The translations under genes were made by a program, and so were the position numbers. A stretch of 64,000 nt of DNA from Bacteroidota bacterium (GTDB lineage: Bacteria > Bacteroidota > Bacteroidia > 2-12-FULL-35-15). The notes beneath the pieces are model-generated. The model was given only the letters and a program-made list of their open reading frames with translations, was not told where the DNA came from and searched no databases. Positions 1-64,000 of this stretch are shown here, one piece after another. Location of the stretch: NCBI GenBank assembly GCA_025963715.1, contig JAOQAG010000004.1, forward strand, positions 1 through 64,000, given 5' to 3'. Every line of letters starts with the position of its first letter. Within the stretch, counting starts at the first letter, position 1.

Positions 1-120
1 AGGCGGAGGGTTAAAATGTCGAAGTGGGTTGGTCACTCTGAGCTTGTCGAAGAGTATGCGCAGGCCAACGCAGATGCTTCGACAGGCTCAGCATGACAAC
101 GCACAAAATGTCGCTTCGAT
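1..120. repeat. Interspersed inverted repeat (CTGAGCTTGTCGAAG family)
   Basis: Positions about 31-98 hold two inverted arms built on CTGAGCTTGTCGAAG and CTTCGACAGGCTCAG, separated by about 25 bases. The same composite, including the lead-in AGGCGGAG...GGGTTGGTCACTCTGAG, recurs at 7300-7400. Single arms occur at 14748, 16594, 28927 and 31440. The small ORF on the track (29-223) runs through the repeat and is not credible. The remainder up to 236 is AT-rich leader of the next gene. Confidence 0.75.
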
Positions 121-236
121 TGCGTCAGTTCGAGCGGAGTCGAGAACGAACATTCATTTATCAGCAATCTTTTTCGATGACGATCAAATAAAAATCACAA
201 AAAATAAAAAAATTACTACTTAGAATTTATAACGAT

Positions 237-2171
237 ATGAAAAAACTTTGCTTTTTATTCATACTTCTTGCATTAAAAACAAATGCAAAAGACGTGGAAT
301 TAAAAACCACGATCACGGCAGTTACCGTTTTCCAAAGCGGTGCACAGGTAACACGAACAGGCTCGGTAAAAATTCCGCCCGGTGAATCGGAAATAAAAAT
401 TTCGGATGCCACTTCCTTGTTAAAAGAAGAAAGCATCCAGGTAAAGGGCGAAGGAAACTTTACCATTCTTTCTGTGAATCATCAGCTGAAGCTGGGCGAT
501 GCGGAAAATGAAAAAACAAAATGGGCGGAGCTGCAGGCAAAACAAAAAAGCCTGATGCAGCAAATGGAAGACCTGAGCGTGCACATCCAGGTATTAAATT
601 CGCAGGAAACTGCCATCCTCAATTTGAAAGATATTTCCACTGCTACAAAAGGAATTACCGTGGAACAGATCGGAAAAGCGCAGGAACTGGTGCACATCAA
701 GCTTATGGAAATTAAAACGGAAAAGTTAAAAGCTTCCCGTTTGATCCTGCAATTGTTTGACGAACACAAAACCGTGACGCAGCATTTGCTTGCATTAAAA
801 ACACCCAAACAAAATGTACGCTACGAGATCGTGATCAAAGTATCTGCAAAAACAGAAGTAAGCGGCGATTTTGTAGTGAGCTACATTGTGCCAAATGCAC
901 ACTGGTATCCAACGTATGATTTGCGTGTAAAAAGCGTGGCCGATCCGATGACCATCGAATACAAAGCAAACGTATCGCAGGAAAGCGGCGAGGACTGGAA
1001 CAACATCAAATTAAAATTATCTACCGGCGATCCCTCGCAATCTTCCGAAAAACCAAAGCTGGAAGCATGGTGGCTGTATCTCAACCATGCGTATGTACAG
1101 CCGCGTGCGCAAACTAATTTTTACCGTTATACGGATGCGCGCTTTACACACGTGAGCGGCACCATCATCAACACCGAAACCGGCGAACCGATCCCATGGT
1201 GCAGCGTAATGGTAAACGGCACACACATTGGAACCACTGCGGATGGCGACGGAAAATTTTCGATGGTGCTTCCGCAGAACGGCACGCAGCTAATGGTTTC
1301 GTCCATCGGTTACAATGCGCAAACCGTAACGGTAAACGAAAAAGACCTGACCGTAAAACTGGAGAAAAAAGAAACACCGATCAACGAAGTGGTGAAAACA
1401 GATTATGAAAAAGAATTAATGACCCTGGAAGCGCCTGTATTTAATACCGATTATGAGGGTGATCTTGTAAAACTGGATGTAGATGTAAATTCGCCCTACA
1501 CATGGGGATTCAGCGGCGGATCAGGCAATGGAAGTGTAGCAGCATACGGATCCTCTTCCTACAATGTTACCATTGATGCCGATACAAAATCGGGCAGCAC
1601 CGTAACCCGCGAAGAATACCAGATAATGGCAAATAAAGACAAAAACACGAACATGGTAACCACTACCAAAACACTCAACATTGTGAGCACCGAATTTTCG
1701 ATCGAAGAAAAATACACCATTCCTTCCGATCCGAAAAACATGACGGTAGCCATCCAAAGCATTCAAACGGATGCAAAATATCAATATTATTGTGCGCCCC
1801 GTTTGGATAAAGATGTATTCCTGACCGCGCAATTGGTAAACTGGGAGCAATATAATTTCCTGGAAGGACAAGCCAATGTGTTTTTCGAAGGAACATTTGT
1901 AGGCAATACCTTATTTGACACGCGCTATTTAGTAGACACGCTCGAAATTTCGCTGGGCCGCGATAAAGGAATTAAAGTGGAGCGTAAAAAATCGACCGAT
2001 TATAACAAAAGTCAGCTGGTAGGTAATGATAATATTGCTTACCGCGATTGGGACATTGTGGTACGGAATGCAAAACAGCAAGCCATCGATATTATTGTAG
2101 AAGATCAGTTCCCGGTATCCTCCGACAGCAAAATTGTGATCACGCAGGAAGAAAAAGCGATGGTAAATTAA
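237..2171 (+). CDS. DUF4139/MuiA-like secreted protein with inserted carboxypeptidase-regulatory-like domain; 3' end frameshifted
   Basis: A signal peptide (MKKLCFLFILLALKTNA) is followed by a DUF4140-like N-terminal segment (about 20-120), a predicted coiled coil rich in K, E and Q, and a DUF4139 beta-rich region (about 195-640). This is the mucoidy-inhibitor-A-like architecture common in Bacteroidota; its biochemical role is not established. A CarboxypepD_reg-like domain (about 305-375, VSGTIINTETGEPIPW...) sits inside the DUF4139 region. The frame ends early at EEKAMVN. The expected C-terminal continuation (SDGKLNETTGIVSWPFKLDP...) is readable in another frame directly after an A run at 2152-2156. 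One extra A would restore a protein of about 683 residues. This is either a real frameshift or a homopolymer assembly error. The gene stands alone. Confidence 0.8.
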   Translation: MKKLCFLFILLALKTNAKDVELKTTITAVTVFQSGAQVTRTGSVKIPPGESEIKISDATSLLKEESIQVKGEGNFTILSVNHQLKLGDAENEKTKWAELQAKQKSLMQQMEDLSVHIQVLNSQETAILNLKDISTATKGITVEQIGKAQELVHIKLMEIKTEKLKASRLILQLFDEHKTVTQHLLALKTPKQNVRYEIVIKVSAKTEVSGDFVVSYIVPNAHWYPTYDLRVKSVADPMTIEYKANVSQESGEDWNNIKLKLSTGDPSQSSEKPKLEAWWLYLNHAYVQPRAQTNFYRYTDARFTHVSGTIINTETGEPIPWCSVMVNGTHIGTTADGDGKFSMVLPQNGTQLMVSSIGYNAQTVTVNEKDLTVKLEKKETPINEVVKTDYEKELMTLEAPVFNTDYEGDLVKLDVDVNSPYTWGFSGGSGNGSVAAYGSSSYNVTIDADTKSGSTVTREEYQIMANKDKNTNMVTTTKTLNIVSTEFSIEEKYTIPSDPKNMTVAIQSIQTDAKYQYYCAPRLDKDVFLTAQLVNWEQYNFLEGQANVFFEGTFVGNTLFDTRYLVDTLEISLGRDKGIKVERKKSTDYNKSQLVGNDNIAYRDWDIVVRNAKQQAIDIIVEDQFPVSSDSKIVITQEEKAMVN

Positions 2172-2287
2172 ATGAAACTACCGGAATTGTTTCCTGGCCG
2201 TTCAAGCTGGATCCTTCGGCCACCAAAAATTTGCAATTGAAATACAAAGTAAAATATCCAAAAGGGAATTTTGTAGGATTGGATTAG
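2153..2287 (+). pseudogene. Out-of-frame C-terminal end of the DUF4139 protein
   Basis: In the frame of track ORF 2048-2287, the residues KSDGKLNETTGIVSWPFKLD and onward to GNFVGLD followed by TAG form a typical DUF4139 C-terminus with a Pro-Phe-Lys-Leu-Asp strand. It overlaps the end of the upstream frame and is joined to it by inserting a single base in the A5 run at 2152-2156. It is not an independent gene. Confidence 0.75.
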
Positions 2288-2757
2288 GGGAGAAGGCGAA
2301 ATGCGGAAGTTCCGGTTCGGAAGTTTGCTGTGTGTGATCAAAGTAATTTTTTTTCAATTAAAAGAATTACACAGGTAAAAAATGTGTGCAGGCGCGTTGT
2401 TTCAACGTGCCTTTTTATTGTAGGGCATTCTGCCCTTCTCATTTATTTAACTTATCAAATCATAAATAAAAAAGGATCTCAGCCTATCAACTGTCATCCC
2501 GCAATGTTGCGGGATGACAGCTTCGTAAAATGACTGTGATCCATATAAATCCGTTTCATCCGCAACATCCGCGTTCCATCACACGCAGATTAGTATATTA
2601 GTCCCGCACGTGCGGGATTGGTATTTAGTAGATAGCGGCTCCGGATTTGTAATTCGTACCCCAAAATCCAAACTTCATCCCCGTAGAAATTATTACCCGG
2701 CTAAATTAAGAAACTCAGATGCAACCTTCCTGATCAATTGTCGATCTTTGCGGTATT
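2288..2757. repeat. Intergenic repeat cluster
   Basis: No gene is seen here. In order: a short GAAGTTTGCTGTGTGTG module; a degenerate left half of the 115-bp inverted-repeat element (2388-2450) whose inner hairpin AGGGCA-TTC-TGCCCT (2422-2436) differs from the other copies but still pairs; a perfect 14-bp-arm palindrome of the GTCATCCCG family (2491-2520); and a CAGATTAGTATATTAG module (about 2580-2640) interrupted by the small palindrome CCCGCACGTGCGGGAT. ORF 2330-2533 is a product of these repeats. Confidence 0.7.
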
Positions 2758-2843
2758 GACCACAAAACAAACCGCAATATTTTTATAGATTTTATACATA
2801 GACCACAAAACAAACCGCAATATTTTTATAGATTTTATACATA
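2758..2843. repeat. Perfect 43-bp tandem duplication upstream of the adhesin gene
   Basis: The 43-base unit starting GACCACAAAACAAACCGC occurs twice head to tail (2758-2800 and 2801-2843) without a mismatch, ending 20 bases before the ATG at 2864. It is AT-rich and contains no coding potential. Because it covers the likely leader of the adhesin mRNA it may duplicate a regulatory site. Perfect identity suggests a recent event or an unstable locus. Confidence 0.9.
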
Positions 2844-2863
2844 ATTAAGCAATTTCAATCTAC

Positions 2864-5800
2864 ATGAAAAAAATAATTACTTATTTCAGCGTCATTTTTA
2901 CAATGGCTTGTATCCCGGCTTTCGGCCAATATCAGATCAATGGAAATGCCAGCGATCTTGGCGGCGGCTGTTACGAATTAACGCCAAACATAGGCGCCCA
3001 GGCCGGTTCTGTCTGGAACACCAACGTGATCAGCTTGTCGCAACCCTTTGATTTTACTTTTAATGTTTTTTTAGGCTGTGATGATGCCGGGGCAGATGGG
3101 ATCTGTTTCGGGTTACAACCTTTGGGAACCACCATCGGTTCATCCGGTAACGGAATGGGAATGGGCGGCGTAAGTCCCTCACTGGGTATTTTCATCGATA
3201 CCTACCAAAATATAAGTCCGGATAACGACCCCGCTTACGATCACATTTCCATGAATGCCAATGGAGATGTAAACCATACCACGGCCAACAACCTTGCAGG
3301 CCCGGTGCAGGCAAGCGATGTTTCTGCCGATATTGAAGATTGCTCCTACCACACCATGCGTGTGCAGTGGGATCCTGTAACGCAAACCTACCAGGTATGG
3401 ATCGATGGCGTATTGCGATTAAGCTACACCGGCGACATCATTAACACTATTTTTGGTGGAAACCCAAATGTATACTGGGGTTTCACCGGCTCTACCGGCG
3501 GACTAACCAACGAGCAAAGCTTCTGTATTTTAATGGCCGCTAATTTTGCAGCGCCACCGGTATGTGCAGGCACAGTTACCACCTTTACTGATCAATCCAA
3601 CAGCGGTTCCACCGTTACCAACTGGTCATGGGATTTTGGCGACGGCACGCCTGTATTTTCAGGAAGTACAGCCGCTACCTTTCAAAATCCGACACATACA
3701 TACGCAGCAGCAGGAACCTACAATGCACTCGAAACCATCAGCAGCTCGGCAGGCAGCAGCACCATTTCACATACTGTAATCGTATTGCCACCACCTTCGG
3801 TTACAGCAAGCGGCGGAACTTCACTTTGTTCCAGCCAAACGATAAATCTTTCGGGAACTGTAAGCGGGCCATCCAATACGCCTTTGAGCTTTACAAGCAC
3901 GGGAAGTAATTCCAACGTAGCCATTGCGGATAACGGCGTGCCTTTCGGCTGGACCGGAACCGGCGGTACATTTGCCACTTCCAACATTCCCGTTACCGGA
4001 TTAAATGCAGGCTGGTCGTTAACCAGCATCACATTTAACATTACCCATACCTTCGACGGCGATTTGATCGGTTACCTGTTCGATCCCTGCGGCAACAGCA
4101 TTCAACTCATCAGCAGCACCGGTGGTGCAGGCGATAATTTTACAAATACTACATTTACTCCCGGTGCTACTACCGGCATTGGAACTGCAACAGCACCGTT
4201 CAACGGTACGTTTGTTCCAATGGGTGGAGCAGCAGCATGGAATGCATTCATTACGGCAAGCGCCAGCTGCGCTTCTGCAAACGGAACCTGGTCGTTTCAC
4301 GTAGGTGATAAAGCCGGTGCCGATGTGGGAACAATCGTTAACTGGAGCATTATCTTCAGCAATCCAACCAGCCCTACTTACGTATGGGCGCCTACTGCGG
4401 GCATGACCAATTCCACTACTCTTAATCCATCTGTTACTCCAACAGCCACCACCACGTATACCTTAACAGCATCCAATTCATTGGGATGCAGCAGCACCGC
4501 AACCACTACGATCACTATCACTCCGGGGCCTTCATTGGCAATTACCAACCCGGCGGCGGTATGCGCACCGGGCTTTGTTGACCTTACCCTGCCTGCTGTA
4601 ACTGCGGGAAGCACAGGCGGCGGAACGTTATCGTATTATACAGACAATACCGCTACCACACCGCTTACCTCACCAAATGCAGTAACTACAAGCGGAACGT
4701 ATTACATTACAACCAGTGTAGGCGGTGGTTGTTCCGATACAGCAGCAGTAACAGTAACCGTGAGCCCTGCACCAACATTAACCATTACCAACCCGGCACC
4801 GGTTTGTGCTCCAAACAGCATCGACCTTACTGCAGCAGCAGTAACGGCCGGAAGCACCGGCAGCGGAACATTATCCTATTATTCGGATGCGGCAGGAACC
4901 ACGCCATTGCCAACACCAAACGCAATGACCGCAAGCGGTACCTATTACATTGAAAGCGCCATTGGCAGCTGTAACGATATCGAACCGGTTACCATTACTA
5001 TTAATCCGGCACCTTCATTAGTAATCACCAATCCACCGGCTATCTGCGGAAGCGGCAGCATTGATTTAACAGCACCGGCTGTAACCAGCGGCAGTACAGG
5101 TAGCGGAACATTAACGTATTATACTGACAGTACAGCAACTACACCACTCTCTTCGCCAAATGCAGTTACTACGGGCGGTACATATTATATTGAAAGTACC
5201 GTTGGTTCCTGTACGGATATTAAGCCGGTTACAGTAGTGATCAGCCCTGCTCCTACACTCGCCATTACAAATCCGGCAGCAGTTTGCGCGCCGGGCAGTA
5301 TTGATCTGACAGCACCTGCAGTAACAGCAGGCAGCACAGGCGGCGGAACGCTGGCATATTATACGGATGCTGCTGCAACCACACCATTGGCATCACCATC
5401 GGCTGTGACCAGCAGCGGAACCTATTATATACAAAGCACCATCGGTTCCTGCAGCGATCTTGCAGCCGTTACCGTAACTGTAAATCCGGCGCCTTCACTG
5501 GTGGTTACAAACCCGGCAGCAGTGTGCGGACCGGCAAGTATTGATTTAACGTTACCTGCTGTAACAGCAGGCAGTACAGGCAGCGGAACATTAACGTATT
5601 ATACCGATGCGGGAGCAACCACAACATTATCGTCGCCAGCGGCAGTAACTGCAAGCGGTACGTATTATATTGAAAGCACGCTTGGTTCCTGCAGCGATAT
5701 TGAAGCGGTAACGGTAACCATTAACCCTACACCGTCACTGGTAATAACAAATCCGGCAGCAGTATGCGGCCCTGCAAGCATTGATTTAACAGCTGCAGCG

Positions 5801-7225
5801 GTAACAGCGGGCAGCACAGGCGGTGGCACATTGGCATATTATACCGATGCAAGCGCTACTACTCCATTGGCATCTCCTTCTGCAGTGACCAGCAGCGGAA
5901 CGTATTACATTCAAAGCAGCAACGGCGCTTGCGCTGATGTGGATGCAGTAACTGTTACCATCAACACCACTCCATCACTGGTAATTACAAGTCCGGCAGC
6001 AATTTGCGGCCCGGGAAGTATTGATATCACAACAGCTGCAATCACCGCAGGAAGCACCGGCGGCGGCACGTTAACCTATTATACCGATGCAGGTGCAACT
6101 ACTACACTGGCTTCGCCAACTGCGGTAAGCACCAGCGGTACGTATTACATTGAAAGCACACTTGGCTCCTGCAGCGATGTTGCAGCCGTTACAGTAACAA
6201 TTAATACAACACCATCACTAACCATCACCAACCCTGCGGCGGTGTGTGCACCGGCAAGCATCAACTTAACATCATCGGCTGTAACAGCAGGCAGTACAGG
6301 TGCCGGAACATTATCGTACTGGACCAATTCAACAGCAACCAGTCCCTTAGCATCACCGGGAACGGTTACCAGCAGCGGCACGTATTACATCCAAAGCAGC
6401 AATGGTGCCTGCTCGGATCTGGAACCGGTAACGGTTGTGATCAATGCGCCACCGGTTGCAAATGCAGGAAGCGATATGACCATTGCCTGCGGCACAAGCA
6501 GCATCAGCCTGGACGGCAGCGGATCAAGTACAGGCGCTACCATTACTTATAACTGGACAACTACGGGCGGGCACATTCTTTCCGGCGCTACCACTACAGC
6601 TCCTGCAGTGGATCAGTCCGGCGTTTATACCATCACGGTAATAAATACAAGCACGGGATGTTCGGCAAACAACACAGTAAATGTAACCGTCACCACCACT
6701 CCTGTTGCAGCGTTCACGGCAAGCCCGTCGTCCGGAACAGCGCCATTGATTGTTAATTTCACCAACAACAGCACCAATGCTACTGTATATGGCTGGACGT
6801 TTGGCGACGGTACAACTTCCACGCTCTCCGATCCGAATTATACGTACATGCAAACCGGCGATTACCAGGTGTGTTTGATCGCAGCTAACGGAGCCTGTGT
6901 GGATACCAGCTGTACACGCATTGAAGTGAGCAAAGATTTTGCATTTGCATTGCCGAATATTTTTACACCAAACGGCGATGGCAGCAATGATATTTTCAAA
7001 CCGATCATTGCAGAAGGCATTACTTCTTTTAACGGCGTGATCTACGATCGCTGGGGATTAAAATTATTTGAATGGAACAGCGTGACCAGCGGATGGGACG
7101 GACAAACAAAATCCGGCGCACACTCACCCGACGGAACTTATTATTACATCATCAAAGTAGCAGGATCGGATGCGAAAGAACACGAGTACACCGGTTATGT
7201 GACGCTTTTGAGTGAAGGAAAATAA
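2864..7225 (+). CDS. Giant secreted adhesin: L-type lectin, PKD, P-domain-like, eight 80-residue repeats, PKD, T9SS type B sorting domain
   Basis: The 1453-residue protein starts with a signal peptide ending AFGQ. Residues about 20-225 resemble an L-type lectin (FDFTFNVFLGCDDAGADGI, WGFTGSTGG), a probable carbohydrate-binding head. A PKD domain follows (about 226-312, WSWDFGDGTP). A proprotein-convertase-P-like beta sandwich (about 335-505, THTFDGDLIGYLFDP) comes next. Then come eight repeats of about 80 residues (nucleotides 4525-6447), each with ITNPAAVC, TAGSTGGGTL and SGTYYI motifs, followed by a Cys-containing Ig-like unit, a second PKD (YGWTFGDGT) and a CHU_C domain (PNIFTPNGDGSNDIFKP to the end). 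The CHU_C domain is the T9SS type B signal for export and surface attachment. It is probably monocistronic, closed by the terminator at 7244. The tandem repeats are prone to copy-number change. Confidence 0.9.
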   Translation: MKKIITYFSVIFTMACIPAFGQYQINGNASDLGGGCYELTPNIGAQAGSVWNTNVISLSQPFDFTFNVFLGCDDAGADGICFGLQPLGTTIGSSGNGMGMGGVSPSLGIFIDTYQNISPDNDPAYDHISMNANGDVNHTTANNLAGPVQASDVSADIEDCSYHTMRVQWDPVTQTYQVWIDGVLRLSYTGDIINTIFGGNPNVYWGFTGSTGGLTNEQSFCILMAANFAAPPVCAGTVTTFTDQSNSGSTVTNWSWDFGDGTPVFSGSTAATFQNPTHTYAAAGTYNALETISSSAGSSTISHTVIVLPPPSVTASGGTSLCSSQTINLSGTVSGPSNTPLSFTSTGSNSNVAIADNGVPFGWTGTGGTFATSNIPVTGLNAGWSLTSITFNITHTFDGDLIGYLFDPCGNSIQLISSTGGAGDNFTNTTFTPGATTGIGTATAPFNGTFVPMGGAAAWNAFITASASCASANGTWSFHVGDKAGADVGTIVNWSIIFSNPTSPTYVWAPTAGMTNSTTLNPSVTPTATTTYTLTASNSLGCSSTATTTITITPGPSLAITNPAAVCAPGFVDLTLPAVTAGSTGGGTLSYYTDNTATTPLTSPNAVTTSGTYYITTSVGGGCSDTAAVTVTVSPAPTLTITNPAPVCAPNSIDLTAAAVTAGSTGSGTLSYYSDAAGTTPLPTPNAMTASGTYYIESAIGSCNDIEPVTITINPAPSLVITNPPAICGSGSIDLTAPAVTSGSTGSGTLTYYTDSTATTPLSSPNAVTTGGTYYIESTVGSCTDIKPVTVVISPAPTLAITNPAAVCAPGSIDLTAPAVTAGSTGGGTLAYYTDAAATTPLASPSAVTSSGTYYIQSTIGSCSDLAAVTVTVNPAPSLVVTNPAAVCGPASIDLTLPAVTAGSTGSGTLTYYTDAGATTTLSSPAAVTASGTYYIESTLGSCSDIEAVTVTINPTPSLVITNPAAVCGPASIDLTAAAVTAGSTGGGTLAYYTDASATTPLASPSAVTSSGTYYIQSSNGACADVDAVTVTINTTPSLVITSPAAICGPGSIDITTAAITAGSTGGGTLTYYTDAGATTTLASPTAVSTSGTYYIESTLGSCSDVAAVTVTINTTPSLTITNPAAVCAPASINLTSSAVTAGSTGAGTLSYWTNSTATSPLASPGTVTSSGTYYIQSSNGACSDLEPVTVVINAPPVANAGSDMTIACGTSSISLDGSGSSTGATITYNWTTTGGHILSGATTTAPAVDQSGVYTITVINTSTGCSANNTVNVTVTTTPVAAFTASPSSGTAPLIVNFTNNSTNATVYGWTFGDGTTSTLSDPNYTYMQTGDYQVCLIAANGACVDTSCTRIEVSKDFAFALPNIFTPNGDGSNDIFKPIIAEGITSFNGVIYDRWGLKLFEWNSVTSGWDGQTKSGAHSPDGTYYYIIKVAGSDAKEHEYTGYVTLLSEGK

Positions 7226-7243
7226 TTTTTGAAATTTATTTTT

Positions 7244-7276
7244 GAAAGGCCGGAATTATTTTCCGGCCTTTTTTTG
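7244..7276 (+). terminator. Rho-independent terminator of the adhesin gene
   Basis: The stem AAAGGCCGGAA / TTCCGGCCTTT with a five-base loop is followed by a run of T, 19 bases after the adhesin stop codon. Confidence 0.9.
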
Positions 7277-7289
7277 TGATGTGTCACAA

Positions 7290-7530
7290 TTATTCTTGTG
7301 AGGCGGAGTATTAAAACGTAGAAGCGGGTTGGTCACTCTGAGCTTGTCGAAGAGCGCACGAAAGCCTGCCCACATGTTTCGACAGGCTCAACACAACGCG
7401 CAAAAGAAAGCCACAGATTCACAGATTTTTTTGTTAAGAATTAAATTACACAGAAAAAACCGCTGCGCGATTTTGAAACAATTCGTATAATTCTAATTGT
7501 CTTTTTAATCTGTGAATCTGTGGCTACCAT
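7290..7530. repeat. Intergenic repeat cluster with a second copy of the 5'-window repeat
   Basis: Positions 7300-7400 repeat the composite seen at 1-100 (GAGGCGGAG, GGTCACTCTGAGCTTGTCG, TTTCGACAGGCTCA). Positions 7411-7427 and 7507-7523 form a perfect 17-bp inverted repeat (CCACAGATTCACAGATT) separated by 79 bases. Neither part encodes protein. Confidence 0.75.
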
Positions 7531-7626
7531 CGCAGGTTCCATCCTCTTAAATCTCATTGTTAAAAAACAAGCGCAGAAGTTAATAACAGTTGTACCATTA
7601 TTCCTGTAAATTCAGTTCCTTTGCAT

Positions 7627-8460
7627 ATGTCCCTTTTTATTACCTCGTTAAATTCCGGAAGCAATGGAAATGCTTATTACATAGGCAATCAAAGCGAAGC
7701 CATTTTGGTGGATGCCGGTATTTCCTGCAGGGAAACCGAGCGGCGCATGGAACGTTTGGGATTATCGATGGAACGGGTCAAAGCCATTTTTATTTCGCAT
7801 GAGCATGGCGATCACATTCGCGGTGTATCCGTACTTTCAAAAAAATATAATTTGCCGGTATACATTACACCGGCCACATTAAAAAACAGCGGCTTTAAAC
7901 TAGCCGATGAGCTTAACAAAAACTTTACCGCAGGCGAATCCATTGCTATCGGCGAATTACAGGTCACACCTTTTAAAAAATTTCACGATGCATCCGATCC
8001 GCACAGTTTTATTGTAGAAAGCAAAGGTATTAAGATCGGCGTGTTTACAGATTTAGGTGTGGTATGCCCGGAGCTGAGTCATTATTTTAAACAATGCCAC
8101 GCTGCTTTTCTGGAAGCCAATTACGACGAAAACATGCTGGAGAACGGCCGTTATCCATTTCATTTAAAAAACAGGATCCGTAACGGACAGGGGCATTTAT
8201 CCAACAAACAGGCACTGGAGCTTGTTTTAAAACACAAGCCCGCATTCATGAGCCACCTGCTGTTATCTCACCTTTCAAAAAATAATAATTCGCCCGGACT
8301 GGTATATGAATTGTTTTTGCAAAATGCCGGAAACACCCACATTGTTATCGCTTCCCGCGATGAAGAAACAAATGTTTTTGAGATCACGGATAATTTTGCT
8401 CCTGCTCCTATTCAGAAAAAAAGAGTGATGGTACCGGCGGTGCAGATGTCGCTGTTTTAG
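7627..8460 (+). CDS. MBL-fold metallo-hydrolase, YycJ/WalJ-like
   Basis: This is a cytoplasmic 277-residue metallo-beta-lactamase-fold hydrolase. The start GSNGNAYYIG and LVDAGISCRE, and the metal-binding motif HEHGDH (about 58-63), fit the YycJ group; FHDASDPHSFIV supplies further ligands. YycJ relatives are thought to act as nucleases or in cell-wall and replication control in Firmicutes; the substrate here is unknown. The track starts at a TTG (7621); the ATG at 7627 gives the family-typical MSLFITSLNSGSNGN start and is preferred. It has no signal peptide and no close same-strand neighbour. Confidence 0.87.
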   Translation: MSLFITSLNSGSNGNAYYIGNQSEAILVDAGISCRETERRMERLGLSMERVKAIFISHEHGDHIRGVSVLSKKYNLPVYITPATLKNSGFKLADELNKNFTAGESIAIGELQVTPFKKFHDASDPHSFIVESKGIKIGVFTDLGVVCPELSHYFKQCHAAFLEANYDENMLENGRYPFHLKNRIRNGQGHLSNKQALELVLKHKPAFMSHLLLSHLSKNNNSPGLVYELFLQNAGNTHIVIASRDEETNVFEITDNFAPAPIQKKRVMVPAVQMSLF

Positions 8461-8567
8461 GAAATAAGAAGCAATAGATCAGATTCAAGAGTCAAACAAT
8501 CCTGATGGATGCGGTGTGAGAAATCTTTATTTGAATCAAATGCTCTTTGGAAACTGTCATCCCCTTC
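8461..8567. repeat. Short spacer with a truncated GTCATCCC arm
   Basis: Between the MBL gene and the 115-bp element the sequence has no credible ORF. It ends in CTGTCATCCCC (from 8554), the first bases of the GTCATCCCG palindrome family cut off at the boundary of the next element. Confidence 0.5.
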
Positions 8568-8682
8568 GCAGGCGCGAGTGTCCCAACGTGCCTTTTTATT
8601 TTTAGAGCGTCCCGCTCTTATGTATTTTAGTAATGGCAAGATGCCATAAAATAGTTTGGCACGTTGGGACACTCGCGCCTGC
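8568..8682. repeat. 115-bp inverted-repeat element, copy 1 (MITE/REP-like)
   Basis: Perfect 25-bp terminal arms (GCAGGCGCGAGTGTCCCAAC and its complement) lie at 8568-8592 and 8658-8682. The centre holds two small hairpins, AGAGCG-TCC-CGCTCT (8604-8618) and ATGGCA-AGA-TGCCAT (8632-8647 region). A nearly identical copy lies in reverse orientation at 27613-27728 and a degenerate left half at 2388. It has no coding capacity. It could fold as a long cruciform or RNA hairpin. The mobilising enzyme is not in this window. Confidence 0.85.
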
Positions 8683-8694
8683 GCACAAAAAAAA

Positions 8695-8739
8695 CCTGTC
8701 AGGGTTTCAAACCCTTGAAGGGTTCGAAACCCTGACAGG
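8695..8739. repeat. Palindrome built on CCTGTCAGGGTTT
   Basis: Arms of about 22 bases (CCTGTCAGGGTTTCAAACCC with a complement differing at two positions) form a hairpin. It lies a few bases beyond copy 1 of the 115-bp element, joined by an A-rich linker. A truncated form with the same linker lies beside copy 2 (27590-27612), so the two modules moved or were duplicated together. Confidence 0.75.
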
Positions 8740-8798
8740 GGAAGTTCTTTTAAACATACAGCAAACACGCAGATTAGTATATTCGTATTGATTGGTAT

Positions 8799-10661
8799 TT
8801 AGTAGATAATGATCTTCTTTACCGTTTCATTTTTCTCATTCGTCAGCGAAACCGTATAAACGCCTTTTCCATATTCCGAAACACTCAGCTGTTTCGTATA
8901 CGTTCCTGTAAAATCCGTGATCACATCGTGGTAGATCAATTGTCCTAGTGCATTTGAAATATTGATAGTATAGCTCGCTTTGGAAGCTGCGGTAAACGTC
9001 ACATTAAAATTACCGTCATTCGGATTCGGATACACATTAAACCCATTTACATTTTGTATTTCCCCGATCCCCGTAGCTGTGGTTACCAATGGTGCCGACA
9101 TCGCAGAAGCGCAACCGCTGGTATTTACCATTACCGTATAAGATCCGTTCAATGAATACGTGAACGACTGATTTGTAGCGCCCAAAATCAGTGTACCATT
9201 CCAATACCATTGGTTACCGGTAGTGGCACTGGATGTCAATACATTTCCCACCTGCGAAATTGTAGGTGTTGGAATGCCCGGATTTACTGTAATGTAGCTT
9301 GTATGTGTGTACGTATTTGTTCCCGATGGATTGGATGCCGTGAGCGTAACATTGTACGTTCCCGGCGTGGTATACGTTACCGTTGGCGTATGCGCTACTG
9401 ATGTTGCAGGCGTTGCACCCGGAAAGCTCCATGACCATGCAGTAGGGCTGTTGGTGCTGGCATCATTAAACATCACCGGAGAACCGGCGCACACCGTAGT
9501 GGACAATGTTGTAAAATCAGCAACCGGTGTGGAAGAAGTCGCATCATTGCGTTTGTACCAGATCGGCGAGGTCCAGATCTTGTTTCCATCCGTTTGTGTG
9601 ATCTCCAGGTAATAATAATATTGTGCAAGATTGGCGATCGGGTGCGTATACGTTAATGTATTTGAATTTGTATTGGATGTTAATACCGTTGGTGCGGTTC
9701 CACTTCCCGGTACACCGTAATAAAGCTTAATGGACGATGTTAATTCGCCATCCGGATCAGTAACCGTTACCGAGATCGTAGGCGTTCCCGTATGTGAAAA
9801 CACGCTTCCCATCGGGTACGATCCAATATTAAAATCCACTTTCACATTCCAGTCGTCCGAACTGTAAAAACGCATGCGGCGCAAAGCATCTAAAATATTT
9901 TCACGCGTAAGCGAAGGCGCCAATACTACCAAACGGCCCATGGTTTGGCGACCAAAAACCGAATTGTGTGTATCATGATCCAACCCTACACCCAAGTGAT
10001 AACCACGTTTTAGCGCATCATTGTAGCGTGCAATATAAGTACTGGTGGAAGGATCGGAATAAGTTGAATTTGTAGAAAATGCAGGGCCGCTGCGTGCTGC
10101 CATTCCAATGATCGCACTATCCGCATCCACATTGCGCGCTGTGGTAAACAAGTTGGTATAATCGCCTGATTGCGGATGTGCTAAATATCCGAAAGCGCCC
10201 GGGTGCATATTAATGCGTTTCCACAATGTTGCATAATCATTTTGTGCCACATGCACATCATAATCACCGGCATCCCAACCCATCAGCGAATCGTAGCCGT
10301 ATACCACCACGTGCCCGCCACCCGAAATTACGCCCCACTCCTGCCCGTACATCGCTACAAACGATCCGTCGGCATTGGCCGTATTTGCATCTGCCAAACC
10401 TTTGTGAAAGTTGGCAGGCGAAAGCATTCCGGCATTCAAATGGTTGTGATCCGAGATCCCGTAAAAATCCAGATGCTGCGATAATTTAGCATAGTTAAAA
10501 TCCTGCAAAGGCGTGGTGATAAGTGATGTGGCGCTGTCCACGTTACCATCCGAATACGACGACTGGCTGTGAATATTTCCAAAATAATAATTGAACGTCT
10601 GGGCTTGTAAACTCATTGCCAAAAGCAAACAGGTAATGGTAGCAGTAAGTGTTTTTTTCAT
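8799..10661 (-). CDS. Secreted CehA/McbA-like PHP-type metallohydrolase with PKD domain and T9SS type A sorting domain
   Basis: A signal peptide (to SLQAQ) precedes a PHP-type metal-dependent hydrolase domain (about 25-320) with the expected histidine motifs GNIHSQSSYSDG, GISDHNH, LAHPQSGDYT and GLDHDTHN. This resembles the CehA/McbA phosphoesterase family; the natural substrate is unknown. A beta domain, then PKD (about 385-465, WSWSFPGATPATS) and a C-terminal T9SS type A domain (VYPNPNDGNFNVTF ... KKIIIY) follow, so the enzyme should be exported across the outer membrane and anchored or released. The 3' end, including the stop, overlaps a CAGATTAGTATATT repeat module. The TPR gene 10672-11283 lies 10 bases upstream on the same strand and is probably co-transcribed. 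Confidence 0.88.
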   Translation of the reverse strand: MKKTLTATITCLLLAMSLQAQTFNYYFGNIHSQSSYSDGNVDSATSLITTPLQDFNYAKLSQHLDFYGISDHNHLNAGMLSPANFHKGLADANTANADGSFVAMYGQEWGVISGGGHVVVYGYDSLMGWDAGDYDVHVAQNDYATLWKRINMHPGAFGYLAHPQSGDYTNLFTTARNVDADSAIIGMAARSGPAFSTNSTYSDPSTSTYIARYNDALKRGYHLGVGLDHDTHNSVFGRQTMGRLVVLAPSLTRENILDALRRMRFYSSDDWNVKVDFNIGSYPMGSVFSHTGTPTISVTVTDPDGELTSSIKLYYGVPGSGTAPTVLTSNTNSNTLTYTHPIANLAQYYYYLEITQTDGNKIWTSPIWYKRNDATSSTPVADFTTLSTTVCAGSPVMFNDASTNSPTAWSWSFPGATPATSVAHTPTVTYTTPGTYNVTLTASNPSGTNTYTHTSYITVNPGIPTPTISQVGNVLTSSATTGNQWYWNGTLILGATNQSFTYSLNGSYTVMVNTSGCASAMSAPLVTTATGIGEIQNVNGFNVYPNPNDGNFNVTFTAASKASYTINISNALGQLIYHDVITDFTGTYTKQLSVSEYGKGVYTVSLTNEKNETVKKIIIY

Positions 10662-10671
10662 TTTTTGTTTT

Positions 10672-11283
10672 TTAGTTCTTTGTACACACTTTATTTATCA
10701 CTTCGTAATTCTCATAATCATCCGGATCTTCCAGCTTGCTCCAGCTTTTGCGGGCTGCAATAGTATCACCCAGGTAATAATTACAAAATCCTTTTTTATA
10801 ATACGCCTGTTCCAGTTTCGGATTCAGCCTTAGTACTTCATTGTAACAGCGTATTGCTTCTTTATATTTTTTATTGTTGAAATACACATTTCCTTTTTCC
10901 AAATACAGCTTTGGATTGTCTGCATCCACTTTTAGCCCCTGCTCCAGGTCACTGATGGCAGCAGCCATATCACCGGATTTATCTTCCGCTCTTGCCAGCA
11001 ATATATACACATCTGCCTTAGCGGGATTTAGCGCCAGTTCCAGTTTAAAATACACGATCGCCTGTTTATAATCCTGCAAATTGAATTCGGACAAGCCCGC
11101 ATAATAATTTATCTTTTCCAGCTGTGGCTGAAGTTCGATCACATACTGAAAATTAACCAGTGCATTTTTATAATCACCGGTTTCATACTGTTGTTTCCCT
11201 TTTTCGAAAAACACAGCCGCATCCTGCGCCGTGATCTTAAAAACGGAACTAAAAAACAAACAGAAACAGAGTACTGATCTCAT
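10672..11283 (-). CDS. Periplasmic TPR protein
   Basis: This 203-residue protein has an N-terminal signal peptide (MRSVLCFCLFFSSVFKITAQ) and then about five tetratricopeptide repeats (YETGDYKNALVNFQYVIELQ, NNKKYKEAIRCYNEVLRLNP). It is a protein-interaction scaffold with no catalytic motif. It lies directly upstream of the PHP hydrolase with a 10-base gap, which suggests one transcript and perhaps a joint role in handling that secreted protein; this is inference from position. Confidence 0.85.
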   Translation of the reverse strand: MRSVLCFCLFFSSVFKITAQDAAVFFEKGKQQYETGDYKNALVNFQYVIELQPQLEKINYYAGLSEFNLQDYKQAIVYFKLELALNPAKADVYILLARAEDKSGDMAAAISDLEQGLKVDADNPKLYLEKGNVYFNNKKYKEAIRCYNEVLRLNPKLEQAYYKKGFCNYYLGDTIAARKSWSKLEDPDDYENYEVINKVCTKN

Positions 11284-11636
11284 TATAAAAACGTTATTGA
11301 ACCGGAGTATTTTATATTAAAGATACCAATCAATTCTGTAACCATTCTGCACTTGTCAAATTTTAACATTTGCCCCGTTTTCATCGATAAAAACAGGCGT
11401 TTCGCAGCAGGATTTCTTCCTGCAAATGTGCATCCCGCCAAGGTTTCTGTAAAAATCATCACAATTATTTATTGCTGCTGACATACCGCTGTCACTCCCC
11501 ACTTGTTACTTTGTAGCCAACAACAGCAAAATGATGCTTTTTTGAGCACAAAGTGATCGGTGAAAAACGCACAGGTACTGTTCCCCTGCCGGTAACCACC
11601 GTTCACCGATTTCTGGCGTAAAACAGCCTATTATCA
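11284..11636. other. Gene-free gap between divergent transcription units
   Basis: There is no credible ORF. A short hairpin GCAGGA-TTTCT-TCCTGC lies near 11408, and ATCGGTGAA / TTCACCGAT arms flank a 50-base stretch (about 11552-11622). The right edge carries the promoter of the LiaF-like gene. The left edge is the leader of the minus-strand TPR gene. None of the intergenic repeat families occurs here, consistent with this being a gap between 5' ends. Confidence 0.5.
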
Positions 11637-11668
11637 GTTGTGCAGCGTTGCAGATGTACCTACTTTTG
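11637..11668 (+). promoter_or_regulatory. Bacteroidota-type promoter of the LiaF-like gene
   Basis: GTTG at 11637-11640, a 20-base spacer and TACTTTTG at 11661-11668 match the Bacteroidota consensus TTTG-N19-21-TAnnTTTG. Transcription should start about 11675, which excludes the TTG start of the track ORF and supports an ATG at 11680 or 11686. Confidence 0.7.
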
Positions 11669-11679
11669 ATAAAAAATTA

Positions 11680-12504
11680 ATGACAATGGAAAATCAAGGA
11701 GTAGAACCACAGGAAGAAATGTGGCAACAATGGGAAAAAGAACATAAAAGAGGAAAAGTTCTGGGCGGCATTGCCATCGTTATCATCGGGTCGCTTTTTT
11801 TAGCACGTGAATTAGGCGTGATCTTTCCTGCCTGGTTATTGTCCTGGAAAATGGGATTGATAGCGCTGGGAGTATTCAGTGGTATTAAACACGGTTTCCG
11901 CAATGCAAGCTGGTTTATTTTGGTAGCTGTAGGCGGTGTGTATTTAGCTGCGGATTTTTATCCGGAGCTCGCCATCAAACCATTGATCTGGCCGCTGATC
12001 GTGATCTTTATCGGTTTGATGATCATCTTTAAACCACACCGGAAAAATCACAAGCACCATCACAAGCACCATAACTGGGAAAGATGGAGCAAACGCCACC
12101 AATACAAACACGAGTATTACAATGCGAAATATCAAAATGCCGAAACACAAACCAGCAGCGACGAGTGTATTGATTGTGTATCGTTCATGAGCGGGATCAA
12201 AAAAAACATCCTCTCCAAAAATTTTAAAAGCGGGGATGTGACCATCATATTTGCCGGTGCAAAAATTGACCTAAGCCAGGCCGATTTTGAAGGGACTGCA
12301 ACACTGGAGATCACCGAAATATTCGGCGGCACACAGCTGATCATCCCGGCCAACTGGGACATTAAATCGGACATTGTATGCGTGTTCGGAAGCGTGGAAG
12401 ACAAGCGTCCACCGCACCAAAGCGCACCCGGTGAAGAAAATAAAAAATTATTGATCCTGAGAGGTACCGTGCTTTTCGGAGGAATAGAAATAAAAAGTTT
12501 TTAA
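11680..12504 (+). CDS. LiaF-like multi-pass membrane protein (LiaF transmembrane plus LiaF C-terminal-like domain)
   Basis: This protein of about 274 residues has an acidic N-terminus, then three or four hydrophobic helices (GKVLGGIAIVIIGSLFLARE, WLLSWKMGLIALGVFSG, ASWFILVAVGGVYLAADF, PLIWPLIVIFIGLMIIF). A cluster rich in His, Lys and Arg (KNHKHHHKHH) follows. A C-terminal beta-helical domain (about 185-270, SGDVTIIFAGAKIDLSQADF, ITEIFGGTQLIIP) resembles the LiaF/DUF2154 family. In Firmicutes LiaF inhibits an envelope-stress two-component system. Here a histidine kinase and response regulator follow, so a sensing role is plausible. The start was chosen from the upstream promoter. The next gene begins 83 bases downstream. 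Confidence 0.78.
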   Translation: MTMENQGVEPQEEMWQQWEKEHKRGKVLGGIAIVIIGSLFLARELGVIFPAWLLSWKMGLIALGVFSGIKHGFRNASWFILVAVGGVYLAADFYPELAIKPLIWPLIVIFIGLMIIFKPHRKNHKHHHKHHNWERWSKRHQYKHEYYNAKYQNAETQTSSDECIDCVSFMSGIKKNILSKNFKSGDVTIIFAGAKIDLSQADFEGTATLEITEIFGGTQLIIPANWDIKSDIVCVFGSVEDKRPPHQSAPGEENKKLLILRGTVLFGGIEIKSF

Positions 12505-12587
12505 AATAAATACGCTTGCAATTATTGTTTACAAATTAAAAAAGGAGTTAAAAAAATTATATACAAACTTATTAATACCGTCTAACC

Positions 12588-12935
12588 ATGAATACATATT
12601 TAGCAAAACTCATTTTCAATATAGATATTGAAGATAGCAAACAAACATCACAGTTTGATGAACAGATCCGCCTGATCGAAGCAAAAAGCCTGGAAGAAGC
12701 ATTTTTTAAAGCACGCTCTATCGGCAAACAGGAAGAAGGCGCTTTTATGAATACAAAAAATAAAAAAGTGAACTGGAAATTTATTGACGTAACCGAATTG
12801 TATGCATTAAAAGATACAAAAGATGGCGAACAATTGTATGCATCCACGCACGAAACCGACGATTCCGATGCGTTTATTCAATTTACACGTCAGAAATCAA
12901 TTCTTATTCAAACAAATTTTTTGACCTTTGCATAA
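12588..12935 (+). CDS. DUF4288 domain-containing protein
   Basis: This is a small cytoplasmic protein of 115 residues. MNTYLAKLIFNIDI, QFDEQIRLIEAKSLEEAFFK and VNWKFIDVTELYAL are recognisable as the DUF4288 family, whose function is unknown. It has no signal peptide or membrane segment. It sits between the LiaF-like gene and the histidine kinase, and its 3' end overlaps the TTG start of the kinase ORF, so it probably belongs to the same transcript. Confidence 0.8.
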   Translation: MNTYLAKLIFNIDIEDSKQTSQFDEQIRLIEAKSLEEAFFKARSIGKQEEGAFMNTKNKKVNWKFIDVTELYALKDTKDGEQLYASTHETDDSDAFIQFTRQKSILIQTNFLTFA

Positions 12936-13980
12936 AAATTTGAATTCGCGTTTACCATATTCTTTATCCAAACTTTTAATAGTTTTTGTTGGCTGGTGGT
13001 TGTTCTGGGCAGCGGTGCAAACCTTTGTGTTGCACCGTTTGCAATTGAGCTGGGAGATCGCCGTGGTGGATTCCATCATTTCCAATTCCCTGATGGCATT
13101 TGCCGGGTTTACCGCCATCATCATGTACCGTTTTTATCAACCCGGGAAGACGAATCAGGTTAACCGGCTTATTTTTGCGATCGTCCTCCCGGTTATTTTT
13201 TGCAGCGTCCTCAACTGGGTGCTTTCGCGGATATTTTCTACCGATGCCGCGTATTTATTATTCCTTGAAAAATCATTGCCGGTCCGCTTTATTTTTTCAT
13301 TGCTCATCATTTCCTTCATCACGTTGTTGAACTGGATGTGGAACACCATGTCGGAACAAAAAGAAAATGAAAAACGTAAATCCGACAGCGAACAATTAAT
13401 GAAAGAAGCGGAATTAACAAAGCTGCGCCAGCAATTACAGCCGCATTTTTTATTCAACAGCTTAAATTCCATCAGCGCGCTCGTGGCGATGAAGCCCGCA
13501 GAAGCACGCAAAATGATCCAGCAGCTTTCCGATTTTTTAAGAGGAACTTTGAAAAAAGAAGATCAGCTGGTGAAACTCTCGGAAGAGCTCGAACATTTAA
13601 AATTATATCTGGATATTGAAAAAGTGCGCTTCGGACACCGCATGAATGTGGAGTTTAACACCAGTGACGAAAGCATGAATTACCAATTGCCATCGCTGCT
13701 GCTGCAACCCATTGTGGAGAACGCCATCAAATTTGGATTGTACGATCTCATTGGCGACGTGACTATCAGCATTTCCACGGAAGTGCGCGGCTCTTACTTA
13801 CACATTGAAATAAAAAACCCATTTGATCCGGAAACAAAACGTGCCAAATCCGGCGTTGGGTTTGGATTAAGCTCCATCCAGCGCAGGCTGTATTTGCTGT
13901 ATGCACGCCAGGATCTTCTGATCACTGATAAAAAAGAAACAACGTTCATCACTATTTTAAAAATACCACAGGCCGTATGA
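12928..13980 (+). CDS. LytS-type sensor histidine kinase
   Basis: Four hydrophobic helices (about residues 12-34, 45-71, 81-105, 112-133) are followed by a short linker and a His_kinase domain with phospho-acceptor motif LQPHFLFNSLNS (His about 173), and then an ATPase domain with N-box LQPIVENAIKFG and glycine motif GVGFGLSS. This is the LytS/YehU class that pairs with LytTR regulators. There is no large periplasmic sensor domain, so the stimulus is probably sensed in the membrane. The start is uncertain: TTG 12928 overlaps the DUF4288 stop and TTG 12940 is the alternative; the first in-frame ATG would remove a helix. The stop overlaps the next start as ATGA. Confidence 0.88.
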   Translation: MHKNLNSRLPYSLSKLLIVFVGWWLFWAAVQTFVLHRLQLSWEIAVVDSIISNSLMAFAGFTAIIMYRFYQPGKTNQVNRLIFAIVLPVIFCSVLNWVLSRIFSTDAAYLLFLEKSLPVRFIFSLLIISFITLLNWMWNTMSEQKENEKRKSDSEQLMKEAELTKLRQQLQPHFLFNSLNSISALVAMKPAEARKMIQQLSDFLRGTLKKEDQLVKLSEELEHLKLYLDIEKVRFGHRMNVEFNTSDESMNYQLPSLLLQPIVENAIKFGLYDLIGDVTISISTEVRGSYLHIEIKNPFDPETKRAKSGVGFGLSSIQRRLYLLYARQDLLITDKKETTFITILKIPQAV

Positions 13981-14726
13981 AAAAAGCGATCATTATTGAC
14001 GATGAACCCTTAGCCCGCAGCATCATTGCAGAATACCTGCAAACCCATACCGATATTGAACTGGTAACGGAATGCAACGATGGTTTTGAAGGCATTAAAA
14101 GCATTACGCAGCATCAGCCGGATCTGATCTTTTTGGATATTCAAATGCCAAAAATAAACGGATTTGAAATGCTGGAGCTGCTGACCACCACTCCTTCTGT
14201 GATCTTTACCACTGCGTTTGACGAGTATGCCATCAAAGCATTTGAGACCAACGCCATCGACTATTTATTAAAACCGTTTAATAAAGACCGTTTTGATGCA
14301 GCGCTGGAAAAATGGAGAAGCAAAGCGGGCGCTTCTGCGGATACCACAGCCAGCCACTTTCAGCATTTTATGCAGCACACCGAAAAACAACCGGAAGAAC
14401 GCAACCGCATTGTGGTGAAAAACGGTGCCGAGATCCGCATCGTTCCAGCCGAAGATATTTGTTACATCGAAGCGTACGACGATTATGTGAAGATCTTTAC
14501 CAAAGACAGCTATTACCTGAAAAAGAAAACAATGAATTATTATGAGCAGGTGCTCGATCCCGCTATTTTTTTCCGTACGCACCGCTCGTTCATCATCAAT
14601 ATTCACCAGCTTACTAAAATCGAATCGCTTGAAAAAAACAGTTACATCGCGATCTTAAAAAATGACAAGCGTATTCCTATCAGCAGGACAAGCTATAGTA
14701 AGTTGAAGGAAACACTGGGCTTATAA
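13977..14726 (+). CDS. LytTR-family response regulator
   Basis: A receiver domain (about 3-115) has the acidic pair in IIDDEP and a phospho-acceptor aspartate in DLIFLDIQMPK (about 54), plus the conserved T and K in FTTAFDEYAIKAF and YLLKPF. A LytTR DNA-binding domain follows (about 144-249, EDICYIEAYDDYVKIF, FFRTHRSFIINI). The ATGA overlap with the kinase makes them a translationally coupled pair. The likely output is transcriptional control of a few promoters, possibly including the LiaF-like gene. Confidence 0.93.
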   Translation: MKKAIIIDDEPLARSIIAEYLQTHTDIELVTECNDGFEGIKSITQHQPDLIFLDIQMPKINGFEMLELLTTTPSVIFTTAFDEYAIKAFETNAIDYLLKPFNKDRFDAALEKWRSKAGASADTTASHFQHFMQHTEKQPEERNRIVVKNGAEIRIVPAEDICYIEAYDDYVKIFTKDSYYLKKKTMNYYEQVLDPAIFFRTHRSFIINIHQLTKIESLEKNSYIAILKNDKRIPISRTSYSKLKETLGL

Positions 14727-14832
14727 GTACGGATAACGAACAGGAACGTCCTTCGACAAGCTCAGGATGACTACGAATCTGTGCAAAAGCCAGTTCAAAG
14801 TTTAAAGTTCAAAGTTTGCTATGTACCCGTAA
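14727..14832. repeat. Stop-proximal repeat with nested CTGAGCTTGTCGAAG arm
   Basis: The response regulator stop TAA is followed at once by GTACGGATAACGAACAGG, the start of the stop-proximal module. GTCCTTCGACAAGCTCAGG (14748-14772) is inserted within it before TACGAATCTGTG. The GTTCAAAGTTTAAAGTTC module then runs to about 14820. The orientation matches the upstream gene. Confidence 0.75.
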
Positions 14833-14840
14833 CAAAAAAA

Positions 14841-16250
14841 TTACTGAATAATTATTTTTTCAGTATGAACTGTTTTTCCATCATCTGCTGTTACAAAATA
14901 AATCCCTTTTAAAACAGCAGAAAGATCAAGCTCTATAACCGGCTGCCGGTTTGACTTTGTAACAGAATAAACCCTTTCACCCAATACATTGTAAACGGTA
15001 ATTTGATAATTCGCCGCAGCTAATTCATCCTTTAATGCTACATTAAATTTTCCGTTACCGGGATTGGGATACACCGTAAATCCGTTATCAACAGTATTTT
15101 CCGCGATACCTGCAGCGGGCAGCGCGTATTTAAAAACAACCCCGTACTGGTGGGCGCCTCCTACATTTGTCATTCCGTATAGCGCTGAACCGTTATAAAC
15201 AAGCGAACCCAAAGGCTGGCTTCCAGATACAGCGGGAATAAAATCGAGTAATTTTGAAAAAGAAGTTCCGTCCGGCTTTATTTTAAATACTGTTCCTTTG
15301 CCGAACGCTCCGCCAATAAAGGTCATACTGTACAAAACCGTTCCATCGTAAACGAGGTCGCCCGGAGGATTACTTCCGGTTGCAGTACCTGGCAATGCAT
15401 CAAAATCCAGGAACTTTGAAAAGCCGGTTCCATCGGGTTTGATCTTAAAAAGCACGCCCGTATTATTTATTCCACCTTTAAACGTTGTCCCGTACAAATA
15501 AGTGCCATCGGAAATAAGCGCACCATGTGGTTCGCTTCCATGGATACTGTCAAAATCATATAACCTGGCGTATCCTGTTCCGTCGGTTTTTATTTTAAAG
15601 ATCGTTCCAGCATAATTTATACCACCACCCAATGTTGTTCCATACAGGTAAGTCCCGTCAGAAAACAATGTTCCTCTTGCATTAAAACCGCCGGGTGTGC
15701 CCGGGAAATCATATAGATCGGCATAGGCCGTTCCATTGGTTTTTATTTTAAATACGTTGCCGGTTCCATTGGCGCCGCCGGAAGTAGTTGTTCCATATAA
15801 ATAGGTTCCGTCGGAAATCAGCGAACCGTAGGGATATTCTCCCAATGTATCAACAAAATCAAACAGTTTCGTGTAACCTGTTCCATCCTGTTTTATTTTA
15901 AAGATCGTTCCTTCATTGTGTGTGCCGCCGATAGCGGTCATTCCATACAAATACGTCCCGTCAGAAATAAGAGACCCTTGTGGCAGGCTGCCGTTTGCGC
16001 CAGTAAAATCAAGCAATTTGGCAAAAGCAGTCCCGTCCTTTTTTATTTTAAAAATTGTTCCGACGTTATCAGCACCGCCCACAGTGGCCATTCCGTAAAG
16101 GTAATTGCCATCCGCAACAAGCGAGCCCTGCGGGAATCTCCCGTTGATGCTGTCAAAATCATACAATTTGGTATATTGCGCATAACTGTGGCTGCAAAGG
16201 CCCAATATCGCTATTATCACGATCAGGGAGACCGATAGAATCTTTTTCAT
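14841..16250 (-). CDS. GloVer-repeat (TIGR03803-like) T9SS cargo protein
   Basis: A signal peptide (to CSHSYAQ) is followed by seven repeats of about 50 residues with the pattern GSLISDGTYLYGTT-GG---GTIFKIK-DGT----LYDF. These are the Gloeobacter/Verrucomicrobia (GloVer) repeats, which are expected to form a beta-propeller-like fold. The C-terminal 75 residues form a T9SS type A sorting domain (GFTVYPNPGNGKFNVAL ... HTEKIIIQ). No catalytic residues are apparent; a surface-binding or structural role is likely. Seven blades would suit a closed propeller, but this is inference. Confidence 0.87.
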   Translation of the reverse strand: MKKILSVSLIVIIAILGLCSHSYAQYTKLYDFDSINGRFPQGSLVADGNYLYGMATVGGADNVGTIFKIKKDGTAFAKLLDFTGANGSLPQGSLISDGTYLYGMTAIGGTHNEGTIFKIKQDGTGYTKLFDFVDTLGEYPYGSLISDGTYLYGTTTSGGANGTGNVFKIKTNGTAYADLYDFPGTPGGFNARGTLFSDGTYLYGTTLGGGINYAGTIFKIKTDGTGYARLYDFDSIHGSEPHGALISDGTYLYGTTFKGGINNTGVLFKIKPDGTGFSKFLDFDALPGTATGSNPPGDLVYDGTVLYSMTFIGGAFGKGTVFKIKPDGTSFSKLLDFIPAVSGSQPLGSLVYNGSALYGMTNVGGAHQYGVVFKYALPAAGIAENTVDNGFTVYPNPGNGKFNVALKDELAAANYQITVYNVLGERVYSVTKSNRQPVIELDLSAVLKGIYFVTADDGKTVHTEKIIIQ

Positions 16251-16387
16251 GGAAGGTTTATTTAACGTTCATTACTACAGACTCTTTAAGGAGCGGGAAG
16301 GTTGTATTGAAAAATAAAATTTTCATTATGCTATGTATGGATTAGAGCCTGGTTAAATTATTTTTTTTACTTCCATTACCATTAGAA

Positions 16388-16484
16388 CTGTCATCCCGCA
16401 CTTGTTGCGGGATCCCGTAAATGTTTGCAGCCCCAACCACATTGTTTTTAATTAACCGATCCCGCAACAAGTGCGGGATGACAG
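16388..16484. repeat. 97-bp GTCATCCCG palindromic element, full copy
   Basis: Perfect 27-bp inverted arms (CTGTCATCCCGCACTTGTTG continuing to GGGATC, and the complement) flank a 43-base centre. Each arm is itself a short palindrome. The centre (TAAATGTTTGCAGCCCCAA, TTTTTAATTAAC) is recognisably shared with the copy at 23774-23868. Solo halves occur elsewhere in the window. Confidence 0.85.
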
Positions 16485-16549
16485 ATGAGAAGAAAAGTGT
16501 ACTCCGAATTAAGCATTCCTCACACAAGATTGACAGATGCATCTACCCA

Positions 16550-16690
16550 GATTTGTAAATTCGTATTCATTGGTAATTTGTAACACGCAGCCGTGTCATC
16601 CTGAGCCAGTCGAAGGACGTTTTTGTTCCTGCCCGAATCGTTCAGGCGGGCGTTATCTGTAACCCCTCTCGCCTGTTGTCTACTGCCTAT
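16550..16690. repeat. Composite repeat downstream of the J-domain gene
   Basis: Reading leftward from the stop of the J-domain gene, on its own strand: a stop-proximal module with CGCCCGCCTGAACGATTCGG palindrome, a nested CTGGCTCAGGATGAC arm (16594-16619), and the ACAGATT/GTAAATTCG module. All are oriented with the upstream gene. The separate 97-bp palindromic element lies further left. Confidence 0.7.
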
Positions 16691-16694
16691 TTGC

Positions 16695-17603
16695 CTACTT
16701 CTTCTGCAGCTCCTGCAGTTGCTTAAACAATTCCACTTCCTGCTCCGATAAATTTTTCGGTGTTATAATTTTCACTTTCACATACAGGTCGCCGTATTCT
16801 GTTGCTGCCCCAAATTTCGGCATCCCCATTCCCTTTAACCGTAATACTTTTCCGCTATCCGTTTCTTTTGGGATGTCAATTTTAATTGTTCCTTTCATGG
16901 TGCGCACCAATGCTTTTCCGCCTAACAATGCGGTATACAATTCAACGGGGGTATCAGCATACAGATCGTCTTCCTTACGCTCAAAATGCGGATGTGCGGG
17001 GATATGCACGGTAATGTATACGTCGCCGCGTGATCCGCTTTTTTGTTTTACACGCAGTGTTTGCCCGTCTTTCACACCTTTGAATTTCATTTGTAATTTT
17101 TCGCCCGGTAGTTCCAGCATCCGGGAAGCGCCTTCGTAGGCTTCTTCCAGCGACAAGGTTACTTCTGCGTTGTAGTCGCTTTTGCGTTTGTTGTTTGTAC
17201 GTCCTGCATTTCCGCCACCACCGCCAAAACTACTGCCGAAAATATTTTCAAAAAAGTCGGAAAAATTTGCGCCGCCAAAACCTTCATTGCCGGAACTGTA
17301 TTGTTGCTGGCGGTTTCCACCGGTTTGGTATCTCGACCAGTCAAAATCACCATTACGTTGTGTGCCTTGTTGTTCGTATTGTTTCCAGTTTGCTCCCAAC
17401 TCATCGTATTTCTTGCGTTTTTCGGGATCACTCAATACTTCATTCGCTTCGTTCGCTTCCTTGAATTTGTCCTCTGCAGGCTTATTTCCCTGGTTTTTAT
17501 CCGGATGATACTTGATCGCCAGCTTGCGGTATGCTTTTTTTATTTCGTCGGCACTCGCTGTTTTTGCAACACCAAGTATTTTATAATAGTCTTTGAAATC
17601 CAT
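16695..17603 (-). CDS. J-domain co-chaperone, CbpA-like (class B)
   Basis: An N-terminal J domain (about 4-68) has the HPD motif at 33-35, which stimulates Hsp70 ATPase. A Gly/Phe-rich linker follows (about 95-140, [22 protein letters not shown]). The C-terminal substrate-binding region (about 145-300) has [18 protein letters not shown] and [14 protein letters not shown]. There is no CxxCxGxG zinc finger, so it is CbpA/class B rather than canonical DnaJ. It is cytoplasmic and stands alone on the minus strand. Confidence 0.92.
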
Positions 17604-18034
17604 TGGTATGAGTGGTTATTTTTGGTTTAAGAAATATAAAAGATTGATTAAAAATTTATGCCCGTTCGTCTTTTGCTTCATTCGCGGGGCTTTTCAGTGC
17701 TGCTGATCATTTTTTCGAAATGCAAATATCCACTATTTATTTATGATAAAAAAGAAGCAAAATCATACTCTGAACGATTAAAAATCATCGTTTTATTACT
17801 ATAAAATGCTACCTTAAAACCGTGTAAGTTTTTACTCAAAATAAACATAAATAACTAACAATCAATTAATTAAAAAATAAAAAGGCTTTTAGGATTAGTA
17901 GAATTTTACATTTTTACTTTTATTTTTTGAATTGAACGCTGTATTCTTGTATCGTGAATTTAAAAACACAGTATTGCTTGAGTATTTAATCAAATAATAC
18001 AAGAAGAAATTCACGGAGAATAAAAGATAAAAAT
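17604..18034. other. AT-rich gene-free gap
   Basis: About 430 AT-rich bases separate the start of the J-domain gene from the candidate RNA. No ORF, tRNA or repeat-family member was found. CGTGAATTT near 17955 and AAATTCACG near 18008 are short complementary words. Confidence 0.5.
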
Positions 18035-18042
18035 TACCTTTG
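18035..18042 (+). promoter_or_regulatory. -7 box of the candidate small RNA
   Basis: TACCTTTG matches TAnnTTTG exactly. A good -33 TTTG was not found at the usual distance (AT-rich upstream). The expected transcription start is about 18048. Confidence 0.5.
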
Positions 18043-18047
18043 CAGGC

Positions 18048-18228
18048 GATTTCGTAGGGAAGTTTGAAATAGAAAATAAAAGCGGGTAAAAAAACCGCAA
18101 TTAAATATCCAATTTGGCCGGAAAGGGCCGCTAAGACAGAATGGAAAAACAAAAATCGTGTAGACGATGAACGTTTTCCAATTCTAAAAGCATGTCGGAA
18201 GGAGAGAGCCGGCATGCTTTATTTTTTT
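18048..18228 (+). ncRNA. Candidate structured small RNA of about 180 nt
   Basis: A TAnnTTTG box precedes a stretch with no useful ORF and several predicted hairpins: GCGG-N9-CCGC (18082-18098), a long hairpin AGAATGGAAAA...TTTTCCAATTCT (18138-18185) capped by ATCGT-GTAG-ACGAT, and a strong terminator (18187-18228). A stop-proximal-type repeat begins just after the terminator, as it does after protein genes, which supports this strand. The length and single long hairpin invite comparison with 6S-type RNAs, but I do not recognise a family. The antisense ORF 17895-18215 is basic and hydrophobic with no recognisable domain and is not preferred. Confidence 0.5.
18187..18228 (+). terminator. Rho-independent terminator of the small RNA
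   Basis: The 12-bp stem AAAGCATGTCGG / CCGGCATGCTTT (one G-U pair) has a 10-base loop and is followed by ATTTTTTT. Confidence 0.85.
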
Positions 18229-18400
18229 GTACCGGTACGGATAACGCCCGCCTGAACGATTCGGGCAGGAACAGAAACGAAACTGCGAATCTATGTCTAT
18301 CCAGTGTTTACTAAATCTTTTCTAATCCTTCCCCGAAGCTGTCATCCCTTGCCTGACACGGGATCTCATAAATGCTTGTAGTAAGTTAATAAAATACTTT
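18229..18400. repeat. Repeat cluster between the small RNA and hipB-like gene
   Basis: Starting at the RNA terminator: GTACCGGTACGGATAACG leads into the stop-proximal module carrying the CCCGCCTGAACGATTCGGGC palindrome, then ACGAATCTATG. A left half of the GTCATCCCG element follows at 18339-18385 with the characteristic ATAAATGCTTG interior. Confidence 0.7.
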
Positions 18401-18431
18401 ATTTTTTCTTCTCTAGTTTCTAAAAATATCG

Positions 18432-18498
18432 TACATTTGTAGCATAAAAGCAACATTAAATAATTAAAAACTATTTATTGTAACATAAAAGCAACACT
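18432..18498 (+). promoter_or_regulatory. Probable hipBA promoter and duplicated operator
   Basis: TACATTTG (18432-18439) matches the -7 consensus. Two copies of TGTARCATAAAAGCAACAYT lie at 18438-18457 and 18479-18498, identical at 18 of 20 positions and 41 bases apart (about four helical turns). Each contains an imperfect dyad TGTAGC-N6-GCAACA. The first overlaps the -7 region and the second abuts the ATG. This layout suits autorepression by the XRE protein; binding is inferred. Confidence 0.6.
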
Positions 18499-18499
18499 T

Positions 18500-18844
18500 A
18501 TGTACGCACAAAAAAACTGGTACAACCTCGGCGATCCCGCCATTGTTCGTGAGTTGAGCAAGCAGGTAAAACAAATGCGCATCAATAAAAACATGACGCA
18601 ACAACAGCTGGCAGAACGCACCGGGCTGGATCGCGTTACGATCAGTCGTTTTGAAAACGGCCGCGCTGCCACACTGCTCACCTTTGTAGAAATTTTACGC
18701 GCACTCGATAAGCTGGAATTACTTGACACTTTTACAGAAGAACCGGAGATCAGCCCGCTGAAAGTAGCCGAAATAGAGGAACAATACCGCAAACGCGCTT
18801 CTTCCAAAAAAGCAGATCCAAAACAAAAACCGTCTGAATGGTAG
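18500..18844 (+). CDS. HipB-like XRE-family antitoxin/repressor
   Basis: This 114-residue protein contains a Cro/C1-type helix-turn-helix (about 25-80: MRINKNMTQQQLAERTGLDR, VTISRFENGRAAT). The lysine-rich C-terminal tail is unlike a second domain. The gene overlaps the following hipA-like gene by 7 bases, the usual layout of HipBA modules, where HipB neutralises HipA and represses the operon. Two repeated sites upstream are likely operators. Confidence 0.88.
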   Translation: MYAQKNWYNLGDPAIVRELSKQVKQMRINKNMTQQQLAERTGLDRVTISRFENGRAATLLTFVEILRALDKLELLDTFTEEPEISPLKVAEIEEQYRKRASSKKADPKQKPSEW

Positions 18845-20130
18845 CCAAAGTAAAAATATGGAACCAGTTGGTAGGTGCTGTTCTGTGGGATAAAAATGCC
18901 AATATTGCCCGCTTCGAATTTGATGAGCACTTTTTAAAACAAGGCCTGGACCTTTCCCCGGTACGCATGCCTGTCGCGGAAGCGCTAACCGGAAAAAAAA
19001 TTTACTCCTTCCCTGCTCTCCCTTTTGAAACCTACCGCGGTTTGCCCGGATTACTGGCGGATTCGCTGCCTGATCGTTTTGGGAATCAATTGCTGGATAC
19101 CTGGTTTGCACGACAGGGAAAAGATCCGGAACAGATAGATCCCGTAGAACGCCTGTGTTACATTGGTAAGCGCGGCATGGGTGCACTGGAGTTTGAGCCT
19201 TCCGGCGAATTGGCCAACAGCGCTTCCGAACACCTTGAAATAAAAGACCTTGTCAATCTTGCCAAAAAGGTAATGAACGAGCGGCAGGATCTGAAAACCA
19301 ATATTCACATCAACAGCGATGAAGGATTAAAACAGATCATCAGCGTGGGAACATCCGCAGGTGGTGCCCGTGCAAAAGCAATTATTGCGTATAATGAGGC
19401 AACCGGTGATGTACGCTCGGGACAAATGGATGAGTTGGAAAATTACAGTTACTGGATCATCAAATTTGATGGTGTTACCAATAAAACACTCGGCGATCCA
19501 AAGGAATATTGCCGCATCGAATACGCATATTACCGCATGGCGGTGGATTGCGGCATCATCATGGCCGAAAGTAAATTGCTGGAAGAAAACAAACGCGCCC
19601 ATTTTATGACCAAACGCTTTGACCGTCCGCAAGGCAATACAAGGCTGCACATGCAAACCCTGTGCGGATTAGCGCATTTTGATTACAATAATCCGGTGGC
19701 GTATTCTTACGAACAAACCTTCCAGGTGATGCGCCAGCTGCGGCTTCCATACAACGATGCAGAACAGTTATTTATGCGCATGACGTTTAATGTGATGGCC
19801 CGCAACCAGGATGATCATACTAAAAATATTGCTTTTCTGATGGATCAGCAGGGTACCTGGAGCCTTGCACCGGCGTATGACATGACGTATGCCTATGACC
19901 CGAATAATAAATGGATCCGCAGCCACCAGTTATCGCTCAATGGAAAACGCGATGACATCAGTAAAGCCGACCTGTTGGCCGTTGCGAAAGAAATGAACAT
20001 TAAAAAAGCAAATGACCTGGTTGAGCGTGTTGCCGCTAGCATCGGGCAATGGAAAAAATTTGCAACACAGGCTGGATTACCAAAAGAACAAGCAACAGCC
20101 ATTGCAAAAACACACCTGCTTTATCAATAA
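18838..20130 (+). CDS. HipA-family serine/threonine kinase (toxin-like)
   Basis: The full-length 430-residue HipA fold has an N-terminal HipA_N-like segment (about 1-110) and a kinase core. Visible motifs are a glycine-rich ATP loop GTSAGGARAKA (about 170), the catalytic segment RNQDDHTKN (about 322-330) and metal motif PAYDMTYAYDP (about 345). Classical HipA phosphorylates glutamyl-tRNA synthetase and induces persistence; the target here is not predictable. All key residues are present, so it should be active. It is translated with the HipB-like gene. Confidence 0.9.
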   Translation: MVAKVKIWNQLVGAVLWDKNANIARFEFDEHFLKQGLDLSPVRMPVAEALTGKKIYSFPALPFETYRGLPGLLADSLPDRFGNQLLDTWFARQGKDPEQIDPVERLCYIGKRGMGALEFEPSGELANSASEHLEIKDLVNLAKKVMNERQDLKTNIHINSDEGLKQIISVGTSAGGARAKAIIAYNEATGDVRSGQMDELENYSYWIIKFDGVTNKTLGDPKEYCRIEYAYYRMAVDCGIIMAESKLLEENKRAHFMTKRFDRPQGNTRLHMQTLCGLAHFDYNNPVAYSYEQTFQVMRQLRLPYNDAEQLFMRMTFNVMARNQDDHTKNIAFLMDQQGTWSLAPAYDMTYAYDPNNKWIRSHQLSLNGKRDDISKADLLAVAKEMNIKKANDLVERVAASIGQWKKFATQAGLPKEQATAIAKTHLLYQ

Positions 20131-20197
20131 TTTGAAATAAAAACGGGAACATCCGGCATCATTAAAAAAGAATGTTTTCAAAAAAATAAATTAGTAC

Positions 20198-22459
20198 ATG
20201 TCGACCAATACTACTGAAAATACAGCAGCTTCCATCGCTTCGAGGTTTATTAACAACACCAATAAAAACGTGTTTTTAACCGGGAAAGCAGGCACAGGCA
20301 AAACCACTTTTTTAAAACACATTATCAAACACACGTACAAAAATGCGGTGATTGTGGCGCCTACGGGCATTGCGGCGATCAATGCAGGCGGTGTGACCAT
20401 TCATTCGCTGTTTCAATTGCCTTTCGGAGCGTTTATTCCGGCGCGGGATGCTGAAAATAAATTCAATGAAAATGTAAAAATAAATACGCCACAAACGCTG
20501 TTTAAAGGCTTCCAGTTGAATGCTACCAAACGCCGCTTGTTACAGGAACTGGAATTACTGATCATTGATGAAGTGAGCATGCTGCGTGCCGATTTGCTGG
20601 ATGCGATTGACCTGGTGCTGAAAAGCGTCCGCCGCAAAAATCATTTGCCTTTTGGCGGCGTACAAGTATTGTTCATTGGCGATATGCTGCAATTGCCACC
20701 GGTAGTGAAAGAAGATGAATGGCAGTTTTTAAGAGCGTATTATAAAACCGCTTTCTTCTTTGATGCGCAGGTGCTGCAGCAGAACAAACCCTTGTACATC
20801 GAACTGGATAAAATATACCGCCAGGCGGATGATGCTTTTATTAAGATCCTGAATAATCTGCGCAGCAATCATGTGACCACACAGGACATTGAAACGCTGA
20901 ATACGTTTTATAAACCGGATTTTAAAGCTGCAGCGAATGATAATTACATTCACCTGACGACGCACAATTACAAGGCGGATAACCTGAACAAGGAATCGCT
21001 GCGCCGACTGGAAGGACAATCGTATTTTTTTAAAGCGGAAACTACCGGCGATTTTAATGAATATGCCTATCCCGTGGAATTGAACCTGGAATTAAAAAAA
21101 GGCGCGCAGATCATGTTTATCAAAAATGACCCGACCGGTGCACAACGTTTTTTTAACGGGAAGATCGGGATCGTTTCCGACATCAGCAGCAGCAAAATTG
21201 AAGTGAGCTTTAACGATGAAAGCAAACCTTTCCTGATCGATAAATATGAATGGCAGAATATTAAATACACGCTGAACGAAGCCACCAATGAGATCGAAGA
21301 AAAAATAAACGGCACGTTCACACAATATCCGATCAAACTGGCATGGGCGATCACGGTACACAAAAGCCAGGGATTAACATTCAGCAAGGCTATTGTGGAT
21401 ATTGGCGATGCGTTTGCACCCGGGCAAGTATATGTAGCGCTTTCGCGACTGACTTCGCTGAGTGGATTGGTGCTTTCGTCGCGGATCAATGTAAACAGCC
21501 TCAACGTGGACAAGAACATCACGGATTATTCCAACACACGCGACAGCAACGAAGCATTAACGGAATTATTTGAAACGGCATCCATCGGATTTTTCCAGGA
21601 ATATGTGATCGCGTGTTTTAATTTTTCGGAGCTGAACAACAAGCTGAAAGTGCATTTGGAAGATTACCAGAAAGACGAGCATAAGTCGGCCAAACAAAAG
21701 TATTTTAACTGGGCGCTGGAATTACAAAAGGAAACGGAGGCGGCAAAAAACGTGGCGGATAAATTTCTGAATCAATTAAAATATATTTTCGAATCGAACC
21801 AACCCGATTACAAAGAGCAATTGAAAACGCGCGTGGAAGCTGCAAAAAATCATTTTGTTCCACTGCTGAAACAATTTTCAAAAACGGTAATCAAACAGAT
21901 CAACGGGCTGGAATCGGAGAAAAAAGTAAAAACCTATTTGCAGGAACTGGCCGAGCTGGATGCATTATTTTTCAAGCAATTGCAGCTGATCCACAAAGCA
22001 GAAGCCATGGTAAAATCGGCTACCGAAAACAGCGAATTCTCCAAAGAAACAATCAATACGGATACAGAAAATAAAGAACGCATCCAGGAATTAAATGCTG
22101 TAGCTATAGCTCCAAAAGGGAAACGTGAACGCAAAAAAGAACCGGGCGAAAAAAAGGAAAAAGTAAAAACCAAAGAAGTATCCTACACGTTATATAAAGA
22201 AGGAAAAAATATGGAGGAGATTGCAAAAGAACGCAACCTGGCGATTACCACCATTGAATCGCATTTGGCTGAATATGTGGGATTGGGGTTGATCGATGTA
22301 AAATTATTTGTGGAAGAAGAAAAAATGAAAAACATCATTACCGTATCCAAATCACTGGATACTTACCTGTTTGGTACCATTAAACAGGCACTTTCGGATG
22401 ACTATACCTATTCCGAGATCCGTTTTGCAATTGCCTGGTATCAGAATTCAAAAAAATAA
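20198..22459 (+). CDS. Pif1-like superfamily 1B DNA helicase with C-terminal helix-turn-helix
   Basis: Residues about 10-420 form the helicase: Walker A GKAGTGKTT (about 28), Walker B LLIIDEVSM (about 125), motif III DMLQLPPV, and motifs V/VI in WAITVHKSQGLTF and VYVALSRLT. A long charged, helical linker (about 460-660) with a KKEPGEKKEKVKTK stretch follows. The C-terminus (about 660-753, SYTLYKEGKNMEEIAKERNL) resembles the HTH_40 domain found on RecQ/Pif1-type helicases. It probably resolves secondary DNA structures during replication or repair. It is probably transcribed alone or ahead of the TPR gene 36 bases downstream. Confidence 0.87.
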   Translation: MSTNTTENTAASIASRFINNTNKNVFLTGKAGTGKTTFLKHIIKHTYKNAVIVAPTGIAAINAGGVTIHSLFQLPFGAFIPARDAENKFNENVKINTPQTLFKGFQLNATKRRLLQELELLIIDEVSMLRADLLDAIDLVLKSVRRKNHLPFGGVQVLFIGDMLQLPPVVKEDEWQFLRAYYKTAFFFDAQVLQQNKPLYIELDKIYRQADDAFIKILNNLRSNHVTTQDIETLNTFYKPDFKAAANDNYIHLTTHNYKADNLNKESLRRLEGQSYFFKAETTGDFNEYAYPVELNLELKKGAQIMFIKNDPTGAQRFFNGKIGIVSDISSSKIEVSFNDESKPFLIDKYEWQNIKYTLNEATNEIEEKINGTFTQYPIKLAWAITVHKSQGLTFSKAIVDIGDAFAPGQVYVALSRLTSLSGLVLSSRINVNSLNVDKNITDYSNTRDSNEALTELFETASIGFFQEYVIACFNFSELNNKLKVHLEDYQKDEHKSAKQKYFNWALELQKETEAAKNVADKFLNQLKYIFESNQPDYKEQLKTRVEAAKNHFVPLLKQFSKTVIKQINGLESEKKVKTYLQELAELDALFFKQLQLIHKAEAMVKSATENSEFSKETINTDTENKERIQELNAVAIAPKGKRERKKEPGEKKEKVKTKEVSYTLYKEGKNMEEIAKERNLAITTIESHLAEYVGLGLIDVKLFVEEEKMKNIITVSKSLDTYLFGTIKQALSDDYTYSEIRFAIAWYQNSKK

Positions 22460-22495
22460 TCGTTAAATTAGCTGAACATAAAAATCCTTTTTCCT

Positions 22496-23608
22496 ATGCT
22501 GAAACACGCCTCTTTATTTTTAATCGTTGCATTTACCGCATTATCATTCAATTCCAAAGCACAGGATAACGCAGCGCCCAAAGTAGACACTGCGGATGCC
22601 GTAGGCGTGCTGATCAAAAGCGGGAACATCAAGTGTGATTCGGCAGCCGTACATGCAAAAAACAAGGATACAAAAGGTGCTAATAAATATTATGCGGATG
22701 CCATCAAGGATTATAAAAAAGCAGCAAAAACAAATGCCAATTCATTTGCCGCATGGTGGAGATTAGGAGCTGCACAGGCAAAAACAAACGACTTTAAAAA
22801 TGCTGTTGCCAGCTACGAAAAAGCGCTGGTAATTGAGCCCGAACGTGGAGAAGTATACCGCGAACGAGGAATAGCGCAGCTGGCACTTGGAAACGATACC
22901 ATGGCCATGCACGATTTTAACAAAGCCATCGAAAAAAATTACGATGATTACCAGGCTTTTTATCAACGCGGAATGATGCGGGAAAAAGGGCGCAAATTGC
23001 AGGATGTGCTGGAAGATTATGGCAGAGCGCTGGAACTCAACCCTAATTTCACGGAAGTGCTGATGCACAGAGGTAAATTGTATTACAACGTAAAAAAGGA
23101 TTATGTACTGGCCTTGAATGATTTTAATAAAGTGATCGAGGTGGATCCTGATAACAATGAAGCATTTTTATGGAGAGGAAAAACAAATTTCAGCGGCGGT
23201 AATTTTAAGGCTGCCGACAAAGATCTGAGCCGTTACATTGATTTTGAGCCGGAAAATATTGATGCGCTCATTACCCGCGGTGCTGCAAGGATCAACATCA
23301 ACGATAATTCCGGCGCTGTGCGCGATTTTGATGATGTGATCAAACTGGATCCCAAAAATGTGATCGCGCTTACCAACCGCGGCATTGCCAAAGGTGCGAT
23401 GAAAAATTTTGCAGGCGCATTAGAAGACCTCGATATGGCCATCAAATTAAAATTCGACTATTCTTCAGCCTACATTAACCGTGCTGCCATTAAACTGGCC
23501 TCCGGTGATAAAAAAGGCGCTTGTAAAGATCTGAAAGCGGCGGATGGATTGAACAATGACAAAGCCTACGACCTGCTGCAGAAATATTGTAACGAAGAGG
23601 ATAAATAA
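22496..23608 (+). CDS. Secreted or periplasmic TPR protein
   Basis: The 370-residue protein has a signal peptide (MLKHASLFLIVAFTALSFNSKA) and about eight tetratricopeptide repeats from residue 60 onward (FAAWWRLGAAQAKTNDFKNA, AFYQRGMMREKGRKLQDVLE, ALTNRGIAKGAMKNFAGALE). It is a protein-interaction scaffold with no enzymatic motif. It starts 36 bases after the helicase stop but shows no functional link to it. A stop-proximal repeat begins within a few bases of its stop codon. Confidence 0.87.
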   Translation: MLKHASLFLIVAFTALSFNSKAQDNAAPKVDTADAVGVLIKSGNIKCDSAAVHAKNKDTKGANKYYADAIKDYKKAAKTNANSFAAWWRLGAAQAKTNDFKNAVASYEKALVIEPERGEVYRERGIAQLALGNDTMAMHDFNKAIEKNYDDYQAFYQRGMMREKGRKLQDVLEDYGRALELNPNFTEVLMHRGKLYYNVKKDYVLALNDFNKVIEVDPDNNEAFLWRGKTNFSGGNFKAADKDLSRYIDFEPENIDALITRGAARININDNSGAVRDFDDVIKLDPKNVIALTNRGIAKGAMKNFAGALEDLDMAIKLKFDYSSAYINRAAIKLASGDKKGACKDLKAADGLNNDKAYDLLQKYCNEEDK

Positions 23609-23941
23609 ATACAGATAGCGCCCGCCTGAACGATTCGGGCAGGAACAGAAACGAATTTACGAATCCGGGTAAAATCAGTTCAAAGTTTAAAGTTCAAAGT
23701 TTGCTCTGCGCAGACGCTGTGTGCTGATCATATACTGGCTAAAATTATTCTTTTATTTCTATCATAAAAATATCTGTCATCCCGGGCACCGACCCGGGAT
23801 CTCAGAAATGTTAGCAGCGCCAAATCCTGGTTTTTAATAAACAGATCCCGGGTCAGGCCCGGGATGACGATCTGGAGGAGGAATTTCACTCCGAAATAAG
23901 CACAGATTCGTAATTTCGTTTTTTATTCGTTATCTGTACCA
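23609..23941. repeat. Mirror-image repeat cluster between convergent genes
   Basis: On the left, in plus orientation, the stop-proximal module with CCCGCCTGAACGATTCGGGC palindrome follows the TPR gene, then the TTCAAAGTTTAAAGTTC module (about 23677-23705). In the middle is a full copy of the 97-bp palindromic element (23774-23868). On the right, in minus orientation, a second stop-proximal module (about 23905-23940) abuts the stop of the metallophosphoesterase gene. No gene is present. Confidence 0.8.
23774..23868. repeat. 95-bp GTCATCCCG palindromic element, full copy
   Basis: The arms CTGTCATCCCGGGCACCGAC... and GATCCCGGGTCAGGCCCGGG... flank a centre (AGAAATGTTAGCAGCGCCAA, TTTTTAATAAAC) clearly related to that of the 16388 copy, while the arm sequences differ (CCCGGG versus CCCGCA type), with pairing kept. 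Confidence 0.8.
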
Positions 23942-24997
23942 TCAAAAATCTAAAATCAACCTCTCCTCTCCTGCCCTGTAAATAATAGTACTTATTTTTT
24001 TTCCCGGTACACATTCCAACTCCACAAAACCTGTATGCTGATCGTCCTGGAAAACCGGGTCAAATTTTTTCTTTTTTGCAAGATGCGAACGCTTGCTCAC
24101 ACAACCACTGATAATATAACGCATCCCCTTCTCTTTAAAAAATTGCAAATTGTGCTCGTGCCCGGATGCATAAATAACGTTGTCGTAGTTATTAAAAACC
24201 GCCAGCATTTTCCTGCGCATTTTTTTATAACGCGGCTGCGCTATATCCTGCGAAAACAAACGGTTAGGTCCCAACAGTCCAAATACAGCAAACGGTGTAT
24301 AATTCAGCAAAAAACGCAGTGGCTGTCGGCTAAGCGAATGTTTTCCGTTGGTGTACATCGGGTGATGCGCCACCACAATTACCTGCTCCTTGTTTAATTT
24401 TGCAGCATTTAAAATGCTATCCAGGCGGGAATAAAATAAATCGATGGTGTGTTTTTTAGAGCCGGTCTTGTTTTTTTTATACACCTGTAAAAACCATTGT
24501 GTATCAATCGTCACCAGGCGTAATCCTTCTTTCAACAAAACCGTTTCCGGGCCGGGCAAACCGTTCAAAGGCAAAAAAGGATGCTGCTCTTTATTCGCGG
24601 CAAGCGTATTTGTTTTTACATATTGTTCAACGTAAGCCTGCTGCGCATTTATTTTTTCGAGGCCTTTTCTCCCCTGCGCATCCCAATCATGGTTACCCGG
24701 AATAAAATAAATTTGCCCTTTATACTGCTGTAGAATTTGCAGCTGCGAACCCAAATGTTTCTGCGCTTCTTTATCATCCGCTGAGATGCCATCCGGATAA
24801 GCATTATCACCCAGAAAAATCACCGCACTGTTTGGATGTGCCAACAATTGCTCTTTCAACAATAATAATGCTTTCCCTGAAATCGTGTCTTCTCCGCCAT
24901 CTCCGGCAAGGTAAACCGAAAATGAATTTGCATTTTCAGTTTGGGCAACCAACGAAACAGAACACAAAAAAAGAAAAAGAAAAAGCATTTTTTTCAT
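23942..24997 (-). CDS. Secreted metallophosphoesterase
   Basis: A signal peptide (MKKMLFLFLFLCSVSLVAQ) precedes a calcineurin-like phosphoesterase domain: VYLAGDGGED, VIFLGDNAYPDG, FIPGNHDWDAQG, VVAHHPMYTNGKH and YASGHEHNLQFF give the usual GD...GDN..GNHD...H...GHxH metal-binding set. The substrate is unknown (a purple-acid-phosphatase-like or similar enzyme). The track start is a GTG; the ATG at 24997 overlaps the upstream DUF2752 stop as ATGA and is preferred, indicating translational coupling. The C-terminus has no T9SS domain, so a periplasmic location is likely. Confidence 0.88.
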   Translation of the reverse strand: MKKMLFLFLFLCSVSLVAQTENANSFSVYLAGDGGEDTISGKALLLLKEQLLAHPNSAVIFLGDNAYPDGISADDKEAQKHLGSQLQILQQYKGQIYFIPGNHDWDAQGRKGLEKINAQQAYVEQYVKTNTLAANKEQHPFLPLNGLPGPETVLLKEGLRLVTIDTQWFLQVYKKNKTGSKKHTIDLFYSRLDSILNAAKLNKEQVIVVAHHPMYTNGKHSLSRQPLRFLLNYTPFAVFGLLGPNRLFSQDIAQPRYKKMRRKMLAVFNNYDNVIYASGHEHNLQFFKEKGMRYIISGCVSKRSHLAKKKKFDPVFQDDQHTGFVELECVPGKKISTIIYRAGEERLILDF

Positions 24998-25290
24998 ACA
25001 CACATTTTATAAATATAGCTCGTCATGATAATTCCAATGGTAATGAAATAAGAATACTTCACATACGCCGCGCCATTTTTAAATCTGAAATACAGGTGCG
25101 CAGCAGTAAGACCGAGAGTAAAAATTACAGGCAGCAAAGCCGGGTAGAGATGAAAGCTGTTTGAAAAATCGCCTTTCAGCAATTCAATAAAAGAACGCTG
25201 CATGCCGCAACCCGGACAGTCAATACCAGTAAGCGCCTTGTACGGGCAAGTCAGCAGGTGATTTTCTAACCAATGGATCAGTGCAGGCAT
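24994..25290 (-). CDS. DUF2752 membrane protein
   Basis: A 98-residue protein with the DUF2752 signature TGIDCPGCGMQRSFIELLKG near residue 25 and two hydrophobic helices (about 48-66 and 77-95). Function is unknown for the family; the paired cysteines hint at metal or thiol chemistry. It follows the CCC-motif membrane gene and overlaps the metallophosphoesterase gene by four bases. Confidence 0.87.
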   Translation of the reverse strand: MPALIHWLENHLLTCPYKALTGIDCPGCGMQRSFIELLKGDFSNSFHLYPALLPVIFTLGLTAAHLYFRFKNGAAYVKYSYFITIGIIMTSYIYKMCV

Positions 25291-25298
25291 GTGCGTAA

Positions 25299-25326
25299 AT
25301 AAAAAAAGGACGGGATCCGTCCTTTA
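25299..25326 (-). terminator. Hairpin between the CCC-motif gene and DUF2752 gene
   Basis: The stem AAAGGACG / CGTCCTTT with a short loop is followed on the minus strand by a T run. It lies just before the DUF2752 start, so it may end or attenuate transcription from the CCC-motif gene. Confidence 0.7.
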
Positions 25327-25338
25327 AAATAAAGCCGG

Positions 25339-25749
25339 TTAACGCATCAGGTTCCATGGCGAGTGCGAAGCTGCAACACCAACAATGAGCAGGTAGATCC
25401 AGAAAAACATCCATAAGGAAGAAATGATCAGCCCGATGATGCCACAGATCTTACCGGCACTCATATTTTTGAATGAAGAAACGGTATACAACGATGGATT
25501 CTGATTGTACAAAGCTGTTGCACGGCCAGCCAATACCAGGGAAATGATCCCGAGCGTTACCCCGATAATGCCGTAACAAAAACATCCGATAATGGAAATG
25601 ATCCCCAATACCAAAACTGCGGTGGCATTAGGCAGTTCCATTTTTTCGAATGGTGGCTGAAATGGTTGATTGGGTGGCGTCGGAGGCGTGGTTTGTCCAA
25701 ATTGCTGATCGAACTGCTGATTGATATTTTCGGGATTTGAGTTTTCCAT
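25339..25749 (-). CDS. CCC-motif (DUF4190-like) membrane protein
   Basis: A 136-residue protein has a Gln/Pro-rich cytoplasmic N-terminus (residues 1-40, TPPTPPNQPFQPPF) and two transmembrane helices (VLGIISIIGCFCYGIIGVTL, CGIIGLIISSLWMFFWIYLL) separated by a loop with GRATALYNQNPSLY. This is the small CCC-motif membrane family common next to DUF2752 genes in Bacteroidota. Function is unknown. Confidence 0.83.
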   Translation of the reverse strand: MENSNPENINQQFDQQFGQTTPPTPPNQPFQPPFEKMELPNATAVLVLGIISIIGCFCYGIIGVTLGIISLVLAGRATALYNQNPSLYTVSSFKNMSAGKICGIIGLIISSLWMFFWIYLLIVGVAASHSPWNLMR

Positions 25750-25805
25750 GTATGTTAGTTTTAGTTTGAATTTAAAAGTAAGAACAATTCTTTAAAGCAA
25801 AAAAA

Positions 25806-26399
25806 TTAATTGGCTCCTGCCAGTTTTAATAAGTGTGTGTGAATCTGCAAGATCTGCGGAATGACCAGTTCCTGCTCATCGTTCAGCACGGTATAATCCG
25901 AGCGTTTTATTTTTTCTTCATCATTCATTTGATTCACCATCCGCTCTTCCACCTGCTGTTCCGAAATACGATCGCGCTGCAAAATTCGCTTTATTTTCAA
26001 GGTTTTGGGCGCCGTTACCGTGATGATCTTTTCAACTTGCTTGTAAGCGCCGCTTTCAAATAAAATTGCCGCTTCCTTTAAAACATAACGTGCGTTTTTA
26101 TATGCTGCACACCAGGTTTCAAAATGCCGGGCAACAGCAGGGTGCACAATGCTATTCAATTGTTCCAGTTTTTGTTTGTCCTTAAAAACCACATCCGCCA
26201 GTTTTTTACGGTCGATCCGCCCGTCTTCCGTCAACACATCGCCCGCTATCGCTGCAATTTGGCGGATCACCTCTGTTTCTTCCAAAACGTTTTTTGCAGC
26301 AGCATCCGACGAATATACCGGGATACCCAGCAATGCAAACACACTGCAAACAGTGCTTTTGCCGCTTCCTATACCGCCGGTAATGCCAACTTTGATCAT
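25806..26399 (-). CDS. coaE: Dephospho-CoA kinase
   Basis: This is the final enzyme of coenzyme A synthesis, phosphorylating the 3'-hydroxyl of dephospho-CoA with ATP. The P-loop GGIGSGKST lies at about 8-16; the CoA-binding/LID features YSSDAAAKNVLEE, IDRKKLADVVF, HPAV and RDRISEQQVEERMVNQM are typical. The 197-residue length is normal. Its start overlaps the YbbR-gene stop by one base (TAATG), so the two are translated together. Confidence 0.95.
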   Translation of the reverse strand: MIKVGITGGIGSGKSTVCSVFALLGIPVYSSDAAAKNVLEETEVIRQIAAIAGDVLTEDGRIDRKKLADVVFKDKQKLEQLNSIVHPAVARHFETWCAAYKNARYVLKEAAILFESGAYKQVEKIITVTAPKTLKIKRILQRDRISEQQVEERMVNQMNDEEKIKRSDYTVLNDEQELVIPQILQIHTHLLKLAGAN

Positions 26400-27406
26400 T
26401 ATTTTTTGATGATAAATTCTACTTTCTCCGGGTTTAATTTAATGGAGCGGATGCCTTCCGGAAATGTTTCCAGCACAATTTTTAATTTATTGCTGTTCGG
26501 CTCTGCTTTTTTATAATCAATCACAGCACGGAACTGCGATGCATTGATGTTCTGATAATTATCAAATGCCACATCGTATTTCACCAACACTTTATCCGGA
26601 AAAGATTTCAGCGAATAACCGTTCGGCAGGTTGATCGCTTCGATCGTTAATTCGACACTTGCTTCCGTATATTTTTTCACATGGATCTGCGCTTTTACCT
26701 GCGAAAAATTGGTTTCCATATAACCGGCATTCTGACTTTTAGCAATGTCCAGCACCAGCGTGCGCGATTCATTCAGATTTTTGATCGTTACCGGAACAGT
26801 TTCTACAAAATTAATTTTCTCTAATACGTCGGCAGCACCCGAAACCTGTATATGATCAGGGATCAGGCGGATAGAATCCGATTGCTGGTACTGGCTGTCC
26901 ACCGTTAAATTAATATTGGCTTTTACCGGTACGCGTTTGCTTACTTTGCGGTTGAAGTTTAAAAAGATCGTATCGGGCATAATGCGCTGCACTTTAATGC
27001 GCGACGAAAACTGCTCCGTCATTTTATTGATGCGGGAATTGGTTAGCAAATAAAAATAATTTTTGGTTGCCATTGGCCTGCTGTCTTCCAGGTCGACATA
27101 CACCGTTTGTGCTTTTTTGAACTTGTACGCCAGCAGAAAAAATCCTTTCGCCCTGATCTCGATATCGATCTCTTTCGGCAGTAAATTGGAGATCACCCGG
27201 TCCTTCGGCGTGTTCATATATTCCACAGGATAACTCACAATAATATTGTATTCTTTCGACAACATCATCATCAGCCAAAAGAACATCGACACGAGCACGC
27301 AGACCAAAAACGTGATCACACGCCGGTTCAAACGGATCGGTTCCTTAAAAATGTTATCCTGACGGTCTTTTGACAAACAAAAAAGTGTTAATGATTGATA
27401 TTTCAA
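26399..27406 (-). CDS. YbbR-domain membrane-anchored protein
   Basis: An N-terminal cytoplasmic stretch is followed by one transmembrane helix (about 31-50, VITFLVCVLVSMFFWLMMML) and three to four YbbR-like beta domains in the periplasm (IEIRAKGFFLLAYKFKKAQT, VPVKANINLTVDSQYQQSDS, ASVELTIEAINLPNGYSL). Firmicutes YbbR (CdaR) regulates the c-di-AMP cyclase; here no cyclase is adjacent and the role is open. The gene sits in the conserved nusB - DUF1573 - yajC - ybbR - coaE series. Confidence 0.87.
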   Translation of the reverse strand: MKYQSLTLFCLSKDRQDNIFKEPIRLNRRVITFLVCVLVSMFFWLMMMLSKEYNIIVSYPVEYMNTPKDRVISNLLPKEIDIEIRAKGFFLLAYKFKKAQTVYVDLEDSRPMATKNYFYLLTNSRINKMTEQFSSRIKVQRIMPDTIFLNFNRKVSKRVPVKANINLTVDSQYQQSDSIRLIPDHIQVSGAADVLEKINFVETVPVTIKNLNESRTLVLDIAKSQNAGYMETNFSQVKAQIHVKKYTEASVELTIEAINLPNGYSLKSFPDKVLVKYDVAFDNYQNINASQFRAVIDYKKAEPNSNKLKIVLETFPEGIRSIKLNPEKVEFIIKK

Positions 27407-27612
27407 ATTTACTAAAACTTCAGGCCAAAACAGTACTTATTATAGTAAAAATGCTGATCGTTTAAAACAGGCGCAAATTCGTAATATTCGAATGTCTATT
27501 AAATAAATCTATAAATTAAAAAAAGCGTTAAGAAATTAATCTTAACGCTTTTATAAATGATAACATATTACATCTCAACGTTTACGCCCCCCCTGTCAGG
27601 GTTTTTTTGTGA
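27407..27612. other. Gap with a terminator and a truncated CCTGTCAGGG arm
   Basis: Positions 27407-27516 show nothing recognisable. A hairpin (27520-27552) follows. The last bases, CCCCTGTCAGGGTTTTTTTG, are a truncated arm of the palindrome seen whole at 8695-8739, joined to the 115-bp element by the same A/T-run linker. Confidence 0.55.
27520..27552 (-). terminator. Terminator-like hairpin upstream of the ybbR gene
   Basis: AAAAGCGTTAAG / CTTAACGCTTTT with an 8-base loop, followed on the minus strand by a T run. It should end transcripts from the yajC side, so ybbR-coaE may have its own promoter. The A-rich left flank makes it possibly bidirectional. Confidence 0.75.
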
Positions 27613-27728
27613 GCAGGCGCGAGTGTCCCACTCGTGCCAAACTATTTTATGGCATCTTGCCATTACTAAAATACATAAGAGCGGGACGCTCTAAAAATAA
27701 AAAGGCACGTTGGGACACTCGCGCCTGC
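27613..27728. repeat. 115-bp inverted-repeat element, copy 2 (reverse orientation)
   Basis: Read on the minus strand it matches the copy at 8568-8682 almost base for base, including both inner hairpins; one arm differs (CACTCGTGCC in place of CAACGTGCC). The two copies lie about 19 kb apart, so duplication appears recent. It carries no coding capacity and lies downstream of yajC. Confidence 0.85.
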
Positions 27729-27774
27729 GAAGTATACAGATTCGTAATATTCGTTTCTGTTCGCTATCCGTAAA
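27729..27774 (-). repeat. Stop-proximal repeat module behind yajC
   Basis: On the minus strand the yajC stop TAA is followed by TTTACGGATAGCGAACAG, AAACGAATATTACGAATCTG. The module ends at the 115-bp element. Confidence 0.7.
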
Positions 27775-28062
27775 TTACATTGTTTTTTGCTCTTCGTTGA
27801 TCAAAGTAGATGCATCCATAGAGATCGCACTTCTTTCGATTTTCAATTTTATGCCACCTTCAACTGAAATAATAAATGTTTTTTCCTGAACATCTACAAT
27901 TTTACCGTGAATCCCGCCGATGGTAATGATCTTGTCACCCACTTTAATGTTTTCACGGAATTTTTTCTGATCTTTTGATTTTTTCAACTGAGGACGGATC
28001 ATGAAAAAATAAAATACTACGATGATTAATACTAAAGGAATAAACTGTCCGAACTGACCCAT
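27775..28062 (-). CDS. yajC: Preprotein translocase accessory subunit YajC
   Basis: A 95-residue single-pass inner-membrane protein with helix FIPLVLIIVVFYFFMIRPQ, the basic KKSKDQKKFRENIKVGDKIIT region and IGGIHGKIVDVQEKTFII, diagnostic of YajC, which associates with SecDF at the Sec translocon. The length is typical. It lies 47 bases downstream of the DUF1573 lipoprotein gene in the conserved Bacteroidota cluster. Confidence 0.95.
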   Translation of the reverse strand: MGQFGQFIPLVLIIVVFYFFMIRPQLKKSKDQKKFRENIKVGDKIITIGGIHGKIVDVQEKTFIISVEGGIKLKIERSAISMDASTLINEEQKTM

Positions 28063-28109
28063 GATTGTTTTTTGTTTTTAATTATTAATTGATATTACTA
28101 TTTTGATTC

Positions 28110-28592
28110 TTATTCTTCTTCCGGAACGATGATCGTGGTGCTGATCGTCAGCACTTTGGTGCTGGGGTTACAATTGGTTACCAGTGTCACCGTTTTTTGC
28201 ACCAGCCCCGATTTTCCTTCACTGTTAAATACCACATCGATCTTAGAAGTTGCGCCTGCTTTTATCGCTACGTGCGGATATGAAGGAACAGTACAGCCGC
28301 AGCTGCCTTGCGCCGAGGAGATCACCAGGTCCGATCCGCCGGTATTTTTAAACATAAAGGAGTACGATACTTTTTCTCCCTGTGTGATCTTTCCGAAATC
28401 GTGTTTGTCTTCCGCAAATGTGATGACCGGTGCGCTTCCCGGTTCTGCCGGTTTGCCCGATGCTGTTGCAGGTACGCTGATCACATCCGTGGAAATAACC
28501 GGTTCCACTTTTTTAGGATCGTCCTGTTTGCAGGAAACAGCAGCCAATAAAGTAATTCCGGCAAGTGCAATTAAAAGCGATTTGATTTTCAT
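28110..28592 (-). CDS. DUF1573 lipoprotein
   Basis: The N-terminus MKIKSLLIALAGITLLAAVSC carries a lipobox with Cys 21. The remaining domain (about 52-155) has the DUF1573 beta-sandwich signature FGKITQGEKVSYSFMFKNTG and SAQGSCGCTVPSYPHVAIKAG, with a CGC motif. Function is unknown, though the family very often sits between nusB and yajC in Bacteroidota, as here. Location: lipid-anchored in the periplasm or outer membrane. Confidence 0.92.
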   Translation of the reverse strand: MKIKSLLIALAGITLLAAVSCKQDDPKKVEPVISTDVISVPATASGKPAEPGSAPVITFAEDKHDFGKITQGEKVSYSFMFKNTGGSDLVISSAQGSCGCTVPSYPHVAIKAGATSKIDVVFNSEGKSGLVQKTVTLVTNCNPSTKVLTISTTIIVPEEE

Positions 28593-28639
28593 TTTTTGTA
28601 TTTATTTAATATTTTTCACGTTTTCCTCAGTGTAAACGT

Positions 28640-29014
28640 TAAACTTATTTCTAATTAACAGATCCCGTGTCAGGCACGGGATGACAGTCATAGAAGATGT
28701 TTATACTCCGAATTAAACACAGCACTCAAACACAGATTCGTAAATTAGTATTTATTTGTAATTCGTAATACACACAGATTCGTAATTTCGTTTTCATTCG
28801 TTATCCGCACCTGACACACCCCTAGCCCCTCTCAAGAGGGGAATTGATCCTGCATCCAATTTAATCAGTACACAGATTTGTAAATTTGTATTGATTTGTA
28901 ATTCGTAACCAACACAGATTCGTAATGTCATCCTGAGCTTGTCGAAGGACGTTCCTGTTCGTTATCCGCACCGTACACAGCAAACTTTAAACTTTTGAAC
29001 TTTAAACTTTGAAC
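28640..29014. repeat. Dense repeat cluster downstream of nusB
   Basis: Reading on the minus strand from the nusB stop: TAA is followed directly by GTTCAAAGTTTAAAGTTC, then a stop-proximal module holding a nested CTTCGACAAGCTCAGGATGA arm (28927-28950), then TACGAATT/ACAAAT modules, then the CCCCTCTTGAGAGGGG palindrome module (about 28815-28865), a second stop-proximal module (about 28770-28810), and a right half of the GTCATCCCG element (28648-28687). No ORF is credible. Confidence 0.8.
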
Positions 29015-29962
29015 TTATTCCATAAGCCCGCGCCCCATTTTATTCAGCATATTATCGCGTTTAAAATCCGCGATCAGCTTATCTAAAATCCCGTTGATAA
29101 ACACTTTACTCTTCGGCGTGCTGTACATTTTCGAGATCTCAATAAACTCGTTCAGCGTTACTTTTACCGGGATGCTGGAGAAATGCAACACTTCCGTGAT
29201 CGCCATCTTCATCAGCAATACATCCATCAGTGCAATCCGGTCCACTTCCCAGTTCTTTGTTTTATCCCCGATCAGTTTTTCATTGTCTGCATTCCGGATC
29301 GCCGTTTGGCGGAACAGATCCTTTACAAACTCTTCATCCTCTTCCCGGTCTTTGTATAGCGGCAGCAACGTAAAATCCGGTGCCGACTCTTCCTTAAATG
29401 ATTCAATTGTTTTTACGATCATCGGGTTCACCACATAAATATCATCGCCCCAATGCAGATTTTTTTCTTCGTACAAATGATTTACCAATTCATAATCCGC
29501 AATAAATTCCTTAAACATTTCCAGGATAAAACTACGGTCGGTTTTGTACGTATCCGTTTCCGCGATCATATATGCCTTGTACTGATCCGATGCTTTAATC
29601 GCATTCAGCATCTTGCGCACCAGCTCAAACTCATTGTTCCAGTTGATCTTACGGTTGTTCATTTCCCTTTTCAGGTGAATGTTCTCCGCCAGCTGTTTAA
29701 TAAAACGGTTCTCGATAAAACGCAGGTTCGGGTTCAATTCCGCATCCGTCGGCAAATGTTTTTCTTTGGCATCTTCCGAAACAGTAGTTGCTACATGGTG
29801 CAATTCCAGGAGCAATGCCAGCTGATAAATGTACAGGTCGTAGATCTTATCGATCCCGTTAAATAAATCACGCTCTCCCCGCGCCAGGTCTTGTGTATCC
29901 GATTGAAAAAATCCATACAACGCCTGCATCACTTTTATTCTTAAATATCTTCTGTTCAACAT
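29015..29962 (-). CDS. nusB: Transcription antitermination protein NusB (long Bacteroidota form)
   Basis: The N-terminus MLNRRYLRIKVMQALYGFFQ is the NusB RNA-binding helix. The C-terminal part (about 185-300) has WEVDRIALMDVLLMKMAITE and IPVKVTLNEFIEISKMYSTP, SKVFINGILDKL, the conserved NusB core. The middle insertion makes it 315 residues instead of about 140, normal for Bacteroidota. NusB works with NusE/S10 at boxA in ribosomal RNA transcription. Upstream, 118 bases of inverted repeats separate it from the leucine dehydrogenase gene. Confidence 0.93.
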   Translation of the reverse strand: MLNRRYLRIKVMQALYGFFQSDTQDLARGERDLFNGIDKIYDLYIYQLALLLELHHVATTVSEDAKEKHLPTDAELNPNLRFIENRFIKQLAENIHLKREMNNRKINWNNEFELVRKMLNAIKASDQYKAYMIAETDTYKTDRSFILEMFKEFIADYELVNHLYEEKNLHWGDDIYVVNPMIVKTIESFKEESAPDFTLLPLYKDREEDEEFVKDLFRQTAIRNADNEKLIGDKTKNWEVDRIALMDVLLMKMAITEVLHFSSIPVKVTLNEFIEISKMYSTPKSKVFINGILDKLIADFKRDNMLNKMGRGLME

Positions 29963-30080
29963 GGTTTATCTACTAAATACTAATCTGTACTAATATACTA
30001 ATCTGCGTTTGCTAAAAAATCCAATTAATACTAATTTACACACAGATTGGTACATTAGTATTAATTGGTATTTGGTAGAT
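29963..30080. repeat. Inverted pair of ATACTAAT modules between leucine dehydrogenase and nusB genes
   Basis: The entire 118-base gap consists of two copies of the module in opposite orientation: TCTACTAAATACTAATCTGT near 29968 and CAGATTGGTACATTAGTATT near 30045. They can fold into one long hairpin in a read-through transcript. The right copy abuts the dehydrogenase stop and the left copy ends five bases before the nusB ATG. Confidence 0.75.
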
Positions 30081-31190
30081 TTAAAATTTCACTTTAATTT
30101 TTCCAATATCTGCAATGCGCTTTTCAGCGATACGGTTTGCAGCCATATATGTTGGAATGTTCTGCTCTTTCGAAATTTTAAAGATGTTCAGTGTCGTGTC
30201 GTAAATTTTCTCTGCATGTGCCAATGCACGTTCGCGGTTATAACCTTCCAGCTCATAAAACACGTTGATGATGCCGCCTGCATTCACAACAAAATCCGGC
30301 GCATATAAAATTCCTTTTTCGATCACCATTTTACCGTGTACATTTTCATCTGCCAGCTGATTGTTGGCTGCACCGCAAATGATCGCACATTTCAAACGGT
30401 TCAATGTATCTGTATTTACGGTTGCTCCCAAAGCACACGGCGCATAAATATCCATGTCCATGTCGTAAATTTTTGCCGCATCCGTGATCACTTCCGCACC
30501 GGTTTCTTTCGCAATCGTTTTCAAACGCTCTTCATTAATATCATAGATAGAAACTTTTGCTCCTTCTTTCACCAAATGTTTCACTAAGCTTTCGCCTACG
30601 TGACCGATTCCCTGTATCACTACTTTTTTACCGGAAAGACTGTCGTTCCCCCACTTTTCTTTTGCAGATGCTTTCATGGAAAGATAAACGCCATACGCCG
30701 TTACCGGAGATGGATCGCCGCTGCCGCCCATATTTTCGGCCAAACCGCTCACAAAATCCGTTTCCATTTTAATGTACTCCATGTCTTTTGTTCCCACTCC
30801 CACATCTTCTGCAGTAATGTATTTCCCGGAAAGGCTGTTCACGAATTTCCCGAAACGGCGCATCAATGCTTCGTTTTTCTGTGTTTTGGAATCGCCGATG
30901 ATCACTGCTTTTCCGCCACCCAAATTTAATCCGGCTACAGCCGATTTATAGGTCATACCGCGCGAAAGACGCAATACATCCGTTAACGCTTCCATTTCGT
31001 TGTTATACGCCCACATGCGTGTTCCGCCAAGGCTTGGGCCCAGGATGGTGTTGTGGATCGCAATAATTGCTTTTAAACCGGTTTCATTATCATTGCAAAA
31101 AACCACTTGTTCGTGGTCGTGCAAGCCCATTTGTGCGATTACCGGATTTTCGGCCAAGGGAGAATTTTTAATATCTTGAACTTGTATCAT
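30081..31190 (-). CDS. Leucine (Glu/Leu/Phe/Val-type) dehydrogenase
   Basis: This NAD-dependent amino-acid dehydrogenase interconverts branched-chain L-amino acids and their 2-oxo acids. Catalytic lysines are Lys 82 (MTYKSAVAGLNL) and Lys 94 (GGGKAVIIGD), and the dinucleotide loop GIGHVG is at 194-199; VNAGGIINV near the end is also typical of leucine dehydrogenase. The 369-residue length fits. A consensus promoter lies 95 bases upstream. Substrate preference cannot be fixed from sequence alone. Confidence 0.92.
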   Translation of the reverse strand: MIQVQDIKNSPLAENPVIAQMGLHDHEQVVFCNDNETGLKAIIAIHNTILGPSLGGTRMWAYNNEMEALTDVLRLSRGMTYKSAVAGLNLGGGKAVIIGDSKTQKNEALMRRFGKFVNSLSGKYITAEDVGVGTKDMEYIKMETDFVSGLAENMGGSGDPSPVTAYGVYLSMKASAKEKWGNDSLSGKKVVIQGIGHVGESLVKHLVKEGAKVSIYDINEERLKTIAKETGAEVITDAAKIYDMDMDIYAPCALGATVNTDTLNRLKCAIICGAANNQLADENVHGKMVIEKGILYAPDFVVNAGGIINVFYELEGYNRERALAHAEKIYDTTLNIFKISKEQNIPTYMAANRIAEKRIADIGKIKVKF

Positions 31191-31291
31191 CGTTATATTG
31201 GTTTTGTGATTTTTTTAGCTGGATTATTTCAGGCTATTCTTTCCTGGTACTCTTTTTAATAATTACTTTTGTACGGATTTGAATTGTGGCG

Positions 31292-31322
31292 CAAAATTAT
31301 AGTTATTTTTCGAGTAGCCAAA
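31292..31322 (-). promoter_or_regulatory. Bacteroidota promoter of the leucine dehydrogenase gene
   Basis: On the minus strand, TTTG (31322-31319), a 19-base spacer and TAATTTTG (31299-31292) match both consensus boxes. The expected start is about 31285, giving a leader of about 95 nt. Confidence 0.75.
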
Positions 31323-31439
31323 ATCATACAGTGTTAAATATTAAATAACGGCATCGGGCAAACCGCCCTGCAAAGCTATTGTATATTCAATATTAAATAA
31401 TAGCAGACACAGAAAACACAAAGAATTCAGAAATTCGTT

Positions 31440-31462
31440 GTCACCCTGAGCTTGTCGAAGGG
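31440..31462. repeat. CTGAGCTTGTCGAAG arm just upstream of the ABC exporter
   Basis: GTCACCCTGAGCTTGTCGAA is a single arm of the repeat family. The track ORF starts at a TTG inside it, which is an artefact of the repeat being open in that frame. The region 31323-31439 is AT-rich with no gene. Confidence 0.75.
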
Positions 31463-31493
31463 TTTTATCCATAAAATATCATACAGCACTATC

Positions 31494-33266
31494 GTGAAAT
31501 CATTAAAACACATCAATAAATACTTTTACAAATACCGCTGGCGACTGATCCTCGGCGTTATTTTTGTTTCCATTTCCAACCTTTTTGGCGTGTATACGGT
31601 TACGTACGTGGGTACTGCCATCGATTTTATCAAAAAAGTGATCTCACACCCCAGTCCGTCCGATTATTTTTACTACCACATGCGCATGTTTGCCTTTACC
31701 ATAGTTGGATATGCCATTTTAAGCGGATTTTTCCTGTTCCTCACCCGACAAACGCTCATTGTCATGTCGCGCTTTATTGAGTACGACCTCAAAAATGAAA
31801 TTTACGAGCATTACCAGAAGCTGGACAATGCTTTTTACAAACGCAACAATACCGGCGATCTCATGAACCGCATCAGCGAGGATGTAAGCCGTGTGCGGAT
31901 GTACATCGGGCCTGCCATTATGTACATTGTAAATACAGTGATCACTTTTGCGCTTACTATTACGGTGATGCTGGCGATTGATGTAAAACTGACGCTCTAT
32001 GTATTGTCGCCGCTGCCATTCCTGGCGCTGAGCATTTATTACGTGAGCGAGCGCATCAATAAAAAAAGCACCAAAGTGCAGGAAAAGCTTTCCGATATTA
32101 CCACACAGGCGCAGGAAGCTTTTTCGGGGATTCGCGTATTAAAAGCGTACGGACGCGAAAAACAATCGCAGGATCAGTTTGAAAAAGAAAGCGCGGAGTA
32201 TAAAAAACGTACGATGGGACTGGTAAAGATCGAATCGCTTTTTCAACCCTTCATGATCCTGCTGATCGGGCTCAGCAGCATTTTCACCATTTATATTGGC
32301 GGTACGCAGGTAATCCGCGGCGTGATCACGTTTGGAAACATTGCCGTATTTATTGTATTTGTGAACCGTTTAACCTGGCCGATCGCTTCTTTGGGCTGGG
32401 TTACGTCACTGATCCAGCGCGCTGCCGCTTCTCAAAAACGCATCAATCAATTCCTGGAAACAGTACCGGAAATACAAAATAATCAGCCGGAACAAACTCC
32501 TATCCGCGGCCGCATTGAGTTCCGGAATGTGAGTTTTACGTATCCGGATTCGGGAACAGTGGCTTTGCAAAATGTATCGTTTGTGATCGAACCCGGGCAA
32601 TTACTGGCGATCATCGGGAAAACCGGTTCGGGAAAATCAACCATTGCCAGCCTGATCTGCCGTTTGTATGATGCGGATTCCGGCCAGATCCTGATCGATG
32701 GAAAACCAATAGAGGAATTGAATTTAGCGAATTTGCGCGATCAGATCGGCTACGTGCCACAGGAAGTATTTTTATTTTCGGATTCGATCGCCAACAACAT
32801 CGGCTTTAGCATAAATAAGGACAAACAGGACCGCAATGCCATTGAGCAGGCGGCAAAAGATGCGGTGATCTATTCCAACATCATTGAATTCCCTGATAAG
32901 TTTGAAACCATTGTTGGCGAGCGCGGGATCACACTTTCGGGCGGACAAAAACAGCGGGTTTCCATTGCCAGGGCGATCATTAAGGCACCGCACATTTTAC
33001 TTTTTGATGATTGTTTGTCGGCAGTAGATACTGAAACAGAAGAAGAAATTTTAAATAACCTGAAAAAAGTAATGACCGGTAAAACCGCGATCATCATCAG
33101 TCACAGAGTTTCGTCCGTAAAAAATGCAGATACGATCATTGTACTTGACGATGGAAAAGTGATCGAAAGCGGAAAACACAGGGATTTATTAGAGAAACAA
33201 GGCGCTTACAATGAACTGTATAAAATGCAGCTGCTGGAAGCCGAGCAAACCAACGAAACGCCTTAA
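31494..33266 (+). CDS. ABC exporter, fused permease and ATPase (MsbA/MdlB-like)
   Basis: Six transmembrane helices (about residues 15-310) form a type I exporter domain, followed by an ATPase domain: Walker A GKTGSGKST, Q-loop YVPQEVFLFS, signature LSGGQKQR, Walker B ILLFDDCLSAVD, and H-loop ISHRVSS. It probably works as a homodimer exporting lipid or drug-like substrates; the substrate is unknown. The track start (TTG 31452) lies inside an interspersed repeat. The GTG at 31494 (VKSLKHINKYFYKYRW) gives a family-typical N-terminus of about 590 residues and is preferred. Confidence 0.9.
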   Translation: MKSLKHINKYFYKYRWRLILGVIFVSISNLFGVYTVTYVGTAIDFIKKVISHPSPSDYFYYHMRMFAFTIVGYAILSGFFLFLTRQTLIVMSRFIEYDLKNEIYEHYQKLDNAFYKRNNTGDLMNRISEDVSRVRMYIGPAIMYIVNTVITFALTITVMLAIDVKLTLYVLSPLPFLALSIYYVSERINKKSTKVQEKLSDITTQAQEAFSGIRVLKAYGREKQSQDQFEKESAEYKKRTMGLVKIESLFQPFMILLIGLSSIFTIYIGGTQVIRGVITFGNIAVFIVFVNRLTWPIASLGWVTSLIQRAAASQKRINQFLETVPEIQNNQPEQTPIRGRIEFRNVSFTYPDSGTVALQNVSFVIEPGQLLAIIGKTGSGKSTIASLICRLYDADSGQILIDGKPIEELNLANLRDQIGYVPQEVFLFSDSIANNIGFSINKDKQDRNAIEQAAKDAVIYSNIIEFPDKFETIVGERGITLSGGQKQRVSIARAIIKAPHILLFDDCLSAVDTETEEEILNNLKKVMTGKTAIIISHRVSSVKNADTIIVLDDGKVIESGKHRDLLEKQGAYNELYKMQLLEAEQTNETP

Positions 33267-33296
33267 GAGAGCAAGTATAAAAAGTTATTAACAAGC

Positions 33297-33328
33297 CTTG
33301 TTTTAGCGATTTTTTTTGTAAACATTTG
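33297..33328 (+). promoter_or_regulatory. Probable promoter of the DUF3276 gene
   Basis: CTTG (33297-33300), a 20-base spacer and AACATTTG (33321-33328) differ from the consensus at one base in each box. It lies 42 bases before the ATG. Confidence 0.5.
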
Positions 33329-33370
33329 CCAATAGTATAATTTAAAACGATAAACAATACTATTATTACG

Positions 33371-33745
33371 ATGGAAGAAGGATTTGAAAAAAATGGATCA
33401 GACAGAGAAGAAATTTTCTCTAAATCTGTAAGAGCAGGGAAAAGGACTTATTTCTTTGATGTGAAAAGCACCAAAGGGAATGATTACTACCTAACAATTA
33501 CCGAAAGCAAAAAACGCTTCGGCGATGACGGTAAATTCTTTTATGAAAAACACAAATTGTTTTTGTACAAAGAAGATTTCGAAAAATTTGCAGAAGGCCT
33601 GAATGAAGCGGTTGCTCACATCAAATCCATCTCCCCTGTAGTTGAAAACACATCGTACTCTTCTGACCATTCAGAAGAATCTTCTTCTGCCAGCAACAGC
33701 GGCAGCAGTTTTTCGGATGTAAATTTCGAAGACTTAGATAAATAA
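33371..33745 (+). CDS. DUF3276 / PUR-alpha-like nucleic-acid-binding protein
   Basis: This 124-residue cytoplasmic protein has a PUR-type domain (about 12-92: IFSKSVRAGKRTYFFDVKST, DYYLTITESKKRF, HKLFLYKEDFEKFAEGLNEA) and a Ser/Glu-rich acidic tail. Related bacterial PUR proteins bind single-stranded DNA or RNA. A probable promoter and a strong terminator frame it as a single-gene unit, and its small size and acidic tail suggest an abundant regulator. That is inference. Confidence 0.9.
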   Translation: MEEGFEKNGSDREEIFSKSVRAGKRTYFFDVKSTKGNDYYLTITESKKRFGDDGKFFYEKHKLFLYKEDFEKFAEGLNEAVAHIKSISPVVENTSYSSDHSEESSSASNSGSSFSDVNFEDLDK

Positions 33746-33760
33746 GGAAATACAATAGTT

Positions 33761-33798
33761 AAAAATCCCGCTTCGTTTTCGTGGCGGGATTTTTTTAT
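33761..33798 (+). terminator. Rho-independent terminator after the DUF3276 gene
   Basis: The stem AAAAATCCCGC / GCGGGATTTTT has a 12-base loop and ends in a T run, 16 bases after the stop codon. Confidence 0.92.
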
Positions 33799-33799
33799 T

Positions 33800-34082
33800 G
33801 CAAAAAAAGTTCAAAGTTTAAAGTTCAAAAGTTTAAAGTTTTGCTGTACAGATAACGCCCGCCTGAACGATTCGGGCAGGAACAGGAACGAAATTACGAA
33901 TCTGTGTGTCTACTAAATACCAATTTTTACGAATATACTAATTTACGTGTGTGCTGTGGGTGTTAAATCAGAGGCAAATCTCTCTTCGCACTGTCATCCC
34001 GGGCCTGACCCGGGATCTGCCAATTAAGAACGCTTACCGGATATTGAATTTTTTTTATTAATCCTGTACTATATAAATTCTC
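33800..34082. repeat. Repeat cluster between the DUF3276 and lipoprotein genes
   Basis: In plus orientation: TTCAAAGTTTAAAGTTC (33808-33840), stop-proximal module with the CCCGCCTGAACGATTCGGGC palindrome (about 33845-33905), CTACTAAATACCAATTTTTA module (to about 33950), then a left half of the GTCATCCCG element (33991-34020). The final 60 bases are AT-rich leader of the next gene. Confidence 0.75.
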
Positions 34083-34601
34083 ATGAAATCAAAACTATCC
34101 AATCACTTCCTGTTATTTTTTGCATTGTTTTGCATTTCATTGTACTTGTGCAGCTGCGCTCATTCCGCCCCGGCAAGCGCAGCAACACACTCAACGGATA
34201 CAGCTGCAAAAGCACCCGCCGTGCAAAATAGCATCCAAACAGTAAAAGACAGTATAAAAAAACCTGCTACCGCTATCCGGAAATTCACACAGGTGGATGC
34301 ACGTACGTATACCGTGGAAGTGATCATCCGCGATGTAACCGAACCGAAATCGTTTAAAAAGCTGCTGGAAAAACTCCCGGACGGATATACCGTCAGCAGC
34401 GAATCGCTGAATGATCCTGCGGCACGCTTCAAACCGGGAGAATTAAAATATGTATGGGTTGCTAATTACGAACGTGATTTTTCCGTTACTTATACGCTAA
34501 AAATTCCAAAGCATAAAAAGCTGATCCGCGACTATGAAGGTTACTTTGCTTACATTGATAACAATGCAAAAGTGAGCGTTAATGTGCAAAGCAGCGAATA
34601 G
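34083..34601 (+). CDS. Hypothetical lipoprotein
   Basis: The 172-residue protein has a lipoprotein-like signal (MKSKLSNHFLLFFALFCISL, then YLCSC with Cys 25 as the likely acylation site; the Cys at position -2 is atypical). A low-complexity Ala/Thr/Ser linker (26-60) follows, then a compact domain (about 65-170: YTVEVIIRDVTEPKSFKKLL, GELKYVWVANYERDFSVTYT) that I do not recognise. It is flanked by palindromic repeats and has no operon partner. Confidence 0.7.
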   Translation: MKSKLSNHFLLFFALFCISLYLCSCAHSAPASAATHSTDTAAKAPAVQNSIQTVKDSIKKPATAIRKFTQVDARTYTVEVIIRDVTEPKSFKKLLEKLPDGYTVSSESLNDPAARFKPGELKYVWVANYERDFSVTYTLKIPKHKKLIRDYEGYFAYIDNNAKVSVNVQSSE

Positions 34602-34651
34602 TACTTGTTAATTTCAAATTAAACATTCGAAGTAGTGTTCTTCTTTTAAGA

Positions 34652-34680
34652 CTGTCATCCCGGGCCTGACCCGGGATCTG
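34652..34680. repeat. Half of the GTCATCCCG palindromic element
   Basis: CTGTCATCCCGGGCCTGACC followed by CGGGATCTG: left half only, between the lipoprotein gene and the small membrane protein gene. Confidence 0.8.
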
Positions 34681-34730
34681 CCTATAAAAAAAACGGATTC
34701 AATTTAAAATAAAAAATTAAACAACCACAC

Positions 34731-34970
34731 ATGAACATCAGCGACTGGATTGGATTTATCGGCGTTACCATTTTATTGTTCGCATTTTTATTAAACCTGA
34801 CCGGGAAAATTTCACAGTCGGATCTTTCCTATATTGTTATGAATATTATTGGAGCCGGGCTCGCCGGACTGGCCTCGTTTCTGATTCACTACGTTCCCTT
34901 TATTATTTTGGAAAGCACCTGGACGCTGGTATCCATCGGCGGATTGATCAATTATTTCAGAAAAAAATAA
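34731..34970 (+). CDS. CBU_0592-type small membrane protein
   Basis: Seventy-nine residues with three hydrophobic helices (about 6-24, 33-51, 54-73) and the pattern WIGFIGVTILLFAFLLNLTG, LESTWTLVSIGGLINYFRK that recalls the CBU_0592 family. Function unknown. It stands alone between two repeat copies. Confidence 0.78.
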   Translation: MNISDWIGFIGVTILLFAFLLNLTGKISQSDLSYIVMNIIGAGLAGLASFLIHYVPFIILESTWTLVSIGGLINYFRKK

Positions 34971-34989
34971 GGCACCACCCAATATCTTA

Positions 34990-35212
34990 AAAAATCTTAT
35001 TTACACACAGCTATCCTTTTGATCTTAAAAACCATAATGATCTGCGTTCCTGTTGCATCTGCAAAAAATCAACAGATCCCGGGTCAGGCCCGGGATGACA
35101 GTAAGAGAGGGAGATTGGTTTCCAAATTATACATCACGCAGCATTCACACAGATTGGTATATTCGTATGCATTCGTAATTTGTAACCACACAGCAGAACT
35201 TTAAACGTTGAA
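34990..35212. repeat. Repeat cluster between convergent genes
   Basis: It contains a right half of the GTCATCCCG element (35074-35101), an ACAGATTGGTATATTCG / GTAATTTGTAA module (about 35147-35185) in minus orientation, and a GAACTTTAAACGTTGAAC module that touches the stop codon of the minus-strand gene at 35213. ORF 35019-35204 is not credible. Confidence 0.7.
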
Positions 35213-38200
35213 CTAGTTTTTTGTAATCGTGATCGTTTTTGTATCCTTCCCTAATGTATTTGTAACTTCGATCACCACCACGTTTGCACCCGCATTTAAT
35301 GTAACCGGAATTGTGAGCGCGCCCATCCTCGAATTAAATAAAAATCCGGTAAACGCTGTTCCGTTTATTTTTACAGTAATACCGCCCGATGCCACATTTG
35401 TGGTTGTTGCCGTGATCGTATATGTAGCATCCGTAGTACTCACGCTGGCCGGTGTTTCCAGCGCAATTGCTGGCATTGCTCCCGTTGTGCCTTTTCCTTC
35501 CGCTGCTTTTATTTCTGTACTGCGGCCCGGATGTGTTACCGTTCCGGGTGTTACAAGCGGCGTTGTAGTTGGCGCTGTTACATGTGTTGGCGCTGCCGCC
35601 GTTGTGCGCGTTACCGAAAGTATTTTAAAGCTGTTACCTGTGGTATTGGATGCTGTGATCCGCAGGGAATTGCTGCCCGCTGTCAGGTTCAGGTTTACTT
35701 TTAATTCGTGCGTAGCACTGTTGTAATTGATATCGCCTGCAGGCAACGCCGCTCCGTTAACCATTACGGTAATGTTTGATGCATCGGCAATTTCTGTAAC
35801 AGTAGCTTGCAACAGCAGCGTAGCCAACGACGTTGTGAACGGATTGGAAACAGGATTCACCATCGTAATGATCGGCCTGGAAACCATTACCGGTGCTGTA
35901 TAATCGATCGTTTGCATTTTTGATGCAGAACCGGATGTATTTGCCGCTACAATTTTTACAGCGTTGGAACCCGAAATTAAATTCACATTGAACGTCAATT
36001 CATTCGTGGAAAGGTTGTAATTCCAGTCGCTTGCCGGGATCGTATTTCCATTTAAGAAAACCGTAATGCCGGATGCTGCCGTTACATTTATCACCGATGC
36101 GCTGATCGCAATAGCGCCCGAACCGCTTGTATACGGATTCGTTGGCGGATTGATCATCGTGATCAGGGGTCTGGACATCAGCACCGGAAGCGAATAAATG
36201 ATCGTTTCGGATTTTGAATCGGAGTCCATTGTATTTGTAGCTTTTACCACAATGGTATTGGCGCCGTTCACCAGCGTTACATTAAAAGATACAGCATGAC
36301 CGGCTGCATTAAAATTAAGTGCCGTTGCCGGAATAGCGGTACCGTTTTGCGTTACCGCGATTTGCGATACCGACGTAATGTTCAGTACCGATGCATCCAT
36401 AGTTGTTACAGCAGTTGTAAGGTAAGCCGGATTCGCATTCGGATTGATGATCGTTACCACCGGTTTTGCAAGGCCGCCTGGTTTTGAATAAACGATCGTT
36501 TGTGTTTGCGAATCGCTACCGCTTGCATTGGTAGCGCTGATCGCGATGCTATTTGCACCTGCAATCAAATTTGCATGCACTGTTAACTGGTGCGAAGTGG
36601 TGTTATAACTCACCGCTCCCATTGGCGCCATTGTTCCGTTGATGGTGGCGCTGATCTGCGAACCCGATGTTACATTCAGCACGGTTGCATTCACCGTTTC
36701 GGAATTGGAAATGGTGGTGTATGGATTTGCAGTTGGGTTGGTAATTGTGATCACCGGTTTGGGCGCTGCTTCCGGAACCGAATAAATAACAGTTTCTGTT
36801 TTCGAATCAATGCCGCTTGCATTGCTTGCTTTGATCGTGATCATGTTAGCACCCACGATCAGATTCACATTAAACGTAAGCTTGTGCAATGCTGCATTAA
36901 AACTCAGCGCATGCACCGGCAGTGTTGCGCCATTCAGCGTTACCGCGATGTCCGTTACCGCCGTTACATTCAATACCGTTGCCGCAATTGCCTGAGCATT
37001 TGTACTTGTCGTATATGGATCGCCTGCAGGATTAGTTATAGTAATTTGTGGTTTCGGCTCCACAACCACCGGCGTGTAAATAATGGTTTCCGTTTTCGAA
37101 TCAGTTCCCGCTTCATTCACCGCCTGGATCTGGATCGTGTTAGCGCCATTGACAAGGTTCATCGCAAAGTTTAAATTACCATTGCTCAAATCGTACGTAA
37201 ATCCTGAATTAGGGTAACCATTTACGATCAGCGTAATGGCATTGCGCGATTCCACATTGTGCACTGTTGCCAGTACATTTACCGCATTCATATTGGTGTT
37301 ATAAGGATTTGCTGCCGGATACACCATGCGGACTTCCGGTTTTGGCGCATTGTAAATGCCTGCGCTTTGTTGAAAAATCACCGTTGTTGCTTTGGTATCA
37401 TCTCCAACATTGTTGGTTGCCGTGATCACAAAAGTGTTGGCGCCCGGCATCAATCCCGAATTAATTACAAAAGAATGCGTTGGTGCATTGTAGCTCAATC
37501 CGGGTACCGGCTCACCGTTTACGGTTGCATGGATCTGGCTTTTATTTAAAATATGCTCGATGGTACCGCGAATGGCAACACCGCCTTCAGCCGTCACATA
37601 AGGATTTTGCGCAGGCTCTGCAATGATCACAACCGGAAGCGGTGGCTGATTGGCAGGAACCGGCACCAGGATCACCGGTTGTTCAAAGATCACAGTAGTG
37701 CTTGCATTCACTGTTCCGGAAGGATTGGATGCCGATACCACAAATGTATTTCCGCCATTTTGAAGCGGCGCAATGAAGCTGAATACCTTCGTTTCGGAAT
37801 TGTATGTAAATCCGGGAACGGCATACCCGTTAGCAGTAATGCTCATTTCGTTACCGGATGCAATGTTGATGATCGTACCAGTTACAGCAATGGTGGGCTG
37901 ATTAGTTACGGCATTCGGCACATCCGGGTTGGTAAACATAATAACCGGAAGCGGCAATGGCGCCGGGATGTAGGTTATTACAGGCGTTGTGTTGTGCAGG
38001 CTGGTATTTTTTGCAGCGCGGCCAAAACCAAATTTCAACCATACGGATGTGTAATGATACATATCATTATTACCGGTGGGTGTATTGGTGGCCGACCAGC
38101 GTTGCCCGTCCAGCACATCATTCAGGCCCCAGGTCATTTTGTGTTCAATGCCAATGGAAACTCCTTTTACAATTTCGAAACCCAAACCAATTCCCAGTGA

Positions 38201-38842
38201 TGGCATAAATTTCCAGCGTGGATTTTGGTTTCCGTCGGCCAGCGTTTCATACGAGCCATCCGACATGTTGTTCAACCGCGTTCTGATCTCTGATTTGCTT
38301 GCTGTACCTGTGGAATCTATCGCAGCATAATTGTAACGCTGGTTTTTATCATTCAACTGATCGGTTTTTGCAACTGCTTTTGTTAAACCCAAGCCGCCAA
38401 AAATATAGGGATAAAAGCCGGTGCGCTCGCGCAGCTTGTTGGCGCCGATCAATAATTCCAGTGATAATTCATCCAAATGTGTTTTGTAATTCTGGTAAAC
38501 AAAACCATTGGTATGTGCATAATCCAGCGCGGGATCCGTTTCGCCGTTCAGCGCTGTATTATTTTTTAAACCGTAGGCAGGTTTGTAATCCTGCCCGTAC
38601 GTATTTGCATACAGGTAACGGAAGCGCCATCCCCAAAGCAAAGGACTGGTTGCATTCATACAATAAGTTTGTCCGAATGTAAATCCGAAACCGGCGCCTA
38701 ATTTTTTCATTTTCACATCGCTTTTCAGCCAGGAAACACCGCCATTGAAGCCAAGTTCAAACGGGTGCGGGCTTTGCGCAGAAAGCGAAGAAGAGAAAAA
38801 GAAAAGAAGTGTGAAACTGAAGAGTGTAATTATTTTTTTCAT
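35213..38842 (-). CDS. Outer-membrane beta-barrel protein with nine Ig-like/beta-sandwich repeats
   Basis: After a signal peptide (to SLSAQ), residues about 25-290 look like an eight-stranded-type outer-membrane barrel (FELGFNGGVSWLKSDVKMKK, LELLIGANKLRERTGFYPYI, VSIGIEHKMTWGLNDVLDGQ). Then come nine repeats of about 90-100 residues with the scheme PxITITNPxxNPYTT - ATVLNVT - VTLNGxxLP - LTFNVNLxxGANxIxIKAxN. The last is preceded by a Thr/Pro-rich linker. This may be a barrel anchoring a long filament, but sidedness of the repeats is unknown. There is no T9SS sorting domain. The ATG at 38842 is preferred over the TTG 15 bases earlier. A terminator upstream separates it from the OmpA-type gene. 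Confidence 0.8.
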   Translation of the reverse strand: MKKIITLFSFTLLFFFSSSLSAQSPHPFELGFNGGVSWLKSDVKMKKLGAGFGFTFGQTYCMNATSPLLWGWRFRYLYANTYGQDYKPAYGLKNNTALNGETDPALDYAHTNGFVYQNYKTHLDELSLELLIGANKLRERTGFYPYIFGGLGLTKAVAKTDQLNDKNQRYNYAAIDSTGTASKSEIRTRLNNMSDGSYETLADGNQNPRWKFMPSLGIGLGFEIVKGVSIGIEHKMTWGLNDVLDGQRWSATNTPTGNNDMYHYTSVWLKFGFGRAAKNTSLHNTTPVITYIPAPLPLPVIMFTNPDVPNAVTNQPTIAVTGTIINIASGNEMSITANGYAVPGFTYNSETKVFSFIAPLQNGGNTFVVSASNPSGTVNASTTVIFEQPVILVPVPANQPPLPVVIIAEPAQNPYVTAEGGVAIRGTIEHILNKSQIHATVNGEPVPGLSYNAPTHSFVINSGLMPGANTFVITATNNVGDDTKATTVIFQQSAGIYNAPKPEVRMVYPAANPYNTNMNAVNVLATVHNVESRNAITLIVNGYPNSGFTYDLSNGNLNFAMNLVNGANTIQIQAVNEAGTDSKTETIIYTPVVVEPKPQITITNPAGDPYTTSTNAQAIAATVLNVTAVTDIAVTLNGATLPVHALSFNAALHKLTFNVNLIVGANMITIKASNASGIDSKTETVIYSVPEAAPKPVITITNPTANPYTTISNSETVNATVLNVTSGSQISATINGTMAPMGAVSYNTTSHQLTVHANLIAGANSIAISATNASGSDSQTQTIVYSKPGGLAKPVVTIINPNANPAYLTTAVTTMDASVLNITSVSQIAVTQNGTAIPATALNFNAAGHAVSFNVTLVNGANTIVVKATNTMDSDSKSETIIYSLPVLMSRPLITMINPPTNPYTSGSGAIAISASVINVTAASGITVFLNGNTIPASDWNYNLSTNELTFNVNLISGSNAVKIVAANTSGSASKMQTIDYTAPVMVSRPIITMVNPVSNPFTTSLATLLLQATVTEIADASNITVMVNGAALPAGDINYNSATHELKVNLNLTAGSNSLRITASNTTGNSFKILSVTRTTAAAPTHVTAPTTTPLVTPGTVTHPGRSTEIKAAEGKGTTGAMPAIALETPASVSTTDATYTITATTTNVASGGITVKINGTAFTGFLFNSRMGALTIPVTLNAGANVVVIEVTNTLGKDTKTITITKN

Positions 38843-38903
38843 ATACAGGTTTTTCAATTTAAAAAGCGGCTATGCATTTTTTATGCCGAATTAAGTATTA
38901 ATA

Positions 38904-38930
38904 AAAAAGCCGAACAAAATCCGGCTTTTT
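38904..38930 (-). terminator. Terminator after the OmpA-type gene
   Basis: AAAAAGCCG / CGGCTTTTT with a 9-base loop, followed on the minus strand by a T run. It lies 20 bases beyond the stop codon of the OmpA-type gene and ends the 47.7-39 kb block. Confidence 0.88.
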
Positions 38931-38949
38931 AGAGGTTCTATGCAATTTT

Positions 38950-41631
38950 TTATTTCTGTTTTCGTGAGATCTTAAATTCTGTACGGCGGTTTTTTGCATG
39001 CTCTTCTTCCGTACATTCTACTCCATCCGCACATTTATTGATCAGCCTGCTTTCGCCATAACCTTTTCCGGAGATCCGCTCTTTGGAAACACCTTTTGAG
39101 ATCATGTAATCCACGGCTGCTTTGGCGCGCTGCTGCGACAATTTCATGTTGTATTCCGATGAGGAACGCGAATCGGTATGCGATGAAAGCTCGATCATCA
39201 GCTGCGGATCATTCTTCATGATGTTGATCACTTTATCCAGTGTTTTTTCGGCTTCCGGTAAAATTTTATATTCGCCGTAATTGTAATAAATATTTTCTAC
39301 GATCGTCAGGCTGTCTTTTTTTACTTCATTTTTCAGCTGCAATACTTTCAGCCATGGATCGTCCACATACACCACGCCCAGCTTGTTTTGATCGGTTGGC
39401 AAAACACTGAATTTAAATTTGCCGTTCACACGTATAAATTCTTTGATGATGTTTCCTTTTGCATCCGTTAAATATAACTTGTTAAAGGCTTTTAGCTTTG
39501 TATCTGTTTCATCAATGGAAAATAAAATGCTGTTCTCGGCAGGTAAATTGGTAAACTGAAAAGCTCCGTTTGCATCCGTTTTAGCACTTTGCAGCACTTC
39601 TCCTTTTTCGTTCACAATGTTTACAACGGAGTTGGCCATTGGTGCTTTATTTTCAGCAATCAATTTTCCATTCAGGTCGAAACGCAGCTCACGATCTTCC
39701 ACGCTCATTTGTTTCAGCGTATTTTTATCGCTCGACAGGAATGAAAATTTAAAGCCATTTGCACCGGAAGTGGTGGTTTGCATTTCTTTCCCGCTTTTGT
39801 TGGTGATGATCACTTTTGTATTCGGTGCCAGCTTCGTATCTGTTTCATCCACCTTCACCAAAAAATTCTGATCGTTCGGCAGGTTTGTAAATACAAAAGC
39901 ACCAAAGGCATTAGTATTCACCGTTTGCACGATCTCGCCTTTATCGTTTACCAGATTTACTTTTGTATTTGCCAGCGGCATCGATGGATTTTCGCCGTAT
40001 AATAAATTCCCGGCGATCGTCAGATCATCGTCGCCTTCCATTTGTGGCAAAGCATTCGGATCGGCAGGTAAATTCTGGAACACAAATTTTCCGCCTTTCT
40101 CATTCAGTACCGTTACACGGATGATCTTGTCTTTTTCGTCCGTTAAATAATATTTCTTTTTGTTGGCAAGCTGCGGATCTGTTTCATCCAGCTTCACCAT
40201 GTATTTTCCATCCGGATCCAGCTTATCGAATTTAAAAAATCCGCTATTATCGGTATTTTTCACTTCCAGAATTTTTCCATTTTCATCCAGCAACATCACG
40301 CTTGCATTTTTTATAGGATCGTTCAGATCTTTGCTCAGCAATACTTTTCCGGCAACAGTTGTAAATTTATTAAGCGCTGTAAAGCTGTAAATATCATCCT
40401 TTCCAACGCCGCCATCTCTATTGGAGGAAAAATAACCTTTGTTGATGTCGTCCGAAAATACAATTCCGAAATCATCCGTAAAGGAATTTAACGGTGTGCC
40501 TAAATTTTTTACATCACCATATTGTTTTTCATTTTTTGTTGCCGAAAAAATATCAAGGCCGCCAAATCCGCCGTGTCCCTCGGAAGCAAAATAAAGTGTG
40601 CCGTCCTTACGGATACAAGGGAACACTTCATCGGCAGCTGTATTCACTTCCGGCCCCAGGTTTTGCGGCGCGCCCCACTCTTCGCCGTTTTTTTTGCAAA
40701 CATAAATGTCCATTCCGCCCATTCCGCCCGGCATATCCGATGTAAAAAACAGCCATTCGCCATCTTCCGAAAGGCTTGGATGCGCTACCGAATACGCGGC
40801 ATTGTTGTACTGAAATGCTTTGGGTTTGTTCCAGCCTTTTCCTTTTGCCGTAGCAATGTAAATTCCCGGGCGGTTCACAAAACCAGGCGCTTTGTTTACC
40901 ACGTAATTAACACGCGTGAGGTACATTGTGGTTTGTTCCTTGTTAAAACAAACCGGGCCATCGTGGTAATTGGTATTGATGGGCGAAGAAAAGGATTTTA
41001 CTTTTGACGAATACACCGGCTTGCTATCCGTTCCTTTTTCGCGCTCGCTATAATACACATTCAGGAACGGCTGATCGTTCCACTCATATTTATTATTGTT
41101 TACCATGTCCTTGTTCCGTTCGGACGTGAACACCATGGTATTTTTATAAAATACCGGGCAAAAATCGGAATGCACACTGTTAATGTCCGGCACCAGCGTT
41201 ACCTCAAACTGCTGCGTTTTACTGATCCATACTTTGATCTCGTCGCAGGATTTTACAGAAAGCTCCGCTACTTTATCAGACGGTACTGCATCCACATATA
41301 TTTTAAATTGTTCTTTCGCTGCATCGATCTTGTTGTTGTTTTTCAATACCATTCCATAATAAAAATGATCGATCGGCGCTGCATCCGCTTGTTTTATCAG
41401 GTCAGCATAGATCACCTCCGCCTCTTTGTAATTTTTGGTAAGCCGGTACGAAGTACCCAGTTTTTCGAGCGCTTCGGTAGTCGTGCTTTTTTTGATCACT
41501 TTTTTATACAGCGGGATCGCTTTGGAATATTCATAATCATCGTAATATTTATTCGCCCGCTTTAACTGGGAAAACGCACTATTTACGGCGAGTATAAGGA
41601 ATAATAAAATGAAAAACTTAACCTGTTTCAT
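38950..41631 (-). CDS. OmpA-family protein with TPR, PD40 propeller and carboxypeptidase-regulatory repeats (PorE/SprE-neighbour type)
   Basis: A signal peptide (MKQVKFFILLFLILAVNSAF) is followed by TPR repeats (about 25-110), a WD40/PD40 propeller (about 150-410, AHPSLSEDGEWLFFTSDMPG, GTLYFASEGHGGFGGLDIF), four beta units (about 420-740) and an OmpA C-terminal peptidoglycan-binding domain (about 765-890, IELSSHTDSRSSSEYNMKLS, NRRTEFKI). This matches T9SS-associated OmpA proteins that link an outer-membrane PorP/SprF partner to the wall. The track start (TTG) is rejected in favour of ATG 41631. It follows the PorP-like gene by 35 bases. Confidence 0.9.
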   Translation of the reverse strand: MKQVKFFILLFLILAVNSAFSQLKRANKYYDDYEYSKAIPLYKKVIKKSTTTEALEKLGTSYRLTKNYKEAEVIYADLIKQADAAPIDHFYYGMVLKNNNKIDAAKEQFKIYVDAVPSDKVAELSVKSCDEIKVWISKTQQFEVTLVPDINSVHSDFCPVFYKNTMVFTSERNKDMVNNNKYEWNDQPFLNVYYSEREKGTDSKPVYSSKVKSFSSPINTNYHDGPVCFNKEQTTMYLTRVNYVVNKAPGFVNRPGIYIATAKGKGWNKPKAFQYNNAAYSVAHPSLSEDGEWLFFTSDMPGGMGGMDIYVCKKNGEEWGAPQNLGPEVNTAADEVFPCIRKDGTLYFASEGHGGFGGLDIFSATKNEKQYGDVKNLGTPLNSFTDDFGIVFSDDINKGYFSSNRDGGVGKDDIYSFTALNKFTTVAGKVLLSKDLNDPIKNASVMLLDENGKILEVKNTDNSGFFKFDKLDPDGKYMVKLDETDPQLANKKKYYLTDEKDKIIRVTVLNEKGGKFVFQNLPADPNALPQMEGDDDLTIAGNLLYGENPSMPLANTKVNLVNDKGEIVQTVNTNAFGAFVFTNLPNDQNFLVKVDETDTKLAPNTKVIITNKSGKEMQTTTSGANGFKFSFLSSDKNTLKQMSVEDRELRFDLNGKLIAENKAPMANSVVNIVNEKGEVLQSAKTDANGAFQFTNLPAENSILFSIDETDTKLKAFNKLYLTDAKGNIIKEFIRVNGKFKFSVLPTDQNKLGVVYVDDPWLKVLQLKNEVKKDSLTIVENIYYNYGEYKILPEAEKTLDKVINIMKNDPQLMIELSSHTDSRSSSEYNMKLSQQRAKAAVDYMISKGVSKERISGKGYGESRLINKCADGVECTEEEHAKNRRTEFKISRKQK

Positions 41632-41666
41632 AAAATGCTTTACAACAAAAAAATTCAATCAGCAAA

Positions 41667-42596
41667 CTATAAATAGCGTGGCGACATCATTCTCGATTTA
41701 AAAATATTAAAGTCGTACCCGATCATGATCTCGTGACTTCCTCTTCCTGCTACTCCAATCTTGTTCAGTCCCATATCGTACGAATATCCGAGCTTTAATT
41801 TGTCGGTGATCTGGAATTCAACCAATGCCACCACTCCATAGCCGGTTCTAAAGGATGCGCCCAGCCACAAACGGTCTTTCAGCAAAAAGCAGGCATTGAG
41901 ATCCACCTCCGTGGGTGCGCCTTTTGCAGCTTTTATCAATAGCGAAGGAGCAAAAGTAAGCTTGTCGGAAAGCTGCCAGGATTTTCCCAATGTAAAAAAC
42001 AAGTGCGGCGAGAGTTGTGCATCATCTCCGTTAAGGTTGGAAACACTTGTTAAACGGCCGTTGTACAAATGCGTGGCACTCAGCCCGGCATACAAGGAAT
42101 TGGTATAATAATAAATTCCGGCATCGGCCGTGGGTACTATCCGGGAAGTAATGTTACCGGTATTGTATATGTCGTTCTGGTCTTTGTAAGTAATATCCGA
42201 CCAGTTGTAGGTATAATTATAAATGCCTGCTCTTAATCCAAAAGATAATTTTCCGTTGCCGACAGGAATGCGGTAAGCGTAAGAACCCAATGCACCAATG
42301 CTTTTCACCGGTCCGATCTGGTCGGCGATCACGGTAAAACCCAATCCTACTTTTTTCTTTTTTAATGGTGCATGAATGCTGAATGTTTCTGTTTTTGGTG
42401 CGCCTTCAATCCCTGTCCATTGATTACGCAGCAATACCGTAGTGCTCAATGCTTCCTTGCTTCCGGCATACGCAGGGTTAAGCGCCAGTTGATTAAACAT
42501 GTACTGGCTGTACTGCGGATCCTGTTGTGCCTGTACTTTCGACAGAAAAGCAAGAACAGCGATAAGCACAATTATTATTTTTTTGAATGCTCCCAT
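41667..42596 (-). CDS. PorP/SprF-family outer-membrane protein
   Basis: The signal peptide ends VQAQ and the mature start QDPQYSQYMFNQLALNPAYA is the PorP/SprF hallmark. The remainder alternates beta strands of an outer-membrane barrel (LSFGLRAGIYNYTYNW, LKLGYSYDMGLNKIG). Family members attach or translocate T9SS type B substrates. The gene lies between a CHU_C cargo gene and an OmpA-type gene, the usual arrangement of a dedicated partner set. The collagen-like protein further upstream may use the same machinery. Confidence 0.94.
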   Translation of the reverse strand: MGAFKKIIIVLIAVLAFLSKVQAQQDPQYSQYMFNQLALNPAYAGSKEALSTTVLLRNQWTGIEGAPKTETFSIHAPLKKKKVGLGFTVIADQIGPVKSIGALGSYAYRIPVGNGKLSFGLRAGIYNYTYNWSDITYKDQNDIYNTGNITSRIVPTADAGIYYYTNSLYAGLSATHLYNGRLTSVSNLNGDDAQLSPHLFFTLGKSWQLSDKLTFAPSLLIKAAKGAPTEVDLNACFLLKDRLWLGASFRTGYGVVALVEFQITDKLKLGYSYDMGLNKIGVAGRGSHEIMIGYDFNIFKSRMMSPRYL

Positions 42597-42639
42597 TTTA
42601 AATGGTGTTAATTTTTTATTTCTTTATTTTTTATAACCA

Positions 42640-42734
42640 GCTTTTATACACACAGTCCAATATCCAACATCTATTTTACAGTCCGCTTTTTTTCCACACA
42701 GTCTAATATCCAACATCCAATTTCCAACATCCGG
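42640..42734. repeat. Short repeat run downstream of the CHU_C gene
   Basis: CCACACAGTCTAATATCCAA and close variants occur in tandem (ACACAGTCCAATATCCAACATC at about 42649 and again at about 42697), ending six bases from the stop codon of the upstream minus-strand gene. It is a further simple-repeat family. Confidence 0.55.
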
Positions 42735-43502
42735 TTAATGTGTCACCTCTACCCATCCTTTGTATGTTTTTCCTCCGGCTTCCACGAGGTAAAAATAAGT
42801 GGCATCGGTTAAGTCCTTTCCATTTGTGTTTTTTCCGGCAAATACCACGGTATTGTTATCATAATTCTCGCCTTTCCAAACCTGGTCGCCCCAGCGGTTG
42901 TATATCAATACCCTGCTCGTTTCAAAATTGGTAATCCCGTCGATCACCCATGTATCGTTATGTCCGTCGCCATTAGGCGTTACGCCTTTGTAAAAGATCA
43001 GCTGCTGGCCGCAATCGATCTGATCTTCGCTGATCACAACCGAATCTGTAATGGTAAAATTTCCGTCCGTTACAACGTATGGATATGTTCCCGGCGCCAG
43101 GTTGGTAAACAAGGTGCTGGTTCCAAATCCTTCATTATTAAAATTAATGGTTACCGGGCCGGTGCTGGTAAACGGCTGAAACATAACCGAACCGTTCTTT
43201 GCATCAATACAGGTGGAATTCACGCTGTTCACACTTTCATTCAATGTGCTGTTGGCATCGTTCGGCTGCTGGAAACCCTGCGTTAAAAATTTGGTGTTGA
43301 ACGGCCCTACAGTTGTAACAATGCATTCTCCAACCGTGTAATCAATAGAGATCCCGGAAGGCAATACCTTTGTTCCGCCCGATGTACCAAGTACATTCTG
43401 CATCGGTGGATTGTTCTGCACCTGCGCCTGTACACTCATACCAATAAGTACAAGAAGCAGCAGGAATAGAACGCTGATATTATTGCTTGTCTTATTCATC
43501 AT
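42735..43502 (-). CDS. Small secreted protein with T9SS type B (CHU_C) sorting domain
   Basis: A signal peptide (to SVQAQ) precedes a beta-rich region with a SprB-like repeat (about 90-160, CIDAKNGSVMFQPFTSTGPV, YPYVVTDGNFTITDSVVI) and the CHU_C domain (about 170-255, YKGVTPNGDGHNDTWVIDGI, VLIYNRWGDQVWKGENYDN). The protein is exported by the T9SS. The ATG at 43502 overlaps the stop of the collagen-like gene by one base (TAATG), so the two are translated in sequence, and PorP follows. It may anchor or cap the collagen-like fibre. Confidence 0.88.
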   Translation of the reverse strand: MMNKTSNNISVLFLLLLVLIGMSVQAQVQNNPPMQNVLGTSGGTKVLPSGISIDYTVGECIVTTVGPFNTKFLTQGFQQPNDANSTLNESVNSVNSTCIDAKNGSVMFQPFTSTGPVTINFNNEGFGTSTLFTNLAPGTYPYVVTDGNFTITDSVVISEDQIDCGQQLIFYKGVTPNGDGHNDTWVIDGITNFETSRVLIYNRWGDQVWKGENYDNNTVVFAGKNTNGKDLTDATYFYLVEAGGKTYKGWVEVTH

Positions 43503-46500
43503 TAGTTTGCTTTCGTAACGGTATAAGTGATCACTACTTTGCACATGATCAGGTTGCTGTTTGCCTGCATACTTCCCCAGCGTAAATAATAAGTATAAAC
43601 CGAATTATTTACAACCGGAGATGAAATGGTGGTGGTACTTAATGACTGGATATTTGTGTTTGTGCCTGTAGTTGCCGGTGCAGAAGCCATTATAAGCGAA
43701 TTACCGGCAGCAGTACCGACAGCATAATCGTTTCTCCACAATTGCAGCGGCTGCGTATTATACGTTCCATCTTTATCAATTACAAATGCTTCCAGTTTTG
43801 TTACAGTTGCACCATCAGGCAAATTTACCGGTGCCTGCAGGTAGGCAACTACAGTCGCACTTCCATCCGGCACATACAATCCGTAAGGCCCTATAGTCGT
43901 TGTATAAGTGGCACCTTCCTGTGTAAATGCCGGTGGTGAAATGCTGTAATACGATGTTTTTGCACTACTGTACATGTAATCGTTTGCAGCAGGGATCATC
44001 ACGTTCCCTATTACTTCCAGCTTTTGTCCCGGTGCCGGATTTCCAATCCCTACATTTCCACCCATGAACTGGAAATTTCCTGTACCTTCAAAATCTGTAT
44101 AAAAATAATTTCCTGCGGATCCACCCAATACGTCACCTATCTTCACACCGTTTCCATCTATTCCAAAACCGGCATTCCCCCCGTTATCATACGCCACTAA
44201 TGAATAAGCCGGGTCTGTACCGCCAAAGATCCCGGTATGCCCGTTTCCATCGATGGTGATGCGCGGCGTATTGTTGGTCCAAAAATCCATTGTGTTGGTG
44301 CTGTTGTTATACCGGATCACACCTTTACCCGGCGTACCTGCAACGCCAAACATCAGTGAAGACGCAAGAGAAGAGCTTGTTAAAAGGCTGATCGCAGGTG
44401 CTGTTGTTGTATTGTTAATTTGCAGCATCTGCCCCGGCGTTGCTGTTCCAATCCCTACGTTTCCACCATTGAAGATGGCGCTGTAGTTCACATCCGCACC
44501 GGATACATTCACTAATAATCCCTGGTTGACCTGGCCTGTTGTAGGTGACCATGATCCGGTAGATTCGATAGAAAGTCCTGTTTTTGTTGATCCTGAGCCG
44601 CCTGCTTTTGTAACAAGATTTTGAACCAGCATGCCGATGTTATCAATAGACCTGTCGCCTGAGTTCACCACCGTAAGCGCTCCACCAGAAATGGCACCTG
44701 TCATAGGGTTCTGGATCGTGGCAACATAACCAGAAGTAGTCGCATTATCCGATATTTTTGTTTGTCCGTTTACCTGGAATTTCACTGTTGGCACAATACC
44801 TACCCCCACATTTGTTCCGTCGCTGTATAAATTACTTGTTGCTGTCCATGTTCCCGAGTTATTGTACAATGTTTGCCCGGTGGTTCCTATGGGAAGCAAC
44901 CCGCTGATCGGGTTCAGCGTTACATTCGTTACTCTTCCGAATCCATCCGTAGTGATCGATGGCACTTGCGTGGAAGAGCCGTATGTTCCTGGCGTTCCTA
45001 TAGATCCAAGGCCAATTGTGCCGGATGTAGTGATCGTACCGCCGATTAAGCCCGTACCTGCAGTAATGCTGGTTACGGTACCGCCGCCTACGCTAAGCGT
45101 TGACCATACAGCACCATCGAAATAAGAAAATTTATTCAGTGTGGCATCGTACACGATCAAACCGGCTATTGGCGAAGCAATGGCCAGTTTTTGAGCACTG
45201 GTCATGCGCGGGATCAAAATACCTTTTGTGGTGGATGTAATATCCAGCTGGGCTGCTGCATTTGGAGTAATGGTACCCAATCCAAGGTTTCCGGCAGTAA
45301 AATCACCATAGATCAACGGCGGATTGGTGGTAGAGTTTGCAATGTAAAGCTTGTTGGAACCTGTTTCATTGTAACCTGCATTTAATCCTAAAAACACATT
45401 CCCGCTTCCGCTCGTATTTGTAAAGCCAGCATGATATCCTAAAGCAGTATTTGTATTACCTGATAAATTATTATACAAGGCTTCAAATCCAACAGCAGTA
45501 TTACTTGCACCGTTTGTATTCAATGCCATTGTATTGTATCCGTATGCAACGTTCGAGCTTCCGTTACTGGATGATAAACTTCCATATCCAACAGCTGTAT
45601 TATTGCTTCCTGTTGTGTTCCCGAACATTGAAAAATATCCCGCTGCCGTATTATTTTGTCCTAATGTGTTAGCCGAAAGCGAATTATTTCCAAAGGCCGC
45701 ATTGTCCTGTCCCTGTGAATTTGCTGTAAGTGCGCTTGTACCAATAGCGGTATTGGATCCTCCTGTTGTATTGGTTTTTAATGCACCCTGCCCCACCGCA
45801 GTATTTAACGTACCCGATGTATTTGCCTGTAATGCCTGGTAACCGATTGCGGTGATCCCTGCTGCAGTATTTACATTTCCGGCCTGGTAACCATACACCG
45901 TTTGTCCGCCCGCATCTATCCTTCCGGCCTTTTGGTTATTCACTTTCATATTAAAAGGAACGTTATCAGTTGTACCGATAAAATTAGTCCCGTCAACCGT
46001 TCCCGAATTTCCTACTGTCAGCCAGGATGCGTTTGTGGATGTGATCGGTCCACCCGATCCCGCCGTTGCAGCAAGTGTAAGTGTTCCTGCAGGGTTAAAT
46101 GTTAAGGAAGTCAGCGTCCAGGTTGGGCCTGTTGAACCCGTATTACCCGTTAAGCCAGTGTTTCCTGTATTTCCGGTATTTCCGGTATTTCCGGTAGCAC
46201 CCACAATTCCTGTAGGCCCTGTGTTACCGGTTGCACCGATGGTTCCTGTAGATCCGGTGTTTCCCGTATTTCCGCTCGGGCCAACCAATGAAACACCTGC
46301 TCCCGGCCATACTGTTGTTTTAGGTCCGTATAAAATGTTAGTGCTTGTATTAATATAAAAATCACCAACCGATCCAATTCCCACCGTAGGATTTACCGTT
46401 CCGTTCAGCACGCTTGTTCCTGTTGAACCTGTAGCGCCCGTTATTCCTGTATTTCCGGTTGATCCAACAATACCTGTACCTCCGGTTGCACCGGTAGTAC

Positions 46501-47716
46501 CCGTTACACCTATAGTTCCCGTAGCTCCGGTATTACCTGTTGCACCAACTACACCTGTTGAACCTGTAACTCCTGTATTTCCAGTATTACCAATAGTTCC
46601 GGTTGATCCCGTTATTCCGGTATTACCCGTTGCACCAACTATACCGGTTGAACCTGTAACTCCTGTATTTCCAGTATTACCGATAGTTCCGGTTGATCCC
46701 GTTATTCCGGTATTACCTGTTGCACCAACGATGCCGGTTGAACCTGTGGCACCGGTAAGGCCTGTATTACCAGTAGCACCAACTGTTCCCGTAGATCCTG
46801 TTGCGCCGGGATTTCCGGTTGCACCTGTATTACCTGCTAATCCTGTACTGCCTGTTGCTCCATCCGCTCCGCTATTTCCGGTGGCGCCTGTTGCACCAAC
46901 ACCGGTTGGGCCTACCAGGCCGGTTGATCCGGTTACACCTGTAGGGCCATATAATACACCGGTAATAATGCTTGCACCACTACCATAAGTAATTGTTAAT
47001 GTTCCGTCTCCATTATCTGTAATTCCTGTAATGGCTGCTCCTGTTACACCTGTTACACCTGTTGCTCCGGTTGATCCATCGGCACCGGTTGTACCCGTTG
47101 ATCCTACCGGGCCTGCTATTGTGGATGCAGCACCGGTTACACCCGTTGCGCCGGTTATTCCATCAGCACCGGTTACACCCGTAGAACCTACGGGACCTGC
47201 TACTGTTGATGCTGCGCCTGTGGCACCTGTAACTCCCACTGCACCTGTAGCGCCGGTTGGGCCTGCCACTGTTGATGCAGCGCCCGTTGCACCGGTTGCG
47301 CCCGTTAAACCACCGCCAGCATTTGCTGCATACAAGGCATAAGGAACGCTTTGCATCTGTACACGCCCCATGCTGATAAAGCCGCTTCCGCTGCCATCAT
47401 CTACTTCTACTTCTAAATATCTTGCTCCACCAGCCCAGTTGATACTGTTAAAGCTGGTTGTATTTGCACTTCCGATCACGCTTGTGAATAAACCGTAAAC
47501 GTTGGTGGTAACACCTGTATGGGTTTCCTGGAATAAGTTTGTACCGCCGGTAACTGCATCCCAAATGGTAAAACGCACATCAATACTGGTACTGATCACC
47601 GGACCGCCGGAACTGGTACGCGCTACTGCCTGGTAATTAATCCCTGAAGGTGGTGCCTGGCTAAAACCTAAAGCTGATAACAGGATCAGTAAAAACAATA
47701 GTAAAGTTTTTTTCAT
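43502..47716 (-). CDS. Collagen-like (Gly-X-Thr) surface fibre protein
   Basis: The 1404-residue protein has a signal peptide (to LGFSQ), an N-terminal beta domain (about 22-130), then a long collagen-like region (about 135-580) of [19 protein letters not shown]-type triplets interrupted by a small non-collagen segment. YadA-head-like repeats (about 640-790: [37 protein letters not shown]) and a tail-fibre-like C-terminal region ([20 protein letters not shown]-type) follow. Triple-helical assembly as a trimeric fibre is likely by analogy. There is no T9SS sorting domain on this protein; the next gene carries one. The triplets are low-complexity at DNA level. Confidence 0.85.
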
Positions 47717-47752
47717 GGTATTTTTTATTAATCAGTTTTTGAATGGAAGAGC

Positions 47753-47830
47753 TTATTTTACGAAAGATGCGGGCATCATCGTAACAAAAAAAGAGTATAA
47801 AAAGAAAAACCAGAGTAGAAATCTTTTCAT
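47753..47830 (-). CDS. Possible 25-residue hydrophobic leader peptide
   Basis: ATG at 47830 opens MKRFLLWFFFLYSFFVTMMP followed by ASFVK and TAA, too short for the track. It lies 36 bases ahead of the collagen-like gene in the same strand. A basic N-terminus and a single hydrophobic helix suit a small membrane peptide or an upstream regulatory ORF. Chance occurrence is possible. Confidence 0.3.
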   Translation of the reverse strand: MKRFLLWFFFLYSFFVTMMPASFVK

Positions 47831-47932
47831 GCCTTATTTATATTCCACGGAATAAAAATAGACAATTTTAGTTATAATCAAAGTGGATTATTTTGAAAAA
47901 AGAGAAGGCAGGAAACAAATTAACTAGCTGAT

Positions 47933-49720
47933 TTACTGAATCTTTACACCAATTACAAGAATGTCATCCACCTGATCAAGCGGGCCGCGCCATTCCTCAA
48001 TTGTTTGGTTCAGGAATTCCTTTTGTTTGTCGATCGGATGCTTGTGAACATCCAGTAAAAGATCACGGAAATGATTGGCCATAAACTTTTTACCATTCGG
48101 GCCGCCAAACTGATCGGCATAACCGTCGGAGAAGATATAGATCACATCTCCTTGTTGTAATTTAAAGGTATGATTGGTAAATTTCTTTTTCTCTTCGCCT
48201 AAAAACAAACCGATCGGGAATTTATCCGCTTTTGTTTGGATCAGCTGTCCATCACGAATAACATAAAGCGGATTAAACGCACCCGCATATTGCAATTCCA
48301 TAGCGTTGTAATCAATGGTGCAAAACGAAAGGTCCATCCCGTCTTTGGCCTGTGATTCTTCATGGCCGTGGTGTAATGTTTCACTCACACCTTCATTCAA
48401 TGCATCAAGGATCAGGGAAGGTGTTGTAAAATTATTATTGTTAACGGAATGTTTTAAAATATTGTATCCTACGATGCTCATAAAAGCTCCGGGTACACCG
48501 TGACCGGTACAATCCACAGCTGCAAACATGGTTTTACCATCTTTTTCATCGATCCAGTAAAAATCGCCGCTGACAATATCCTTTGGTTTATATAATACAA
48601 ATGAATTGGGTAATACACGTTTTACCAGGCTGTCCGGCGGCAGGATCGCTTCCTGGATCCGTTTCGCATATTTGATACTATCGGTCACATGCTTGTACAG
48701 CACTTCCAGCTCTTCGTTCTTGGTTTCGATCTCTTCTTTCTGACGCACCACTTCTTCTGTACGCTCAATTACTTTTGCTTCGAGCACACGCTCATTCTCA
48801 CGCAAATCTTCCCGCATTTTTAATAAGGCTGCGCCCAATGTATCATCTTTACTCAAAGGACGGTAATGCGAATCAAAGTTACCGGAACCTACCTGTTTCG
48901 CAAACTGTGTGGTGCGTGCCATTCCATCCACCAGGTCGTTCAACGCGATGGACATTTCACCGATCTCATCATTTCTGTCTTTGATGCGCTCGGTTGGCAA
49001 TACGCCTCTTCCCATGGATAACAATATTTTTTTCAATTGCTGGATCGGGCGAACAATGGTTCTTACCGTATATACTGCAATTAAAAGTCCGCCCACAACA
49101 AGCAAGATCCCCAGCCACACAACAATTTTTTGCAGGAACGTAAAGGAATCCAGCATTTTATCGGAATTATCGGTTGCATTCGAATTTTGTTTATCAATAA
49201 GCTTGCTTAAATTTTCGTTGATCACCTGGAATTGCGGCTCCAGATCCTCAAATGGCAGCTGCGCTACAAATTTCACATTGGAATCGTTGTACGTATCAAA
49301 GGAATTTAACGTGGCCATTACATCCTCTTTGTAGCTTTTGAACATTTTCTCTACCAGTGCAAGGATCGCATCAGCGCTTTTCTGCTCATCTTTGTTCCAG
49401 TTTACCGAATATTTTTTAATGTTGGTTTTTACTTCCGGATATTCATAATCCAGCAAATGGCGCAACGCTTTTTTGTGCGCGGCATCATCACCTGTTTGAA
49501 CGTAAAACCATTTGGTAATAAGTAATTTGGAACGGTTGAGCAAGTTGTCCAGCTCTTTCAGCGTAGCCACCGAAGGATTGTAGATCTCGGTAACCTGGTC
49601 GGTTTTTTTGCGACTGTCGTTAAGAGTAACGTTGGTAAGTAAAAACGCTATAATTGTCAAAAAAATGATTATGCCAAAGCCCAATCCTATTTTTCTACCA
49701 ATTGTAAATCTTAATTTCAT
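47933..49720 (-). CDS. Membrane-bound SpoIIE-type serine phosphatase with HAMP domain
   Basis: The 595-residue protein has helix 1 (about 10-30), a periplasmic helical sensor-like region (about 31-190, 4-helix-bundle type), helix 2 (about 195-215), HAMP (about 216-270), a coiled coil (about 290-345, KVIERTEEVVRQKEEIETKN), then a PP2C/SpoIIE phosphatase (about 360-595: DIVSGDFYWIDEKDGKTMFA, AAVDCTGHGVPGAFMSIVGY, IFSDGYADQFGGPNGKKF) with its metal-binding aspartates. It probably dephosphorylates an anti-sigma-factor antagonist or similar partner, which is not encoded here. It ends a YfiR-TPR-SpoIIE operon. Confidence 0.9.
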   Translation of the reverse strand: MKLRFTIGRKIGLGFGIIIFLTIIAFLLTNVTLNDSRKKTDQVTEIYNPSVATLKELDNLLNRSKLLITKWFYVQTGDDAAHKKALRHLLDYEYPEVKTNIKKYSVNWNKDEQKSADAILALVEKMFKSYKEDVMATLNSFDTYNDSNVKFVAQLPFEDLEPQFQVINENLSKLIDKQNSNATDNSDKMLDSFTFLQKIVVWLGILLVVGGLLIAVYTVRTIVRPIQQLKKILLSMGRGVLPTERIKDRNDEIGEMSIALNDLVDGMARTTQFAKQVGSGNFDSHYRPLSKDDTLGAALLKMREDLRENERVLEAKVIERTEEVVRQKEEIETKNEELEVLYKHVTDSIKYAKRIQEAILPPDSLVKRVLPNSFVLYKPKDIVSGDFYWIDEKDGKTMFAAVDCTGHGVPGAFMSIVGYNILKHSVNNNNFTTPSLILDALNEGVSETLHHGHEESQAKDGMDLSFCTIDYNAMELQYAGAFNPLYVIRDGQLIQTKADKFPIGLFLGEEKKKFTNHTFKLQQGDVIYIFSDGYADQFGGPNGKKFMANHFRDLLLDVHKHPIDKQKEFLNQTIEEWRGPLDQVDDILVIGVKIQ

Positions 49721-49754
49721 ATACTGCCCGGAGTAGCGTAATATTAATACTAAC

Positions 49755-50663
49755 CTATTTTTGTTTTTCTATTTCTTCCAGTTTTTGCTTGTACATGTTT
49801 GATTTATCAAACTCGTTCAAGCTAAAATAAATACCTGACAGACCCAACAGCGTTTCTCTGCGTTTTGGATCCAGCTCGTATGCTTTTTCCATGAAAGGAA
49901 GTGATTCTTTAAATAAGTTAATGGAATTGTCCTGGATGTCGTTCAGCGCCACAATGTCCAGATCGTAATCGGATTGATTGATGAGGTTTACCGCCTGGTT
50001 GTAATACAAAATCCCCATGTTGTAATTGGCAGCAATGTTATTCGGATCTATCGCCAGAATTTTGTTGTACGCATCTTTCGCCAGCTTCAAAAATTCAATT
50101 TTTCCTTTGCGGTCGCTTTCAAATACTTTGGTGTAAAGCGATGCAATGGCCAGTGTAAAATCAATGTCTTTTTGCTGAATGTTTGCAGGTGTAGGATCTA
50201 CCAGCAAATAATATTCTTTGAAAATATCAAAATTAGCGATCGCGATCTTATAATCGATGGAATCAAGGCTGGCTCCGGCATCATTGTACAGCGTGGTACA
50301 CAGGTACTTAATGTTTTTCACATTCTCCTGTACATTTTCCTGGGCGGTATCCAGCTCTATCGATTTTTTGAATGATTTCAGCGCCACGATCCGGGAAGTG
50401 GATTGTTTATTTCCTTTTTCGCTTTTGTTGTAAATGGATTTGTAGATAAAACCGCGAACATACCATGATTTGCCATCTCCGGCAGTTTCGGGATGTAAAA
50501 CAACAGCATCGATGTTCACTTTAGCGCTATCGAGATTTCCCTGCTGCAAGAACGTATACGCAGCGTTGAATTTACGCTGCTGCGCTTTGCCCACTATTGT
50601 TGCGAAAAGCAGCAATAACGTAAAACAAATGGTTCTTTTTAAGTTTAACATCTTAATTATCAT
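49755..50663 (-). CDS. TPR protein of the YfiR-SpoIIE operon
   Basis: This 302-residue protein has a signal peptide (ending VGKAQ) and TPR-like repeats (about 30-290: NAAYTFLQQGNLDSAKVNID, AFNKILAIDPNNIAANYNMG-type, MEKAYELDPKRRETLLGLSG). Starts at 50663 or 50651 are both possible; the shorter gives MLNLKRTICFTLLLL. It lies 34 bases upstream of the phosphatase and 17 bases downstream of the yfiR-like gene. It is a probable periplasmic scaffold linking the two. Confidence 0.85.
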   Translation of the reverse strand: MIIKMLNLKRTICFTLLLLFATIVGKAQQRKFNAAYTFLQQGNLDSAKVNIDAVVLHPETAGDGKSWYVRGFIYKSIYNKSEKGNKQSTSRIVALKSFKKSIELDTAQENVQENVKNIKYLCTTLYNDAGASLDSIDYKIAIANFDIFKEYYLLVDPTPANIQQKDIDFTLAIASLYTKVFESDRKGKIEFLKLAKDAYNKILAIDPNNIAANYNMGILYYNQAVNLINQSDYDLDIVALNDIQDNSINLFKESLPFMEKAYELDPKRRETLLGLSGIYFSLNEFDKSNMYKQKLEEIEKQK

Positions 50664-50680
50664 GTAAATATATAAAAAAA

Positions 50681-51214
50681 TTATTTAACCTGTACCGACA
50701 TATCCACCAGCGTGGTTGCGACCTTGAGTTTATACTTCTCTATATTTGCTTTGTTCAATTCGATCTTCTGTTTATTTTCTACAATTGAAAAGTTTATGCC
50801 CGATCCCAGCTTTGTTAATCCGGCTTTATCTGTAACAATGAGCGTGCTTTTACCGGTTACTTTTTTGATCACTTCGGGCAGTTCGTCCGAGCTGTTTGTT
50901 AAAATGTAAATAATGTGACATTGTGCTGCTTCCGCCGGATTACCAATGCTTTTGATCTCCAGTTTCTGAGCGCCTACGGTTTTGGAAGCCGCCATTTTAC
51001 TCAGCTCATTAAACAGGGGAATGTTGGTACCATATACGCCAATTACAAAGTTGCCGGATTTGTAGTTGTCCGGCCATTCAATGTATTTCGTAAAATTGTA
51101 GATGTAAATTGCCTTGATGCGGGCACCGGCCTCTTCCGATTGGTCCATCCGGATCGCTGCACTTTGCGTGAGCAACAAAATCGGGAGTACTAATATGAAA
51201 AGTAGTTTCTTCAT
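50681..51214 (-). CDS. YfiR-family periplasmic protein (DUF4154)
   Basis: A signal peptide is followed by a YfiR core (about 25-177): IKAIYIYNFTKYIEWPDNYK, FVIGVYGTNIPLF, GAQKLEIKSIGNPAEAAQCH, LIVTDKAGLTKLGSGINFSI are family hallmarks. In Pseudomonas YfiR is a periplasmic repressor of the diguanylate cyclase YfiN. Here the downstream effector appears to be a HAMP-containing SpoIIE phosphatase rather than a cyclase. It is the first gene of the operon, preceded by a TATATTTG box. Confidence 0.92.
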   Translation of the reverse strand: MKKLLFILVLPILLLTQSAAIRMDQSEEAGARIKAIYIYNFTKYIEWPDNYKSGNFVIGVYGTNIPLFNELSKMAASKTVGAQKLEIKSIGNPAEAAQCHIIYILTNSSDELPEVIKKVTGKSTLIVTDKAGLTKLGSGINFSIVENKQKIELNKANIEKYKLKVATTLVDMSVQVK

Positions 51215-51261
51215 TCGTTCAAAATGCCTAAAGCAAATTGTTAGCCAGTTTTTTTAACGCA

Positions 51262-51269
51262 CAAATATA
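51262..51269 (-). promoter_or_regulatory. -7 box for the yfiR-like operon
   Basis: TATATTTG on the minus strand matches the consensus; a -33 element at the usual spacing is weak. The leader would be about 40 nt. Confidence 0.5.
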
Positions 51270-51350
51270 AACAAATTTACATGATCCGGCACCCAATCTT
51301 TAGGATCTGCAAGAGCGGGATTTTATACTGGATTTAAGCAATAAAAATCC

Positions 51351-51358
51351 TATTTTTG
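51351..51358 (+). promoter_or_regulatory. -7 box for the sigma-factor gene
   Basis: TATTTTTG at 51351-51358 matches TAnnTTTG and overlaps the GTG used by the track ORF. Transcription would start about 51363-51367, so the ATG at 51367 would be at or within a few bases of the 5' end, i.e. a leaderless or almost leaderless mRNA. Confidence 0.55.
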
Positions 51359-51366
51359 TGCTACGC

Positions 51367-51960
51367 ATGTACGCTACAGAACTCCATACACTTGATGATC
51401 TGCAATTGGTTGCCCGTTATAAACAAACCGGCGACAATAACTGCGTGGGTGTATTGTTCCAGCGTTACACCCACCTGGTGTTTGGTGTGTGCATGAAATA
51501 CCTGAAAGATGAAGATGACAGCAAAGATGCTTCCATGCAGCTGTTTGAAAAATTATTGACCGATCTGAAAAAGCACGAGATCCAGCAATTTAAAGCCTGG
51601 CTGCACATGGTTTGCAAAAATTTTTGCCTGATGCAGCTGCGCTCCGGTTCGGCTAAACTTAAACACAACAAGGCCATGCAGCAGGATTTGGGAGCGCTTA
51701 TGGAAACCGACCTGAACGCGCATCTTGTACATGAAAACACAAAAGAAATACAGCTCACACACATGGAAGAATGCATGAAAGGGCTGAATGAGGAACAGCG
51801 CCTGTGTGTGGAATTGTTTTACCTGCAGGAAAAAAGTTATAGTGAAATTACCGAAACAACCAGCTTTAGCATGAATAATGTAAAAAGCTATATACAAAAC
51901 GGCAAACGGAATTTAAAGATCTGCATCGAATCGCGCAGCAGTGTATTGCAACAAAAATGA
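51367..51960 (+). CDS. RNA polymerase sigma-70 family (ECF-type) factor
   Basis: The protein of 197 residues contains sigma region 2 (about 20-90: DDLQLVARYKQTGDNNCVGV, LFQRYTHLVFGVCMKYLKDE, ASMQLFEKLLTDLKKHEIQQ, FKAWLHMVCKNFCLMQLRS) and region 4 (about 135-190: CMKGLNEEQRLCVELFYLQE, YSEITETTSFSMNNVKSYIQ, GKRNLKIC). The GTG start of the track is rejected because it overlaps the -7 box. The stop overlaps the next start as ATGA, so it is coupled to a membrane anti-sigma factor-like gene. Confidence 0.9.
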   Translation: MYATELHTLDDLQLVARYKQTGDNNCVGVLFQRYTHLVFGVCMKYLKDEDDSKDASMQLFEKLLTDLKKHEIQQFKAWLHMVCKNFCLMQLRSGSAKLKHNKAMQQDLGALMETDLNAHLVHENTKEIQLTHMEECMKGLNEEQRLCVELFYLQEKSYSEITETTSFSMNNVKSYIQNGKRNLKICIESRSSVLQQK

Positions 51961-53312
51961 GTGAAAAATTAAAACATACATTATATACGCCTACGGATTG
52001 TATTTCGGAGCAAACGATGTTTGATTACATCGACCACGCTCTTTCTCCGAAACAACAGCACGTGGTGGAAAAGCATTTGCTGGAATGTGAGCTGTGCTCG
52101 GACGCAATGGATGGTTTAAGACTGGTAAAGAACCGCAACATTATTGGAACGATCAATCAACAGGTTGCCGAAAAAATGGCAATGCCGCCGGTTGTAAAAA
52201 AATCAGGAGGGTTCAATTATAAAATAGTCATGTCGGTCGCGGCCGGATTGTTATTGCTAATGGGCGGCCTTTTCTTTTTCAATCACTTAGCGCCGCCATC
52301 TGCGGAAGAAAAAGCAACGGTTGCTGATCTGAAAACAGATCAAAAAGCAAAAGAAATACAAAACGAAACAACACCGGGAACCGGTAAACCGGCAACTCCA
52401 TCCGGCACGGTAACAACAAAAAACAAAGCGGTTGACCGATCGGAAGCAAACGATCAATCTCCTGCGCCTGTATTAAAAGAAGAGGAAGCAAAACAGGAAA
52501 GACCGGCACAGGAAACGGCGCCGGATGAATTACGGAAAGCTGAAAACACAGAAAAAACAGAAACGACCGTTGCACTGGAAGGCGCAGCTGCAAATGCAAA
52601 ATTAACGGACAGTATTTCCGTTGCTGACAAAGGCACGGGAACTTACACCTACGAATGGAACACGCCAAAAACCGACAAGGATGATGGTAATTCAGCCGGA
52701 GCAGGGGCTCTGGCACCACAAAAAGAAGAAGATAAAAATCAGGCAGCTACTTATGCTGTGGTAACGGAACAATTGGCCGATGAAGCGAAAGATCAAAAAG
52801 CAGAAAAAATGAAAGCGAAAAAAGCGCCGGAAGAGAAAAAAGCAAATGCTGTTGCCGGTGATTACAAAGCTACGCCCTCTACTTCAGAAACTCCGGCTTA
52901 CGCTCCGCCGGATCTTGCACAAAATTACAATAAGGTGATCAAAGGAGATTCTATCAGTACAATCTCCGGCTTGAGTAACAATTCAATAACTGCTTTTGTT
53001 GACCAAACGCCGGAGTTTCCGGGAGGAAATGCTGCCTTGTTAAAATTTATCAGCAGCAATGCCAAATGGCCGGTGCAGGCTGCAGGAAAAGAAATAACAG
53101 CAACAAAAATTTACGTACAATTTACGATTGATAAATACGGAAATGTAAAAAATCCGAAGATCCTGAAAGGCATCAACGACGGGTATGACAAGGAAGCATT
53201 GCGCGTTGTAAGCCTGATGCCGAAATGGAAACCGGCAATATCCGGCGGCAAAACCACTGCGTATGTTTATTCGATGCAGATTTTGACCGATCAAAAATTA
53301 AATGCAAAGTAG
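51957..53312 (+). CDS. Zinc-finger anti-sigma-like protein fused to a TonB C-terminal domain
   Basis: The cytoplasmic N-terminus (about 1-85) carries a zf-HC2/ZAS motif, KHLLECELCSDAMDG (H-x3-C-x2-C about 39-46), as in anti-sigma factors. A transmembrane helix (about 88-109) and a long Lys/Glu/Ala-rich linker (110-330) follow. The C-terminal 100 residues are a TonB_C domain (VDQTPEFPGGNAALLKFISS, IYVQFTIDKYGNVKNPKILK, LMPKWKPAISGGKT). It is translationally coupled to the sigma factor. The fusion suggests that the sigma factor may respond to contact with outer-membrane TonB-dependent receptors; that link is inference. Anti-sigma activity is inferred from position and the zinc motif. Confidence 0.85.
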   Translation: MSEKLKHTLYTPTDCISEQTMFDYIDHALSPKQQHVVEKHLLECELCSDAMDGLRLVKNRNIIGTINQQVAEKMAMPPVVKKSGGFNYKIVMSVAAGLLLLMGGLFFFNHLAPPSAEEKATVADLKTDQKAKEIQNETTPGTGKPATPSGTVTTKNKAVDRSEANDQSPAPVLKEEEAKQERPAQETAPDELRKAENTEKTETTVALEGAAANAKLTDSISVADKGTGTYTYEWNTPKTDKDDGNSAGAGALAPQKEEDKNQAATYAVVTEQLADEAKDQKAEKMKAKKAPEEKKANAVAGDYKATPSTSETPAYAPPDLAQNYNKVIKGDSISTISGLSNNSITAFVDQTPEFPGGNAALLKFISSNAKWPVQAAGKEITATKIYVQFTIDKYGNVKNPKILKGINDGYDKEALRVVSLMPKWKPAISGGKTTAYVYSMQILTDQKLNAK

Positions 53313-53381
53313 CGCCCGCTATTAACATTCCGCTTTTAATAAACTTTTTATTTCAGTCCGAAAAACGCCTGTATTCCGTTT

Positions 53382-53389
53382 TACATTTG
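53382..53389 (+). promoter_or_regulatory. -7 box of the NlpC/P60 gene
   Basis: TACATTTG matches the consensus, 17 bases before the ATG; the -33 element is weak. It suggests separate transcription from the sigma/anti-sigma pair. Confidence 0.5.
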
Positions 53390-53406
53390 AGAAACGTGAA
53401 ACCAAC

Positions 53407-53973
53407 ATGCAGCTCAAACGGCTTTTTTCTTTTTATTTGTTCCCGCTGGCATTCGCGTTGCCTTTATTTATAAGCTCCTGCCGACCGGCAAAAGAAATTT
53501 CAAAAACAGAACAACGCTCTTCTGAAAAAGAAAATAAACCGACTGTTTCTTCCACAAAATTAGAAAAAAAATACGCAGAACTGCTGAACGTAAATGAAGA
53601 CCGGATCAGCAACACGAAGCTGTATTCCTTTATCGACGATTGGTACGGCGTGCCTTATAAATACGGCGGACAAAATAAAAAAGGAATTGACTGTTCTAAT
53701 TTTGCGGCTACGCTTTACGCAACTATTTACAACAAACAGCTGAAAGGCTCCTCTGCTTCTATTTTTAACCAATGTAAAGTGATCTCCAGAAGCGATCTGA
53801 AAGAAGGCGATCTTTTATTTTTTAAAATTGAAAAGGAAGATATTTCGCACATCGCGGTGTATCTGCAAAACAACAAGTTTGTGCATGCCACCACAAAAAA
53901 AGGAGTGATGATCGATGATCTGGATGAAGCATATTATAAAAAATATTTTTACAAAGCAGGCAGAGTGAACTGA
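53407..53973 (+). CDS. NlpC/P60 (C40) cell-wall peptidase, lipoprotein
   Basis: A lipoprotein signal (LPLFISSC, Cys 25) precedes a helical linker and an NlpC/P60 domain: catalytic Cys 96 in GIDCSNFAATLYA, His 148 in DISHIAVYLQNN, and His 160 (FVHATTKKG). The family cleaves gamma-D-glutamyl-diamino-acid bonds in peptidoglycan. It is probably anchored to the outer membrane facing the wall. It stands 94 bases beyond the anti-sigma/TonB gene and has its own -7 box. Confidence 0.92.
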   Translation: MQLKRLFSFYLFPLAFALPLFISSCRPAKEISKTEQRSSEKENKPTVSSTKLEKKYAELLNVNEDRISNTKLYSFIDDWYGVPYKYGGQNKKGIDCSNFAATLYATIYNKQLKGSSASIFNQCKVISRSDLKEGDLLFFKIEKEDISHIAVYLQNNKFVHATTKKGVMIDDLDEAYYKKYFYKAGRVN

Positions 53974-54330
53974 TTATTGATGAGTTGATTACTGATGTGC
54001 AGATGGCTGTACAGATAACGCCCGCCTGAACGATTCGGGCAGGAACAGAAACGAATATTACGAATCTGTGTATCTACCAAATACGAATATTTACCAATAT
54101 ACTAATCTGTGTGTTAAACTAAAATTATAAAATGTGCAGGATCAGTTCCCCTCTTGAGAGGGGCCAGGGGTGTGTTAATTACGAACAGAAACGAATATTA
54201 CGAATCTGTGTATCTACCAAATACCAATTAATACCAATATACTAATCTGTGTGTGAGCGAATGTATAAAAGAAAATAAATCTTCATCCTAACTGTCATCC
54301 CGCACCTGTTGCGGGATCGGTTAATTGATT
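53974..54330. repeat. Repeat cluster behind the NlpC/P60 gene
   Basis: In plus orientation: stop-proximal module with CCCGCCTGAACGATTCGGGC palindrome (about 54010-54070); a TACCAAATACGAATATTTAC / ACTAATCTGTGTG module; a GTGCAGGATCAGTTCCCCTC module with the CCCCTCTTGAGAGGGG palindrome (about 54132-54178); a second stop-proximal module without the inner palindrome (54180-54211); a further ATACCAATTAATACCAATAT module; and a half GTCATCCCG element (54292-54318). No gene. Confidence 0.8.
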
Positions 54331-54400
54331 TAGCTAACAAACATTATTTTTTTAACACAATGCATTTAATTACCAACGACTATTGACTAAGTACTAAAAT

Positions 54401-55546
54401 ATGGCAAAAGAAAATTCATGCTCCCAGATCCGCATCATTACACGCATTACAGCCATTGCCTGTTTGATCAGTATGCTATTGTGCTACAAGCTGTGGCTGA
54501 ATGACCGTACCTTTCCGGTAGTCCCGCTGCTACACTTTTTACCGGCATTGCATCATCCCTTTGATTATATCCTGCCGGGAATTGCCGCTGTTTTATTGCT
54601 GTGCATCGCAATCGTACGTAATCCGCAACGGTTCATTATTCTTTTTCTTGTGAGCGCTGTTTTACTCATGCTGCTCGATCAGAACCGCTGGCAACCCTGG
54701 TTTTACCAATATGTGCTGATGTTTTTTATTATGGCATTTTTTAATTACCGTTGCGACGATACCAAACAACAGGCAGCCATTGTGTTCACGTTTAAATTAA
54801 TGATCGCCGCTATTTATTTCTGGAGCGGACTGCAAAAATTAAATCCTAATTTTTTATCCGATACATTTCCCTGGCTGATGCAACCCATCACCGATCATTT
54901 AGGGCCAAACAGCATTCTGCATTTCCGCTTTTTAGGATATTCCTTTCCGCTCATTGAAACAGCTACGGGTATTTGCCTGCTGATCCCGGCATTGCAAAAG
55001 CAAGCAGTGATCGCAGCCATCCTCATGCACGTTTTTGTCTTAGTGATTCTGAGTCCGCTGGGACACAATTACAATCCCGTGGTATGGCCATGGAATGTTG
55101 CCATGATCTTATTTGTGCTCCTGCTTTTTTATAACGATTCTACTTATACGTTTGCCGACATCCGCAGTACGCTGCATTACAATTCCTCCAAATTTGTGCT
55201 GGTATTATTTTTATGCATGCCGCTGTTTAATTTTTTCAACGCCTGGGATTCGTACCTCTCGCATAATTTGTATTCGGGAAATACCAGCGGCGGTGTTATT
55301 TTTATTACAGACGTAGTAAAGGAAAAGCTTCCTGCATATATTAAAACGTACGCGATTCCGGAAGAAGGCCAAAGCGAGATCAATATCAAATACTGGTGCA
55401 TGAAGGAGCTGGGCGTACCGGCTTATCCGGAAAAACGGAATTTTGAAGCGGTGAAGAATAGTCTTTTTGCTTATACAAATGATACTTCTCAGATCTATCT
55501 GTTATATACACCGAAATTAAAAGCAGGCGAAAAAGTGAAACAATAG
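54401..55546 (+). CDS. Polytopic membrane protein, HTTM/VKGC-like (tentative)
   Basis: A 381-residue protein has about eight transmembrane helices (TAIACLISMLLCYKLWL, YILPGIAAVLLLCIAIV, FIILFLVSAVLLMLL, YQYVLMFFIMAFFNY, LMIAAIYFWSGLQKLN, LIETATGICLLIPAL, AVIAAILMHVFVLVILS, NVAMILFVLLLFY) and a soluble C-terminal part. FYWSG-type helix and PWLMQPITDHLGPNSILHF recall HTTM/vitamin-K-dependent carboxylase-like proteins, but I cannot confirm a family. The substrate is unknown. It stands alone and is followed by a long repeat tract. Confidence 0.65.
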   Translation: MAKENSCSQIRIITRITAIACLISMLLCYKLWLNDRTFPVVPLLHFLPALHHPFDYILPGIAAVLLLCIAIVRNPQRFIILFLVSAVLLMLLDQNRWQPWFYQYVLMFFIMAFFNYRCDDTKQQAAIVFTFKLMIAAIYFWSGLQKLNPNFLSDTFPWLMQPITDHLGPNSILHFRFLGYSFPLIETATGICLLIPALQKQAVIAAILMHVFVLVILSPLGHNYNPVVWPWNVAMILFVLLLFYNDSTYTFADIRSTLHYNSSKFVLVLFLCMPLFNFFNAWDSYLSHNLYSGNTSGGVIFITDVVKEKLPAYIKTYAIPEEGQSEINIKYWCMKELGVPAYPEKRNFEAVKNSLFAYTNDTSQIYLLYTPKLKAGEKVKQ

Positions 55547-55620
55547 TACGGATAACGAACAGGAACGAAAAACGAATCTGTGTAAAAATAGTTCAAAGTT
55601 TAAAGTTCAAAAATTTAAAG
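55547..55620 (+). repeat. Stop-proximal repeat and TTCAAAG module behind the membrane-protein gene
   Basis: The stop TAG runs directly into TACGGATAACGAACAGGAAC, then ACGAATCTGTG and AGTTCAAAGTTTAAAGTTC. Confidence 0.75.
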
Positions 55621-55958
55621 TTTGCTGTGTTTTATGCAGCGAATAACGAATCTAAACGAATAGCGAATCTGTGCATGATCCATATTTTTAACTGTTTTTG
55701 CTAAAAGTTTAAAGTTGATTAGTTTAAAGTTTGCTGTGTTTTATGCAGCGAATAACGAATCAAAACGAATAGCGAATCTGTGCATGATCCATATTTTTAA
55801 CTGTTTTTGCTAAAAGTTTAAAGTTGATTAGTTAAAGTTTGCTGTGTTTTATGCAGCGAATAACGAATTTAAACGAATAGCGAATCTGTGCATGATTCAT
55901 ATTTTTAACTGTTTTTGCTAAAAGTTTAAAGTTGATTAGTTTAAAGTTTGCTGTGTGT
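55621..55958. repeat. Three tandem 109-bp units plus partial fourth
   Basis: Units start at 55621, 55730, 55838 and (partial) 55947 (TTTGCTGTGTTTTATGCAGC). They differ by a few substitutions and one deletion. Each unit contains the TTTAAAGTT and ACGAATCTGTG modules of the interspersed families plus a CATATTTTTAACTGTTTTTG segment not seen elsewhere here. This is not a CRISPR array: units are contiguous without spacers. Confidence 0.88.
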
Positions 55959-56157
55959 GAGCTATGTGTGATGGAACTCGAATTTTGTGGATGGAACGGA
56001 TTTCTGCGGATAAATAGTTATTAAAATTATAAAATTGTGCAGGATCAATTCCCCTCTTGAGAGGGGTCAGGGGTGTGTAAGTACCGGACAGTACAAAAGT
56101 GAATCCCCTTTTTTATAGCAGAGTCGGAAAACGATTGTGAACACCTCAATATAAAAC
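55959..56157. repeat. Gap with a CCCCTCTTGAGAGGGG module
   Basis: GTGCAGGATCAATTCCCCTC and the palindrome (about 56037-56080) repeat the module at 54132-54178; GGAACGGATTTCTGCGGATAA-type sequence precedes it. No gene. Confidence 0.6.
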
Positions 56158-56196
56158 ATAAAAAAAGCGCCTCCCGTTTTCCGGAAAGGCGCTTTT
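56158..56196 (-). terminator. Terminator of the second giant adhesin gene
   Basis: AAAAGCGCCT / AGGCGCTTTT with a 14-base loop, followed on the minus strand by a T run, about 20 bases beyond the stop codon at 56217. Confidence 0.88.
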
Positions 56197-56216
56197 CTAT
56201 TTGCTAATTAATACTG

Positions 56217-59200
56217 TTATCTCACTAACGTAACCGTACCGATATAATTGTGTGTTTTACCAAACACATCCTTTAATTTTACTTTCCACACATATACATC
56301 CTGCTGCGCCACATCACTTCCGTGATTGGCTTTACCATCCCATTTGGATGCATAAATATTATCCCCGTGATAGATCATATTTCCCCAGCGGTCGAAAATG
56401 TAAATGTCGTAATCCACAATACCAATGCCTTGCCCGAAGAAATAATCATTCACACCATCACCATTCGGCGTAAACGCATTCGGGATGTAGAATGTAAATT
56501 CAGGCCCGATGTCCACCGGTTTCTGGATCGTATCCCAGCATCCGTCGGCATTATGCACGATCAGTGTTGCAAGGTAAGAGCTGGCTTCTCCGTTTGGATA
56601 CGTATGTACCGGGCTGGAGGTAGAAGGCGAAATACTGTCGCCATCGCCAAAATAATAATTCCAATAGTTTACATCCGTTGATGAAGCATTTTCAAGTGTT
56701 ACCACCGGATTTAATACCGTTGCATTGGTTGGGTTAGGGTTAAAATCCGCTACCGGTGTGGCATATACCTGCACCATGTGGATATTGGTTAACGTACTCA
56801 CACAACCATGGTTGGAGGTTGCCGTTAATGTTACGTCATAAAAACCGGTTTGTGAAAAACAATGCGATGTGTTTTGTGTGGTCGAATCAACCGCGCTTCC
56901 ATCACCGAAATTCCAATCCCAGGATACAATGTTATCACCTCCGCCAATGGTCGACAGATCTGTAAATGCACCGCAGTGTACAGGGCAGCCGTTCGGATCA
57001 TCTACCGTAAAGACAATTACCGGATTTTCGTAGAAGAAGAATGTTACACTCGACGAAGCAAATGTACATGGTCCGCTTGGATCGTTGGTTGTTAATGTTA
57101 ACGTAATCGAACCTGCTGCATATTCTGCTGCACTTGGTGTGTACACTGCATTTAATGTTGCATTGTCCGGCGCATACGTACCTGCACCGCCGCTCCACGT
57201 TCCGCCCGAAGCGGCACCGCCTACAGCACCTGCAAGCGTTAAGCTGGAACCGGCACATACTGACTGGCTGGAACCTGCATTGGCTGTTGCAACCGGGTTA
57301 ACGGTTACAATCACTGTATCATGCGATAAACAACCAGTTGCTGTGATCGTTGTTGTTACTGCATACGGCGTACTTACCGGTGCTAATGTTAAATTGGTTA
57401 ATGTTACCGTTGGATCCGAAATAATGGTGCTGCTCAGGCCTGTTCCCGGCGTCCAGGAATAGGTATCGCCTGCTGTTGTAGGTGTACCGATTGGCCCCGT
57501 GCTGCCTGTACACAATACCAGGTCAGGCCCGGCATCTGAAACAGGTAATGGATTGATCGTTACTACAACAGAATCCAGATCGGTACAACCTGCACCGGAA
57601 GTTATTTTAATATAATACGTACCACTTGCAGCAACAGCTGTTGGCGTTAACAAAGGATTGGTTGCCGCAGCATCCAGCCAGTATGACAATACACCTGCTC
57701 CTACACTACCTGCGGTTACTGCCGGAAGGGTAATGTCGACCGTTAAAGGCGCGCACACAGCTGCCGGGTTGGTGATCGCTAAAACAGGGAATGGATTTAC
57801 AGTTACAATCGCGGTGTCTTTCGACTGACAACCGGTTGCCGTAATTGTTGTTGTTACAATATACGTTGTTACAATTGATGTGGTTCCTGCGTTTGTTGTG
57901 GTGTTATCAGGGTTGGAAATAGTAGAGGAGCTCAGGCCGGTAGCCGGTGACCATGCATACCCGTAACCTGCGGTAGTTGCAGTTCCAAGTGTAGCAGGCG
58001 TTCCGGTACAGATGGTAATATCAGGTCCTGCGTTGGATACCGGTAATGGATTTACGGTAACGGTTACCGGATCAATATCGGTACAACCGCCGGTTGCCGT
58101 TACTTTGATGTAATACGTGCCGCTGGTTGCAACAGCTGCTGGTGTAGCCAATGGAACGGTTGCACCGGCATCTGTCCAATACGTGAGTATACCGCCACCT
58201 GTGCTGCCCGCAGTTACAGCTGCTGCCGTAATATCAACGGTAGTTGGTAAACATACTGCAGCCGGATCAGTAATGGCCAGCACCGGTTGAGGATTTACGG
58301 TAATAACAGCGGTATCGGTTGTCTGGCAACCGGTTGCGGTAATCGTTGTTGTTACAACATACGATGTTACAATGGGTGTGGTTCCCGGATTAGTAGTGGT
58401 ATTCGAGGGATTAGAGATTGTTGACGAGCTCAAACCAGTTGCCGGAGCCCAGGCATAACCGTACCCCGCAGTAGTTGCAGTTCCAATGCTTGCTGCCGTT
58501 CCCGAACAAATCGTTACATCGGCACCGGCATTGGATACCGGCAATGGATTAATGGTTACTGTTACCGGATCAATATCGGTACAACCGCCGGTTGCCGTTA
58601 CTTTAATGTAATACGTTCCGCTTGTTGCAACAGCTGTTGGTGAAGCCAACGGAACGGTTGCAGCCGCATCTGTCCAATACGTAAGTGTACCGCCGCCTGT
58701 ACTACCGGCAGTTACTGCAGCTGCAGTAATGTTAACGGTATTCGGCGAACACACTGCAGCCGGATTGGTAATGGCCAGCACCGGTTGCGGATTAACTGTA
58801 ACAGTTACCGCATCGGTGGATGTACAGGTGTTGGCTGTTGTTGTTACGGTATAATTGGTTACGATCGGTGTTGTCCCTGCGTTCACTGTGGTGATAGATG
58901 GATTGGAAATGCTGGTAGAGCTTAATCCGGTAGCAGGCGTCCAGCCGTAGGTGTAGCCAGCTGTTGTTGCTGTTCCTATTGTTGCGGCGGTTCCCGAGCA
59001 AATGGTCACATCGGTGCCTGCATCGGAAATTGGCAATGGATTTACAACAATCGTAGAAGTGGCATTTCCGGCACATGCCCCGGTAACGCTGTAAGTAATG
59101 GTATTGTTACCCACTGTTGCGGAAGATGGCGTAAATTGACCTGTTGCGGCGTTTGTAATTCCTGTTCCCGCCCATGTTCCACCGGTTGGATTTCCGGTTA

Positions 59201-60839
59201 ACGTGGTAGCGGCCGCATTTACACAAAATGGTCCGGCAGCTGTAATGGTAGGCGATACGCCGGGATTGACCGTAACATTGGCCGTAAAGCTGTTGGTACA
59301 TGTTCCCGAGGTTACTGTTAAGGTAACCGGAAAGGAACCTGCTCCCGGAAATGTGTGCGTTGGATTCTGTACGGCGGCATCAGTGCTGGCATTGGCATCA
59401 AAATCCCATGCCCAGGCGGTAATGCTTCCGGCCGGTGTGGAATGGTCGGCAAAAGTTGTAGCCGATCCCTGGCAGACGACATCGCTGGTAAAGTTAGCAA
59501 TAGGGTTAAAAGGGTTACCCGGAATAACGGTATCCAGTGAAAAAGTACAAGGAATATTTGGTGGTGTTGTAACGGTTTGCATGGTTACAGTATATGTTCC
59601 TGCAACGTTTGCCGAAATAGTAGCGGTATTGGATGCACCTACAATTCCCGGTCCGGTCCATGAATAGCTTGCAAGGCCGGTTGGAGCCGATACGTTAATG
59701 GAAGAACCGCCGCAAATGGTTGGCGAAGATGTTAAGATCTGAGGGGGAGTGCAGGAACAGTCGATGTACGCCCAGGCATCGTGACTCCCCGGAGCTGGAT
59801 TTCCGCTGGCATCAATACTTCCCATACAATCGGAAACCGTAAATTCAATGGTTACGTTTTGTCCGGCATAGGCATTCAAAGGAATCAATACCTGCGTCCA
59901 GTTTTTGTAGTAATATGTTCCGCTAAGCGTTAAACCAAGTGATGCGGCCGAAGTTCCGTTGATATCAAGGGAAGCACAATTGATCGGGGTTCCCGAATTG
60001 TTAACACCAAGGTACATCCTGATCTGGAAATACGGCTGGATCGGTGCTGTGTGCCCGCTTCCGCCATCTTCGATCACTGCTGCATAATTATAAGTAAAAT
60101 AAGGACTGGACGGATTTACTAAAAATGTTTGGGAAAGACGTGCAGAATATTCTCCGCCGCCAGCCTGTTCACCCAATCTCACAGAAGCTGTTCCACCTGC
60201 CATTACACGGCTAATTGCCGGAATAACCCCGTCTGTTCCGCCTGTCATGATGGTGTGCTCGTTCCCGGTAGAATTAACAGTACCCAAATCGAAGCTTGCG
60301 GTAGCTGTAGGATCCTGCGAACTGCCCCAGGAGCCGGTCCAGCCGGTTAAAGTGCCGGTTTCAAAATCCATGTTGTTGCAGGGTTGTCCGGGCGAAAAAG
60401 GAACGGGATTGGATCCACCCAATTGTTTTTGCTGGTTATCTGCCTGTTGCTTTTTGAAATTAGCATACAGCGCTGCATATACTCTTACCTGGCTTTGTAC
60501 ATAGGCTTCCAGATCTTGTTTCGTGTTGATCTCGCCTTTGCCGATCTTTATCATCAGCCTGTATTTATCGAGCGAGGGACGTGATCCCAGGTATTTTTCA
60601 AAATCTTTTGTAGTTGCAGGTTCGGTAACTACGGCTGCAAATATGGATTTTTGAATGTGAATGTGCGATGAAAGCAGCAATTGTTTTGCTTTTTGCTGAT
60701 AGGCTGTGTAGGTAGCCTGATTGAGATCACCATCAACTGTTGAACTTTGTCCAAATACCGGATTTGTTAACACTCCACCAATAGAGAAAATCGCCAAAAG
60801 CGAAATCTTAATGAGAGAGAAAAAAGATCTATTTGCCAT
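56217..60839 (-). CDS. Giant secreted adhesin with PKD and alternating Ig-like repeats and T9SS type B sorting domain
   Basis: The 1540-residue protein has a signal peptide (to VFGQ), a helical N-terminal segment (about 35-130), a lectin-like or carbohydrate-binding-type beta domain (about 145-370, CNNMDFETGTLTGWTGSWGS, AWAYIDCSCTPPQIL), an Ig-like unit and PKD (AWAWDFDANASTDAAVQN), then alternating units: four of type A (SNAGADVTICSGTAASIGTA) and three of type B (QPVLAITNPAAVC, TAGSTGGGTL, SGTYYIKV). Two further Ig/PKD units (VSWDWNFGDGSAV) and a CHU_C domain (IPNAFTPNGDGVNDYFFGQG) follow. The B units are related to the eight repeats of the adhesin at 2864-7225. It is exported by the T9SS; ligand unknown. 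Confidence 0.9.
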   Translation of the reverse strand: MANRSFFSLIKISLLAIFSIGGVLTNPVFGQSSTVDGDLNQATYTAYQQKAKQLLLSSHIHIQKSIFAAVVTEPATTKDFEKYLGSRPSLDKYRLMIKIGKGEINTKQDLEAYVQSQVRVYAALYANFKKQQADNQQKQLGGSNPVPFSPGQPCNNMDFETGTLTGWTGSWGSSQDPTATASFDLGTVNSTGNEHTIMTGGTDGVIPAISRVMAGGTASVRLGEQAGGGEYSARLSQTFLVNPSSPYFTYNYAAVIEDGGSGHTAPIQPYFQIRMYLGVNNSGTPINCASLDINGTSAASLGLTLSGTYYYKNWTQVLIPLNAYAGQNVTIEFTVSDCMGSIDASGNPAPGSHDAWAYIDCSCTPPQILTSSPTICGGSSINVSAPTGLASYSWTGPGIVGASNTATISANVAGTYTVTMQTVTTPPNIPCTFSLDTVIPGNPFNPIANFTSDVVCQGSATTFADHSTPAGSITAWAWDFDANASTDAAVQNPTHTFPGAGSFPVTLTVTSGTCTNSFTANVTVNPGVSPTITAAGPFCVNAAATTLTGNPTGGTWAGTGITNAATGQFTPSSATVGNNTITYSVTGACAGNATSTIVVNPLPISDAGTDVTICSGTAATIGTATTAGYTYGWTPATGLSSTSISNPSITTVNAGTTPIVTNYTVTTTANTCTSTDAVTVTVNPQPVLAITNPAAVCSPNTVNITAAAVTAGSTGGGTLTYWTDAAATVPLASPTAVATSGTYYIKVTATGGCTDIDPVTVTINPLPVSNAGADVTICSGTAASIGTATTAGYGYAWAPATGLSSSTISNPSNTTTNPGTTPIVTSYVVTTTITATGCQTTDTAVITVNPQPVLAITDPAAVCLPTTVDITAAAVTAGSTGGGILTYWTDAGATVPLATPAAVATSGTYYIKVTATGGCTDIDPVTVTVNPLPVSNAGPDITICTGTPATLGTATTAGYGYAWSPATGLSSSTISNPDNTTTNAGTTSIVTTYIVTTTITATGCQSKDTAIVTVNPFPVLAITNPAAVCAPLTVDITLPAVTAGSVGAGVLSYWLDAAATNPLLTPTAVAASGTYYIKITSGAGCTDLDSVVVTINPLPVSDAGPDLVLCTGSTGPIGTPTTAGDTYSWTPGTGLSSTIISDPTVTLTNLTLAPVSTPYAVTTTITATGCLSHDTVIVTVNPVATANAGSSQSVCAGSSLTLAGAVGGAASGGTWSGGAGTYAPDNATLNAVYTPSAAEYAAGSITLTLTTNDPSGPCTFASSSVTFFFYENPVIVFTVDDPNGCPVHCGAFTDLSTIGGGDNIVSWDWNFGDGSAVDSTTQNTSHCFSQTGFYDVTLTATSNHGCVSTLTNIHMVQVYATPVADFNPNPTNATVLNPVVTLENASSTDVNYWNYYFGDGDSISPSTSSPVHTYPNGEASSYLATLIVHNADGCWDTIQKPVDIGPEFTFYIPNAFTPNGDGVNDYFFGQGIGIVDYDIYIFDRWGNMIYHGDNIYASKWDGKANHGSDVAQQDVYVWKVKLKDVFGKTHNYIGTVTLVR

Positions 60840-61096
60840 GTTATCAATTAATTGTGTAAATGTGAAAGAAACGAAAATAAGCTAAAATTATCCGGATTCA
60901 AAATTCAGGAGTTGATTTTTTTGATTCCGGTAATAGTCAAAATGTTAGACAAATTTCATTTTAAGGCGGAGTAATTCCGATTTACCTTCTATGAATTTGA
61001 TTTGGAGATACCCCTATTCGCAAAAAGGTTGCATTTGCGACCTGATTTTCAAAATCCGCGATCTTGTTTCATTAAAACAACCGGAATTAAAAATGA
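60840..61096. other. Gap before the hemF gene, no feature recognised
   Basis: This stretch is AT-rich next to the adhesin start, with no repeat-family member and no credible ORF. It contains the adhesin leader and the 3' flank of hemF. The AGGCGGAGTAATTCCG phrase near 60964 vaguely recalls the repeat lead-in seen at 1 and 7300. Confidence 0.4.
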
Positions 61097-61999
61097 TCAG
61101 GCCCAGGAAATGCCTTTTTTCAAAAGTGAGAGGGTTTTTTCTTCGGCGCTGCCGGGAGTTGGCAGGTAATTGTAGTGCCATCCCGCTGTTTCGGGCAGGC
61201 TCATTAAAATGGATTCGGTACGGCCATTGGTTTCCAGCCCGAATTTGGTTCCTTTATCGTATACAAGGTTAAATTCAACGTACCGGCCGCGACGCAGTAA
61301 TTGCCATTTTTTGTGTTCTTCGGAGTATGTTCTTACCTTATTTTTATTCATTAACCGGGTATAAACCGGTGCAAAAGTATTTCCAATTTCCTGTACAAAT
61401 GCAAAACGCTGGTCTTTCGAAATTTCCGGAGTTTGACTCAGTTTATCAAAAAAGATCCCGCCGATGCCTCTTGTTTCATTTCTGTGGTTGATGAAAAAAT
61501 AATCATCCGCCCATTTTTTAAATTCGGGGTAAAAACCGGAACTGTGTTTATCGCAGCTGTTTTTTAATGCGTCGTGAAAAAAGCGGGCATCTTCTTCATC
61601 CACATAATGCGGAGTAAGATCAATACCACCACCAAACCACCAAACGCCTGTGCTCATTTCAAAATAACGCACATTCATGTGGATGATAGGCACCATTGGG
61701 TTGGAAGGGTGGATCACAATGGAAACGCCCGTAGCGTAAAATGTATGTTGCTGATCGCCGGAAATGGCATTTTCGTTTTTCAAAAAATCAGGTACCGGGC
61801 CATGTACTGCGGAAAACAAGACTCCACCTTTTTCAATTACATTCCCGTGTTGGATAATGCGTGTGCGGCCACCACCACCTTCTGTCCGCTCCCAGTTATC
61901 TTCAATAAATTTCCCATTTCCGTCTTCGGCTTCCAGTGCAGCACAAATGTTATCCTGCAATGTTTTAAACCAGGTAGTGATCTCCTCTTTTGTGTGCAT
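61097..61999 (-). CDS. hemF: Oxygen-dependent coproporphyrinogen III oxidase
   Basis: A 300-residue enzyme that converts coproporphyrinogen III to protoporphyrinogen IX with O2 in heme synthesis. The signatures NWERTEGGGGRTRIIQHGNV, HMNVRYFEMSTGVWWFGGGI, RGIGGIFFDKL and RRGRYVEFNLVYDKGTKFGL are those of HemF, and the length is standard. The gene starts four bases after the LysM gene stop, in a guaA - LysM/PBP - hemF series. Aerobic metabolism is implied. Confidence 0.96.
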   Translation of the reverse strand: MHTKEEITTWFKTLQDNICAALEAEDGNGKFIEDNWERTEGGGGRTRIIQHGNVIEKGGVLFSAVHGPVPDFLKNENAISGDQQHTFYATGVSIVIHPSNPMVPIIHMNVRYFEMSTGVWWFGGGIDLTPHYVDEEDARFFHDALKNSCDKHSSGFYPEFKKWADDYFFINHRNETRGIGGIFFDKLSQTPEISKDQRFAFVQEIGNTFAPVYTRLMNKNKVRTYSEEHKKWQLLRRGRYVEFNLVYDKGTKFGLETNGRTESILMSLPETAGWHYNYLPTPGSAEEKTLSLLKKGISWA

Positions 62000-62003
62000 G
62001 CCT

Positions 62004-63788
62004 CTAATTTGCTTTTACCAATTTATAATCCTGGTACTTAAGTATGTACACAAACCTATTTTCAAATCCACTATCGGGAGGGAACTGAGCAAAACTGAAA
62101 TTAGTCATCATGCATTGCTGCTTGTTTTCGCTCAGTGTTTTTAAAAATCCGGAACCATTATTTTGCAAGGCTGCCATAAAATAATACGTGATGTCAAATC
62201 CCTGGTAGGAATAATTTTCAGGTTCTGTTTTATACTTGTCGCGGTAATTTTTAATGAATTGTTTTGACTGTGCATTTTCATAATCCACAAAATTATTGGC
62301 AGGAATGCGCAGCGATAAATTGTTCAGGTATTCCAGGTCGAGGTTATCGTATGAAGTCCAGTTTTGCAGCCCGCACAGGATAATGTCATGCTTCTCTTTC
62401 ATATTGTTCAGCTTGCCGATAAACTCCGTTACATACGATTGATTGTTGGAAGGCAGGATCACGATGTTTGTTTTTGTAGCGCTCAGCATGCTTTGTACAC
62501 CGCTTAAACCCACCACCTCTTTTACCGAATCGGCTGCGGAATGGCCTTTTTCCAACAGGGATTTATTGGCAGTTGCTTTAAATGTATTGTAAAGCCCTGC
62601 ATCTTTTGCCATGCCGCTGTTTACCAAAATAATGTTTTGTGTATGGAATGTATCCACCACATAATGCGCCAGCTGCTCGATCTGCAGAGTGGTGGAAGAT
62701 GCTACTTTACAGACATACGGGTTGTTGAACAAAATTTTATTCACTTGCGTAAACGGAGAAACAATAGCGATCTGATGTTCTTTTGCATATTTCGAAAATG
62801 GAATAAAGCTGTAGCCGTACAAAGGCCCGATCATCAGGTCCATAGTTGCCAGTTCCGGCTTTTTAAGAATATTGAGCATGTTGAGCGAATCGCTGTCGTC
62901 GATATCATACACATACACTTTTGCATTAAAATGTAATTTTTTAAGCGAGTCGATCGCGAGTAAAGCGCCTTCATAAAATTGCAGCGCCACTTCTGTTTTG
63001 TTGGAAAACTGAATATCGCCATGTACCAGCTTATCAAGGTCCATTTCGTTTGCTTCATTTACATGAAATGGCAAAAAGAAAGCGATGTTATAGGACGGTT
63101 TTTTTTCGCCTTTGTAATCCGTTGTACCGGTTACGATCCTGTCGGTTGGTGCATTGGAATTATCGGTGCTTGTTAAAACAGCAGTTGCCGGTAATTTGGT
63201 TACCGGTATGGATGAAATAACAGTACCGGGTGTGACCGGAGCTTTCGGCTCGTTTGTTTTTACAACGACCGGAGTTTCCGTTTTTGGTTTATTGGAAGGG
63301 ATCTTCAGCATTTGCCCTGCTTTTAATCCGTCTTTCAATTCGGGATTGAGCAGTTTTAACTTTTCGGCATCCACACCATATTGTTTGGTAATGGCATACA
63401 AAGTTTGCCCCGGTTCCACCTTGTGCATACTATAATTGCTGGTATCAACGGTGGCAAGCGTCACTTTCTTTTTTTCAAACGGAATTTTCAGGATCTGCCC
63501 GGGTTTCAGCCCATCGATCGCATCCGGGTTTTCAATCACCAGGTCATTTACATCGATGCCGTAAAATTTAGCGATCGCGAATAAGGTTTGTCCTTTTTCA
63601 ACAGTATGCAAATAATATTTAATTCCGCCAATCGTTGCCGAGCTGCGGGTTTTGTGGATCTCGGTGGATTCCTGCGCGGAGGAAACAGCAACATTGAACA
63701 CCAGCAATAAGGTGCAGAAAATCATCCATCGGTGATTTCCTTTTTTTATTTCCGGTATGTGATTCAGAATTTTCAAATTTATTCCCAT
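62004..63788 (-). CDS. LysM repeats fused to an amino-acid-ABC-type periplasmic binding domain
   Basis: After a signal region (about 1-39, helix [16 protein letters not shown]), two LysM domains (about 58-103, [20 protein letters not shown]; and about 120-165, [20 protein letters not shown]) bind peptidoglycan. A Pro/Thr linker leads to a two-lobed periplasmic-binding-protein fold (about 235-590, [59 protein letters not shown]). The ATG at 63788 overlaps the guaA stop by ten bases. No transporter is nearby, so the ligand-binding domain may act as a sensor or scaffold on the wall. Confidence 0.88.
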
Positions 63789-64000
63789 TCAATGGTTGCA
63801 GGCGGTTTCGAGCTAATATCGTATACCACACGGTTAATTCCTTTTACTTTATTGATGATCTCATTGGATACTTTTCCTAAAAATTCGTATGGCAAATGAC
63901 ACCAGTCGGCCGTCATACCATCCGTGCTGGTTACGGCACGCAGCGCCACTGCATTTTCATACGTGCGTTCATCGCCCATTACACCTACCGACTGCACGGG
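63779..64000 (-). CDS. guaA: GMP synthase (glutamine-hydrolysing), C-terminal fragment cut by the window edge
   Basis: The 72 visible residues include [20 protein letters not shown] and the C-terminal dimerisation motif of GuaA ending [12 protein letters not shown]. GuaA makes GMP from XMP, ATP and glutamine. The 5' part lies beyond 64000. The stop overlaps the next gene start. Confidence 0.96.

Follow-up and report, generated by a model that had tools for sequence, protein, structure and literature searches.

A predicted membrane-bound zinc anti-sigma factor with a periplasmic TonB-type domain, encoded beside an ECF sigma gene in Bacteroidota

Does a membrane protein with an anti-sigma domain at one end and a TonB C-terminal domain at the other energise an outer-membrane receptor, or does it use the TonB fold as a sensor? 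The question is raised by a gene pair within a 64,000-nucleotide stretch of a Bacteroidota contig (hereafter the window). A first-pass annotation proposed that energised or structural contact between this single polypeptide and an outer-membrane receptor might directly control release of the sigma factor. Here we followed up this proposal using profile searches, structural models and a survey of related loci.

Gene layout and domain order

The following features were assigned at the locus.

51351-51358, + strand: TATTTTTG, a candidate promoter box of the Bacteroidota -7 type (TAnnTTTG), separated from the sigma ATG by 8 nt
51367-51960, + strand: ECF sigma factor, 197 aa (Pfam Sigma70_r2 and Sigma70_r4_2; ECF sigma structures matched)
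51957-53312, + strand: anti-sigma/TonB_C fusion, 451 aa (Pfam zf-HC2 and TonB_C over their cut-offs; 26/36 genus genomes)
51999-52097, + strand: putative zinc ligands C15, H40, C44 and C47 (invariant in 12 diverse members)
52224-52280, + strand: one transmembrane helix (residues ~90-108, from hydropathy) containing a conserved AA
52281-53009, + strand: charged, variable periplasmic linker, 243 aa, no cysteine
53013-53309, + strand: TonB C-terminal domain (Pfam; model pLDDT 88.5; best PDB match TonB CTD with FoxA)

The sigma gene runs from an ATG at 51367 to a stop ending at 51960, and both of its sigma domains scored above the Pfam cut-off. The GTG at 51358 in the open reading frame list lies upstream of this start; orthologues align from the ATG at 51367. 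The first-pass annotation had placed an ATGA overlap between the two genes, and both the overlap (51367-51960 with 51957-53312, same strand) and the coordinates proved correct; the majority of orthologous gene pairs likewise overlap by 1 or 4 nt. Across the genus the sigma factor is 55-83% identical, with the anti-sigma partner far more variable, chiefly in the linker. At all 25 of the 25 genus loci a TAnnTTTG box was found in the 45 nt preceding the sigma ATG, where 1.0 would be expected, in every case at a distance of 6-17 nt. Because this box resembles the primary Bacteroidota promoter, a housekeeping promoter is likely to provide a basal supply of sigma factor, and the position of the box implies that the sigma mRNA leader would be very short or absent.

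Within the 451-aa protein, two Pfam matches exceeded the gathering score, zf-HC2 with E 1.2e-5 and TonB_C with E 2.8e-8. Together with hydropathy and composition (73% E/K/D/P/A/Q/S/T over the 243-aa linker), these matches agree with the order originally described: an HxxxCxxC motif, one helix, a long charged linker and TonB_C. The zinc motif is H40-x3-C44-x2-C47, and its three ligand residues are conserved to 90% or more across 74 members. An alignment of 12 members revealed Cys15 as an additional candidate ligand that had been missed, giving an invariant set of four (C15, H40, C44 and C47). Zinc anti-sigma factors usually hold their zinc with four ligands, a set to which these residues correspond. 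Searches using the N-terminal anti-sigma profile and model returned weak matches, the sequence matches including ChrR and the antisigma factor DdvA. The top seven Foldseek matches to the model were RsiW and ChrR, with low TM-scores and a best E of 0.53; the E-values of these fold matches are weak, while their kind (zinc anti-sigma factors) is specific.

At the other end of the protein, NCBIfam TIGR01352 scored 25.9 bits, just under its 27.1 cut-off, so the TonB_C domain is divergent; its YP motif is degraded in several close orthologues. A model of this domain built from 36 family members (mean pLDDT 88.5) was compared with the PDB, and the best matches were TonB C-terminal domains, the first being a TonB/FoxA complex at a modest E of 1.4e-3. 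A sequence search with the C-terminal profile matched a Helicobacter TonB at 4e-8. Taken together, these matches indicate that the C-terminal fold, as judged from model and sequence, is that of TonB. The idea of an anti-sigma factor with a TonB head of its own stands in part, as a predicted membrane-bound zinc anti-sigma protein with a periplasmic TonB-type end and a linker whose length would in principle let it reach receptors in the outer membrane.

Recurrence of the gene pair and its periplasmic ends

With the fusion protein as query against the genus and more distant relatives, 26 of the 36 genus genomes proved to carry the fusion, in part as partial copies, and it was also detected in other families of the class. 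That the pair recurs to this extent, with sigma factors 55-83% identical, indicates more than a chance arrangement. The N-terminal 111 aa used alone matched 114 of 395 class genomes at E <= 1e-5, and a homologous sigma gene lay directly upstream at 114 of the 115 loci read in detail (some being duplicates of one record). The periplasmic ends at these 115 loci were TPR at 64, TonB_C at 41 and other at 10; removal of near-identical rows and addition of genus loci gave 57 TPR, 50 TonB_C and 11 other. Across the surveyed loci TPR accounts for ~55% of the ends and TonB_C for ~40%, such that a fusion of this type beside a sigma gene, the frequency of which the first-pass annotation had left to a survey, is common. 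Named TonB_C carriers include Reichenbachiella versicolor and Pontibacter ummariensis.

The genome to which the window belongs encodes a second sigma/anti-sigma pair, a TPR-ended paralogue at locus L250 (1921-3605, - strand). The divergent gene at that locus (3700-4812, + strand) encodes a CarboxypepD_reg and Plug protein of 370 aa, a length insufficient for a barrel.

The pair in the window is flanked by conserved neighbours.

47933-49720, - strand: four-helix sensor-HAMP-SpoIIE phosphatase
49755-50663, - strand: TPR protein
50681-51214, - strand: YfiR/HmsC-like periplasmic protein (DUF4154), divergent neighbour with synteny kept
53407-53973, + strand: NlpC/P60 protein, downstream
54401-55546, + strand: membrane protein (weak MauE/DUF3556 matches), downstream

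The YfiR gene was found beside 13 of 28 TonB_C-type named loci versus 0 of 23 TPR-type loci, and all three genes of the YfiR-TPR-HAMP/SpoIIE block recur together in a second family (L065/L121). This association with TonB_C-type loci could reflect either function or shared ancestry. Further away, a 1404-aa protein with collagen-like triplet repeats is encoded at 43502-47716 (- strand) and lies near the locus in nine genus genomes, and a PorP/SprF type IX secretion protein is encoded at 41667-42596 (- strand). Three genus genomes have a gene with a Tle1-like phospholipase domain close to the locus (L062:4889-5932, - strand; L064; L066).

Parsimony on the sigma tree gave 6-7 changes of periplasmic head. 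A single TonB_C clade was not rejected (p-AU 0.50), and repeated head swapping, with independent origins of the TonB_C head, is for this reason not claimed. A TPR-ended relative within the genus (L071/L145) was considered as a swapped orthologue and set aside, being without the YfiR synteny and possibly a paralogue. The arrangement recurs across Bacteroidota and has the appearance of a sensor whose heads can be exchanged, not of a source of energy.

Energy transduction, sensing and the partner of the TonB_C domain

Markers of TonB energy transducers were sought in the anti-sigma proteins. Neither His nor SxxxH was found in the membrane helix of any of the 65 TonB_C-type members, and YGAY was found in none of the 143 anti-sigma proteins, the latter motif being present in two ExbD-adjacent TonBs of the same genome. 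SxxxH is also missing from two ExbD-adjacent TonBs of this genome, so this motif alone is a weak marker of ExbB binding. The two YGAY-bearing TonBs lie near ExbD genes on contigs C19 and C25, as does a third TonB, whose helix contains His. These are the only contigs of the genome with ExbD, the genes there adjoining other TonB genes, and no match was detected on the contig of the window. Moreover, the helix of the fusion resembles that of TPR-ended homologues, with A95 and A96 conserved to 90% or more in TonB_C- and TPR-ended members alike. The variable periplasmic end, the absence of a TonB-type helix signature, the absence of exbBD or receptor genes nearby and the presence of separate ExbD-linked TonBs all argue for a TonB_C domain that is sensing rather than energising.

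No TonB-dependent receptor gene was found near the locus, none of the 30 Plug matches in the genome being on the window's contig (C44), and Pfam gave neither a FecR nor an STN match for the 451-aa protein. A possible link to receptors came from relatives. Anti-sigma proteins of a Cytophagales-type branch (including Pontibacter) carry PF13715 and a hydrophobic strand immediately before TonB_C, for example LSEVVVVGYG. In SusC transporters PF13715 is an N-terminal extension ahead of the TonB box, and deletion or mutation of VDEVVV produces a growth defect like that of a SusD deletion (PMC7782687). The TonB-box pattern was present in the linker of 9 of 76 TonB_C-type proteins (0.15 expected by shuffling) and of 0 of 60 TPR-type proteins (0.10 expected). 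The nine are related to one another, most of them with the SusC-type PF13715, and thus do not represent nine independent events. These in-cis strands support a link between the TonB_C domain of this family and TonB-box recognition, and they suggest that within the Cytophagales-type branch the strand may act as a cis competitor. The window protein itself contains no TonB-box-like strand and no PF13715 domain, and receptor reading by this protein is therefore proposed by analogy with a distant branch. The loci concerned are L150, L152, L196, L218, L233, L235, L236, L241, L244, L245 and L248 (466-1791, - strand), most of them with both PF13715 and the strand; at L150 the strand is present but PF13715 is not, and L196 and L235 have strands that do not match the pattern as counted.

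From the domain order, the putative zinc ligands, the co-occurrence with a sigma gene, the alternative TPR heads and the TonB fold, we hold with moderate confidence that the protein is a zinc anti-sigma factor that silences its sigma factor and carries TonB_C as a periplasmic recognition head, not as an ExbBD motor. The cytoplasmic zinc domain would bind and silence the ECF sigma factor encoded next to it, the membrane helix would anchor the protein in the inner membrane, and the periplasmic tether would present TonB_C to an envelope partner, most likely the TonB box carried by a receptor in the outer membrane. Binding or loss of this partner would be signalled to the inner membrane and the sigma factor freed, probably by regulated proteolysis, a step assumed by analogy with FoxR, where it is the proposed release route (PMC11637429). 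A more specific proposal, for the class across the phylum and including the Cytophagales cis competitor, is that TonB_C and TonB compete for the TonB boxes of receptors, through which RNA polymerase would be informed of how abundant or how occupied the receptors are; this we put forward tentatively, as possible but less than probable. In the Cytophagales-type branch the receptor-like extension and TonB-box strand would keep the head occupied until displaced by a receptor.

Other explanations were weighed against the same evidence. TonB_C might bind something other than a receptor, such as peptidoglycan, itself or an envelope protein (e.g. the YfiR-like neighbour), and thereby sense the state of the envelope. 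The degraded YP motif in several orthologues, the replacement of TonB_C by TPR in homologues, and the YfiR-TPR-HAMP/SpoIIE synteny that favours TonB_C-type over TPR-type loci and is kept in a second family are all consistent with this; however, the in-cis strands point to TonB-box recognition and the synteny may be shared ancestry, and we judge such a ligand rather unlikely. An ExbBD-energised TonB with an anti-sigma head, in which sigma release is under the direct control of a mechanical pull on a receptor, would account for the complete TonB_C fold and a linker of periplasm length, but it is improbable given a helix without TonB-type signature, whose features are common to TPR-ended homologues that have no TonB domain, and a contig without ExbD. 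The least probable alternative, to which we give very little credence, is classical surface signalling of the FecR type, in which the anti-sigma factor is contacted by the STN signalling domain of a dedicated receptor. A sigma/anti-sigma pair at the inner membrane is what the classical system contains (PMC11637429), but here the protein has no FecR or STN domain and the contig no Plug match.

Returning to the recognition-head reading, these results divide the original proposal. Contact with an outer-membrane receptor has become more plausible through the TonB-box-like strands of relatives, whereas the energised part of that contact is not supported, in view of the helix markers, the lack of ExbD and Plug matches on the contig and the likeness to TPR-ended helices. 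The first-pass annotation had also allowed that the fusion might be common and act only as an energy transducer; it is indeed common, and no sign of an energy-transducer role was found.

Relation to known systems

On its sequence, the fusion is best filed as a variant of the membrane-bound zinc anti-sigma factors and as a predicted sigma binder. Like RsiW, ChrR and RsrA it has a cytoplasmic HxxxCxxC with an upstream Cys and a gene downstream of its own ECF sigma factor, and RsiW and ChrR were its top structural matches; it differs in the 243-aa periplasmic linker and TonB_C. FecR and FoxR are also inner-membrane anti-sigma factors thought to listen to outer-membrane receptors, whereas the window protein lacks a FecR/STN domain and a receptor gene nearby and holds the TonB-side domain within the anti-sigma protein. 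With TonB energy transducers it shares the membrane helix, long linker and TonB_C fold, but not the ExbBD-type helix signature or an exbBD neighbour, and its N-terminus is that of an anti-sigma factor. Of the systems found, the Dma anti-sigma factors of Bacteroides come nearest in function; their domains extend from the outer membrane to the cytosol (PMC13088901). Both are Bacteroidota proteins encoded beside a sigma gene, with one long polypeptide directed toward the outer membrane; the window protein, however, ends in a soluble TonB_C fold of ~100 aa and has no outer-membrane part. No description of a zinc anti-sigma/TonB_C fusion was found in the open-access literature searched, the coverage of which is incomplete, and the literature examined held nothing relevant on envelope-stress sigma links in Bacteroidota.

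If TonB_C reads receptor TonB boxes, the system would provide Bacteroidota with a route from receptor to transcription that does without a dedicated receptor signalling domain. The alternative heads (TonB_C, TPR and others) would offer a natural set for studying how anti-sigma factors gain new inputs.
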